Assembly: GCA_023663915.1 (NCBI GenBank)
Contig: JAMPGN010000008.1
Span: 1-44,760 of the forward strand
Length of the DNA: 44,760 nucleotides
Source: Eubacterium sp.
Lineage (GTDB): Bacteria > Bacillota_A > Clostridia > Lachnospirales > Lachnospiraceae
Direction: 5' to 3'
Shown here in pieces: positions 1 to 44,760 of this stretch. Made by a program: the position numbers and the translations under genes. Each line of letters opens with the position of its first letter. Positions within the stretch are counted from its first letter, which is position 1. The notes beneath the pieces were generated by a model. That model ran no database searches, was not told where the DNA came from, and saw only the letters and a list, made by a program, of their open reading frames with translations.

Positions 1-35
1 GGCGTAAATACAGCGTTTTAAGGAGTTTTAGAGCA

Positions 36-500
36 ATGATAAAAATACTTTTTATATGCCACGGCAACATCTGCCGCTCCACCATGGCAGAGAGCGTCAT
101 GACCCATCTTGTGCGCCAATGTCATTTAGAATCCCAATTCCAGATCGCATCTGCCGCCACCAGCCGCGAAGAGATCGGCAACAGCCCCCACTACGGTACG
201 GTCAATAAACTACGTTCCGTCGGAATCCCCGTTATCCCACACCATGCCGTCCAGATGACGCAGGCAGATTACGACAAGTATGATTATCTGATCGGCATGG
301 ACGATGCCAATATCCGCAACATGGCAAGAATCACTGGCGGCGATCCGGATCATAAGATCCACAAATTATTAGAATACGCAGGAAGCAGCAGAGCAATCGC
401 CGACCCGTGGTATACTGGAGAGTTTGATGTGACCTATGACGATGTATTGGAAGGCTGTGAGGCATTTTTGAATTATTTGATAACATTACATGATAATTAG
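36..500 (+). CDS. Low-molecular-weight protein-tyrosine phosphatase
   Basis: A 154-residue cytoplasmic phosphatase that removes phosphate from tyrosine residues of proteins, often linked in Firmicutes to capsule or stress regulation. The P-loop CHGNICRS is at residues 8-15 with catalytic Cys8 and Arg14, and the general-acid loop is the ADPWY motif with Asp123; length matches the family (about 150 residues). AAGGAG lies 10 nt before the ATG. No partner tyrosine kinase is visible. The stop codon overlaps a TAATTA sequence at the edge of an inverted repeat (494-619). The family is certain; the substrate is unknown. Confidence 0.95.
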   Translation: MIKILFICHGNICRSTMAESVMTHLVRQCHLESQFQIASAATSREEIGNSPHYGTVNKLRSVGIPVIPHHAVQMTQADYDKYDYLIGMDDANIRNMARITGGDPDHKIHKLLEYAGSSRAIADPWYTGEFDVTYDDVLEGCEAFLNYLITLHDN

Positions 501-619
501 TGGTGTTAGTCAAGAAATGGGGCGATGACATATTTTTATCTTTGCCAACGCTGTAAAATATGCGGACTATAAATAGAGAAAATGGTTCACCAACTCATTT
601 CTTGACTAACACCTAATTA
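494..619. repeat. MITE-like inverted repeat flanked by TAATTA
   Basis: Two perfect 18-bp inverted arms lie at 502-519 and 596-613 with 76 bp between them. TAATTA occurs just outside both arms (494-499 and 614-619, with a 2-nt offset on the left). There is no open frame inside. This looks like a miniature inverted-repeat element inserted at the 3' end of the phosphatase gene, or a large hairpin in its 3' transcript. No family could be named from sequence alone. Confidence 0.55.
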
Positions 620-670
620 ATTTATACACACGTAAGGCTTAATACATCATAAGTGCAAAAAAAGCATAGT

Positions 671-719
671 AATAAAAAAGACGGTCATCGAGGAAAAGAA
701 AATGACTGTCTTTTTTATT
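671..719. terminator. Intrinsic terminator, bidirectional
   Basis: Arms at 671-688 and 702-719 pair over 18 bp with a single mismatch. A-rich on the left and T-rich on the right, the hairpin can end transcription in both directions. It closes the phosphatase transcript and insulates the pst operon. Confidence 0.85.
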
Positions 720-1128
720 ACATTAGATAGTTATGGTGGTAACTAATAAAAGGAAACATAAATTGTGTTGACAACTTAATCGTTTTAGATATCATAACAT
801 ATTATTTTGTAAAAATACAACATTTCTTTATAAATTTAATTTATTTCGACAAAATACACAAAAAACATTAATAAAAATTAGCTATAACAACTATTTTTTA
901 GCATTTGATTCAATCAAAAACCAACTTAAAATAGCAGCCACATCAAACGTTATTAATTTGACATAATTTTTGTATAAGCTTCGGGTGTCAAAAGATGTAA
1001 TCTGCCAAGATAATTTTTTTGAATGCATCTTTTACCACTCAAATCTGTATAAAAAAAGTTGCAGGCAAATTTTGGATATGAGACAACATAACAGTGCATA
1101 AAGTATAAAAAAAGAAGTGGTCTATGTC
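720..1128. other. AT-rich leader of the pst operon
   Basis: No gene is seen here. A possible sigma-A promoter is TTGACA at 768-773 and TATCAT at 790-795 (16-bp spacing), which would give a leader of more than 300 nt. A weak inverted pair, GTGTCAAAAGATG near 985 and CATCTTTTACCAC near 1026, shares end motifs with the large hairpin at 5965-6260. I could not identify a convincing Pho box by eye, although phosphate control would be expected. Confidence 0.4.
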
Positions 1129-1983
1129 ATGAAGAAAGAAAAGCATCTCAAATTCAGAGCTATATTCACCATGTTGTTATGTGTTTTGAGCCATCTTACA
1201 GGCTGCGGCATATCGAACAATACTTGGGCGAAGGACCAGAGCAGAACGATCACCATGGCGGGTTCTACCTCCATGGAGAAGTTAGCCGATGCCTTGGCGG
1301 AGTCATTTATGGAAGAATATCCTAATGTGACGGTCACAGTGGAGTTTACTGGTTCTTCGGCAGGTATTGAGTCTGTATTGACAGGCACTGCAGACATTGG
1401 TATTTCTTCCCGGACATTGAAAGAGGAGGAAAAGGCTTTGGGAGCGGTGGAAAATATCGTTGCCATAGAAGGGATTGCAGTGGTTACAGATACAGCTAAT
1501 AAAGTTACTTCATTGACTTTAGAGCAATTAACTGATATCTACACAGGTAAAATCAGAAATTGGAGCAGACTTGGCGGCGCAGATAAGGCAATCGTGGTGA
1601 TTGGCAGAGAGGCGGGAAGCGGGACGCGCGAAACTTTTGAAAAACTACTTGAAGTTGAATATATGTGTGCGTATGCCAATGAATTGGATTCCACCGGTGC
1701 AGTGATGGCGAGAACCGCATCTACGCCCGGTGCAATCGGATATGTATCGAGAGATGTTTTGAATGATTCCGTTCAGGTGCTGGCAATAGACGGATTACAA
1801 CCGACTGACCAACATATTTTGAAAGGGAGTTATCCGCTCAGCAGACCGCTTGTCATGGTAACGAAAGGAAAAATTGCAGATCAGAAAAATGCAGCGCGCG
1901 AATTATTTATGTATCTGCACTCAAAAAAAGGAAGGAAACTAATTAAATCAGCAGGGTTGATCGTTCCTGACCAAGGAGATTAG
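1129..1983 (+). CDS. pstS: Phosphate ABC transporter substrate-binding lipoprotein PstS
   Basis: A 284-residue extracytoplasmic lipoprotein that captures inorganic phosphate and hands it to the PstCA channel. The N-terminus has a basic stretch, a hydrophobic core and a lipobox ending LTGC. The mature part begins with the family pattern TITMAGSTSMEKLADAL, followed by FTGSSAGIESVLTGTADIG and the hinge motif GREAGSGTRETFE. The frame is open back to a GTG at 1117, but the ATG at 1129 follows GAAGTGG by 8 nt and gives a proper signal peptide, so it is preferred. First gene of pstSCAB. Confidence 0.95.
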   Translation: MKKEKHLKFRAIFTMLLCVLSHLTGCGISNNTWAKDQSRTITMAGSTSMEKLADALAESFMEEYPNVTVTVEFTGSSAGIESVLTGTADIGISSRTLKEEEKALGAVENIVAIEGIAVVTDTANKVTSLTLEQLTDIYTGKIRNWSRLGGADKAIVVIGREAGSGTRETFEKLLEVEYMCAYANELDSTGAVMARTASTPGAIGYVSRDVLNDSVQVLAIDGLQPTDQHILKGSYPLSRPLVMVTKGKIADQKNAARELFMYLHSKKGRKLIKSAGLIVPDQGD

Positions 1984-2031
1984 AAAGGACATAGAGTTTA
2001 AATATAGAAAAATAAGGAAACCAACCAGAAA

Positions 2032-2961
2032 GTGAGACCGCCGATGATTTCAAGATTAGCAGATGGTACAGACCGTGTCCGCATAGTCGAAAACATAGCG
2101 CAGGCAATTTTTACAGTGTGTGCGTTTTTGGCAGTATTTGCGGTGGCATCGATCACATTATATATGATTGCAAACGGGATGCCCGCTTTTTTTAGGATAG
2201 GGATTAAGGATATTCTGTTTTCCGCCACATGGAAACCAACAGCACAAGAACCGGAATTTGGCATTCTTTATATTGTATTGACTTCTGTTGCTGGAACGAT
2301 GATTGCGGTTATAATCGGCGTTCCGGTGGCGCTTCTGACGGCAGTTTTTTTGGTGGAGATCGCACCGAAAGGGCTGGCAGATGTGGTGAGACCGGCGATA
2401 GAACTGCTGGCGGGGATTCCATCAGTGGTTTATGGTTTGTTGGGATTGATGATTTTAAATCCGCTTGTATATAAATGGGAGCAAAAGCTGTATCAAGGAT
2501 CGGAAACGCATCAGTTCACGGGCGGAGCCAACCTGTTGTCAGCGGTGTTGGTACTGGCAGTCATGATTCTTCCTACGGTTGTCAGTATCAGTGAATCTGC
2601 GCTTAGAGCGGTTCCGACGGAGTTAAAAGCCTCTTCGCTTGCACTTGGAGCATCGCATATACAGACGATTTTTAAGGTGCTTATGCCGGCGGCAAAACCG
2701 GGTATCATCACGGCAATTGTGCTGGGAGTAGGGCGTGCGGTCGGGGAGGCGATGGCAATCAGCCTCGTGTCTGGCGGTTGTGTGAATTTTCCGCTGCCGT
2801 TTGGCTCTGTCAGGTTTCTGACGACTGCGATTGTCAGTGAAATGGGGTATGCGAGCGGATTGCACAGACAGGTTTTATTTACAATTGGATTGGTTTTATT
2901 TGTTTTCATTATGATCGTTAATCTGACACTTAACGGTATCTTAAGAGGAGAATGTGAGTAG
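2032..2961 (+). CDS. pstC: Phosphate ABC transporter permease PstC
   Basis: A 309-residue inner-membrane subunit that forms the phosphate channel together with PstA. Several membrane helices are visible, and the EAA-type cytoplasmic loop is at ALGASHIQTIFKVLMPAAKPG, followed by VGRAVGEAMA, typical of PstC. The start is uncertain: the GTG at 2032 is the longest, and an ATG at 2044 is a fair alternative; neither has a strong Shine-Dalgarno site. It lies 48 nt behind pstS and overlaps pstA by 8 nt, so the genes are co-transcribed and probably translationally coupled. Confidence 0.93.
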   Translation: MRPPMISRLADGTDRVRIVENIAQAIFTVCAFLAVFAVASITLYMIANGMPAFFRIGIKDILFSATWKPTAQEPEFGILYIVLTSVAGTMIAVIIGVPVALLTAVFLVEIAPKGLADVVRPAIELLAGIPSVVYGLLGLMILNPLVYKWEQKLYQGSETHQFTGGANLLSAVLVLAVMILPTVVSISESALRAVPTELKASSLALGASHIQTIFKVLMPAAKPGIITAIVLGVGRAVGEAMAISLVSGGCVNFPLPFGSVRFLTTAIVSEMGYASGLHRQVLFTIGLVLFVFIMIVNLTLNGILRGECE

Positions 2962-3814
2962 TATGGGCAGAAAATTGAAAGATGGTCTTGCTCTCGGAAT
3001 GATCTATCTGTCTGCTTTTTTTTCTGTAATACTTCTGGCAGGCATTATCGCATATATTTTTGTCAAGGGGAGCAGTGTAGTCAGCTGGAACTTTTTGACC
3101 ATGGCATCAAGCGCTCTTAAGGGAACTTCTGGCATAGCGGGTAATATTGTCAATACTTTTTATATCGTGATCTTAACGCTTTTCATTGCTGTACCCATCG
3201 GGGTTGGCGCGGCAATCTGGCTGAATGAGTATGCAGAAAAAAACAAATGTGTCCGTCTGATAGAGTTTACGACACAGACGCTTGCGGGTATTCCTTCTGT
3301 CATTTTTGGTTTGTTTGGAATGGTGTTTTTCGGAACGACTCTGGGATTGGGCTATTCGCTTTTGACAGGTTCCCTGACGCTGACGTTGATGGTTCTGCCG
3401 CTGATCACACAAAATACACAGGAAGCGCTTAGGGCAGTGCCGGATAGTTACCGTTATGGTGCAGTCAGCATGGGCGCTACGAAATGGTATATGATACGAA
3501 CGGTATTGCTCCCCTCCGCCATGCCGGGGATTGTGACAGGCGTGATACTGGCAGTGGGGCGGATTGTGGGGGAATCTGCCGCATTATTGTTTACGGCGGG
3601 AAGCGGTTATTTATTGCCCAAGTCGGTAAAAGAGCTGCTTCACAAAATAATAGAGTCCGGCGGTACACTCACGGTACAGTTATACCTAGGTATGTCCAAG
3701 GCACAGTACGATGTGGCATTCGGTATCGCGATGGTGTTATTGTGCATCGTGATGATTGTTAATTTCCTGACCAAAATATTTACAGACAAAATGAATGCGG
3801 CGCTGAGGAAATAG
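2954..3814 (+). CDS. pstA: Phosphate ABC transporter permease PstA
   Basis: A 286-residue membrane subunit pairing with PstC. Family signatures include [18 protein letters not shown], the EAA-like loop [21 protein letters not shown] and [16 protein letters not shown]. The GTG at 2954 lies inside the end of pstC, 3 nt after AGAGGAG. An ATG at 2963 lies 12 nt after the same site; both distances are unusual, so the exact start is open. The gene ends 1 nt before the pstB start codon. Confidence 0.93.
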
Positions 3815-3815
3815 T

Positions 3816-4586
3816 ATGAGGGCAAAGACAGGTGGTATCAAAATAAGGACGGAACAGTTGAACCTGTACTATGGGGATACGCAGGCACTGAAAGATATCA
3901 CAATAAAAATATATCCTAATACGGTAACAGCATTGATCGGACCGTCAGGCTGCGGCAAATCCACTTTTCTAAAGACGTTGAACAGAATGAATGATCTGGC
4001 AGGGGATGTCAGGATCGAGGGTGGCGTGTATCTGGACGGAAAAGATATCTATGCGCCGAAAGTGGATACCGCAGAACTTCGCAAAAAAGTAGGTATGGTA
4101 TTTCAGCAGCCGAATCCTTTTCCGATGAGCATCTATGACAATATTGCTTACGGCCCAAGGATTCACGGAGTCAGAAATAAAAAAAAGCTGGATGAAATTG
4201 TGGAGAACAGTTTACGTGATGCGGCAATATGGGAGGAAGTAAAGAACAGGCTGGATAAATCGGCGTTTAGTTTGTCCGGTGGTCAGCAGCAGAGATTGTG
4301 TATTGCCAGAACTTTGGCGGTGAAACCGGAGGTTCTTTTGATGGATGAGCCTACTTCGGCGCTTGATCCGATTGCAGGCTTGAAAACCGAAGAATTGATG
4401 AGGGAGTTAAAGAAAAAATATACGATAGTCGTGGTGACACACAATATGCAGCAGGCAGAGCGGGTGTCCGATGTGACAGCTTTTTTCTTAAATGGAGAGA
4501 TGGTAGAAATGGGGAGTACCAGAGAAATATTTTTGCATCCAGGAGATAAAAGGACGAAAGATTACATTTCCGGGAGATTCGGCTAG
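3816..4586 (+). CDS. pstB: Phosphate ABC transporter ATP-binding protein PstB
   Basis: A 256-residue cytoplasmic ATPase that powers PstCA. Walker A is GPSGCGKST, the Q-loop is [15 protein letters not shown], the signature is LSGGQQQR, Walker B is [12 protein letters not shown] and the switch His is in VVVTHN. The PstB-specific [19 protein letters not shown] stretch separates it from other ABC ATPases. It is the last pst gene here; phoU, the usual next gene, is absent and the following gene is a DUF975 protein after a 141-bp gap. Confidence 0.97.
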
Positions 4587-4727
4587 AAGAAAATATTTGA
4601 CATTTCCCATATGTTTTGTACGTCAGAAGAAACTTTCGCCTTGCAATCCAGCGTGTAATATATTAAAGTATACTACAAGTGATTTGATTTTAAATCGATG
4701 GATACGATGTGAGAGGAGAATTTATTT

Positions 4728-5828
4728 ATGTGGACAAGAGCGGAACTCAAAGAGAACGCGAAGAAGTATTTTAAATTTAATTATTGGAAGATGGTGCTGG
4801 TGGCATTTATCATCTCACTGGTAGGCGGCGGTGGAAGCAGTTCAAGTGCGAGCGGCAGAACTGTGCAGGAGATAAGTTCCGACAGTTATATGCCTCCCTC
4901 GGAAGTGGCGGCATTTCTGCTAGGCTTTTCGGTCGTCTTGTTAGTGCTTCTGGTAATTGCATTTGCATTGATGGTTTTTTTGCTGAATCCGCTGGAGGTC
5001 GGTGCACAGAGATTTTTTGTGGTCAGCCATTACCAGAAGGCGGAACTTGGCGAGTTAGGGTATGCTTTCTCTAATTCTTACATGAATGTTGTCAAGACAA
5101 TGTTTTTGAGGCAGTTATATATTTTCCTCTGGTCACTGCTTTTTATTGTTCCAGGTATTATTAAAGACTATGAGTATCGTATGATTCCTTACATACTGGC
5201 GGAAAATCCGGGGATCAGTTCTAAGGAAGCGTTTGCCATGAGCAAACAGATGATGGACGGAAATAAATGGAATGCATTTGTGCTTGACCTGTCATTCTTT
5301 GGCTGGGTATTCTTGAGTGCATTTACATGCGGTATTCTGGCGATTTTCTATGTGAATCCCTATATGCTCATGACGGATGCGGAACTCTATGTGGCGTTAA
5401 AAGAGATCACCTTCGGTAATCGGAATACGGGATATCAGAACTTCCAGCAGAATCAGAATTATCAGAACTACCAGAATTACCAGAGCTATCAGCCGAACCA
5501 GAACTATCAGAACTATCAGCCGAACCAGAATTACCAGAGCTACCAGCCGAACCAGAATTACCAGAACTACCAATCGAATCAGAACTACCAAAGTTACCAG
5601 CCGAATCAGAGTTATCAAGGGAATCAATCAAATCAGAATTATCAGTCGGGTCAGAGCTATCAGCCAGATCAAAGTTACCAGAGCTATCAGTCAAATCAGA
5701 ATTATCAAAACTATCAGCCTGGTCAGAACTATCAATCAGGTCAGGACAATCAGGGTTATCAGGACGCAGGCTGGCAGAGCGGTTCTCCGACGAATAACGA
5801 TCAACAGAACAATGATTATCGATTATGA
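4728..5828 (+). CDS. DUF975 membrane protein with Gln/Asn/Tyr-rich tail
   Basis: A 366-residue protein. Residues 1-225 match the DUF975 family of multi-helix membrane proteins: WTRAELKENAKKYFKFNYW at the start, hydrophobic helices near residues 20-40 and 60-90, the motif LNPLEVGAQRFF, and two later hydrophobic segments. From about residue 230 to the end comes a low-complexity tail of short units such as NQNYQNYQ and PNQNYQSYQ, very unusual in composition and presumably disordered. GAGAGGAG lies 11 nt before the ATG. Family function is not established; the tail could mediate self-association or surface contact, which is speculation. Confidence 0.85.
   Translation: MWTRAELKENAKKYFKFNYWKMVLVAFIISLVGGGGSSSSASGRTVQEISSDSYMPPSEVAAFLLGFSVVLLVLLVIAFALMVFLLNPLEVGAQRFFVVSHYQKAELGELGYAFSNSYMNVVKTMFLRQLYIFLWSLLFIVPGIIKDYEYRMIPYILAENPGISSKEAFAMSKQMMDGNKWNAFVLDLSFFGWVFLSAFTCGILAIFYVNPYMLMTDAELYVALKEITFGNRNTGYQNFQQNQNYQNYQNYQSYQPNQNYQNYQPNQNYQSYQPNQNYQNYQSNQNYQSYQPNQSYQGNQSNQNYQSGQSYQPDQSYQSYQSNQNYQNYQPGQNYQSGQDNQGYQDAGWQSGSPTNNDQQNNDYRL
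5430..5765 (+). repeat. Coding tandem repeats (Q/N/Y tail)
   Basis: Within the DUF975 gene, units of 12-24 nt of the type AATCAGAACTATCAG repeat about two dozen times with synonymous variation at third positions (CAG/CAA, TAT/TAC, AAT/AAC). The variation indicates selection for the peptide rather than a recent slippage expansion. Confidence 0.8.
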
Positions 5829-5846
5829 ATATAACACACGTAACAC

Positions 5847-5880
5847 AAAGACCTCGTTTCTATGCCGGGGTCTTTATTAT
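5847..5880 (+). terminator. Terminator of the DUF975 gene
   Basis: AAAGACCTCG at 5847-5856 pairs with CGGGGTCTTT at 5866-5875 (one G-T wobble), followed by ATTAT. The two-hairpin repeat begins immediately afterwards. Confidence 0.75.
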
Positions 5881-5955
5881 GGTATAGGAAATTCCTCTGC
5901 CAATTCCGAGTTCGCGAAGCGAATCTCGTAAACGAGCGTTAGCTCGTTTTTTTAT
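5881..5955 (+). repeat. Terminator-following repeat, full copy A
   Basis: Three modules are visible: a near-palindrome TATAGGAAATTCC (5883-5895); a hairpin GAGTTCGC / GCGAATCTC around 5908-5926; and ACGAGC-GTTA-GCTCGT (5932-5947) with seven T residues, which is itself a good intrinsic terminator. Related copies are at 11569-11612, 13517-13597 and 29928-29975, each directly behind a gene terminator, and core copies at 6308-6420. Confidence 0.75.
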
Positions 5956-5964
5956 GTAATAGGG

Positions 5965-6260
5965 TTTGGGTGTCAAAAGGTCTATGGTATAAGTTGAGAA
6001 GGCAGATTGCACAAAAAGTTCTCTTGTGTCGGGTTTCGTCGAATGGATTTTCTAAGCATTCCGGTGTAAGCTATGATATCGGACGCAACCGCCCTCAACG
6101 CGCATCCATGCGCGATTCGGGCTTTTCGGGACATCCATGTCCCGAAATTGCTCTTTCACGGACGGAATGCTAAGAAAATCTCAGTCTCCTTCACAAGACA
6201 ACTGCGTGAACTTTTTGTGCAATCTGCCAGCCCAAATTTATCGTAAGAGCTTTTGATGCA
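5965..6260. repeat. Long branched palindromic element
   Basis: A perfect 21-bp inverted pair (6001-6021 with 6208-6228) is nested outside an 18-bp pair with one mismatch (6046-6063 with 6163-6180). Two apical hairpins, 6099-6114 and 6125-6146, both close on CATCCATG. The outer ends (around GTCAAAAGG at 5972 and CTTTTGATGC at 6250) are also partly complementary. The sequence can fold as one long stem ending in two small hairpins. No open frame of interest is inside. It may be a repeated palindromic element, a MITE or a structured RNA. Confidence 0.65.
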
Positions 6261-6279
6261 TGAATCACTATAGAAAATT

Positions 6280-6420
6280 TTTTATCCACATAGCCGAGCA
6301 CAATGAGTTTTATCCACCAAACCGAGTTCGCGAAGCGAATCTCGTAAACGAGCGCAACTCATTTTATCCACCGGACCGAGTTCGCGAAGCGAATCTCGTA
6401 AACGAGCGTCAGCTCGTTTT
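6280..6420. repeat. 54-bp tandem repeat built from the two-hairpin core
   Basis: TTTTATCCAC recurs at 6280, 6308 and 6362; the last two are 54 bp apart and each is followed by the core GAGTTCGCGAAGCGAATCTC and an ACGAGC hairpin. The first copy is followed by only a short remnant. The final hairpin (6402-6417) has a T-tract like copy A. TTATCCACA at 6282-6290 equals a consensus DnaA box; the other two read TTATCCACC. Confidence 0.65.
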
Positions 6421-6555
6421 AGTCACGAACGGGTGATTTTATGTCGTGAATTGTACCTTGATGAGACGGATGGTTCGTTAAGAAAAAAACGCAATGAACC
6501 GATAAAAAATATAGGAATATGAATTGGCAAAGCAGTGAACACATCGAAAGGTTAG

Positions 6556-6579
6556 ACGGGTGAAATGGATTTTGCCCGT
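6556..6579 (+). promoter_or_regulatory. Leader hairpin before the coiled-coil gene
   Basis: ACGGGTGAAAT pairs with ATTTTGCCCGT across a GG apex, with two G-T pairs, so it is self-complementary as RNA more than as DNA. It ends 7 nt before the Shine-Dalgarno site (6587-6593). It has no T-tract and is not a terminator. A role in translation or mRNA stability is only inferred. Confidence 0.4.
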
Positions 6580-6598
6580 GGAAAACAAGGAGGTTTTT

Positions 6599-7654
6599 AT
6601 GCAGATCAGAGCGAATGCAAACGATAATCAAATCATGAATGTCAGCAAAGCCGCTGGAGAACAGGTATCGCGCAAGGAAGGAAGAGGGGCACAGAAGTCT
6701 GAACGCAAGACCAGTATTTTTGCGGGGGATCTTGGATTCCAGAATGACATGATCACTCAGCGTAGACAGAGGGCACAGAAGAAAGTGCTCAAGATCATAG
6801 GTGATGCGTGGGATGCGGATAGGAAGGTAGATCAGGGTATTCGTGACATGAAGGATAAACTGGTTATGCTGCATGATGAGCAGAAAGAGAATCTCGATAT
6901 CATTGCGGAGGGCGATGCACAGAAAGAGGCATTGCGCCAGCAGTATGGTGTGGAGATGGATTCGCAGGAACAGAAGGATTTAGAACTTTTGGAGAAAAAG
7001 GCGGATGCGTATAGAGATCCGATAGGAGTGCAGTTGACAAAAGAAGAGGAAGAACGATTTGCACAGTTAGAAGATCAGCCACGGACGGAATATCAGGAGC
7101 GTTGTTTGCAAATTGACGCCTATCAGGGCACTTATGAACAAAGGAATAAGCAGATCAATGAAGAGATGATGGCATATAACAGTTCGATTCGTGAGATTAG
7201 GCTAGAACGGTTGAAATACCATGGGATGGTGGATGCCCAGAAGCAGGCAGACGAAGTGATGGAACAGGCAAGCAGTGAAATCATCGGACTGCTTGTGAGC
7301 GAAGCCAAAGATCATGTGGATGAGGAGCTCGAAGAGAAGATCGAGGAGGCAAAGGAGAAAGCTGAGGAAAAGGCAGAAGAGGAAGAGAAGATCGAGGAAA
7401 GGAAAGAAGATCGGATAGAATTGGAGGCACAGATCGACGAGGCGCATGAGAAGAATGAAGAGAGGGAAGAACTGCGCAAAGAAGCAAAAGAGCGGTCGAG
7501 AGATGATGCGGACCTTTTGAATGATATGATTGATGCTGGCATCGGTGGAATAGGTAATGTATCCGATGCGCAGACTGAAATTAAGAATATGCTCCATAAG
7601 ATGAAACTGCTGGAGGAAGATTTAAAAGGCAATCTAGTCGATGAAGAGCTATAA
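6599..7654 (+). CDS. Coiled-coil protein of unknown function
   Basis: A 351-residue, highly charged cytoplasmic protein with no signal peptide or membrane helix. The start ATG at 6599 follows AAGGAGG by 5 nt; the longer frame from 6560 has no such site. Residues 1-50 are polar (MQIRANANDNQIMNVSKAAG), the middle is helical, and about residues 235-310 are a dense Glu/Lys/Arg coiled coil (EEKIEEAKEKAEEKAEEEEK and onward). The C-terminus carries a less charged segment, DAGIGGIGNVSDAQTEIKNML. It lies 28 nt ahead of the LytTR regulator and is probably co-transcribed with it. No family recognised; it could be a scaffold or regulator partner. Confidence 0.8.
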   Translation: MQIRANANDNQIMNVSKAAGEQVSRKEGRGAQKSERKTSIFAGDLGFQNDMITQRRQRAQKKVLKIIGDAWDADRKVDQGIRDMKDKLVMLHDEQKENLDIIAEGDAQKEALRQQYGVEMDSQEQKDLELLEKKADAYRDPIGVQLTKEEEERFAQLEDQPRTEYQERCLQIDAYQGTYEQRNKQINEEMMAYNSSIREIRLERLKYHGMVDAQKQADEVMEQASSEIIGLLVSEAKDHVDEELEEKIEEAKEKAEEKAEEEEKIEERKEDRIELEAQIDEAHEKNEEREELRKEAKERSRDDADLLNDMIDAGIGGIGNVSDAQTEIKNMLHKMKLLEEDLKGNLVDEEL

Positions 7655-7682
7655 CTAACTGACTTGAGGATATGGGGACAAC

Positions 7683-8378
7683 ATGAATATTGCGATTTGC
7701 GATGATGAGGTAAGAGGGAGAGAAAGGATTCGGACCTTACTTGAGAAGGAATTTTCTCAGGCACAGACATGTGAATTTGATTCAGGGATGAAGTTGTTGG
7801 AAAAGGTAAAAGAAGGCTATCGCCCCGACATTGTACTTCTTGATATAGCGATGGAAGGGATGGACGGCATGGAGACGGCGCGGCGGCTCAAAGAGCTGTC
7901 GGACGCGATTCTTATTTTTGTGACAGGAGTGAAAGAACAGGTATTTGAAGCGTTTGATGTAGGTGCGTTTCATTATTTGATGAAACCGATCGATCAGGAT
8001 AAAATGACAGATGTTTTGAAACGTGCCATCCAGGAAGCGGAGAAAAAGAAATCCGCGCCGAGATCTCTGCTTGTCAAGGTAGATGGGAGCCATCGTAGGA
8101 TTCCGGTCGATGAGATTCTCTATGTGGAAAACAGCGGACGTAAAGTAATCCTGCATATGAAAACGGAATGCCTGGAATACTATGAGCGTATGAACCATTT
8201 GGAGGAAGTGCTCGGAGACGGCTTTTACCGATGCCATAGAGGATATCTGGTGGCGCTGTCTGCGGTTAGCGGGTATGACCATGAGAGCATTACCGTAGGG
8301 CAAGGCGACAAGATTTATCTGGCAAAACAGAAATACGGCGAATTTGTGAAACGGTACTGTGATTTTTTGAAGGAGTAG
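7683..8378 (+). CDS. LytTR-family response regulator
   Basis: A 231-residue DNA-binding response regulator. The receiver domain (residues 1-120) has acidic pocket DDE at 7-9, phospho-acceptor Asp54 in VLLDIAMEG and the Lys of the LMKPID motif. The C-terminal LytTR domain (about 130-231) shows VDEILYVENSGRKVILHM and FYRCHRGYLVALSAV, as in AgrR/LytR-type regulators. It is 4 nt upstream of the histidine kinase gene, its obvious partner. Such regulators usually act on nearby promoters; no clear LytTR repeat pair was found by eye. Confidence 0.93.
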   Translation: MNIAICDDEVRGRERIRTLLEKEFSQAQTCEFDSGMKLLEKVKEGYRPDIVLLDIAMEGMDGMETARRLKELSDAILIFVTGVKEQVFEAFDVGAFHYLMKPIDQDKMTDVLKRAIQEAEKKKSAPRSLLVKVDGSHRRIPVDEILYVENSGRKVILHMKTECLEYYERMNHLEEVLGDGFYRCHRGYLVALSAVSGYDHESITVGQGDKIYLAKQKYGEFVKRYCDFLKE

Positions 8379-8382
8379 GGAG

Positions 8383-9897
8383 ATGGCGGCAAACATACTC
8401 GATCTGGTGGAAGATTTCGTCAAGGCGGGACTCTTGTTGTTCCTGTGCAAAGATAACATTATATTAAAAGAAAAGTATCGTTCCGTTGGAAAGATACTTT
8501 TTTTCTTACAGGCGCTTGTGATCGGTTATTGGCTGTCCCATTCCGCATGGGTGGACAGGGTACTCTACGGGAGCGTGGAAGAAACAATAAATAACAGTAG
8601 TTATAGTGTTGCTAAGTTAGCGGTTGCAGTTTGTTGCAGCTTCTTTGCGATGGACATATTGTATAGGGGCAGGCGGCTTGCGAAACTTTATCTTCTTTTT
8701 GTTTTTTATACTATACAGGAAATGATGCGGTTTGCACTGTATAGCGGATGGTCGTTAGCCGTTTTGGGATATATGGATTATCTGACAGAGCGGGTGATTG
8801 CGGAAAAGATCGATTCGGCCTACTTTATGAGACAGACGGAGTATCTTCAGATCTATGGTTTTCTGCTTTTTGCGGTGGGATACCTGCTTCTTATGTATAT
8901 TGCCCTGCGGTGGTATCGAAGATATATGATCGGTACTGTGGAGGAGACAAGCAGACAGGGACTCTGGTTTCTGATGCTGACACCGATCATTGGCATGGCG
9001 TTCGATATTTCCTGGCGGGTCACTTTTTACAGCCAGAAAGGGGCGGAGATTGATTTTTTGTATGAAAAACACGGAAGCATGTATGTTGTCGTTCCTGTTA
9101 TAGCAATTCTGTGTGTTGCATGCACCATATTTAGCCGAAAAATTTACAGTGAGTTAGTTCGGATGGAAGAACAGAAAAACAGTCTTATGTTTTATAAACA
9201 ACAGTTGGCGGATATGACGGAACATGTCAGGGAGATGGAGCAGCTCTATGACGGGATACGCGGTATGCGCCACGATATCAATAATTATGTGGCGGATATG
9301 GAACAGCTTATGCAGACGGGCGCGGATAGGGGTCAGATGCCGGAGCATATCAGGCAGGAGGCGGAGAGATACCTGCAGAATATGCAGCGTGCGGCGTCAG
9401 AACTGTTCATGCAGTTTAGCACCGGGAATCCAGTAACAGATGTTATTTTAAATCGAAAAGGGCAGATCTGCGCACAGGAGCATATTGTGCTAGAAGGGGA
9501 TTTTCTTTTTCCAACACAGCTTGGCATTGAGGCGTTTGATCTTGGAATCTTGTTAAATAATGCGTTGGATAATGCGATAGAGGCATGTCGGAGAGTGACA
9601 GAAGGACGGCGGAGATTGATTCAGTTTCGCGGATATGTGAAGGGGCGGATGTTTTTTCTGGTCGTGGAAAATAGCTGCGATGAAAAGAGCGTGCGGGCGG
9701 AACACGGCAGGCTGCAGACGACAAAACCGGATCACGAGACGCACGGGCTGGGGATGAGTAATATGAGAAGCTGTGTGGAGAAATATTATGGGACCATGCA
9801 GTATGAGGTGCAGGAGTGCCGGTTTCTGTTGACTCTGATGATGCAGGGCAGGGAAGAAGCGAAATGTGGCGCAGGTGACGGTGCGGTTAAATATTGA
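8383..9897 (+). CDS. GHKL sensor histidine kinase (AgrC-like)
   Basis: A 504-residue membrane kinase. The N-terminal half has about six hydrophobic segments (residues 1-260) for signal sensing. A linker leads to the phospho-acceptor motif MRHDINNYVADMEQL with His297. The GHKL-type ATPase domain follows, with the N-box LGILLNNALDNAIEAC and the G-box HGLGMSNM. This layout fits the peptide-sensing AgrC/ComD group. No precursor peptide or AgrB-type protease gene is visible nearby, so the signal is unknown. Confidence 0.92.
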   Translation: MAANILDLVEDFVKAGLLLFLCKDNIILKEKYRSVGKILFFLQALVIGYWLSHSAWVDRVLYGSVEETINNSSYSVAKLAVAVCCSFFAMDILYRGRRLAKLYLLFVFYTIQEMMRFALYSGWSLAVLGYMDYLTERVIAEKIDSAYFMRQTEYLQIYGFLLFAVGYLLLMYIALRWYRRYMIGTVEETSRQGLWFLMLTPIIGMAFDISWRVTFYSQKGAEIDFLYEKHGSMYVVVPVIAILCVACTIFSRKIYSELVRMEEQKNSLMFYKQQLADMTEHVREMEQLYDGIRGMRHDINNYVADMEQLMQTGADRGQMPEHIRQEAERYLQNMQRAASELFMQFSTGNPVTDVILNRKGQICAQEHIVLEGDFLFPTQLGIEAFDLGILLNNALDNAIEACRRVTEGRRRLIQFRGYVKGRMFFLVVENSCDEKSVRAEHGRLQTTKPDHETHGLGMSNMRSCVEKYYGTMQYEVQECRFLLTLMMQGREEAKCGAGDGAVKY

Positions 9898-10020
9898 GGA
9901 GATTTCATAACCAAAACCAATTCTTTGATTACAACCCTCTTTATTCTGCTGGTCGGATAACGATATACTAAATGTAAGGCAAAGCGCTTGTCTCATGTTT
10001 GGACAGAAGGGAGAATACGG

Positions 10021-10728
10021 ATGAGAGTCACAAGAAATTATATGAGCGGTCTGCTAAATGGTAACAACAGCGTGTACGGGAACAATTCTCTGTTACAGCG
10101 TGCTTTGAGCCGAAGCAGCAAAAGCAGGAAGTCGAGCAGAAGTGCCCTGATAAGCAATACAAATAACAGCAGGAGCAGTATTCTTGCTGCCAACGCTGTA
10201 AAAAGTACTGCGGGAACGCAGAAATTGTATTATAATATGAAATATCATGCAGGACAGGTAATTGACTATGCAGACAAATTGACGAGTAAGGACAATACTT
10301 CTCTTTTCGCTAAGGCAAAGGAGAATGGTGACACCTCGGAAATCGTGTCCAATATCAAAGGATTTGTCAGCCAGTACAATAGCATGATGCAGAATCTTCA
10401 GGATTCTGGGAATCGGTCAGACAACACTTATATCACACAGCTTAACAGCATTTCCAGATTGAACAGTTCGGAATTGGCATCCTGCGGTGTGAGCAGAAAT
10501 TCTGATGGCACTCTTGCGGTAGATGATCAAAAGCTGGCAGCGACAGATATTAGTACTTTGGAGAAAGTATGGAACGGCAGCAGCAGTTTTCCGGCACGTG
10601 CGGCATTGTGGGCAGATTCCGTGGAAGCGTCTGCAGAGCGCAATATGAATGCGCAGGCAAGCAGCAGCTACAGCAATCTTTTTAGCAATTACGGCAACAG
10701 TGGGAATTATTTCAATTTCTTCCGTTAA
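10021..10728 (+). CDS. FliD C-terminal-like protein
   Basis: A 235-residue protein. ATG 10021 follows AAGGGAG by 6 nt; the frame is open from 9988 but without a ribosome site. Residues 1-60 are Ser/Asn/Arg rich. Residues about 70-175 resemble the C-terminal domain of the flagellar cap protein FliD: VSNIKGFVSQYNSMMQNL near 110-127, then LNSSELASCGVSRNSDGTLAVD near 150-171, matching the FliD pattern of a YN-containing helix and a GI...DGTL turn. The FliD N-terminal domain is missing and no flagellar gene is nearby. It lacks a signal peptide. Possibly a secreted or structural protein of this cluster; function unproven. Confidence 0.7.
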   Translation: MRVTRNYMSGLLNGNNSVYGNNSLLQRALSRSSKSRKSSRSALISNTNNSRSSILAANAVKSTAGTQKLYYNMKYHAGQVIDYADKLTSKDNTSLFAKAKENGDTSEIVSNIKGFVSQYNSMMQNLQDSGNRSDNTYITQLNSISRLNSSELASCGVSRNSDGTLAVDDQKLAATDISTLEKVWNGSSSFPARAALWADSVEASAERNMNAQASSSYSNLFSNYGNSGNYFNFFR

Positions 10729-10829
10729 AGGAGCATGTTCAGGTGTATTGCGATCTATATACCAGCAAACAAAACAGCCGGAACTGCAATTAAGCTGTGT
10801 AAAATCTTCTAAGAATGGGATGGTAGCTT

Positions 10830-11495
10830 ATGAATCGCTTGAACTGGATACAACAGGAACAGAAAGTGGCGGATTACCATGTGATTACATGGCGGACCTC
10901 GCATTTCCACCATCCGAGAAACAGGACGGATATCATAGGCTCATTTCACAGCAAGTTGGAAGGCGGGGCGGCGGCAGGAGCAGGAGCGGCACAGCAGGCG
11001 GAAGGAATCGGGTTAGGACTTGAGGAGCCTTTTCGCAGAACAGAGTGGAAGAGCGGCGGACTTGGAACGGACGGCATGATGCGGGAAGGTGTAAAGAATG
11101 CCGCAAACAATGAGTTACTGTCGGTGTCCGGCAAAACGCAGGGTAAGCGGACAGACGCGCCGGAATCTATGTCAGCAGTGATTCAGGCAATCGTGCCGGA
11201 AGAACTCTATAGCGTGGTAAACAGCGTAGGGCAGTCCGTGCACAGGGTACGCAGCCGGATAAAACAGAGTGTGACGAGGCTGCGGGATACTTTTCTGAGA
11301 CAACAGACAAAACAGCAGCGGGCAGCAGGTGCGTCGGTACATAAGGCTGAATCCCGCAGGCAGCCGGAAGGCAGACAGAAAGGAACACGCCGGGTTGACA
11401 AAGAAGAAATGTTGTCCATGCAGACGGAAAACAGTTATCTGTTGGATTCGTATGACAGAAATGGGCAGTACAGCAGGTTGGGAAGTAGATCATAG
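10830..11495 (+). CDS. Basic protein of unknown function, LytTR cluster
   Basis: A 221-residue, Arg/Gln/Gly-rich protein with no recognised domain, signal peptide or membrane helix. Residues 95-150 may form an amphipathic helix (VIQAIVPEELYSVVNSVGQS), followed by a very basic stretch and an acidic or aromatic end KEEMLSMQTENSYLLDSYDR. The start is weak (GGGATGG 9 nt upstream of the ATG). It is followed by a clear terminator at 11518, which supports it as the last gene of the transcript. The overlapping frame at 10649-11023 is less likely. Confidence 0.6.
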   Translation: MNRLNWIQQEQKVADYHVITWRTSHFHHPRNRTDIIGSFHSKLEGGAAAGAGAAQQAEGIGLGLEEPFRRTEWKSGGLGTDGMMREGVKNAANNELLSVSGKTQGKRTDAPESMSAVIQAIVPEELYSVVNSVGQSVHRVRSRIKQSVTRLRDTFLRQQTKQQRAAGASVHKAESRRQPEGRQKGTRRVDKEEMLSMQTENSYLLDSYDRNGQYSRLGSRS

Positions 11496-11517
11496 CATAT
11501 AGAGTATCAGAAAGACG

Positions 11518-11565
11518 AAAAGAGTTTGCCGGGGTGCACAGCGTTCTGTAGGCAGACTCTTTTTA
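11518..11565 (+). terminator. Terminator of the LytTR cluster
   Basis: AAAAGAGTTTGCC (11518-11530) pairs with GGCAGACTCTTTT (11551-11563) with one G-T pair, and a T-tract follows. A repeat copy starts 4 nt later. Confidence 0.8.
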
Positions 11566-11568
11566 TAG

Positions 11569-11612
11569 TATAGGAAATTCCTACGCAAACAAGCGAAGCG
11601 ATTTTCTTGTGT
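11569..11612 (+). repeat. Terminator-following repeat, degenerate copy D
   Basis: The head TATAGGAAATTCC (11569-11581) is identical to copy A, followed by GCAAACAAGCGAAGCGA and TTTTCTTGTGTG, a decayed form of the core hairpin. It sits directly behind the terminator ending at 11565. Confidence 0.6.
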
Positions 11613-11692
11613 GAAAGGAATCAGATGGGTTTTGATAATGTATACAAAAAAATAAAATATTTTATAAAAACATAAATAAAAATGAAAAGTGA

Positions 11693-11721
11693 TTGAACAA
11701 ATGTGCCGCTTCTGATATAGT
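11693..11721 (+). promoter_or_regulatory. Sigma-A promoter of the GH43 gene
   Basis: TTGAAC at 11693-11698 and TATAGT at 11716-11721 are separated by 17 bp. The expected transcript start near 11728 leaves an 80-nt leader before the GH43 ATG. Confidence 0.7.
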
Positions 11722-11811
11722 AAAAATATAATTGTGTGATCGTGACGGCAGGTGGCAGTCTGCGGTCGTCAGCACATAAAAGATCGTGAATGGATAGAAG
11801 GAGAGGGTGGC

Positions 11812-13446
11812 ATGAGAAAAAGGAAAATATTGCTCGCATGTGTGCTTAGTACGGCGGTAGCTGTCGGGGCGGCGGCATGCGGAAATACGGCACAGGATGG
11901 CAGTGCGCCACAAACCGGTGCAGAGACGGAAACACAGACAGAGACAGAAGCGACAGCAGAGACAGACAGCGCGGAAGAGGCACCGGCAGATTTGGATTTT
12001 ACCGTAAATTATGACGGGATAGCGACAGCTAAGATTCCGGCGGGAGTCAGCGTCCATGACCCGTCCATCGTCAAGGTTGACGGCAAGTACTACATATTCG
12101 GTTCCCATATGTCAACAGCGGTATCCGAGGATTTGAGGAACTGGACATCGATCGGGGACGGCTATAAGGTAAAAGACCAGATCTATTATGAACTGATGGC
12201 AAACAAAGACGCTTTCGCCTATGCGGGAAGCAAGAACAGCGTAATTCCTACCGACGACAGAGGGTGGCATGTATGGGCGCCGGATGTGATTTATAATGAG
12301 GAAGACGGGTTGTACTATCTGTATTTCTGTACCACATCGACATGGAATGCGTCTAACCTCTGCTATGCGACGAGTGAAAGCATCGAGGGTCCCTACGAGT
12401 GGAAAGGTGCGTTGATCTATTCCGGTTTCACGGCGGAGACGCTTGGAGATACGGATGTGACGGAATATGTGGATGAGGAAGAGGCGAAAGACAAGTACAT
12501 CAAGAAGAGCAACGAGTATAATTTCAATAAATATCCGAATGCCATCGACCCCACGGTGCTGTATGACGAGGATGGTAGATTGTGGATGGTATATGGTTCC
12601 TGGTCCGGCGGCATGTATCTGTTAGAGCTTGACAAGCAGACCGGAGAGGTAATTCATCCGGAGGCAGACGAGGAAAATCGTGTCGATGCATATTTCGGCA
12701 AGAGGCTGCTCGGCGGAAACCATAGTTCTATTGAAGGACCGTATATCTTATACGATGAGCAGAGCGGATACTATTATCTGTTTGTATCCTATGGCGGACT
12801 GGCACGTGAGGGCGGTTATCAGATCAGAGTTTTCCGTTCCGAGACCATAGACGGTGAATATGTAGATATGAACGGAGAATACCCGTTAGATACGACCAAT
12901 CCGGAGCATTATCCTTACGGATTGAAACTGTCCGGCAACTATTTTCTGCCGAGCCTTGAGATGGCGTATATGGCGACGGGTCATAATTCCGCATTTGTGG
13001 ACGATGACGGCAAGAAATATATTGTAAACCATACCCGTTTTGATAACAAGACCGAGGAGCATGAACCCCGTGTACACCAGTTCATTGTTAATGAAGAAGG
13101 ATGGCCGTGTATGCTGCCTTACGCTACGGACGGTGAGACGGTGAGCGAGAGCGGATATGAGATGGCTGATCTGGCGGGAAGATATTATGTGATCAATCAG
13201 GGGACGGCAATCGATGCCACGATTGCACAGCCATTTATCCTGTATCTGGACGAGAACGGCAAGGTATACGGTGACGGTGTGGAAGGAAGCTGGGAGGCAA
13301 AAGACGGCACCTGCTACATGAACATTACCTACGGTGATACCAGTTACAGCGGCGTGTTCTGCCAGATGAACGACGAGGCAGGCACACAGGTCATGACATT
13401 CAGCGCAGTCGGCGCAAATGAGAGTGTCTGGGGTGTGAAGTACTAA
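11812..13446 (+). CDS. GH43 arabinanase-like lipoprotein
   Basis: A 544-residue lipoprotein predicted to cleave alpha-1,5-arabinan outside the cell. ATG 11812 follows AGAAGGAGAGGG; the upstream extension lacks a site. The signal peptide ends VGAAAC, then an acidic Thr/Glu linker to about residue 65. The five-bladed GH43 domain shows the expected acidic triad: Asp83 in VHDPSIV (base), Asp246 in NAIDPTV (pKa tuner) and Glu308 in SSIEGPY (acid). A C-terminal beta domain (GSWEAKDGTCYMNITYGDTS) matches that of two-domain endo-arabinanases. The convergent regulator at 13597 may control it. Substrate is inferred from family. Confidence 0.88.
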   Translation: MRKRKILLACVLSTAVAVGAAACGNTAQDGSAPQTGAETETQTETEATAETDSAEEAPADLDFTVNYDGIATAKIPAGVSVHDPSIVKVDGKYYIFGSHMSTAVSEDLRNWTSIGDGYKVKDQIYYELMANKDAFAYAGSKNSVIPTDDRGWHVWAPDVIYNEEDGLYYLYFCTTSTWNASNLCYATSESIEGPYEWKGALIYSGFTAETLGDTDVTEYVDEEEAKDKYIKKSNEYNFNKYPNAIDPTVLYDEDGRLWMVYGSWSGGMYLLELDKQTGEVIHPEADEENRVDAYFGKRLLGGNHSSIEGPYILYDEQSGYYYLFVSYGGLAREGGYQIRVFRSETIDGEYVDMNGEYPLDTTNPEHYPYGLKLSGNYFLPSLEMAYMATGHNSAFVDDDGKKYIVNHTRFDNKTEEHEPRVHQFIVNEEGWPCMLPYATDGETVSESGYEMADLAGRYYVINQGTAIDATIAQPFILYLDENGKVYGDGVEGSWEAKDGTCYMNITYGDTSYSGVFCQMNDEAGTQVMTFSAVGANESVWGVKY

Positions 13447-13480
13447 GAAAAGCTGAACAATCAGATAGATATACAAATTA

Positions 13481-13512
13481 AGGCTCTGTGGGGATTCCGC
13501 AGAGCCTAGTTT
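13481..13512 (+). terminator. Terminator of the GH43 gene
   Basis: AGGCTCTG at 13481-13488 pairs with CAGAGCCT at 13500-13507, extended by further pairs in the loop, followed by a short T-rich stretch. The T-tract is weak, but the repeat at 13517-13597 ends in a second, stronger terminator. Confidence 0.65.
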
Positions 13513-13516
13513 GTGT

Positions 13517-13597
13517 AATAGGGAAATTCCTTGGCAAAGTTCGAGTTTGCGCAGCGTAAGCAAGCAAATCTCGCAATCGAGCGTCAGCTCGATTTTT
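13517..13597 (+). repeat. Terminator-following repeat, copy E
   Basis: The head AATAGGGAAATTCC (13517-13530) leads to TTCGAGTTTGCGCAGCG and the hairpin ATCGAGC / GCTCGAT (13577-13592) with six T residues. The T-tract touches the stop codon of the convergent regulator, so this copy works as the intergenic terminator between two convergent genes. Confidence 0.65.
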
Positions 13598-14517
13598 TAC
13601 TCTTCCATAGGTGCATAATGTATGCTGACTTTGATATCCTGTCCGTAGTTTCCGAATGTCTTACCAAAAATAGTGAGTCCGCCAATATGTTCGGCATTGT
13701 CGTCCACCGCCATACGGAAACGTATGCTGCTGCGATAATCGAGATGAAAAGTGTCGATCGTCACATCTGAAATTTTCAGACCATCAATATAAGTCCCTTT
13801 TTTGTTGATAACTAACAGTTTCAACTGACCATACTGATTCCAGTTGGGGAACCACCAATCGGGGTTGAACAGTCCGCGTGAATCACCGAAATCACCGGGG
13901 GAGAGCCAGCTTCCTACACATATGTCATTCAGATAAAAAGTGATGTCGGAGGGCCACACGTTATTGACTCCTGGAGCCTCGGAACACAGTTCCACGGAGA
14001 ATGTAAGCTGTGTGATCTTCTGAAAGCTGGGAATAAAATTGGGGATATTATACTCCACAAATCCTTTGGTAAACCATAGGATATCGGCAGTATAGCGATC
14101 CGGATGGTCAAAATACCTAGCATCATCCACCTCACCGATCAAAGCCTTATCGGATGCGAGTCCGCAGGTAGGACAGACCCGATAGTTAGAGTAATGCCCT
14201 ACTTTAAGGTCCGTGCTGTATACATTTTGAAAATCTACCTGCTTTTCCAAGTCAATCAAAATCTTATCCAGATGCACCGAACAGATTTTCTGATTGCCAT
14301 GCCCGGCAGATTCGCTCGAAGTGGTGATCAGACCACAGCTTTCCAATTTTTTAATATGACTGGTCAGCGCACCGTTTGTAATCTTTAAATGAGAGGCGAG
14401 CTCATTCATGCTCATATTGTTGTTTTCCAACAGAATATTGAGAATTTCAATTCGGACATCAGAACCCAGCGCTTTGAAAATATCCAGTCCTTCTTTTAGC
14501 GATGTAATATGTAACAA
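13597..14517 (-). CDS. ArsR-like HTH regulator with large C-terminal domain
   Basis: A 306-residue regulator. The winged-helix domain is near residues 5-85: FKALGSDVRIEILNILLENN, then NELASHLKITNGALTSHIKKL as the recognition helix region. Next is a CPTCG element (possible metal site), then a C-terminal region of about 180 residues rich in beta strands and Trp, e.g. PDWWFPNWNQYGQLKLLV, which could bind a ligand. No ATG is available; TTG at 14517 lies 7 nt behind GGGGG and is preferred over TTG 14541. It faces the GH43 gene, so control of sugar use is a guess from position. Usual ArsR proteins are only about 100 residues. Confidence 0.8.
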   Translation of the reverse strand: MLHITSLKEGLDIFKALGSDVRIEILNILLENNNMSMNELASHLKITNGALTSHIKKLESCGLITTSSESAGHGNQKICSVHLDKILIDLEKQVDFQNVYSTDLKVGHYSNYRVCPTCGLASDKALIGEVDDARYFDHPDRYTADILWFTKGFVEYNIPNFIPSFQKITQLTFSVELCSEAPGVNNVWPSDITFYLNDICVGSWLSPGDFGDSRGLFNPDWWFPNWNQYGQLKLLVINKKGTYIDGLKISDVTIDTFHLDYRSSIRFRMAVDDNAEHIGGLTIFGKTFGNYGQDIKVSIHYAPMEE

Positions 14518-14593
14518 TATAGTACCCCCGTTATGATGCAATAAAATGAGTATAGCTCACAAACGAGCGTCAGCTCAATTTTCATATAATAAA

Positions 14594-14622
14594 ATTATAG
14601 TAAATAATTCTCATTTCGTCAA
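14594..14622 (-). promoter_or_regulatory. Sigma-A promoter of the ArsR-like gene
   Basis: Read on the minus strand, TTGACG (14617-14622) and TATAAT (14594-14599) are exactly 17 bp apart. The leader of about 70 nt includes a partial repeat hairpin GAGCTGACGCTC. Confidence 0.75.
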
Positions 14623-14801
14623 TTATATCTAAAAGAATTTATATATAATCAAAATAATTTTGTTATAACGTTTAATTTTGAGCATATTAATAGAAAAAAG
14701 TCGCGTGTTTATCGATAAATAAATTATTTTAGGAAAATATAAAACAATCATATCATGAACAGAGCATAGCGATATATTTTATAGTGTGTGGATTGCACAA
14801 A

Positions 14802-14834
14802 AAAGACTCTTTGGAACGTTCTCAAAGAGTCTTT
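14802..14834 (-). terminator. Terminator of the symporter gene
   Basis: Perfect 12-bp arms, AAAGACTCTTTG at 14802-14813 and CAAAGAGTCTTT at 14823-14834, with a 9-nt loop. On the minus strand the hairpin is followed by a T-run. Confidence 0.85.
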
Positions 14835-14902
14835 GTATGAAATCATGTTATCTTGTAAATTTTTGATAAATCCCTGTATGAATGCAGTTTACTTTCAGTT
14901 GA

Positions 14903-16432
14903 TTAGTCCTTCTCATTCACTTCGTCAAAAACTTTCACAAGCTTGTTCGCGGGAGCGGCAGTCAGAAGTGATACGATGACGTTGACGATAAGCGCAATAA
15001 TGAAAGCGGGTAACAGCTCATAGATAGCAAACACGCCACCCAAATTCGCGACACCGTATTTCCAGATAAAGACCATTGCTCCGCCGGTGATCATGCCTGC
15101 AAGCGCGCCTTGCTTATTAGAACGCTTCCAGAACAATGCCAATAGTACGACTGGTCCGAATGCCGCGCCGAAGCCAGCCCAAGCAAAGGATACGATCCCG
15201 AAGATCGAACTGTCGGGGTTCTGTGCAATGAAGACGGCAATCAGAGATATGACAATAACCGTGATTCTTGCAATGCGCAGGGAAGTTTTGGTATCCAGTT
15301 TCTTTTTGCCGAAATCCTGCACCAGATTCTGGGAGATGCTGGAAGCGGCGGCGAGAAGCTGCGAGTCCGCAGTGGACATAGTGGCGGCAAGGATACCCGC
15401 AAGGATAACACCTGCAATCAATGCTGGAATGATACCGTGGGTACTTAAAACAGAGGCAATCTGAACGATGACCGTCTCCGAATTGCTTCCTTCCAGCATG
15501 GGAATAATGCCTGCCTTGGACATGCTGTAACCGATCACACCGATAAAAACAGCGACTCCCATAGAGATGACAACCCAGACGGTAGCAATTCTTCTGGAGA
15601 ACTTCAGTTTATTTTCATCTTCAATCGCCATAAACCTTAGAAGGATATGTGGCATGCCGAAATATCCCAGGCCCCAAGCCAATGTGGAAGCGATCGTGAG
15701 CGCCGTGTATGGCTTCGCGGACGCGGTATCCGCAACATAGGTCTGGAACATGTTAAGATATCCGGGAAGTTCCTGTGCATTTGCAATGACTGTGCCGAAA
15801 CCGCCGGTAGCGATTGCGCCGAAAGCGACAACGATAACAAGTGCTATTGTCATTGTGATACTTTGAATCAAGTCGGTCGTGCTCACAGCAAGAAAACCGC
15901 CCAGCGTACAGTAGAGAACGATCACTGCAGCGCTAAGGAGCATGGCGAGCATATAGTTCATACCGAACAAAGTGCTGAATAACTTGCCGCATGCGGCAAA
16001 GCCCGAAGCGGTGTAGGGCACGAAGAATATTACGATAACGATGGCGGCGATGCAGGTTAAGATATGTTTGTCGTCACCGTATCTTTTGGCAAAAAAATCG
16101 GGGATCGTGATCGCTCCGATCTTACTTGAGTAGCGTCTGATACGTTTAGACACGAGCAGCCAGTTAAAATATGTACCGAGTGCCAGTCCGATCGCAGTCC
16201 AGCCTACATCTGCGATACCTGAGATATAGGCGAGTCCGGGCAGTCCCATCAGCAGGTAGCTGCTCATGTCGGATGCCTCCGCACTCATGGCGGTAACAAG
16301 GGGACCAAGTTTTCGTCCGCCGAGATAAAACTCATCCGTCCGTGTGTTTTTCTTGGAAAAAGAAACGCCAATATAGATCATTCCACACAGATAGATGACG
16401 ATTGCAATAATAATGCAGATTTGCGATGTCAT
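14903..16432 (-). CDS. putP: PutP-type sodium/solute symporter
   Basis: A 509-residue membrane transporter of the sodium:solute symporter family, closest in pattern to the sodium/proline carrier PutP. Signatures: TDEFYLGGRKLGPLVTAMS near the N-terminus, AEASDMSSYLLMGLPGLAY, and the late motif ILAGILAATMSTADSQLLAA with the sodium-site Ser/Thr residues. About 13 hydrophobic segments are present. GAGGAG lies 6 nt before the ATG at 16432, so this start replaces the one at 16447, whose codons form the ribosome site. Monocistronic, with its own promoter and terminator. Proline is likely but not proven. Confidence 0.88.
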   Translation of the reverse strand: MTSQICIIIAIVIYLCGMIYIGVSFSKKNTRTDEFYLGGRKLGPLVTAMSAEASDMSSYLLMGLPGLAYISGIADVGWTAIGLALGTYFNWLLVSKRIRRYSSKIGAITIPDFFAKRYGDDKHILTCIAAIVIVIFFVPYTASGFAACGKLFSTLFGMNYMLAMLLSAAVIVLYCTLGGFLAVSTTDLIQSITMTIALVIVVAFGAIATGGFGTVIANAQELPGYLNMFQTYVADTASAKPYTALTIASTLAWGLGYFGMPHILLRFMAIEDENKLKFSRRIATVWVVISMGVAVFIGVIGYSMSKAGIIPMLEGSNSETVIVQIASVLSTHGIIPALIAGVILAGILAATMSTADSQLLAAASSISQNLVQDFGKKKLDTKTSLRIARITVIVISLIAVFIAQNPDSSIFGIVSFAWAGFGAAFGPVVLLALFWKRSNKQGALAGMITGGAMVFIWKYGVANLGGVFAIYELLPAFIIALIVNVIVSLLTAAPANKLVKVFDEVNEKD

Positions 16433-16474
16433 AATTTTTCTCCTCATTTCTTTTTCATTCTGTGCAACATTTGT

Positions 16475-16503
16475 ATTATATATGGTTTTGCTGTACTATG
16501 CAA
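16475..16503 (-). promoter_or_regulatory. Sigma-A promoter of putP
   Basis: On the minus strand TTGCAT (16498-16503) and TATAAT (16475-16480) are separated by 17 bp. It is back to back with the plus-strand promoter at 16517. Confidence 0.7.
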
Positions 16504-16516
16504 GAAAAACAGTTCA

Positions 16517-16545
16517 TTGACAGGAAAATAGGAAATTAGTAGTAT
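16517..16545 (+). promoter_or_regulatory. Sigma-A promoter of the rRNA methyltransferase gene
   Basis: TTGACA at 16517-16522 and TAGTAT at 16540-16545 with a 17-bp spacer. It is divergent from the putP promoter. Confidence 0.65.
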
Positions 16546-16674
16546 ATTTAAAGAAGAGCAAAATAGAAAAATAGCGGAATATAAATCTGGAACAGATAAA
16601 GATAGAAAAAGCGATTTCATACAATATAGTGTGCATAAAAGCGCATGGCAGCGACAGAGGTCATAGGGGTCAGT

Positions 16675-18153
16675 ATGGGTGAAAAGATGGAACTTCCGCA
16701 GGCTTTTCGGGAACGGATGGAAAGGCTTCTGGGGGCGGAATACAAAGATTTTATAGAGAGTTATGACAGGGATAGATATTATGGGCTGCGTCGCAATCCG
16801 CTCAAGGCATCCGAGGCGGAATTTATAGCGAAAATGCCGTTTGTATTAGAGACGGTGGGATGGGCGAAAGAGGGGTATTATTATCAGCCGTCAGAACAGC
16901 CGGGACGACATGTTTTGCACGAGGCGGGCGCCTACTATATTCAGGAGCCTTCCGCGATGGCAGTTGTGGAGTGCCTTGATCCGAAACCGGGAGAGCGTAT
17001 TCTGGACTTGTGTGCTGCACCGGGCGGTAAGAGTACGCAGATTGCCGGAAGGATGAGCGGTCGTGGGTTGCTGGTATCGAACGAGATCATTCAGAGTCGT
17101 GCCAAAATCCTTTCGCAGAATATAGAACGTATGGGCATCCGCAACTGTGTGGTATGCAATGAGACACCGGAGCGCATGGCGGCATTTTTCCCTGGTTTTT
17201 TTGACCGGATTGTGGTGGACGCACCCTGTTCGGGGGAAGGGATGTTCCGCAAAGAGGATACGGCGGTCGCTGAATGGAGCGAGGAGCATGTGGCTATGTG
17301 CGCAGCAAGACAAAAGGGGATTCTGGCGGAAGCTGCCATCATGTTAAAGCCGGGCGGACGGTTGGTATATTCCACCTGCACGTTTGCACATGAGGAGAAC
17401 GAGGGCGTAATCAGCGATTTTTTGAAAAGACACGAAGATTTTGCAGTGGAAAAAGTAGCTTGCGACGATTCTTTCCTTTCGGGAAGACCAGACTGGACCA
17501 AAGATGCAGTAGAAGGTTTGGAGCATACGATGCGGCTTATGCCGCATAGACTGAGGGGAGAGGGGCACTACATAGCAGTGATGCGCAGACAAGGTGGGGA
17601 GAGCGGTCTAGGCATTGAAATGACAGAAGAGGGAACCAGTTCTCTGAGGAGAGCAGAAAGACAGTCTGAGTCGGCAGTGTGGAATAAGAAATATCGCGCA
17701 GTAAAACGCCAGCCAACAGCAAATAAAACGCAGGCGACAGCGACGGATCGAATACAGACATTTCTGACGGAAGAACTTGGACTTCCCGGAGACTGGCTGG
17801 CGAGACAGCACGGCAGGCTACAGACATTTGGCGACCAGATTTATCTTGTTCCGGACGAAATGATCCCCATGGACGGAATGAAAGTCGTCCGTGCCGGCCT
17901 GCATCTGGCGACAGACAGGAAAAACCGGCTTGAACCGGCGCATGCGTTGGCAATGGCGCTTTCCATGGAAGAGACGAGCAGACAGATGCCTCTGACTAAG
18001 GAAGAAGCAGAACGATATATCCACGGGGAGACCCTTCCGTGTGAGGGGATGAAAGGGTGGACGCTTCTTACTTATATGGGTTATCCGCTGGGCTTTGGCA
18101 AGGCGGCAGGCGGGCAGATGAAGAATCATTATCCTAAGGGACTGCGAAAATAA
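16675..18153 (+). CDS. rRNA cytosine-C5 methyltransferase (RsmF/NOL1-NOP2-Sun type)
   Basis: A 492-residue S-adenosylmethionine-dependent enzyme that makes 5-methylcytosine in rRNA. The SAM-binding motif is ILDLCAAPGGKSTQIA (about residues 108-123); the two cysteines of the m5C mechanism lie in DAPCSGEGMF (about 185) and STCT (about 235). The C-terminal 180 residues carry the extra RNA-binding part seen in RsmF-like proteins, ending in GQMKNHYPKGLRK. ATG 16675 follows AGGGG by 5 nt; the frame is open to an ATG at 16645 without a site. The target nucleotide cannot be told from sequence. Confidence 0.9.
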   Translation: MGEKMELPQAFRERMERLLGAEYKDFIESYDRDRYYGLRRNPLKASEAEFIAKMPFVLETVGWAKEGYYYQPSEQPGRHVLHEAGAYYIQEPSAMAVVECLDPKPGERILDLCAAPGGKSTQIAGRMSGRGLLVSNEIIQSRAKILSQNIERMGIRNCVVCNETPERMAAFFPGFFDRIVVDAPCSGEGMFRKEDTAVAEWSEEHVAMCAARQKGILAEAAIMLKPGGRLVYSTCTFAHEENEGVISDFLKRHEDFAVEKVACDDSFLSGRPDWTKDAVEGLEHTMRLMPHRLRGEGHYIAVMRRQGGESGLGIEMTEEGTSSLRRAERQSESAVWNKKYRAVKRQPTANKTQATATDRIQTFLTEELGLPGDWLARQHGRLQTFGDQIYLVPDEMIPMDGMKVVRAGLHLATDRKNRLEPAHALAMALSMEETSRQMPLTKEEAERYIHGETLPCEGMKGWTLLTYMGYPLGFGKAAGGQMKNHYPKGLRK

Positions 18154-18214
18154 CACATGATATCGTTTGGTAAATTTAGTAAAAGCGTAAAGCAGGAAAG
18201 ACACAGGAGGAAGA

Positions 18215-18268
18215 GTGAAAGAGTTTGATAAATCTTTCACAAATGGTTTGTACGTTGGAAAGGAATGA
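18215..18268 (+). CDS. Possible 17-residue leader ORF before the glucosidase
   Basis: GTG at 18215 follows AGGAGG (18205-18210) and opens a 17-codon frame, VKEFDKSFTNGLYVGKE, whose TGA stop overlaps the ATG at 18265 in an ATGA arrangement. An 8-bp inverted repeat, GTGAAAGA (18215-18222) and TCTTTCAC (18233-18240), lies inside it and covers its start. This suggests translational coupling or a regulatory leader, but the frame is short and could be chance. Confidence 0.3.
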   Translation: MKEFDKSFTNGLYVGKE

Positions 18269-19821
18269 TAAAAATGATGACAGAATGGTTAAAAACGGCA
18301 GTATTTTATGAGATCTATCCGCAATCTTTCAAAGATTCCGACGGGGATGGCATAGGCGATCTCAACGGCATTATTGAGAAGCTAGATTATATCAAGGATC
18401 TGGGATGCAATGCGATCTGGATGAATCCTTGCTATGACTCCCCCTTTCAGGACGCGGGATACGATGTGCGGGATTATAAAAAGATTGCCGCACGCTACGG
18501 GACGCTTGAAGATATGAAGCGCCTTTTTGAAAAAGTGCATGACAGAGGAATGCATATTCTTCTGGATCTTGTACCGGGGCACACTTCGGAAGAGCACCCA
18601 TGGTTTGTCGAGAGCAGCAAAAAGGAAGCGAACGAGTATTCCGACCGCTATATCTGGACGGATAGCTGGTTTCAGCGCGCGGAAGGTCTTGCGTATATAG
18701 CGGGTGAGCGGGAACGCAACGGCGCATACGTCACCAACTTTTTCAAATGCCAGCCGGCGTTGAATTATGGGTTTTTCCGTCCAGAGGAGGAATGGCAGAA
18801 ACCGATGGACCATCCGGCGTGTCTGGCGACAAGAGATGCAATAACTGATGTTATGCTATATTGGCTTGAGATGGGTTGCGACGGATTCCGGGTAGATATG
18901 GCGGATTCTCTGGTAAAAAAGGATGATGCAGTCAAAAGCGGGACCTGTGCAGTATGGAGCGACATGCTGAGCAAAGTTTTGGACAAATACCCGGATGCGG
19001 TGTTCGTATCTGAGTGGAATCAGCCGGAAGCGTCGATTGGAAGGGCGGGTTTCCAGATGGATTTCTATCTCGATTGGACCGGCAACGGCTACCATCTTCT
19101 GATGCGCGATTATGACGATACGGGGCGTGACAACAGCTTTTTTAAGAAAGACAGCGATAGGAGTATACAGGATTTCTTAAGAGAATACCTTCCGAGATAC
19201 GAGGCGGTCAAAGACAAGGGGATGTATTGTCTGATTACGGGGAATCACGATATGATCCGTGCTGCACATAATCTGGATGAGAGTGAACGGAAACTTGCCT
19301 ATGCCTTTTTACTGACCATGCCCGGCGCTCCCTTTATTTATTACGGGGACGAGATCGGTATGCGCTATCTGGATATTCCCTACAAAGAAGGCGGTTACAC
19401 GCGGACAGGTTCGCGAACGCCCATGCAATGGAATAACAGTTGTAATTTTGGGTTTTCAGAGGCGGACGCATCACGGTTGTATCTGCCGATGGACGATTGT
19501 GACGGTGCGCCTACCGTGGAAACACAGCAGAGGCGCGAAGATTCCTTATACAATACGGTCAGACGGCTCTTGGATATCCGGCAAAAGCAGGCGGCATTTG
19601 CCAGACACGATAATCTTGAGATATTGATTGCAGAGGAAAAGAAGAGAAGTTTTGCATATAGAAGAGATGATCTGACGATACTGTGCAACCCTTCCGGTCA
19701 TGAGGAAGAGGTTGAGGCGGAAGTTTCCGGACAGGATGTGATCTTTGTGATCGGTTCGTTGAAACAACAGGATGACGGCTGCGTTTTGGGTGCGCAATCT
19801 TTTGTGATCTGCCAAAATTAG
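18265..19821 (+). CDS. GH13 alpha-glucosidase / oligo-glucosidase
   Basis: A 518-residue cytoplasmic glycoside hydrolase that cleaves alpha-glucosides such as malto- or isomalto-oligosaccharides. The (beta/alpha)8 barrel begins at WLKTAVFYEIYPQSFKDSDG. Catalytic residues are seen: nucleophile Asp211 in GFRVDMAD, acid Glu250 in FVSEWNQ and transition-state Asp329 in TGNHDM. The DSDGDGIGDLNGI calcium-type loop fits the oligo-1,6-glucosidase group. ATG 18265 overlaps the leader frame stop; ATG 18274, 9 nt after GGAAAGGA, is an alternative start. No signal peptide. Exact linkage preference is unknown. Confidence 0.88.
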   Translation: MIKMMTEWLKTAVFYEIYPQSFKDSDGDGIGDLNGIIEKLDYIKDLGCNAIWMNPCYDSPFQDAGYDVRDYKKIAARYGTLEDMKRLFEKVHDRGMHILLDLVPGHTSEEHPWFVESSKKEANEYSDRYIWTDSWFQRAEGLAYIAGERERNGAYVTNFFKCQPALNYGFFRPEEEWQKPMDHPACLATRDAITDVMLYWLEMGCDGFRVDMADSLVKKDDAVKSGTCAVWSDMLSKVLDKYPDAVFVSEWNQPEASIGRAGFQMDFYLDWTGNGYHLLMRDYDDTGRDNSFFKKDSDRSIQDFLREYLPRYEAVKDKGMYCLITGNHDMIRAAHNLDESERKLAYAFLLTMPGAPFIYYGDEIGMRYLDIPYKEGGYTRTGSRTPMQWNNSCNFGFSEADASRLYLPMDDCDGAPTVETQQRREDSLYNTVRRLLDIRQKQAAFARHDNLEILIAEEKKRSFAYRRDDLTILCNPSGHEEEVEAEVSGQDVIFVIGSLKQQDDGCVLGAQSFVICQN

Positions 19822-19825
19822 CCCC

Positions 19826-19854
19826 TTGTCAAATAATCCCGGCTGGAATATACT
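19826..19854 (+). promoter_or_regulatory. Sigma-A promoter of the MBOAT gene
   Basis: TTGTCA (19826-19831) and TATACT (19849-19854) with a 17-bp spacer, 5 nt behind the glucosidase stop. Its presence shows that the TTG at 19826 is a -35 box, not a start codon. Confidence 0.7.
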
Positions 19855-19912
19855 AGATGTGGGTTTTGCTTTTTCGACAAAATACCCTAATTTGTGCTTG
19901 GGAGCGCTATCT

Positions 19913-21334
19913 ATGTTATTTTCCAGTGTGGGATTTTTGTTCCGGTTTTTGCCGGTTTTTATGTTGATATATCTGATTTTTCCTGCAAAATACCGCAATA
20001 TTGTACTGCTGGCAGGAAGCCTTATTTTTTATGGAGTGGGAGAACCGTATTTTGTTCTGCTGCTCGTTTTTTCGGTTCTGGTTAACTATGGTCTTAGCAG
20101 ATATATGTTCTGGGAACCCCGTTCACCTCAGCAGAATCGTGCAAAAAAGAGGATAAGGCGTAAAAAGGCGGCATTGATTGCGTCGCTTGTCATCGATTTT
20201 GGTTTTCTATTTGTATTTAAATATTGGGATTTTGCGGCAGATACGGTCAATGGTCTCGCCAGGCAGGAGATCCTACCGGTTTTGATGCTGACACTTCCGC
20301 TCGGAATCAGCTTTTATACATTTCAGATGGTATCCTTTCAGGTGGACTGTTACCGCGGCACACAGAAAGAGCCGGCGGATTTGATCTCCTTTGCTGCTTA
20401 TGTGAGCATGTTTCCGCAGTTGATTGCCGGACCGATCGTGCGTTATGATGAAGTGGCAGACCGGATGAAGAGCAGGAAGATTCGTATTCGGAACGTGGAG
20501 AACGGCTTAAAACTTTTTACGGTGGGACTGGGACTCAAAGTACTGTTGGCGAATCAGATTGGAACGTTATGGAATACGATCATGAGCGCGGGTGCGGGCA
20601 ATTTACATGTTGCGGTAGCATGGCTGGGCGCGATTGCGTACTCCTTTCAGATATACTTCGATTTTTGGGGATATTCCGTGATGGCTATGGGGTTAGGCAG
20701 GATGCTGGGCTTTCGGATACCACGCAATTTCGATAATCCATATACGTCGCGGTCGATCTCGGAATTTTGGCGCAGATGGCATATAACGCTCGGAAGATGG
20801 TTTCGCGAGTATGTCTATTTTCCGCTGGGCGGCAGCCGCAAGGGAAGGCTTCGGACCGTGTGCAATCTTTTTGCAGTGTGGACGTTTACCGGGCTGTGGC
20901 ATGGAGCCGATTGGAATTTCCTGTTGTGGGGGCTGGCATTTTTCGTGATTATCACGGTGGAAAAGAACAGTTATGGCAAGTGGTTTGAAGGCACTAAGGT
21001 GATCGGGCGTGTGTACACACTGATACTGATTCCGTTCACATGGGTGATATTCGCGATCACTGACATCAGACAGCTTGCGGCATATCTTGGAAATATGGTC
21101 GGTATACATAGATCGACAGTCATGGTCGGCGGACAGCAGCTGCTACGCTACTTGCAGGAATATTGGGTGTTATTGATTGTCTGTATTCTGTTTGCAACGC
21201 CCTTGCCCGGCAAGCTGTACCACAAATACCGAGACCGATGGTTTACCGTGGTTGTGATGCTGGTGATCTTCTGGTTTTCGGTACATGAGATTATAATAGG
21301 AAGCAACAATCCGTTCCTGTATTTTCGATTTTAA
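19913..21334 (+). CDS. MBOAT O-acyltransferase (AlgI/DltB-like)
   Basis: A 473-residue multi-pass membrane enzyme that moves acyl groups across the membrane for glycan or teichoic acid modification. ATG 19913 follows GGGAG by 8 nt and yields the typical family start MLFSSVGFLFRFLPVFMLIY. Further signatures: QMVSFQVDCYRG, FPQLIAGPIVRYDE, SISEFWRRWHITLGRWFREYVYFPLGG and the catalytic His330 in FTGLWHGADWNF. The next gene, 17 nt downstream, encodes an SGNH protein, the usual partner in O-acetylation. Probably acetylates a surface polysaccharide. Confidence 0.92.
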   Translation: MLFSSVGFLFRFLPVFMLIYLIFPAKYRNIVLLAGSLIFYGVGEPYFVLLLVFSVLVNYGLSRYMFWEPRSPQQNRAKKRIRRKKAALIASLVIDFGFLFVFKYWDFAADTVNGLARQEILPVLMLTLPLGISFYTFQMVSFQVDCYRGTQKEPADLISFAAYVSMFPQLIAGPIVRYDEVADRMKSRKIRIRNVENGLKLFTVGLGLKVLLANQIGTLWNTIMSAGAGNLHVAVAWLGAIAYSFQIYFDFWGYSVMAMGLGRMLGFRIPRNFDNPYTSRSISEFWRRWHITLGRWFREYVYFPLGGSRKGRLRTVCNLFAVWTFTGLWHGADWNFLLWGLAFFVIITVEKNSYGKWFEGTKVIGRVYTLILIPFTWVIFAITDIRQLAAYLGNMVGIHRSTVMVGGQQLLRYLQEYWVLLIVCILFATPLPGKLYHKYRDRWFTVVVMLVIFWFSVHEIIIGSNNPFLYFRF

Positions 21335-21351
21335 GAATAAGGTTGAGGCAT

Positions 21352-22965
21352 ATGAGTAAGAAAAAAAAGAAGATAAAACAAGGAAATAGAAAAAAAATCA
21401 ATAGAGAAGCAGCCGGACAAAAAGTGCATGAGCAAGAGAAGGATAGAGAAAGAAGAGCAGAAAAGGCAAGGGAAAAGGAGCAGGGGCAAGGTAAAGAGAA
21501 AAGCCAAGGAAAAGCTCAAGAGAAAAGCCAAGGGAGAAGTCAAGAGCAGAGTCAAGGAAAAGCTCAAGAGAGAAGCAAAGGGAGAAATCAAGGGCAAAGT
21601 CAAGGAAAAGCTCAAGAGAGAAGTCAAAAAAGAAGCCAAGAAAAAAGTAAAGAAAAGAATCAGGAGCAGAGCCAAGGAAGAGTCCAAGAGAAAAGTAAAG
21701 AAAAAAAACAAATAAAAAGCCAAAGAAGAGTTCAAGAGCAAGGTCAGGAAAAAGCTCAAACGAAAAGTCAAGAGAGAAATCAAGAGCAAAGTAAAGAAAT
21801 AAGCCAAGAAAAAAATAAGGAAAAGGATCAGGAGAGAAGCCAAGAGAGAACTCAAGAGAAAAAAACAGAACGACGAAGGAGCGATTGGCGCGAAGTACTC
21901 TATAACTGCCCTTACCTGCTGGCGGTAGGATTCACTTCGCTTGCCGTGATGATCGGTTCTGACAAGATCGGGATCAAGGCGATCGCGAGGGAGGCGGAAA
22001 TTGCCATCGCACAGACGATAGGAACGAGTATTTCCGTGTGGGAATCGCTTACAGACCAGCCGGCGGAAGCGGCAGGGGATCAGATGGCGACAGATGATGC
22101 CGATTTAGAAATTCCGGATGGAAATGAATCAATAAAAATGGAAAATGAAGGAGAATGCAAGGAAGAAAATATCAATATACAAAACGAAAATAATTTAAAT
22201 AAAGATGGAAATACGGAACAAATACAGGAAAATTCAGAAGAAAAAGTAAAGGGAGTTACAAATTTCGACACATACGAACCTCAAGCGACAGATTCGCGTT
22301 ATTACTCCGATGCAGGAAAAGTTGCATTGACTACAGAGTACCCTTACCACATGGAAAACGATAGTTATTTTAAGGATGCGGCGTTTCTTGGCGACTCTCG
22401 GACGTTGGGAATATCGGATTATGCCGGATTAGATCAGGCGGACTTCTATTGTGACAGCGGTATGACGATTTTTAAGCTTCTTGAGCCGGACGGAGTCACT
22501 TACCAGAAGACTGGGGAAAAGGTAGACTTATCCCAAGTGCTGCAGGAGAAGCAGTATGGCAAGATTTATATCATGCTGGGAATGAACGAGTTAGGCTACG
22601 GCAATACGCAGATGTACTTGGAACAGTATCGCGAAGTAGTGGAACAGATCAAGGAGTGGCAGCCGGATTCCATTATTTATATCATGGCGAATCTGCATGT
22701 CAGCAGAGAGAAGAATAATATGGAGACGGAGTTCAATAATATTAACATCAACGATAAGAACGCGGCGGCAGCTCAGCTTGCAAATGGTATGGACATTTTT
22801 TATCTGGATGCCAATCCGCTGTTTACCGATGAAGAGGGATTCTTAAATGCAGATTTAACATTTGACGGTGTACACCTCTATGCACAGCACTATGACGTGT
22901 GGCGGCGGTTTCTGCTGGAACATGCGGTGGAGCCGGATGAAGATGATGGAAAGCCATCATCATAA
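21352..22965 (+). CDS. SGNH-fold hydrolase with basic repeat domain
   Basis: A 537-residue membrane-anchored protein. Residues 1-180 are a low-complexity Lys/Gln/Glu/Arg/Ser region built from units such as SQGKAQERSQ. A single hydrophobic segment (about 183-205) follows, so the repeat region should face the cytoplasm. After an Asn/Glu-rich linker the SGNH domain (from about 330) has Ser349 in FLGDSRTLG, the oxyanion Asn in MLGMNELGYG, and Asp505/His508 in FDGVHLY. Paired with the MBOAT gene, it probably transfers acetyl groups to an extracellular glycan. ATG 21352 is used rather than TTG 21343. Confidence 0.87.
   Translation: MSKKKKKIKQGNRKKINREAAGQKVHEQEKDRERRAEKAREKEQGQGKEKSQGKAQEKSQGRSQEQSQGKAQERSKGRNQGQSQGKAQERSQKRSQEKSKEKNQEQSQGRVQEKSKEKKQIKSQRRVQEQGQEKAQTKSQERNQEQSKEISQEKNKEKDQERSQERTQEKKTERRRSDWREVLYNCPYLLAVGFTSLAVMIGSDKIGIKAIAREAEIAIAQTIGTSISVWESLTDQPAEAAGDQMATDDADLEIPDGNESIKMENEGECKEENINIQNENNLNKDGNTEQIQENSEEKVKGVTNFDTYEPQATDSRYYSDAGKVALTTEYPYHMENDSYFKDAAFLGDSRTLGISDYAGLDQADFYCDSGMTIFKLLEPDGVTYQKTGEKVDLSQVLQEKQYGKIYIMLGMNELGYGNTQMYLEQYREVVEQIKEWQPDSIIYIMANLHVSREKNNMETEFNNININDKNAAAAQLANGMDIFYLDANPLFTDEEGFLNADLTFDGVHLYAQHYDVWRRFLLEHAVEPDEDDGKPSS
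21440..21875 (+). repeat. Coding tandem repeats (K/E/Q/S/R region)
   Basis: Degenerate 21- to 33-nt units with recurrent AGCCAAGGGAAA, AGTCAAGAGCAAAGT and AAAGCTCAAGAGAGAAGT patterns fill the 5' part of the SGNH gene. The purine-rich bias leaves other frames open, producing spurious long frames on both strands. Confidence 0.8.
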
Positions 22966-22992
22966 TATTTTTGTCTGAGAGAAGCGGAAGGA

Positions 22993-23718
22993 ATGGATAT
23001 CAATATGGAACAAATCCGCATAAATAAGTATCTGGCATCCTGTGGATTTTGCTCAAGACGGGATGCGGATAAGCTGATTGAACAGGGTGTTGTCACAGTA
23101 AACGGCGAGATTGCCGTGCAGGGAATCAAGGTAAATGCACAGGACGAAGTCTGCGTCCGAGGAAAAAAGATTGCCGGGCGTGATAAAAAAGTGGTACTTG
23201 CATATTATAAACCGATAGGGGTCGTCTGCACGGAACGGGATGCCCATGCGGAGAAGATTGTGACCGGAGAGATTCGATATCCGATCCGGGTCACTTACGC
23301 GGGCAGACTGGATAAAGATTCGGAAGGGCTTCTTCTGATGACGAATGATGGCGGGCTGATCGATGCGATGATGCGCGGCGCAAACCGCCACGAGAAAGAG
23401 TATATTGTCAAGGTCACGAAAGATTGGACGCAGGAAGCGTTAGAGCATATGCGCCGGGGCGTTTATCTGGAAGAACTTGATACGAAGACCCGTCCGTGCA
23501 AGATCGAACAGTTAGGGGCTAAGACGATACGGATGGTACTGACACAGGGGCTTAACAGGCAGATACGCCGTATGTGCAGGACGCAGGGGTATGAGGTATC
23601 CTCACTTAAAAGAACACGCGTTATGAATGTGGAGCTTGAAGATTTAAGAGTCGGAGAATACCGGGAATTGACACAGAATGAAATGGAATGTCTGTATCGG
23701 GAGTGCGGACTTGATTGA
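22993..23718 (+). CDS. rluF: 23S rRNA pseudouridine synthase, RluF type
   Basis: A 241-residue enzyme of the RsuA/RluB/RluF group that converts uridine to pseudouridine in rRNA. The S4 RNA-binding domain is residues 1-65 (RINKYLASCGFCSRRDADKL). The catalytic motif GRLDKDSEGLLLMTNDG holds the conserved Asp. RHEKEYIVKV, LTQGLNRQIRRMC and SLKRTRVMNV resemble RluF more than RluB. The start could also be ATG 23005; 22993 is 8 nt behind GAGAGAAG. It lies 27 nt after the SGNH gene and may be in the same transcript. Confidence 0.88.
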   Translation: MDINMEQIRINKYLASCGFCSRRDADKLIEQGVVTVNGEIAVQGIKVNAQDEVCVRGKKIAGRDKKVVLAYYKPIGVVCTERDAHAEKIVTGEIRYPIRVTYAGRLDKDSEGLLLMTNDGGLIDAMMRGANRHEKEYIVKVTKDWTQEALEHMRRGVYLEELDTKTRPCKIEQLGAKTIRMVLTQGLNRQIRRMCRTQGYEVSSLKRTRVMNVELEDLRVGEYRELTQNEMECLYRECGLD

Positions 23719-23822
23719 ATATAGATTTAGATAATATGGAATTAGCATTACAAATATGATTGATAAAGAATCAGATTAGAATGATATATCTATCAGTGGA
23801 ATGGGTTGAATGAATTTAAGAA

Positions 23823-25805
23823 ATGGCAGGTGTACCACAAGTGGACGATCAAACAATGAAGCGAATGAAAGAGCTGGTCTCTGTTTTGAATAAAGCATCC
23901 GAGGCATACTATGCGCATGATGAGGAGATCATGAGCAATTTCGAGTATGACCGCCTGTATGACGAATTGGCGGAGCTGGAAGAAAGAACGAGTGTTATTA
24001 TTGCTAACAGCCCGACGATGCATGTCGGGTACGAGGCGGTTGAGGAACTCCCGAAGGAGAGGCATGAGAGACCGATGCTTTCCCTGGCAAAGACCAAGAG
24101 CAGAGAGGAGCTGCGCGACTGGCTGAACGGAAAAGAGGCGTTGCTGTCGTGGAAACTGGACGGGCTGACTGTTGTTTTAACCTATTCTGGCGGACAACTG
24201 GTGAAGGCAGTCACCAGAGGAAACGGAGAAGTGGGAGAAGTCGTTACCAACAATGCCAGAGTGTTTCGGAATGTGCCGCTGTCCATCCCTTTTCAGGGCG
24301 AATTGACCTTGAGGGGCGAGGCGGTGATTACTTACAGCGAATTTGAGAAGATCAACAGCCGGATCGAAGATGCGGAAGCAAAATATAAGAATCCGCGAAA
24401 TCTCTGCAGCGGTTCCGTGAGACAGCTTAACAATGAAGTTACGGCGGCGCGGAATGTTCATTTCTATGCATTCAGCCTTGTCAGTGCACAGGGCGCAGAG
24501 TTTCATAATTCCCGCATGGCTCAGTTTGAGTTTCTGGTAAAACAGGGGTTTGACGTGGTGGAGATCAGAGTGGTTGACCCCGATACGATTTTGGATGAGA
24601 TCGCCTATTTTGAAAATAAAATCCCCGATTACGATGTCCCGTCGGATGGACTTGTGCTGACTTATGAGGACATTGCCTATGGGCAGTCGCTAGGAAGAAC
24701 CGCCAAGTTTCCAAGGGATTCGATTGCTTTTAAGTGGGCAGATGAACTGCGGGAGACGACGCTTAAGGAGATGGAGTGGAGCGCCAGCCGGACGGGGCTC
24801 ATCAATCCTGTGGCGATCTTTGAGCCGGTGGAGTTAGAGGGCACTACCGTCAGCCGCGCGTCGGTGCATAATATCAGCATCGTCAGAGGGTTGAAACTCG
24901 GAATCGGCGACCGTATCACGGTCTACAAGGCAAATATGATTATTCCGCAGATTGCGGAGAATCTGACGCAGAGTGATGCGTTGGAAATTCCAGAGACGTG
25001 TCCGGTGTGTGGACAGCCTACGGAGATCAGGCAGGTCAATGATGTACAATCCTTGTATTGCAGTAATCCGTCCTGCGATGCCAAGAAGATCAAGGCGTTT
25101 ACCCTTTTTGTGAGCAGGGATGCCATGAACGTAGAGGGTTTGTCCGAGTCTACGCTGGAGAAATTTTTGGCAAAAGGATTCCTGCATGAGTTCGCAGATG
25201 TTTTCCGACTCGACCGGTACGAGCAGGAGATTACGCAGATGGAAGGCTTCGGGGAGAAGTCTTACGGAAATCTTATGCAAAGCATAGAGACCGCCAGAAA
25301 CACGACGCTTGCAAGAGTCATTTACGGGTTGGGGATTGAGAATGTCGGGGTGGCGAATGCCAAAGTCCTGTGCAGGCATTTTCAGTTTTCCTTGGATGCG
25401 CTTCGTGCGGCGACAATGGAAGAGTTGAATGCCATTGACGGGGTCGGTGAGGTGATCGCGGCGGGCATCTATGATTATTTCCATGATGCAGTGCGCATGG
25501 AGCAGTTAGATCATCTGCTTGGCGAGGTGCACATAGCGCCGGAGACAGTGGAAGAGGGCGCACTGACGCTTGTCGGCATGAGCTTCGTGATTACGGGAAG
25601 TCTGGAACACTATGAGAACAGAAATGCGCTAAAGGATGAGATCGAGGCAAAAGGCGGCAAGGTGACAGGCAGCGTCACTGGCAAAACGACCTGCTTGATC
25701 AACAATGATACTGCGTCGCAGTCCTCTAAGAATAAGAAGGCAAAGGAATTGGGGATACGGATCATCTCAGAAGAGGAGTTTATGGAAGAATATCTGACAA
25801 CATAG
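23823..25805 (+). CDS. ligA: NAD-dependent DNA ligase LigA
   Basis: A 660-residue ligase that seals nicks in replication and repair using NAD. Order of domains: Ia (YYAHDEEIMSNFEYDRLYDEL), adenylation domain with Lys111 in SWKLDGLTV, OB fold, four-cysteine zinc finger (CPVCG ... YCSNPSC, about residues 393-420), helix-hairpin-helix region (IDGVGEVIAAGIYDYF) and a C-terminal BRCT domain (LVGMSFVITGSLE). The adenylation motif is KLDG followed by Leu, slightly unlike the common KxDGLA. The Shine-Dalgarno site is weak, so the start could lie downstream at 23856. The end overlaps the convergent CPBP gene by 26 nt. Confidence 0.95.
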   Translation: MAGVPQVDDQTMKRMKELVSVLNKASEAYYAHDEEIMSNFEYDRLYDELAELEERTSVIIANSPTMHVGYEAVEELPKERHERPMLSLAKTKSREELRDWLNGKEALLSWKLDGLTVVLTYSGGQLVKAVTRGNGEVGEVVTNNARVFRNVPLSIPFQGELTLRGEAVITYSEFEKINSRIEDAEAKYKNPRNLCSGSVRQLNNEVTAARNVHFYAFSLVSAQGAEFHNSRMAQFEFLVKQGFDVVEIRVVDPDTILDEIAYFENKIPDYDVPSDGLVLTYEDIAYGQSLGRTAKFPRDSIAFKWADELRETTLKEMEWSASRTGLINPVAIFEPVELEGTTVSRASVHNISIVRGLKLGIGDRITVYKANMIIPQIAENLTQSDALEIPETCPVCGQPTEIRQVNDVQSLYCSNPSCDAKKIKAFTLFVSRDAMNVEGLSESTLEKFLAKGFLHEFADVFRLDRYEQEITQMEGFGEKSYGNLMQSIETARNTTLARVIYGLGIENVGVANAKVLCRHFQFSLDALRAATMEELNAIDGVGEVIAAGIYDYFHDAVRMEQLDHLLGEVHIAPETVEEGALTLVGMSFVITGSLEHYENRNALKDEIEAKGGKVTGSVTGKTTCLINNDTASQSSKNKKAKELGIRIISEEEFMEEYLTT

Positions 25806-26505
25806 CGTAAAATTCCGGATAAAAAGAAGTGATCGCGATTTGTATCGTTGTCGCGATATTTAAAATCCAGTGTCCCGTCATAATATAAGAAATACAGCCT
25901 TTCCTATGATACTGAAAACAGATCCATATCGTCAGAGGCAGAAAAGACAAAAAGCGATAGAGCATAAATTTCATGTCAAATACCGTGGGAATGAAACTGT
26001 GCTGTAAGGCATAGAAAAATGCGGGGATAAGGACAGCCGCCCATTTTGAAGTGAAACTGTTTACTCCATATCCCAAGTACATCCCGTCCTCCGCGATGGT
26101 CGTCGTCAGCGGAAGTATCAATATATTTAATAAGGCAAGGTGAGGGGAGATGGGTGCGATCATCATCGGTGCAAGATAGGGAAACTCGCCGTAGCAAAGC
26201 ACACCGGCAAAATACATTCCGCCGATACCGATTAACAGCATGATAACAACAAAAAGAAATCCTTTCCAAAAGTTACCCTGCCTTTGGTCATAATGTATCA
26301 TTTCACGATAAGTTGTATTGTCACGTTTGCAGATTATCCATAAAATAACGATTGTAATAATATTGATTATTGACGCAAGGCACGTCCACCAATGGGTGAT
26401 TTCGGTCAATTTTTTCTGGGTAATCATGCTGCAAAAAGAAAATATGGCGATAAACAACAGACACCGCACCGGTAAAACAAACCATACTTTTAAATTAGAT
26501 TTCAT
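25780..26505 (-). CDS. CPBP-family (CAAX-protease-like) membrane protein, degenerate motif
   Basis: A 241-residue protein with about six or seven hydrophobic segments. Three CPBP-like motifs are present in order: TIAEDGMYLGYG (motif 1, normally EExxxR, here AEDGMY without the Arg), FFYALQHSF (motif 2, FxxxH type) and TGHWILN (motif 3). AAGGAGG lies 9 nt before ATG 26505; the longer TTG start overlaps that site. It overlaps the end of the upstream tetR gene by 11 nt, so the two are coupled. CPBP proteins serve as proteases or bacteriocin immunity proteins; here activity is uncertain. Confidence 0.75.
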   Translation of the reverse strand: MKSNLKVWFVLPVRCLLFIAIFSFCSMITQKKLTEITHWWTCLASIINIITIVILWIICKRDNTTYREMIHYDQRQGNFWKGFLFVVIMLLIGIGGMYFAGVLCYGEFPYLAPMMIAPISPHLALLNILILPLTTTIAEDGMYLGYGVNSFTSKWAAVLIPAFFYALQHSFIPTVFDMKFMLYRFLSFLPLTIWICFQYHRKGCISYIMTGHWILNIATTIQIAITSFYPEFYAMLSDILP

Positions 26506-27112
26506 TTCCAGCAACCTCCTTATGCTCTATACCATGGAAAAGCATCGAAACTGTGTCGGAAATAAATAAATCCCGTTCGGGTTTAGAATATAAATCATAT
26601 CCTATAATTTCTTTTGCAATATTTTTGGCTAGAAAAGCCGTCTGCATAGCAGAAACAAGAAGAAATACAAGTATTTTTTTGATTTCTTCCTTCTGGTTTG
26701 TCCTGATTGCAAAAGCAAATCCCTTCTGTGTATAAACGGAATTGCTGTTGGCAGAGTAATTTTGCAGGTCGCTTACAATAGATATCTTGGCAATCGCCTG
26801 ATTTTCAAAAAGAAAATCAAAAGTCTGGCTCGCCCAGGAGATCAGACGGGCTTCATCGGATAATCCGTCGGCTTTCGCGAAATCCGTCACATCGGGCGCA
26901 AAACCTGCCAGCATTTTATGGATGCTTCTTTGGATACATTCTGTAATGAGATTCTCTTTACTTTCAAAAAAGTAATTGATGGAACCTAATCCGATACCAG
27001 CCTTTTGTGCAATCAGGCGCGAGGTGATTTTCCGGGTGTCACCGTTATGTTCCTTGAGTAATTCGGTGGTGATTTCGATGATATGATCTTTGCTTTTTTT
27101 GTTATTATTCAT
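26495..27112 (-). CDS. TetR-family transcriptional regulator
   Basis: A 205-residue dimeric repressor. The HTH is near residues 30-60: ITSRLIAQKAGIGLGSINYFFESKENL, with the typical YYFxxKExL pattern. The remaining helices form the ligand-binding and dimer domain and are not diagnostic. ATG 27112 follows AGAAAGGA by 7 nt; the longer frame begins at a TTG that lies within the operator region. Two palindromic operators overlap its promoter (27127-27164), so it most likely represses itself and the CPBP gene. Confidence 0.9.
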   Translation of the reverse strand: MNNNKKSKDHIIEITTELLKEHNGDTRKITSRLIAQKAGIGLGSINYFFESKENLITECIQRSIHKMLAGFAPDVTDFAKADGLSDEARLISWASQTFDFLFENQAIAKISIVSDLQNYSANSNSVYTQKGFAFAIRTNQKEEIKKILVFLLVSAMQTAFLAKNIAKEIIGYDLYSKPERDLFISDTVSMLFHGIEHKEVAGNEI

Positions 27113-27126
27113 AGTGCTTTCCTTTC

Positions 27127-27173
27127 TGAACAATGTTCATCAATATTATAGTGAACGTTGTTCAGAAAGTCAA
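27127..27173 (-). promoter_or_regulatory. tetR promoter with two palindromic operators
   Basis: On the minus strand TTGACT (27168-27173) and TATAAT (27145-27150) are 17 bp apart. TGAAC-N3-GTTCA palindromes lie at 27152-27164 (in the spacer) and 27127-27139 (around and after the transcript start), centres 25 bp apart. The outer flanks CTTTC and GAAAG mirror each other too. This is the expected layout for an autoregulated TetR promoter. Confidence 0.85.
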
Positions 27174-27214
27174 TGAGGTTTTTATTGAGAGCAACAGATA
27201 ACGGTATGAATTTA

Positions 27215-27243
27215 TTGTATTTTATGAAAAGACTTTGTATAAT
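27215..27243 (+). promoter_or_regulatory. Sigma-A promoter of the Rpn-family gene
   Basis: TTGTAT (27215-27220) and TATAAT (27238-27243), 17-bp spacer; divergent from the tetR promoter. Confidence 0.65.
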
Positions 27244-27269
27244 ATATTTAAAGAAAAGAGGAGAATGAG

Positions 27270-28088
27270 ATGGAAAATCAGATAGAACCCAACGTAATAT
27301 GGGAATCATTAGGAATCTCCAATGATTTTATGTTTGGAAAAGTCATGCAGGATGCGGAACTGTGTAAGGAATTGCTGCAGAGAATCCTGCCGGATTTGGA
27401 GATAGACCACATAGAATATCCGGAAGCGCAGAAAAGCATCCGACCTGATGTGGATGCAAAGAGTGTCCGGCTCGATGTTTATGTGCGTGATGGGAAAGGG
27501 ACTGTTTATGATATCGAGATGCAGATGGCGGATACAAAAGAGCTGCCGAAAAGAAGCAGGTACTACCAGAGTATGCTGGATTTGCAGTTGATCGATAAGG
27601 GGCAGACCTATAAGAAATTAAAAAGAAGCTACGTGATTTTTATCTGCCCGTTTGATGTCTTTGGCAGGGGAAGGCATATCTATACTTTTGAGAATATCTG
27701 CAGGGAAGATACGAGCGTCGCTTTGGAAGACGGGGCAGTGAAGATCTTCTTAAATGCAAAAGGCAGTCAGGATGATGTCAGCAGGGAGCTACAGGCATTC
27801 CTTGATTACGTAGCCGGGAAAGAGCCAGAGGATGATTTTGTACAGAAATTAGAGGAAGCGGTAAGGCAGGCAAGAAAAAACAGGGAATGGAGGCATGAGT
27901 ATATGACATTATTAATGCGTGACCAAGAAAATATCGAAAAGGGCATGGAAAAAGGCAAAATATATGGAGCAATAACAATGTGTCGTGATTTGGGAGTATC
28001 TGATACTGAGACAATAAAAAAACTACAGGCAAAGTTTCATTTATCTCATGAAGAGGCAGTACAGTATTTATTAGAGTCTTCCATATAG
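27270..28088 (+). CDS. Rpn-family PD-(D/E)XK nuclease-like protein
   Basis: A 272-residue protein of the Rpn (recombination-promoting nuclease) group, often annotated as PD-(D/E)XK transposase. NDFMFGKVMQDAELCKELLQ near the start is typical. The active site is readable: Asp69 in RLDVYV, then Glu83 and Gln85 in DIEMQM (the D...ExQ form). RSRYYQSMLDLQLIDKG and ICPFDVFG complete the core. The C-terminus is a helical tail, EKGKIYGAITMCRDLGVSD. GAGGAG precedes the ATG. No terminal repeats are seen around it, so it is likely a resident gene rather than an active element. Confidence 0.87.
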   Translation: MENQIEPNVIWESLGISNDFMFGKVMQDAELCKELLQRILPDLEIDHIEYPEAQKSIRPDVDAKSVRLDVYVRDGKGTVYDIEMQMADTKELPKRSRYYQSMLDLQLIDKGQTYKKLKRSYVIFICPFDVFGRGRHIYTFENICREDTSVALEDGAVKIFLNAKGSQDDVSRELQAFLDYVAGKEPEDDFVQKLEEAVRQARKNREWRHEYMTLLMRDQENIEKGMEKGKIYGAITMCRDLGVSDTETIKKLQAKFHLSHEEAVQYLLESSI

Positions 28089-28246
28089 CACCAGAAGATA
28101 TATGGATATATTATTGTATTAAAGACAAAAAACTGGAAAAGTAGAAAGGGATTTTTGGATTAAATTTAATAGTGATCAAAGCGCCACACCCCGAAATCAG
28201 ATGTGGCACTCCGCAAACCCTTGAAAACAGGGCATTTCCAGCCCAT

Positions 28247-29164
28247 TTACTCGATCGTCCGGATATCATACGGTGTCGTCTGGTACACATAGAAATTCAG
28301 CCAGTTAGAATACAATAACTGTCCGGTAGACCGCCAATTGACGATCGGCGGATTCTCCGGGTTATCGTTCGGGAAATAATTCGCCGGAATCGAAGGATTC
28401 ATACCTTTCTTTAAATCCCGAAAATATTCCTGCGCCAGCGTATCCGAATCATATTCCGGATGGCAGGTGATAAAGAAATGCCGGCTGTCCGTAGTCTTGA
28501 CGATCGTGACCCCTGCTTCATCGGAGACTGCCATCAATTCCAGCTCCGGAACGGAGGCAATTTGTTCCTCAGTGATCCCCATAGCCCGTGACTGTGGCGC
28601 ATAGAAAATATCGTCAAATCCCCGGAATAACGGGGATTTTTTCTTTATCACTTTATGCGCATAGACGCCCGACAATTTCGTCTCCATATCGTAGCGGTTT
28701 AATCCGTAGAGATAATAGAGTCCCGCATATGCGCCCCAGCAAAGGTGCAAGGTGCAGTGCACATGAGTTTTGCCCCACTCCATGATCGTACACAGCTCTT
28801 TCCAGTAAGTGACTTCCTCGAATTTTACATAGTCAAGCGGTGCGCCGGTGATAATCATACCGTCGTATTTGCGATCTTTGACCTGATCAAAAGTGGTATA
28901 GAATGATTCCAGATGGTTAGAATCTATATGCTGCGGCGTGTAGCTGGCAGTCTGCAGAAATTCCACATTGACCTGCAATGGTGTGTTAGACAGCTTGCGC
29001 AAAAGCTGTGTCTCCGTCACGACCTTGGTAGGCATCAGGTTGAGAATCAACACATTAAGCGGACGGATATCCTGATGCATCGCGCGATATTCTGTCATGA
29101 CAAATATATTTTCATTTTCCAAAATGCTGGTTGCCGGTAGTGAATCAGCTATTTTAATAGGCAT
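28247..29164 (-). CDS. metA: Homoserine O-acyltransferase MetA (probably acetyl-specific)
   Basis: A 305-residue enzyme activating homoserine with an acyl-CoA, first step of methionine synthesis. Catalytic Cys142 lies in LHLCWGAYAGLYYLYG, and the catalytic His is in TCHPEYD. Residue 111 is Asp (GAPLDYVKFEE); at this position Gly favours succinyl-CoA and Glu favours acetyl-CoA in studied MetA proteins, so the acidic residue suggests acetylation. ATG 29164 follows GAGGA by 6 nt and gives the usual start MPIKIADSLPA; the 36 upstream codons lack a site. No SAM riboswitch was seen in the leader. Confidence 0.95.
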   Translation of the reverse strand: MPIKIADSLPATSILENENIFVMTEYRAMHQDIRPLNVLILNLMPTKVVTETQLLRKLSNTPLQVNVEFLQTASYTPQHIDSNHLESFYTTFDQVKDRKYDGMIITGAPLDYVKFEEVTYWKELCTIMEWGKTHVHCTLHLCWGAYAGLYYLYGLNRYDMETKLSGVYAHKVIKKKSPLFRGFDDIFYAPQSRAMGITEEQIASVPELELMAVSDEAGVTIVKTTDSRHFFITCHPEYDSDTLAQEYFRDLKKGMNPSIPANYFPNDNPENPPIVNWRSTGQLLYSNWLNFYVYQTTPYDIRTIE

Positions 29165-29266
29165 TGCAATTCCTCGACTTTCCCGCGTCAGAGTAGTATG
29201 TTCCTTGTTTCGACGCGCTGACCAATTACTATATAGACTAACATAAAAAAAGCTGTCTTGCAATAA

Positions 29267-29295
29267 TTGCACATTTGTACAAAATAGGGTATAAT
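29267..29295 (+). promoter_or_regulatory. Sigma-A promoter of the 96-residue gene
   Basis: TTGCAC (29267-29272) and TATAAT (29290-29295) with 17 bp between. The transcript would begin near 29302, which excludes the TTG at 29303 as a start and supports GTG 29336. Confidence 0.75.
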
Positions 29296-29335
29296 AAAAA
29301 TATTGAGTATTAATGGTTTACGGAGGGGTTCGGGT

Positions 29336-29626
29336 GTGGAAACAGCATATCAAAAAGTAAAAGTACATAACGAGTTGGAATGGTGTCAGGTGACGGATCT
29401 TTCGACAAAGGAGAAGATCGAGAAGATACTTTTGAAAAACAGGGTTTCTTACTTTGTCAAATGGGAGAAGCCAAAGTTCTTTTCCAATGATAAATTTGGG
29501 ACATGCATCTTCTGTGTGAATCAGTTGCAGAAGGAGATCGCAGACGAGGCGATTCATGAACTGGAGGAGGAAGTGCAGGGCAGGATTAAATTTATCAACC
29601 GTAAAGTGGAGAAGACTTTTTATTGA
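29336..29626 (+). CDS. Small conserved-looking protein of unknown function
   Basis: A 96-residue cytoplasmic protein. GTG 29336 follows CGGAGGGG by 7 nt. It has an N-terminal pattern WCQVTDLSTKEKIEKILLKN, a central VSYFVKWEKPKFF and FGTCIFCVNQLQ with a CxxC pair, and a helical end DEAIHELEEEV. No family recognised. It has its own strong promoter and lies upstream of a zinc-ribbon gene; the two may be co-transcribed. Confidence 0.75.
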   Translation: METAYQKVKVHNELEWCQVTDLSTKEKIEKILLKNRVSYFVKWEKPKFFSNDKFGTCIFCVNQLQKEIADEAIHELEEEVQGRIKFINRKVEKTFY

Positions 29627-29727
29627 TTGATAGGATGAAAGCGGTAGATTGAGGCGGCAGGTCAAAGAGTGGGCATTGGCGAAGGTGCTGGCATCTGACC
29701 GGAATGCTGCCGGGGGAAGGCTATAGA

Positions 29728-29901
29728 ATGACGAGTTGTGATACCTGTAGTAATTATCAGTATGATGAGGACTACGATTGTTATGTATGTATGGTAGATA
29801 TGGACGAAGATGATACGGGGCGGTTTTTGAGCGGCAGCAATTTCAACTGTCCGTTCTATCAGATCGACAATGAATATCTGATCGTAAGAAAGCAGATGTA
29901 G
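29728..29901 (+). CDS. DUF6472-like small Cys-rich protein
   Basis: A 57-residue protein with spaced cysteines, SCDTCSNYQYDEDYDCYVC near the N-terminus and FNCPFYQIDNEY near the end, likely one zinc site. The pattern fits the small DUF6472 family, whose role is unknown. ATG 29728 follows GGGGGAAGG by 7 nt; the frame from 29704 has no such site. Its stop codon lies inside the terminator hairpin. Confidence 0.78.
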   Translation: MTSCDTCSNYQYDEDYDCYVCMVDMDEDDTGRFLSGSNFNCPFYQIDNEYLIVRKQM

Positions 29902-29924
29902 GGGATTCCCACACCTGCTTTTTA
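29887..29924 (+). terminator. Terminator behind the DUF6472 gene
   Basis: AAGCAGATGTAGGG pairs with CCCACACCTGCTTT with two mismatches, followed by a T-tract. The hairpin overlaps the stop codon at 29899-29901. Confidence 0.6.
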
Positions 29925-29927
29925 TGT

Positions 29928-29975
29928 GATAGGAAAAACTTATGCAAACTTCGAGTTCGCGAAGAGAAACACAAT
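29928..29975 (+). repeat. Terminator-following repeat, partial copy G
   Basis: GATAGGAAAAACTTATGCAAACTTCGAGTTCGCGAAG is a recognisable but truncated version of the repeat head and first hairpin, read in three pieces from 29928. It follows a terminator and touches the end of the convergent activase gene. Confidence 0.55.
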
Positions 29976-29978
29976 CTG

Positions 29979-32900
29979 CTAGGCAGAAGGCTTCTGTTTC
30001 AAATTCTTTTGCGCAGTTGACAGCATCAGCTTGATACGGTTGAGCTGGTTGACCTCGCTTGCGCCCGGATCGTAGTCGATTGCCACGATGTTTGAGGACG
30101 GGAAGCGATGGCGCAATTCTTTGATTACGCCTTTGCCTACGACGTGGTTAGGCAGGCAGCCGAAGGGCTGTGTACAAACGATATTGTTTACACCGCTGTG
30201 AATCAGTTCGACCATCTCACCGGTCAGAAACCAGCCTTCCCCGGTCTGGTTGCCGATGTTGACGATGGGTTTTGCGTAATCCACAATCCTGTAAATGCTT
30301 ACAGGTGGTGTGAAATGCCTGCTCTTTTCAAATTCTTTGGCAGCGGCGCTACGCATTTCCTCAAGCGCCCATATCCCCATGCGGGAGACAAGGGAAGCTT
30401 TGTGCGAGGTGCCAAGATAGTCGGCTTTGTATATCTGATTGTAGAAGCAGTAGAGCATGAAGTCCAACAGATCGGGTACGACTGCTTCTGCGCCTTCCGA
30501 TTCCAATAGTTCTACCAGATGGTTGTTGGCGGCGGGGGCGAATTTCACGAGAATCTCGCCGACAATGCCGACTTTGGGTTTGCGCAAATTTTCATGGATT
30601 GGAATCCTGTCAAAATCGCGTATGATCTGCCTGCACATTTTCTGGAAAGTGAGATAATTCATATGCTTGCGAGATACAAATTTACGGCACTTTTCCGCCC
30701 ATTTTCTATGGAGTGCATTGACGGAGTCGGGTTCTTTTTCATAAGGGCGCATGCGATAGACACAGCGCATGAAAATATCCCCGAAAAGCGCACTGTATGC
30801 GGCACGCATGAGTAGTTCCGCGTTCAGGTGGAAGCCGGGGTTACTCTCGATTCCGGCAAGATTTAAGGAGATGACCGGAATCTGCGCCATGTCAGCTTTT
30901 TCGAGCGCGCGCCGGATGAATCCCACATAGTTGGTGGCGCGACATCCGCCGCCGGTCTGCGTCATGATAATTGCAACTTTATTCAGATCATATCTGCCGG
31001 AAAGAAGGGCGTCCATGATCTGTCCGACCACCATCAAGGATGGATAACATGCGTCATTATTTACATATTTTAACCCCACGTCCACGGCACGTTTATTGTC
31101 GTTGCCAAGTACTTCAAAATGATACCCGCAGGCCTCGAATCCCGCCTGTATGATCTCAAAATGGATCGGAGACATTTGCGGACAGAGTATCGTATATTTT
31201 TTCCGCATTTCTTCCGTAAAAGCTACTTTGGTGATCGCGCTGGGACGGATGGTACGCTGTTTGTTTTTCTGTTCCCTCACTTTGAGTGCCGAGAGCAGGG
31301 AGCGGATTCGTATTCTGGCAGCGCCTAAATTATTTACCTCATCGATTTTCAGGCAGGTGTAGATCTTGTCTGAACCGGAGAGGATGTCGTTTACCTGGTC
31401 GGTGGTCACGGCATCTAAGCCACAGCCGAAAGAGTTGAGCTGTATCAGGTCAAGATCATCCCGCGTTTTCACGTAACTTGCGGCAGCGTACAGCCTTGAG
31501 TGGTACATCCACTGGTCAGATACGATGAGTGGACGTTCCGGCGCGGCAAGGTGGGAGACGGAATCTTCGGTTAATACTGCGATATTGTAGGAATTGATCA
31601 GTTCCGGGATGCCGTGGTTGATCTCCGGGTCAATATGGTAGGGTCTTCCGGCGAGGACGATCCCGCGTACATGGTTTTCTTCCATGAAACGAAGTGTTTC
31701 CTCACCTTTCTTCCGCATATCCTGGCGTGCCTTGGCCAACTCATCCCATGCGTCTTTGGCGGCATCCATCACCTGGGTGACGGGCAGTTCGTGAAATTCT
31801 CTGGTGAGAGCGGAAGTGACTGTCTGTAAACTGCTGAATGCCATAAAAGGATTGCGGAACGCCACTTCGCCCCTTCCGATCTCTTCCACGTTGTTCTTAA
31901 TGTTTTCCGAGTAGGAAGTGACAATCGGGCAGTTGTAGTGGTTGTTGGCATCATGAAACTCATCCCGTTCATAGAACAGCGCAGGGTAGAAGATAAAGTC
32001 TACCTTCTGATTAATAAGCCATGAAACATGTCCATGCGCGAGTTTCGCCGGATAACATTCCGATTCGCTCGGAATGGATTCGATCCCCAGTTCATAGATC
32101 TTGCGGTTAGAATTGGGTGAAAGCACGACGCGGTATCCGAGTTTCGTAAAAAACGTGAACCAGAACGGATAGTTTTCGTACATGTTGAGGACTCTTGGGA
32201 TACCTACCGTGCCGCGTGGCGCCTGATCTGCGGACAGCGGTGCATAGGAGAAGAGTCTTTTCAGTTTATAGTCATAGAGATTGGGAATGCCATTCTCGTT
32301 TTTCGTCCTGCCGAGTCCGCGCTCACAGCGGTTTCCGGAAATATATTGCCGTCCACCGGTGAATTTATTGATGGTGAGCCGGCAATTGTTGGTACAACCT
32401 TTGCATTTCGCCATACTGGTCTCGAACTTAAGATTGGCAATTTGTTCGATGGTCAGCATAGAAATCTGGGAGCCGTCTTCATAGCGTTCTCTTGCGATGA
32501 GCGCCGCGCCAAAAGCGCCCATGATACCGGCAATGTCTGGTCGGACTGCCTTACAATCTGCAATCTTCTCGAAACTGCGCAATACGGCGTCATTATAGAA
32601 TGTGCCGCCCTGAACGACGATGTTTTTGCCAAGCTCCGAGGCATCAGACACCTTGATTACCTTGAATAAGGCGTTCTTGATGACCGAGTAGGCGAGTCCG
32701 GCGGAGATATCGGAAACGGACGCTCCTTCTTTTTGCGCCTGTTTTACTTTGGAGTTCATAAAAACGGTACAGCGTGTGCCAAGGTCGATCGGATGCTCGG
32801 CAAACAGTGCAGTCTTGGCGAAATCTTCCACACTATAGTTTAAAGATTTGGCAAATGTCTCTATGAAAGAGCCGCACCCGGAAGAGCATGCCTCGTTGAG

Positions 32901-34223
32901 CTGTACGCTGTCCACGGTCTGGTTTTTGATCTTGATGCATTTCATATCCTGCCCGCCGATGTCCAGAATACAATCCACTTCCGGATCGAAAAAAGCGGCG
33001 GCGTAGTAGTGCGCCACGGTCTCCACCTCGCCGTCATCCAGCAAAAAGGCGGCTTTCATCAATGCCTCACCGTATCCGGTGGAGCAGGAGCGCACGATCT
33101 TGACGTCCCTTGGCAATAGGGCGTGGATCTCTTTTAAGGAACGGATCGCCGTCTTTAAGGGGCTGCCGTCATTGCTGCTGTAAAAAGAGTAGAGCAGGGA
33201 GCCATCCTCGCCCACCAGCGCTACCTTCGTGGTGGTGGAACCCGCGTCGATCCCAAGAAAACAGTTGCCCCGGTAAGTAGCAAGGTCCGCCGTGTTCACA
33301 TGATGGGTGGAATGCCTTGTGCAGAAATCGTTGTATTCGCCCTTAGATGCAAACAGAGGCTCCATACGTTCCACTTCAAATTCCATCTTGATATCGGAAG
33401 AGAGTTTCCCCACCATTTCTTCCATCGTAAAATAAGCCTCTTCCTTGGCGTTTAATGCCGAGCCGATCGCCGCAAAAAGATGAGAATTATCCGTATCGAT
33501 AATATGCTCGTCGTCCAGTTTCAGCGTGCGGATAAAAGACTGTTTTAACTCGGAAAGGAAATGCAGCGGACCGCCCAGAAACGCCACATGTCCGCGGATT
33601 GGTTTGCCGCACGCAAGCCCGCTGATCGTCTGGTTGACAACCGCCTGAAAAATAGAGGCGGACAGATCTTCTTTGGTTGCACCTTCATTGATGAGCGGCT
33701 GGATGTCGGATTTGGCGAACACGCCGCACCTTGCCGCGATTGTATAGAGTGAATGGTATTTTTTGGCATACTCATTAAGCCCTGCGGCATCGGTCTGCAG
33801 CAGAGAAGCCATCTGGTCGATAAAGGAACCCGTACCACCGGCACAGATACCGTTCATACGCTGCTCGACATTACCACCCTCGAAATAGATGATCTTCGCA
33901 TCCTCGCCGCCAAGCTCGATTGCTACATCCGTAACTGGTGCAAGGGTCTGTAAAGATGTAGAGACCGCGATCACTTCCTGCACGAAAGGGATCTGTAAAT
34001 GGTTAGCTAGTGTCAGGCCGCCGGAACCGGTGATCATCGGGTGTACGGTTATATTTCCGAGCTTGTCATAGGATTTCTTAAGTAAGTCGGAAAGAGTCTC
34101 TCTTATGTTTGCAAAGTGTCTTTGATAGTCGGAAAAGAGTATCTGATGTTTCGGATCGAGAATCGCGATCTTTACAGTTGTAGAACCGATGTCAATACCA
34201 AGGGTATACTGTATCTGACTCAT
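29979..34223 (-). CDS. Large acyl-CoA dehydratase activase fusion protein
   Basis: A 1,414-residue protein. Two actin-like BcrAD/BadFG ATPase modules come first: TLGIDIGSTTVKIAIL with CAGGTGSFIDQMASLL, then FLGIDAGSTTTKVALV with CSSGCGSFIETFAKSL; the Gly-Cys motifs are where 2-hydroxyacyl-CoA dehydratase activators hold a [4Fe-4S] cluster. A DUF2229-type region follows (about 640-860, with CKGCTNNC), then a dehydratase subunit-like region with further Cys (CGLDAVTTDQV, GGGCRATNYVG). ATG 34223 is preferred; the GTG 34235 abuts AAGGAGA. The family is common in Clostridia but its substrate is unknown. Monocistronic. Confidence 0.9.
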   Translation of the reverse strand: MSQIQYTLGIDIGSTTVKIAILDPKHQILFSDYQRHFANIRETLSDLLKKSYDKLGNITVHPMITGSGGLTLANHLQIPFVQEVIAVSTSLQTLAPVTDVAIELGGEDAKIIYFEGGNVEQRMNGICAGGTGSFIDQMASLLQTDAAGLNEYAKKYHSLYTIAARCGVFAKSDIQPLINEGATKEDLSASIFQAVVNQTISGLACGKPIRGHVAFLGGPLHFLSELKQSFIRTLKLDDEHIIDTDNSHLFAAIGSALNAKEEAYFTMEEMVGKLSSDIKMEFEVERMEPLFASKGEYNDFCTRHSTHHVNTADLATYRGNCFLGIDAGSTTTKVALVGEDGSLLYSFYSSNDGSPLKTAIRSLKEIHALLPRDVKIVRSCSTGYGEALMKAAFLLDDGEVETVAHYYAAAFFDPEVDCILDIGGQDMKCIKIKNQTVDSVQLNEACSSGCGSFIETFAKSLNYSVEDFAKTALFAEHPIDLGTRCTVFMNSKVKQAQKEGASVSDISAGLAYSVIKNALFKVIKVSDASELGKNIVVQGGTFYNDAVLRSFEKIADCKAVRPDIAGIMGAFGAALIARERYEDGSQISMLTIEQIANLKFETSMAKCKGCTNNCRLTINKFTGGRQYISGNRCERGLGRTKNENGIPNLYDYKLKRLFSYAPLSADQAPRGTVGIPRVLNMYENYPFWFTFFTKLGYRVVLSPNSNRKIYELGIESIPSESECYPAKLAHGHVSWLINQKVDFIFYPALFYERDEFHDANNHYNCPIVTSYSENIKNNVEEIGRGEVAFRNPFMAFSSLQTVTSALTREFHELPVTQVMDAAKDAWDELAKARQDMRKKGEETLRFMEENHVRGIVLAGRPYHIDPEINHGIPELINSYNIAVLTEDSVSHLAAPERPLIVSDQWMYHSRLYAAASYVKTRDDLDLIQLNSFGCGLDAVTTDQVNDILSGSDKIYTCLKIDEVNNLGAARIRIRSLLSALKVREQKNKQRTIRPSAITKVAFTEEMRKKYTILCPQMSPIHFEIIQAGFEACGYHFEVLGNDNKRAVDVGLKYVNNDACYPSLMVVGQIMDALLSGRYDLNKVAIIMTQTGGGCRATNYVGFIRRALEKADMAQIPVISLNLAGIESNPGFHLNAELLMRAAYSALFGDIFMRCVYRMRPYEKEPDSVNALHRKWAEKCRKFVSRKHMNYLTFQKMCRQIIRDFDRIPIHENLRKPKVGIVGEILVKFAPAANNHLVELLESEGAEAVVPDLLDFMLYCFYNQIYKADYLGTSHKASLVSRMGIWALEEMRSAAAKEFEKSRHFTPPVSIYRIVDYAKPIVNIGNQTGEGWFLTGEMVELIHSGVNNIVCTQPFGCLPNHVVGKGVIKELRHRFPSSNIVAIDYDPGASEVNQLNRIKLMLSTAQKNLKQKPSA

Positions 34224-34283
34224 TTCGTGTATCACTCTCCTTCATTCAATGTGTCTGAATTTACTTCTCTGACAGACGTTGTC

Positions 34284-34312
34284 ATTATACGACACGGTTT
34301 TGCAAAATGCAA
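34284..34312 (-). promoter_or_regulatory. Sigma-A promoter of the activase gene
   Basis: Minus-strand TTGCAT (34307-34312) and TATAAT (34284-34289), 17 bp apart, about 60 nt before the start codon. Confidence 0.65.
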
Positions 34313-34415
34313 TCGGCTAATTGTTGGTAATGTGTTAAGATTTTAAAAATTTTAAAAAGATTTAAAATGCATTTATTAAATTTTTATGACATATGTATTT
34401 TTGGAATCAGCGGCG

Positions 34416-34444
34416 TTTACTTTTAAAAAAAGGAATGTTAAAAT
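34416..34444 (+). promoter_or_regulatory. Possible promoter of the rhomboid-like gene
   Basis: TTTACT (34416-34421) and TAAAAT (34439-34444) with a 17-bp spacer, about 50 nt before the ATG. Match to consensus is moderate. Confidence 0.45.
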
Positions 34445-34495
34445 GTATTCAGTTTGAAATCCGAAAATACATTGTAAGAAAGAGGAGAATGTAAA

Positions 34496-35365
34496 ATGAG
34501 TCCTTTTGAACGGAAGTTTGGCAAATATGCGATTAAGAATCTGTCTTTCGTGCTGATTCTGTGTTACGCAGTGGGTTATCTGCTTCAAATGATCGATCGG
34601 AGCGGCACGCTGATTCTTTATCTGACGCTTGACCCTTATGCGATCCTGCACGGGCAGGTGTGGCGGTTAGTGACATGGATTATGATCCCACCGTCGAGCA
34701 GCAATATATTTTTTACGCTGATTATGCTGTACTTCTACTGTTCGATCGGCACGACGCTTGAGCGGACATGGGGGACGTACCGTTACAATGTGTATCTGTT
34801 CCAGGGAATGCTTTTTACGATTTTGGGAAGTTTCCTGTTGATGGGGTATCACTATCTTTTCCATGCGGACAGTGTTGCGGCATACGGCGCAGAGAACTTT
34901 TTTTTGATTAGTTCGCTGTATTTCAGCACTTACTATATTAATATGTCAATCTTTCTTGCTTTCGCGGCGACGTTTCCGGATGTGCAAGTGCTGCTTATGT
35001 TCATCATTCCGATCAAGGTCAAGTGGCTGGGAGTAATCTATGCGGTTATGCTCTTGTTTAACTTTTTCCAGACGGGTGTGGATGGTAAGTTTGCGATTGC
35101 AGCGTCACTGTTTAATTTTGTCGTGTTCTTCTTTACGTCACGCAACATGATGCATCTGAATCCGAAGCAGATTCACAGGAGACAGGAGTTTAAACGGGAT
35201 GTGCGAAGGAATACTGGAATTACGAAGCACAAATGCGCGATCTGCGGCAGGACGGAAGTGGACAGTCCGAATCTGCAGTTTCGGTTCTGCTCTAAGTGCG
35301 ATGGGAATTATGAGTATTGCGAAGAGCATCTTTATACGCATACGCACATAAAAAATTCACAGTAA
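34496..35365 (+). CDS. Rhomboid-like membrane protein with C-terminal zinc finger
   Basis: A 289-residue protein with about six membrane helices. The start PFERKFGKYAIKNLSFVLIL, the LHGQVWRLVTWIMIPPSS motif and the following helices match the rhomboid fold. The protease motif GxSG and the catalytic His helix are absent (FAATFPDVQVLLMF in the matching place), so it is probably not a protease. The cytoplasmic C-terminus carries Cys247, Cys250, Cys265, Cys268, Cys275 and His278, a likely zinc finger. GAGGAG precedes the ATG. It lies 12 nt before the sigma-like gene, suggesting one operon. Confidence 0.8.
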   Translation: MSPFERKFGKYAIKNLSFVLILCYAVGYLLQMIDRSGTLILYLTLDPYAILHGQVWRLVTWIMIPPSSSNIFFTLIMLYFYCSIGTTLERTWGTYRYNVYLFQGMLFTILGSFLLMGYHYLFHADSVAAYGAENFFLISSLYFSTYYINMSIFLAFAATFPDVQVLLMFIIPIKVKWLGVIYAVMLLFNFFQTGVDGKFAIAASLFNFVVFFFTSRNMMHLNPKQIHRRQEFKRDVRRNTGITKHKCAICGRTEVDSPNLQFRFCSKCDGNYEYCEEHLYTHTHIKNSQ

Positions 35366-35377
35366 GGAATAGAATCT

Positions 35378-36118
35378 ATGGAACGGGAAGTTTTGTTTGG
35401 GAAGACGTTGGAGCGGGTGAAGAAGACCGCCAAGGAGCAGGGCAACTGCATTTCTAAGGAGCAGGTGGAGGAGGCGTTTGCGCCGCTTGGGCTGAGTGCA
35501 GAGCAGATGGAGATGGTCTATGGGTATCTGCACCAGAATAAGATTGGTATCGGGGAGCCGGTGGACTTAGACGAATATCTGGTGGATGTGGAGAAGGATT
35601 ATCTAGATACCTATCTTGAGGAGCTTAAGGCGCTGCCGGCAGTATCGTCGGGGGAGCGGGAAGCGGTTACATTGTCTGCTATGGCGGGGGATACGGGTGC
35701 ACAAGGCAGGCTTGTGGAAATCTACTTGCCGGAGGTAGTAGAAATTGCCAAACTTTATGCAGGGCAGGGCGTGTATCTGGAAGATTTAGTTGGGGAAGGG
35801 AATGTCGCGCTGGCGCTGGGTGTCACCATGCTGGGTGCACTGGAACATGCGGCCGAGGCACAGGGAATGCTTGGCAAGATGATTATGGATGCCATGGAAG
35901 AATATATTACGGAGAATGCCGAGGAAGCCAAGAAAGATAAAAAGATCGTGGAGAAGGTCAACAAGGTGGCGGATGCCGCGAGGGAGCTTGCCGAAGACCT
36001 TCACCGTAAAGTGACAGTGGAAGAAGTCATGGAAGAGTCGGGGCTTGGCAGGAAAGCGATCGAGGATGCTGTTCGTATGAGCGGCGGCAAGATCGAGGAT
36101 TTGGAGAGTGAGGCATAG
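35378..36118 (+). CDS. Sigma-70-like protein lacking regions 2.3-2.4 and 4
   Basis: A 246-residue acidic protein. Residues 1-60 resemble region 1.1 of RpoD. Residues 75-155 follow regions 1.2-2.2: DYLDTYLEELKALP, then VVEIAKLYAGQGVYLEDLVG and EGNVALALG. Where RpoD has the aromatic promoter-melting helix (regions 2.3-2.4), this protein has a short substitute, MLGKMIMDAMEEYITEN. Residues 180-246 match region 3 (ELAEDLHRKVTVEEVMEESG). Region 4 is absent. It may bind RNA polymerase without reading promoters; this is inference. Adjacent to the rhomboid-like gene. Confidence 0.78.
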   Translation: MEREVLFGKTLERVKKTAKEQGNCISKEQVEEAFAPLGLSAEQMEMVYGYLHQNKIGIGEPVDLDEYLVDVEKDYLDTYLEELKALPAVSSGEREAVTLSAMAGDTGAQGRLVEIYLPEVVEIAKLYAGQGVYLEDLVGEGNVALALGVTMLGALEHAAEAQGMLGKMIMDAMEEYITENAEEAKKDKKIVEKVNKVADAARELAEDLHRKVTVEEVMEESGLGRKAIEDAVRMSGGKIEDLESEA

Positions 36119-36126
36119 GCGGGACA

Positions 36127-36549
36127 GTGGATTATCAGGAGAATGATTTCAAATATTTTATACAGGATACGAGTTCTATTTATCTGGGTGCGAAATACAG
36201 TTACACAGAGCTTATGGAACATGAGATGATCACTTTTAAATACAAATGCATTGTGGAGCATTATATTTTGAAAGACACCGATCCGGAAACGACATTGGAA
36301 AGCCAGCTATACTATATGACTCCGGATCAGTTTTCTTATAAGGTGTATACAAGGCTTAAGGCGAAAGTAAAAGTCAGTATGCTCATGCGGAAGAAGAATC
36401 TTTTCGGTAAAGAGAAGACGGTGTATGCAAGCAGGGTGATGACTCTGGAAGATCTGGTGCAGATGAATCTTGCCAGGAAGAAACAGTGCGGCATGATTGT
36501 GCAGGAGCTTATTTTGTCGAAACTGGCGATCATGGCATTTAACGTATGA
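36127..36549 (+). CDS. Hypothetical 140-residue protein
   Basis: A cytoplasmic protein of mixed alpha/beta character, with no recognised family. Readable stretches are FKYFIQDTSSIYLGAKYSYTE and, after a basic middle KAKVKVSMLMRKKNLFGKEK, MTLEDLVQMNLARKKQCGMI. It begins at a GTG 8 nt behind the sigma-like gene with a weak GGCGGG site, so it is probably translated by coupling. A terminator follows at 36754. Function unknown; the tight link hints at a shared role with the sigma-like protein. Confidence 0.7.
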   Translation: MDYQENDFKYFIQDTSSIYLGAKYSYTELMEHEMITFKYKCIVEHYILKDTDPETTLESQLYYMTPDQFSYKVYTRLKAKVKVSMLMRKKNLFGKEKTVYASRVMTLEDLVQMNLARKKQCGMIVQELILSKLAIMAFNV

Positions 36550-36753
36550 TTGGCGGCAATCGGGCGAACGGTGTTGAATTGCGCGATAAATAACATTGTT
36601 TAATCCGAGAATCGACTTGCTTATCGCAATATTATCTGCTAAACTGACATTGTTGGACAGGAACGGTGGCGAACTGACAACACAATCTTTTTGAAATATA
36701 TTTTAACTTTTCTAAAATATATTTAATGTAAAATTCCCTTTTTACATTGGATG

Positions 36754-36790
36754 GGCAGAGATAAGTCGACAATCTCTGCCTATTCTTTTT
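36754..36790 (+). terminator. Intrinsic terminator
   Basis: GGCAGAGAT (36754-36762) pairs perfectly with ATCTCTGCC (36772-36780), followed by TATTCTTTTT. It ends the transcript of the sigma-like operon. Confidence 0.8.
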
Positions 36791-36817
36791 GCTAAGTTTC
36801 AGAAACGGTGGTATACT
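36789..36817 (+). promoter_or_regulatory. Sigma-A promoter of the M16 protease gene
   Basis: TTGCTA (36789-36794) and TATACT (36812-36817) with a 17-bp spacer, 40 nt before the ATG. Confidence 0.6.
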
Positions 36818-36856
36818 ATATTTTAAATCGGTAAATGAGCAGGAAAGGAGTTATCA

Positions 36857-39778
36857 ATGCAGATTGAACAGTTACAGGCTTATACATTATTGGAGAAGAG
36901 AGAGATTAGGGAACTAAATTCAGTCAGTTACCTTTTAAAACATAATAAGACAGGGGCGAGGGTGGCGCTATTGTCCAACGATGATGACAATAAGGTATTT
37001 TACATCGGATTCCGTACACCGCCCAAGGACAGCACGGGCGCTGCCCATATCGTGGAGCACACCGTGCTCTGCGGTTCCGACAAATTTCCGGTCAAAGATC
37101 CTTTTATCGAACTTGCGAAAGGTTCTCTGAATACTTTTTTGAATGCCATGACTTATCCGGACAAGACCGTATATCCCGTTGCAAGCTGCAATGACAAGGA
37201 TTTCCAGAATCTGATGGATGTCTATCTGGATGCGGTCTTCCATCCGAATATCTACCATGAGGAGAAGATTTTTAGACAGGAGGGCTGGCATTATGAGATG
37301 GAGGATGCCGAGGATGCGCTTACAATCAACGGCGTGGTCTACAGCGAGATGAAAGGGGCATATTCTTCGCCGGACGACGTGCTCTGGCGGGAAATCATGA
37401 ACTCGCTCTATCCTCACACGGCATATTCCGCGGAGTCGGGCGGCGATCCGGATGTGATTCCCAGCCTTACCTATGAAGAGTTTCTCGCTTTCCATAAGAA
37501 ATATTATCATCCGTCAAACAGTTATATCTATCTGTATGGAGATATGGATATGGCGGAGAAATTGCAGTATATCGACGAGGAGTATCTTTCCAAGTACGAC
37601 GCGCTCGAAGTGGATTCTCGCCTTGCGACCGAGCCGGCGTTTCAGGAGACGCGAACGGTGGAGCGGGATTATCCGATCATGGAGAGCGAGTCGGAGAAGG
37701 ATAATACTTATCTGGCATATAATATTTCGCTGGGAGAGAAACTCGACCGGAAAACCTGTTATGGTATTTCGTCGCTTGTGGATGTGCTCTGCCTTATTCC
37801 GGGTGCGCCGGTCAAACAGGCACTTCTCGATGCTGGGATCGGTACGGATTTAAACTGTGCATACGATACGGGAGTCAAACAGCCTTATTTCTCCATGGTG
37901 GCGAAGAATGCCAACGCCGACCAGAAGGAGGAGTTTGTGCGCATTGTAGAGGAGACTCTGGCGAAACTGTCTAAGGAAGGATTAGACAAAAAGGCGGTGA
38001 AAGCGAACTTAAACAGCAATGAATTTAAATATAGGGAGGCGGACTTTGGCTCTTATCCGAAGGGGCTTATGTACGGACTGCAGATGCTTGAGACATGGCT
38101 TTATGACGATTCCGAACCGTTTACGAACGTGGAACTTCTGGATACTTACCAGGAATTAAAACAGGCAGTGGAAACTTCGTACTTTGAAGATCTGATTCGG
38201 GATTATCTTGTGAACAATACCCATAAGAGCGTCGTGGTCGTGAAGCCGGTCAAGGGGCTGACAGGGAGAAAAGAGAAGCGGTTAGCGGACGAGCTGGCGG
38301 CGAAGAAAGCCTCCATGGGAATGGAAGAGATCGAGCGGATCGTCCGGGAGACGGCAGAGTTGAAGGCATACCAGGAGGAACCGAGCAGCAGGGAGGCTTT
38401 GGAGAGGATACCGCTTTTGTCTAGGGCGGACATGAAGAAGGAAGCCGCTCCATATTATAATGAAGAGAAAAAGGTAGGCGATACGGTACTTTTGTATCAT
38501 GATGTTTTTACCAACGGGATCGGATATCTGCGTTTCCTGTTTGATCTAAAGCAGGTGCCGGAAGAACTGTTCCCTTACGTTGGGATTTTGAAGACGATCC
38601 TCGGACTGGTAAGCACGGAAAATTACAGTTACAGTGAGTTATATAATGAGATTAATCTGCTGACAGGCGGTATCGCCCCGGCGGTCAACACCTATACGGA
38701 TGCGAGGGATTTATCGAAATATACGGCGACGCTTGATTTGAAAGTCAAGGTACTGTATGAGAATTTACCGCAGGCGTTTGAACTGGCGAAGGAAATATTG
38801 GCGCGCTCCGATTACACCGACGCGAAACGTCTCTATGAGCTGGTGGCGGAGGCGCGCTCCTGTAAGCAGGCGGATATGATGTCGGCGGGACATACCCTGG
38901 CGGCGGGCAGGGCGTTATCTTACCTGTCCAAACCTGCCATGGTGTTAGAGCATATCAACGGCATTCCTTTTTATCAGCTTATGGAAGACTTTGAGAATCA
39001 TTTTGAGGAGAAAAAGGATGAACTGATTCGGAATCTGCAGAGTGCCATACGCTATATTTTCCGTCCGGAGAATCTTCTGGTGGATTACACTGCCGAAAAA
39101 GAAGGACTGGATGGGCTGGAAGAATTGATTGAAGATTTGAAGGACAGCCTGTATACTGATCCCATCAAGGGGGAGGGGTATGACCCGAAGCCGGTCAAAA
39201 AGAACGAAGGGTTTATGACTTCTGCACAGATACAATATGTGTGCCGTGCGGGAAATTACGAGGCGAAGGGGCTTTCTTACAACGGCGCGCTCAAGGTGCT
39301 GCGCGTACTGCTCGGATACGATTATCTCTGGACACAGGTGCGCGTGAAAGGCGGCGCATACGGCTGTATGTGCAGTTTCGGAAGGTCGGGCGAGAGCTAC
39401 TTCGTTTCTTACCGAGACCCGAATCTGCAAAATACGATCGATGTCTATGAGAAGGCGGCGGATTATATCGCGCATTTTGAGGCAGATGAGAGGACAATGA
39501 CACAGTACATCATCGGTGCGGTCAGCGAGATGGATATGCCGATGACGCCTGCCATGAAAGGGACATACTCGCTCACCGGTTATATGACGCATTATCCTTT
39601 CGAGAAAGTACAACAGAACCGGGATGAACTCCTGGCGGCAGATGCGGATACGATCCGGGGGCTGTCGGAGTATATCCGTGCTTTTATGGATGAAAACTGT
39701 CTGTGCGTGGTGGGAAATGAGGAGAATATCAAGGAAAACAGCCAGCTGTTTGAGAATACGGAATATCTGTTCCATTAA
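36857..39778 (+). CDS. M16C zinc metalloprotease (PreP/insulinase family)
   Basis: A 973-residue cytoplasmic peptidase that degrades short peptides inside a clam-shell chamber. The inverted zinc motif HxxEH is at His64-Glu67-His68 (AAHIVEHTVLCGSDKFP), and the distal Glu is in INGVVYSEMKGAYSSPDDVL. The matching second half (about 500-973) is the catalytically silent partner, with KGGAYGCMCSFGRSG near 835. Length and the PVKDPFIELAKGSLNTFLNA block point to the presequence-protease subgroup M16C. AGGAAAGGAG precedes the ATG. No partner gene is needed. Confidence 0.94.
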   Translation: MQIEQLQAYTLLEKREIRELNSVSYLLKHNKTGARVALLSNDDDNKVFYIGFRTPPKDSTGAAHIVEHTVLCGSDKFPVKDPFIELAKGSLNTFLNAMTYPDKTVYPVASCNDKDFQNLMDVYLDAVFHPNIYHEEKIFRQEGWHYEMEDAEDALTINGVVYSEMKGAYSSPDDVLWREIMNSLYPHTAYSAESGGDPDVIPSLTYEEFLAFHKKYYHPSNSYIYLYGDMDMAEKLQYIDEEYLSKYDALEVDSRLATEPAFQETRTVERDYPIMESESEKDNTYLAYNISLGEKLDRKTCYGISSLVDVLCLIPGAPVKQALLDAGIGTDLNCAYDTGVKQPYFSMVAKNANADQKEEFVRIVEETLAKLSKEGLDKKAVKANLNSNEFKYREADFGSYPKGLMYGLQMLETWLYDDSEPFTNVELLDTYQELKQAVETSYFEDLIRDYLVNNTHKSVVVVKPVKGLTGRKEKRLADELAAKKASMGMEEIERIVRETAELKAYQEEPSSREALERIPLLSRADMKKEAAPYYNEEKKVGDTVLLYHDVFTNGIGYLRFLFDLKQVPEELFPYVGILKTILGLVSTENYSYSELYNEINLLTGGIAPAVNTYTDARDLSKYTATLDLKVKVLYENLPQAFELAKEILARSDYTDAKRLYELVAEARSCKQADMMSAGHTLAAGRALSYLSKPAMVLEHINGIPFYQLMEDFENHFEEKKDELIRNLQSAIRYIFRPENLLVDYTAEKEGLDGLEELIEDLKDSLYTDPIKGEGYDPKPVKKNEGFMTSAQIQYVCRAGNYEAKGLSYNGALKVLRVLLGYDYLWTQVRVKGGAYGCMCSFGRSGESYFVSYRDPNLQNTIDVYEKAADYIAHFEADERTMTQYIIGAVSEMDMPMTPAMKGTYSLTGYMTHYPFEKVQQNRDELLAADADTIRGLSEYIRAFMDENCLCVVGNEENIKENSQLFENTEYLFH

Positions 39779-39782
39779 ATTT

Positions 39783-39814
39783 ATGCAACCTTTTTCCTTG
39801 GTGAAAGGTATTAT
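39783..39814 (+). promoter_or_regulatory. Possible ECF-type promoter before the DUF4349 gene
   Basis: TGCAACC (39784-39790), 16 bp, then GGTATTAT (39807-39814) resemble the AACC-N16-CGTC layout used by extracytoplasmic-function sigma factors. A GC-rich hairpin GCCGCC-TGCAAA-GGCGGC follows at 39837-39854 in the leader. No sigma-A promoter is obvious here. The match in the -10 part is incomplete. Confidence 0.35.
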
Positions 39815-39883
39815 GAGTGAGAGCAGCCAAGGGAAAGCCGCCTGCAAAGGCGGCATGGTCTTAAGATATGGAGGAGGAACGGT

Positions 39884-41050
39884 ATGAAAAAGAGACAGAT
39901 GGTGCAAGGATTACTTGCGGCGGGTGCGCTGGCGGCAGCGCTTACCGGCTGCGGCAGCAGTGCAGGTTATAGCGGGTCGGCTTCGACTACCTATGAAGCT
40001 GCAGCTGACACGGCGGCGCATGACGGTGGGAACTATTCTTTCAATAGTGCGGATGCGCCTGCCGAGGTGGCGGAAGAAGTGGTGGCGGAGGACTATGAGT
40101 ACGCAGATGCGGGGGAAGGCGGAAATGTAGCGAAAGAAACGCAGGATGCCCTCGCAGGCAGGAAGTTAATCAAGAACGTGAACCTGAATGTGGAGACGGA
40201 ACAGTTTGACGTGCTTGTCCCACATCTGGAGCAGAGGGTCACAGCGTTTGGCGGTTACATAGAAGATATGTCGAGCTACAGCAGGAATGACAATTATTCC
40301 TCGGATTATGTCGGTACGAAATATCTGCGTTACGCCAGCATGACGGTACGTATCCCGAAAGAAAACCTTGATGCTTTTCTGGAAGAAGTCGGGGAGCAGT
40401 CCAACATTGTGAGCCGTTCGGAGAGCGTGACGGACGTGACATTGCAGTATGTGGATCTGGAGAGCCACAAGAAAGCGCTCCATGCAGAACAGGACAGGCT
40501 GATTGAACTGTTAGGGCAGGCGGAAACCGTGGAAGATATCATCACGATAGAGGGAAGATTGTCGGAAGTGCGCTACCAGCTTGAGAGCATGGAATCACAG
40601 CTTCGTACCTTTGATAACAAGATCGATTATAGCACGGTGTATTTGTCAATCGACGAGGTGGAGCGCTATACGCCCAACGAGGAAGTGACTACCAGTGAGC
40701 GGATCAAGAATGGATTTCTGGACAGTATGAAGGGTGTCGGACGGGGCATCAGCAACTTTGCGATCTGGTTTGTCGTGAATCTGCCGTATCTGGTTGTGTG
40801 GGCGGTTGTTATCGTCCTTATTCTGCTGGCCGTAAGGCTGATCGGCAAAGCGGCGGCAAAGCGCAGAGCAAAGAAGGCAGCTAAACGGGCGAAGGAAAAT
40901 CCATATCCTGGGCAGAACCCTTACCAGATGCAGAAGTCTTACCAAGCGCAGAACCCGTATCCGCTGCAGGAGAACGACGCAGTAGAGCAGCAGGGCAGCG
41001 CGGATGCGATAGCGCAGGCGAGCGACAGGCAGAATGGGGAACAGAAATAG
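39884..41050 (+). CDS. DUF4349 lipoprotein
   Basis: A 388-residue cell-envelope protein. The signal peptide ends in LTGC (lipobox). After a Ser/Ala/Glu-rich linker the DUF4349 domain (about 80-310) starts with RKLIKNVNLNVETEQFD and contains MTVRIPKENLDAFLEEVG, TDVTLQYVDLESHKKAL and a coiled coil LSEVRYQLESMESQL. A single membrane helix (LVVWAVVIVLILLAVRLI) is followed by a basic stretch and a Gln/Tyr/Pro-rich end, NPYPGQNPYQMQKSYQ. GGAGGAGG precedes the ATG. Such proteins are often stress-regulated; role unknown. Confidence 0.88.
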   Translation: MKKRQMVQGLLAAGALAAALTGCGSSAGYSGSASTTYEAAADTAAHDGGNYSFNSADAPAEVAEEVVAEDYEYADAGEGGNVAKETQDALAGRKLIKNVNLNVETEQFDVLVPHLEQRVTAFGGYIEDMSSYSRNDNYSSDYVGTKYLRYASMTVRIPKENLDAFLEEVGEQSNIVSRSESVTDVTLQYVDLESHKKALHAEQDRLIELLGQAETVEDIITIEGRLSEVRYQLESMESQLRTFDNKIDYSTVYLSIDEVERYTPNEEVTTSERIKNGFLDSMKGVGRGISNFAIWFVVNLPYLVVWAVVIVLILLAVRLIGKAAAKRRAKKAAKRAKENPYPGQNPYQMQKSYQAQNPYPLQENDAVEQQGSADAIAQASDRQNGEQK

Positions 41051-41110
41051 CTACAGCATATAAGAATAGGACTGTCTGGGCGCAAAGGAAGGAAGCATGA
41101 GAGGATATTT

Positions 41111-42016
41111 ATGGAGAACAAACAGTTTAAATCGGGGTTTGCCACGCTGATTGGCAGACCCAATGTGGGCAAATCCACACTGATGAATGCGCTGATTGGA
41201 CAGAAGATTGCCATCACGTCCAACCGGCCGCAGACGACAAGAAACCGTATCCAGACGGTGTATACTTCTGAGGAGGGGCAGATCGTATTCCTCGATACGC
41301 CGGGGATTCATAAGGCGAAGAATAAACTGGGGAATTATATGGTCAATGTGGCAGAGCGCACGATGTCCGAGGTGGATGTGATCCTGTGGCTGGTAGAGCC
41401 GTCGGATTATATCGGTGCGGGAGAACGGCATATTCTTGAGCAGTTGAAGAAGACGAATACGCCAATTATACTCATTATCAACAAGATTGATACGGTTAAG
41501 AAAGAGTTGATACTGACTTATATCGATGCATACAGAAAACAACTAGATTTCGCGGAGATCGTTCCTGTATCGGCACTGAAACAGGATGGCCTTGATGTGC
41601 TTCTTGCGTGCATCATGAAGTACCTGCCATACGGTGCGCCTTTTTATGACGAGGACACGGTGACAGACCAGCCGATGCGCCAGATCGTGGCGGAACTGAT
41701 TCGGGAGAAGGCGCTTAAATGTCTGGAAGAAGAAGTTCCCCATGGCATTGCCGTCACCATCGAGATGATGAAATTTAAGAAGCACATTGTGGATATCGAG
41801 GCAACGATCGTCTGCGAGAAAGATTCCCATAAAGGGATTATTATCGGCAAACAGGGCAGTATGCTCAAGAAGATCGGCTCGATGGCAAGACCGGATATTG
41901 AAGAGCTGGTGGAATGCCAGGTTAATCTGAAACTCTGGGTCAAGGTTAAGAAGGACTGGCGGGACAGTGATTATCTCTTGAAAAATTTCGGCTATAATCC
42001 GAAGGAAGCGGAATAG
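41111..42016 (+). CDS. era: GTPase Era
   Basis: A 301-residue GTPase that binds 16S rRNA and assists assembly of the small ribosomal subunit. GTP motifs: GRPNVGKST (G1), the Thr of switch I in NRPQTTRNR, DTPGIH (G3), NKID (G4) and VSALK (G5). The C-terminal KH RNA-binding domain includes the sequence GKQGSMLKKIGSMAR. GAGAGGA precedes the ATG. Followed by the YqzL-like gene and recO, the usual Firmicutes order. Confidence 0.97.
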   Translation: MENKQFKSGFATLIGRPNVGKSTLMNALIGQKIAITSNRPQTTRNRIQTVYTSEEGQIVFLDTPGIHKAKNKLGNYMVNVAERTMSEVDVILWLVEPSDYIGAGERHILEQLKKTNTPIILIINKIDTVKKELILTYIDAYRKQLDFAEIVPVSALKQDGLDVLLACIMKYLPYGAPFYDEDTVTDQPMRQIVAELIREKALKCLEEEVPHGIAVTIEMMKFKKHIVDIEATIVCEKDSHKGIIIGKQGSMLKKIGSMARPDIEELVECQVNLKLWVKVKKDWRDSDYLLKNFGYNPKEAE

Positions 42017-42075
42017 AAAAAGACAAATCTGCGAACCCTAAACACTAGTTGATGAGAGAGGATCAGGGGCGTAAG

Positions 42076-42252
42076 ATGAATGAGATAAATTACTGGGAAA
42101 GATTTATGGCTACCGGAAAAATCAATGATTTTCTGGCATACAGAAATGCAGAGGAAGATACGCAGGAAGGCATCTGCGAGGGTAAAGAGGAGTTGGGAGA
42201 GCATTCTCATGCAGGAGTATCTACAGATTACGGGAATGATTTTAAAGGCTGA
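42076..42252 (+). CDS. YqzL-like small protein between era and recO
   Basis: A 58-residue protein beginning MNEINYWERFMATGKINDFL. ATG 42076 follows AGGGG by 6 nt; the earlier ATG at 42049 has no site. The WxxFxxTGxIxxFL pattern resembles the short YqzL family found at the same place between era and recO in Bacillus. The C-terminal half is acidic and unlike YqzL. The last 44 nt overlap the start of recO, so the two are probably coupled. Function of the family is unknown. Confidence 0.7.
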   Translation: MNEINYWERFMATGKINDFLAYRNAEEDTQEGICEGKEELGEHSHAGVSTDYGNDFKG

Positions 42253-42856
42253 ACCAATCGGTGAATATGATAAAAGAATCGTGATGTTGACAAGGGAGAA
42301 GGGGAAGATTTCAGCGTTTGCAAGAGGCGCGCGCAAGCAGGGCAGCAGGCTGCTTGCGGCTACAGACCCCTTCTCTTTTGGAGAGTTTAAGGTGTATGCC
42401 GGAAGGAGTTCCTACAGCGTCACGGAGGCGGCGATATCGAATTATTTTGAAGGGCTGCGGGAAGATTTTGAGGGCGCATATTACGGGATGTATTTTCTGG
42501 AACTGGCAGATTACTATACCAGAGAGAACAATGACGAGAAAGAAATGCTAAAGCTTCTCTACCAGTCGCTTCGGGCATTGATGCACGAGGGACTTTCCGA
42601 TCGTCTGATACGTTACATATTTGAGCTGAAAGCGATGGTATTAAACGGAGAATTTCCGGGAATGCCTGCGGAGGGTGACTGGGATATGTCCACGGAATAT
42701 GCGGTTTCCTATATCACCCATTCGAGCATTGAGAAGCTGTATACTTTCACCGTAACGCCCAAGGTACTTGGGGAACTTAAGGAGATCGCGGATGATTATC
42801 GCAGGCGATATCTGGATAGAACGTTTAAAAGTCTTGAAATTGTGGATAATCTTTAA
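42209..42856 (+). CDS. recO: DNA repair protein RecO
   Basis: A 215-residue recombination mediator that helps RecA load on single-strand DNA with RecR. The N-terminal OB fold begins ITGMILKAEPIGEYDKRIV and continues through GKISAFARGARKQGSRLLAAT; the helical C-terminal part follows from about residue 80. The zinc cysteines found in some RecO proteins are absent. ATG 42209 follows GGGAGAG by 7 nt and lies inside the YqzL-like gene; the 28 upstream codons in frame are not translated. Confidence 0.93.
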   Translation: MQEYLQITGMILKAEPIGEYDKRIVMLTREKGKISAFARGARKQGSRLLAATDPFSFGEFKVYAGRSSYSVTEAAISNYFEGLREDFEGAYYGMYFLELADYYTRENNDEKEMLKLLYQSLRALMHEGLSDRLIRYIFELKAMVLNGEFPGMPAEGDWDMSTEYAVSYITHSSIEKLYTFTVTPKVLGELKEIADDYRRRYLDRTFKSLEIVDNL

Positions 42857-42862
42857 TATAAT
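42834..42862 (+). promoter_or_regulatory. Sigma-A promoter of the lipoprotein gene
   Basis: TTGAAA (42834-42839) and TATAAT (42857-42862), 17-bp spacer; the -35 box lies inside the end of recO. Confidence 0.7.
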
Positions 42863-42909
42863 GTAAGGCAGTATGTTGACGGTTTTCGATTAACCAGAGA
42901 GGAAAGCTT

Positions 42910-43545
42910 ATGCGAAAATGGAAGACGATTCTGTTAATTCTGGCGATAACCTGCGTGAGTGCGGGCTGCGGACAAGATAAGACGCCGCAGGTCAGTTCTG
43001 TTTCGATCGGTAAGGACGGAACGATCGCACACCAGATTGTAGGCGGTTTTGAGCAGAATTATGACATGAATGAAATTGAACAGTTAGCGTCGCAGAGAGT
43101 GGCGGAATATTGCGCTGACAACGGTGCGGACAGTGTGACGCTCGAATCGGTTGACAAGACGGATGACAAGGTTGTGATCAAACTCGGCTATGCCACGGAT
43201 CAGGATTATAACGATTTCAATCACAGGGAAATGTTTGTCGGTACGGTGGCGGAGGCGAATGAGCAGGGATATGATCTGGAGAGCGTCGCTTTTGTGTCGG
43301 CGGATAATAAACCGATGGAGATCGGCTATATAGAAGACCATGAGAAGACGCAGATCGTGATCATAGGGACGAAGCCGACGGAAGATCTTGCCGTGGATAT
43401 ATATGGAAAAGTCCTCTATATCAACCAGAGTGCGACGAGTGATCTGGATGTATCCTTTGTCGGCAAAAAGGGTGTTCTTATCACGCACCCGTCGGTTGAG
43501 GACGGCGCGAACGAAAGCGTATTATCTTATATTATATTCGAATGA
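42910..43545 (+). CDS. Hypothetical lipoprotein
   Basis: A 211-residue exported lipoprotein. The signal peptide MRKWKTILLILAITCVSAGC ends in a clear lipobox. The mature part (VSSVSIGKDGTIAHQIVGGF) looks like a compact alpha/beta domain, with no family I can name. GAGAGGAAAG precedes the ATG. It has its own promoter behind recO and lies 99 nt before glyS. Confidence 0.82.
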   Translation: MRKWKTILLILAITCVSAGCGQDKTPQVSSVSIGKDGTIAHQIVGGFEQNYDMNEIEQLASQRVAEYCADNGADSVTLESVDKTDDKVVIKLGYATDQDYNDFNHREMFVGTVAEANEQGYDLESVAFVSADNKPMEIGYIEDHEKTQIVIIGTKPTEDLAVDIYGKVLYINQSATSDLDVSFVGKKGVLITHPSVEDGANESVLSYIIFE

Positions 43546-43644
43546 CCGTCTTATGCTGTAACATAGAATGAAATGTATGAAATAATGTAAGAGATAACAA
43601 CCTGCGGCTTGTGCTGCGGGAGAGGATAGAAAGGGCATATATTT

Positions 43645-44760
43645 ATGGAAAAGACAATGGACAAAATAGTAGCTTTGGCGAAAGCGAGAGGGTTTGTGTA
43701 TCCCGGTTCAGAGATCTACGGTGGATTGGCGAATACATGGGATTACGGCAATCTGGGTGTGGAATTAAAGAATAATGTGAAAAAAGCATGGTGGCAGAAG
43801 TTTATCATGGAGAATCCTTACAATGTGGGTGTTGACTGCGCCATCCTAATGAATCCGCAGACGTGGGTGGCATCCGGGCATCTGGGCGGTTTTTCTGACC
43901 CGCTGATGGACTGTAAAGAATGTCATGAAAGATTCCGCGCCGACAAGCTGATCGAAGATTATGCGGCGGACAACGGTATCACCTTCGAGGAGTCTGTGGA
44001 CGGGTGGAGCCAGCAGCAGATGAAAGATTTTATTGAGGAGAAGAAGATTCCCTGCCCTACATGCGGCAAACACAATTTTACAGATATCAGACAATTTAAT
44101 CTGATGTTCAAGACGTTTCAGGGCGTCACCGAGGATGCGAAGAATACGGTATATTTAAGACCAGAAACGGCGCAGGGTATTTTCGTCAATTTTAAGAATG
44201 TGCAGAGGACATCCCGCAAGAAGATCCCGTTCGGAATCGGACAGATCGGCAAATCTTTCCGCAATGAGATCACGCCGGGCAATTTTACATTCCGCACGAG
44301 GGAGTTTGAACAGATGGAGCTGGAATTTTTCTGCGAACCCGGCACGGATTTGGAGTGGTTTCAGTATTGGAGAGGATTCTGCCGCGACTGGCTGATCTCT
44401 TTAGGAATCAAGGAGGAGGAGATGCGTCTGCGCGACCATGACCCGGCGGAACTTGCCTTCTATTCCAAGGGAACGACGGATATCGAATTCTTATTCCCTT
44501 TCGGCTGGGGCGAATTGTGGGGAATCGCTGACAGGACGGACTACGACCTGACGCAGCATCAGAATACGTCCGGCGAGGATATGTCTTACTTCGACGATAC
44601 GAAGAATGAGAAGTATGTGCCTTATGTGATTGAGCCATCCCTCGGCGCAGACCGTGTGGTGCTGGCTTTCCTATGTGCGGCTTATGACGAAGAAGAGATC
44701 GGCGAGGGGGATATGCGTACCGTGCTGCATTTCCATCCGGCGATTGCGCCCGTCAAGATC
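43645..44760 (+). CDS. glyS: Glycyl-tRNA synthetase, 5' part (runs off the window)
   Basis: The first 372 codons of the class II, dimeric glycyl-tRNA synthetase that charges tRNA-Gly. The start [20 protein letters not shown] and [16 protein letters not shown] are diagnostic. A CxxC pair in [10 protein letters not shown] and another in IPCPTCGKH mark the zinc-binding insert. Motif 2 is seen in [20 protein letters not shown], and the Gly-specific pocket in RPETAQGIF. The reading frame is open to the last base; the rest, including motif 3 and the anticodon domain, lies outside. No T-box leader was seen in the short upstream gap. Confidence 0.96.

Follow-up and report, generated by a model that had tools for sequence, protein, structure and literature searches.

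What can a housekeeping sigma factor still do after the parts with which it reads DNA have been lost? Lachnospiraceae are abundant gut bacteria, and, on the usual view, sigma levels, anti-sigma factors and small regulators determine how sigma factors compete for core RNA polymerase. The question is raised by one gene in a stretch of 44,760 nucleotides (hereafter the window) from a Eubacterium sp. of this family (assembly GCA_023663915.1, contig JAMPGN010000008.1). It lies at 35378..36118 of the forward strand, stop codon included, and encodes a protein of 246 amino acids that its open reading frame, Pfam, NCBIfam, alignment with SigA and a structure model together mark as a SigA/RpoD paralogue, predicted to be blind to promoters. 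We see an even chance that such a sigma sits on the clamp helices of the polymerase and competes there with the true sigmas for core. Below, the protein and its relatives are called degenerate SigAs, and those of its own kind and the rest are called the window subtype and the other subtypes.

Sigma regions of the window protein

The initial annotation had recognised regions 1.1, 1.2 to 2.2 and 3 of RpoD in this protein, and profile searches agree. Pfam models of regions 1.1, 2 and 3 all score slightly below their cut-offs, the NCBIfam RpoD model matches residues 73-233 with E 3.1e-16, under the model cut-off, and the closest relative of solved structure is a housekeeping SigA (residues 10-235, E 2.9e-13). 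At E <= 1e-3, 63 of 80 divergent members of the family have a Pfam match to region 3, 49 to region 2 and 41 to region 1.1. Names are attached to just a few of the database copies, and read 'hypothetical protein', 'sigma factor' or 'RNA polymerase primary sigma factor'.

Along the forward strand, the protein begins with a region 1.1-like domain of about residues 1-55 (35378..35542; PF03979 sub-threshold), of which F7, A18, Y50 and L51 are conserved in the family. The alignment with SigA starts at residue 74 with a region 1.2-like segment to about residue 104 (35597..35689), where Y79 is kept in 95% of 101 members, and the model and the SigA comparison then place a region 2.1-like helix at about residues 105-134 (35690..35779). 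The region 2.2-like helix, residues 135-152 (35780..35833), carries the clamp motif E-D-L-V-G-E-G-N, its contact positions being those named in the accessible part of PMC8321222. The helix equivalent to regions 2.3/2.4, about residues 153-185 (35834..35932), has the length of that in SigA and a net charge of about -7, and its aromatic and basic residues have been lost. Regions 3.0 and 3.1 follow at about residues 186-236 (35933..36085; PF04539 sub-threshold at residues 192-234) as predicted helices, and the chain ends with a 10-residue tail, at the point where region 3.2 should start, and the stop codon (36086..36118), the finger and region 4 being missing.

An AlphaFold2 model of the protein, built from 81 sequences, has a mean pLDDT of 90.3 and a pTM of 0.67. 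Its domain 2 lies on sigma factors at 2.3-2.4 Å over 96-104 residues; structure prediction had been set as a check of the sigma region-2 fold, and this fold is present (2.3 Å over 104 residues). All 50 structure matches listed are sigma factors, mainly covering residues 70-236. Those that start earlier (9a58_A at residue 1, 4llg_F at 6, 8qn8_F at 38) have rmsd of 7-17 Å, so that the call of region 1.1 is based on sequence. Superpositions of domains 2 and 3 together give about 10-11 Å because the arrangement of domains in the model differs from that in polymerase. Descent of the window protein from SigA/RpoD, within the sigma-70 superfamily, is nearly certain from alignments and model; chance resemblance to sigma is excluded by the fold, the size of the family and selection.

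What has been lost is equally clear in the alignments. Ten DNA-contact positions, which we take to lie within E. coli sigma numbers 423 to 441, show a mean identity to SigA of 0.01 in the 88 sequences of the window subtype and of 0.07 in the 61 of the other subtypes, each set being under 80% identity. Regions 2.3/2.4 hold on average 7.0 aromatic residues in 22 SigAs, 0.7 in the window subtype and 1.9 in the others, and their net charge moves from +3.7 in SigA to -6.0 and -3.7, respectively, counts in which the 127 window-subtype and 62 other-subtype sequences include near-copies. A SigA region-4 profile matched none of 189 members at E <= 1. The Pfam region 4 model matched 2 of the 80 members of the divergent alignment (A4; rows untraced), and a rescan of ten members, mostly chosen for their length, gave none. 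Thus, two features of a group 1 sigma are lacking in the window protein, namely region 4, which serves -35 recognition and flap binding, and the DNA-reading residues of 2.3/2.4. Both the absence of region 4 and the inability to read promoters had been claimed before; the first is borne out by the profile and by the window protein's tail of just ten residues, and the second is almost certain in view of the alignments and the model. The same annotation held that the melting and -10 recognition helices are replaced by a short acidic segment. The acidity and the loss of aromatic residues stood. The segment is neither short nor a replacement: it is collinear with SigA, of SigA length and predicted to be helical, which excludes a short acidic insert. 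The predicted helices are 158-208, 214-221 and 225-234, the first being a single long helix that spans 2.3 to 3.0.

The clamp face of region 2.2

Which part of the sigma has then been kept? According to the accessible part of PMC8321222, residues 403, 406, 407 and 409 of sigma region 2.2 contact the beta' coiled coil; mutations there merely weaken the contact and may act chiefly through allostery that reaches region 2.3 and farther. Since region 2.3 is lost in degenerate SigAs, such an allosteric role cannot be what was kept. In the window protein D136, E140 and N142 are the equivalents of D403, E407 and N409 of sigma-70, and G139 stands at the position of Q406, so that three of the four clamp-contact residues remain. 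In a set of 101 members (under 60% identity, 243 columns) neither D403 nor N409 is ever substituted, 97% have E407, which ties with E482 of region 3.1, and L412, F251, Y346, G408, L384 and L404 come next. Across the 137 columns that are near-invariant in 22 SigAs, median retention in the family is 14%, against 100, 100 and 97% for D403, N409 and E407. In the A4 alignment, with a mean column identity of 26%, no column is invariant other than those of D136 and N142 in the window protein. Three of the best-kept four of the 137 columns belong to the four clamp positions, for which a random draw has a chance of about 4e-5; this value overstates the enrichment because the members were collected by profile, which favours conserved columns, and because columns are unlike one another. 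Identity to SigA is 0.48 and 0.57 in region 2.2, the best-kept part, against 0.02 and 0.07 in region 2.3, with borders of the regions drawn by ourselves. Exceptions occur among further members: N409 is replaced by Ser and G408 by Ala in L234 and L235, E407 by Asp in L230, and G408 by Ser in L233.

The degenerate SigA is a duplicate of SigA that has lost the means of DNA reading (the aromatic and basic residues of 2.3/2.4, the region 3.2 finger and region 4) and has retained most of the region 2.2 face with which sigma docks on the beta' clamp helices, usually together with region 1.1. We propose that it would bind core RNA polymerase at these helices as a promoter-blind holoenzyme, and would compete with SigA, alternative sigmas and other users of the clamp helices for free core. 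If a protein were selected to occupy the sigma site without initiating, one would expect this pattern, in which most docking residues remain and those that read DNA are gone. Binding to core polymerase is likely on the evidence of the conserved positions; that its outcome would be competition or sequestration is our guess, the likeliest of the outcomes considered.

It is to be noted that the face is altered in the window subtype itself. All 88 sequences of this subtype have Gly at the position of Q406, where 56 of 61 of the others have Gln; L402 has become Glu in 86 of the 88, and the net charge of regions 2.1-2.2 falls from +5.0 in SigA to -2.7 in the window subtype and -2.0 in the others. 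With Gly for Q406 and Glu for L402, the window subtype may have a lower affinity for the clamp or an altered target, and mainly these two changes call for caution about docking on polymerase. Of the occupancy of the clamp site suggested by the initial annotation, the conservation of D403, N409 and E407 in the 101 members speaks for it, and the two altered positions speak against it.

A sigma reduced to this extent has a relative in bacteriophage. T4 gp55, too, is a reduced sigma that has diverged far yet has the fold of domain 2, and its sigma-region-2-like domain touches the clamp helices via three acidic residues of helix H3, as described in the available portion of PMC7892883. According to the same source gp55 reads a -10-like element, whereas degenerate SigAs have lost those residues. 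That source also states that NusG could occupy the clamp helices after displacement of gp55, which leads to another reading, one we think unlikely: the protein may bind the clamp helices of elongating polymerase, exclude or replace NusG, and alter pausing or termination. It stays alive because the clamp helices can bind NusG, and the clamp motif is largely retained. One degenerate SigA of another subtype (L090) has a gene for an S41-type peptidase on one side and, as the second gene on the other side, a Rho-like gene, both assigned by eye. A Rho-like neighbour is found, however, in only 3 of 62 other-subtype loci, two of which (L090 and L131) are one gene, with neighbours undercounted, and none of the present results bears on elongation.

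Could the retained face serve a partner other than polymerase? As a mimic of sigma the protein might engage an anti-sigma factor, or some other protein that binds sigma, in place of polymerase, and so free the true sigma. A DNA-blind sigma that keeps its protein-binding face is what a decoy would require, the loss of Q406 in the window subtype could signal a changed partner, and PhyR-NepR of Alphaproteobacteria offers a precedent, in which, as far as the consulted part of PMC4598750 goes, the sigma-like domain of PhyR serves protein binding and not transcription. PhyR differs in that its domain is of ECF type, fused to a receiver, and binds NepR, whereas the window protein is of SigA type and gave no receiver-domain match in Pfam at E <= 1. 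Against a decoy, the best-conserved columns include those that PMC8321222, in the part seen, names for the beta' coiled coil, and among the ORFs that flank the 62 other-subtype loci no partner gene recurs in more than nine. We therefore consider a decoy improbable, and return to a degenerate SigA that would hold the sigma site on core.

Distribution, descent and selection

A scan of genome contigs gave 151 relatives, of which the best 80 were retained as loci. These 80 are labelled Lachnospiraceae (including Butyrivibrio, Acetatifactor and Kineothrix) or Clostridiales/Clostridium, with the exceptions of one Bacillus MAG and one Bacillota. Within the Kineothrix family (Lachnospiraceae, G002), 45 of 299 genomes match the window-subtype profile at E <= 1e-45. 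With a broader profile, a degenerate SigA, fragments included, was found among the matches listed in 40 of 60 sampled genomes of this family and in none of the other 20, and no sampled genome had two among the matches listed. At the level of the order there are 7 clear cases in 116 genomes at E <= 1e-38, a count that leaves out four short frames (G095, G054, and G088 and G101 at contig ends). At the level of the class at least 2 of 60 genomes have one, both of the window subtype, a count that leaves out weaker matches in short frames (G449 and G487 among them); a stricter class search at E 1e-54 found 3 in 196 genomes, a threshold that would miss 15 of the 40 copies of the family sample. Degenerate SigAs thus seem, from these profile matches, to be rare outside Lachnospiraceae.

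In a tree of 126 rows, one branch with an SH-aLRT of 100 splits 20 SigAs from 106 degenerate rows, and the window subtype forms one group with an SH-aLRT of 93; the tree comes from a quick search of profile-chosen rows with no bootstrap and no other sigma as outgroup, and 58 of its 123 inner branches are weak. The split fits a single origin of degenerate SigAs. Alignment A3 consists of L090 and 53 of 120 listed proteins picked by eye for spread, with fragments and fusions left out. Two database proteins were taken as assembly artefacts and kept out of the alignments: P0004, with the region 2 stretch twice in tandem (perhaps a real duplication), and P0134, in which a degenerate SigA is joined to what is by eye an RpoH-like protein. 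Several Kineothrix-family genomes (G112, G157, G192 and others) carry two long SigA-like frames (370/392, 388/401 and 376/377 amino acids) beside the degenerate copy.

Codon comparisons show that the window protein is under purifying selection. In comparisons with nine relatives, dN ranges from 0.08 to 0.20; seven of them have a usable dS and give dN/dS of 0.05-0.12, ratios that are rough because dS is close to saturation; region 1.1 alone reaches 0.34 in one comparison (L013). The length of the chain is steady, 241-255 residues across the 80 loci. Among further members, region 1.1 is absent from the open frame of L227, L228, L232, L234 and L235, and perhaps also of L221 and L229, where the match contains a stop. 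Is the protein a mere relic without a role in transcription, or retained for an unrelated role? The strong divergence among subtypes (mean column identity of 26% in 80 members), the 20 of 60 family genomes without a copy among the matches listed and a stop codon in some matches would suit this reading. The low dN/dS in seven of nine comparisons, the steady length, the conserved gene order and the invariant clamp residues make it quite unlikely.

Neighbouring genes and possible partners

Neighbours were counted over the loci of the best 80 of the 151 relatives, where some contigs end early. The 140-residue protein that had been pointed out downstream, here d140 (36127..36549, forward strand), proved to be a conserved neighbour: it lies downstream in 78 of the 80 loci, in 76 of which its start is less than 1 kb from that of the sigma-like gene. 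It has at least 2000 database relatives, 41 sequences were aligned (A2: the window d140 and 40 of the 78 from the loci), and it matched nothing in Pfam at E <= 1 and no NCBIfam model above cut-off. Its model is mixed alpha/beta with a pLDDT of 92.5, and structure matches are weak: subunits of molybdenum dehydrogenases (flavoprotein), four at E <= 1e-3 with TMq of 0.53-0.60 and a best E of 3.2e-4.

Each of the 80 loci has, upstream and on the strand of the sigma-like gene (intervening genes unchecked), a gene for a rhomboid-like membrane protein, which in the window has 289 residues (34496..35365), with a weak rhomboid match in Pfam and NCBIfam and a Cys/His-rich C-terminal segment that is strongly conserved in 79 rows. 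A catalytic GxSx motif is not conserved, a loose pattern occurring in 10 of the 79 rows, and the protein may be of rhomboid type but inactive, its tail resembling a zinc ribbon. Farther away, a 1418-residue protein on the reverse strand (29979-34235), by eye a fused 2-hydroxyacyl-CoA dehydratase-type activator, is encoded divergently to the sigma-like group and occurs in 74 of 80 loci, and a 973-residue protein (36857-39778), by eye a zinc peptidase of the presequence-protease type, is downstream in 75 of 80.

Degenerate SigAs of the other subtypes occupy different loci. An S41-type peptidase, assigned by eye, is upstream in 9 of 62 (8 distinct genes), the neighbours are otherwise varied, and no candidate partner recurs in more than nine loci within the stretches examined, where neighbours are undercounted because many loci span only about 3.7 kb. 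In seven of the 62 (L134, L135, L139, L140, L144, L159 and L161) the degenerate SigA is directly followed by a convergent gene of about 380-480 amino acids. Neighbourhoods that differ so widely among subtypes fit a factor acting in trans.

Might the protein instead be one half of a two-part sigma, with a partner that supplies promoter recognition, as with SigO-RsoA or T4 gp55-gp33? Region 4 is missing and d140 follows in 78 of 80 loci. In SigO-RsoA of Bacillus subtilis, sigma domains 2 and 4 are on separate chains, as reported in the part of PMC8103513 at hand. That pair, however, initiates transcription, and no region-4 partner was found for degenerate SigAs, be it d140 or a neighbour in the 62 other-subtype loci. 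The predicted mixed alpha/beta fold of d140, without the helix-turn-helix of region 4, excludes it as the missing region, its weak flavoprotein-subunit matches being given no weight. Unlike gp55, with its -10-like element in the seen part of PMC7892883, degenerate SigAs have also lost the -10-reading residues. No partner gene is shared across the stretches examined at the 62 loci, and one elsewhere in the genome is possible. A two-part sigma is thus very unlikely, and competition of a promoter-blind SigA for core remains our preferred reading.

Defence systems offer little likeness. The window protein weakly matches the sigma-like part of MzaA of the MZA anti-phage system (NCBIfam E 3.2e-6, PADLOC E 1.3e-3), over about 40 residues of region 2 in models of about 700 positions. 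A PADLOC scan of three proteins, with d140 the only neighbour, gave no other defence-system match, and PHROGs gave none for the two proteins scanned. The known system closest to the degenerate SigA is still SigA/RpoD of the same bacteria, with which it shares collinearity from 1.1 to 3.1, the D-L-x-x-E-G-N docking motif and the domain 2 fold; it differs as a degenerate copy that lacks the DNA-reading residues, the finger and region 4, and is not a promoter-recognition sigma. Among gp55, SigO-RsoA and PhyR, we know of no stand-alone SigA-derived protein wholly stripped of DNA reading, and a literature search, with subscription papers mostly outside its coverage, found no description of the degenerate SigA family.

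What would such a protein mean for these bacteria? We tentatively suggest, as a possibility somewhat short of even, that a single-copy, lineage-specific, promoter-blind sigma acts as a general core-occupancy factor in most Lachnospiraceae and sets the amount of free core for the real sigmas. If true, a dedicated chromosomal pseudo-sigma, which keeps its docking face and little of its DNA reading, would be a new way to set sigma competition, and it would provide a clean test case of a paralogue of a master regulator turned competitor of its parent. The degenerate SigA may be a brake or a tuner of transcription in many gut Lachnospiraceae.
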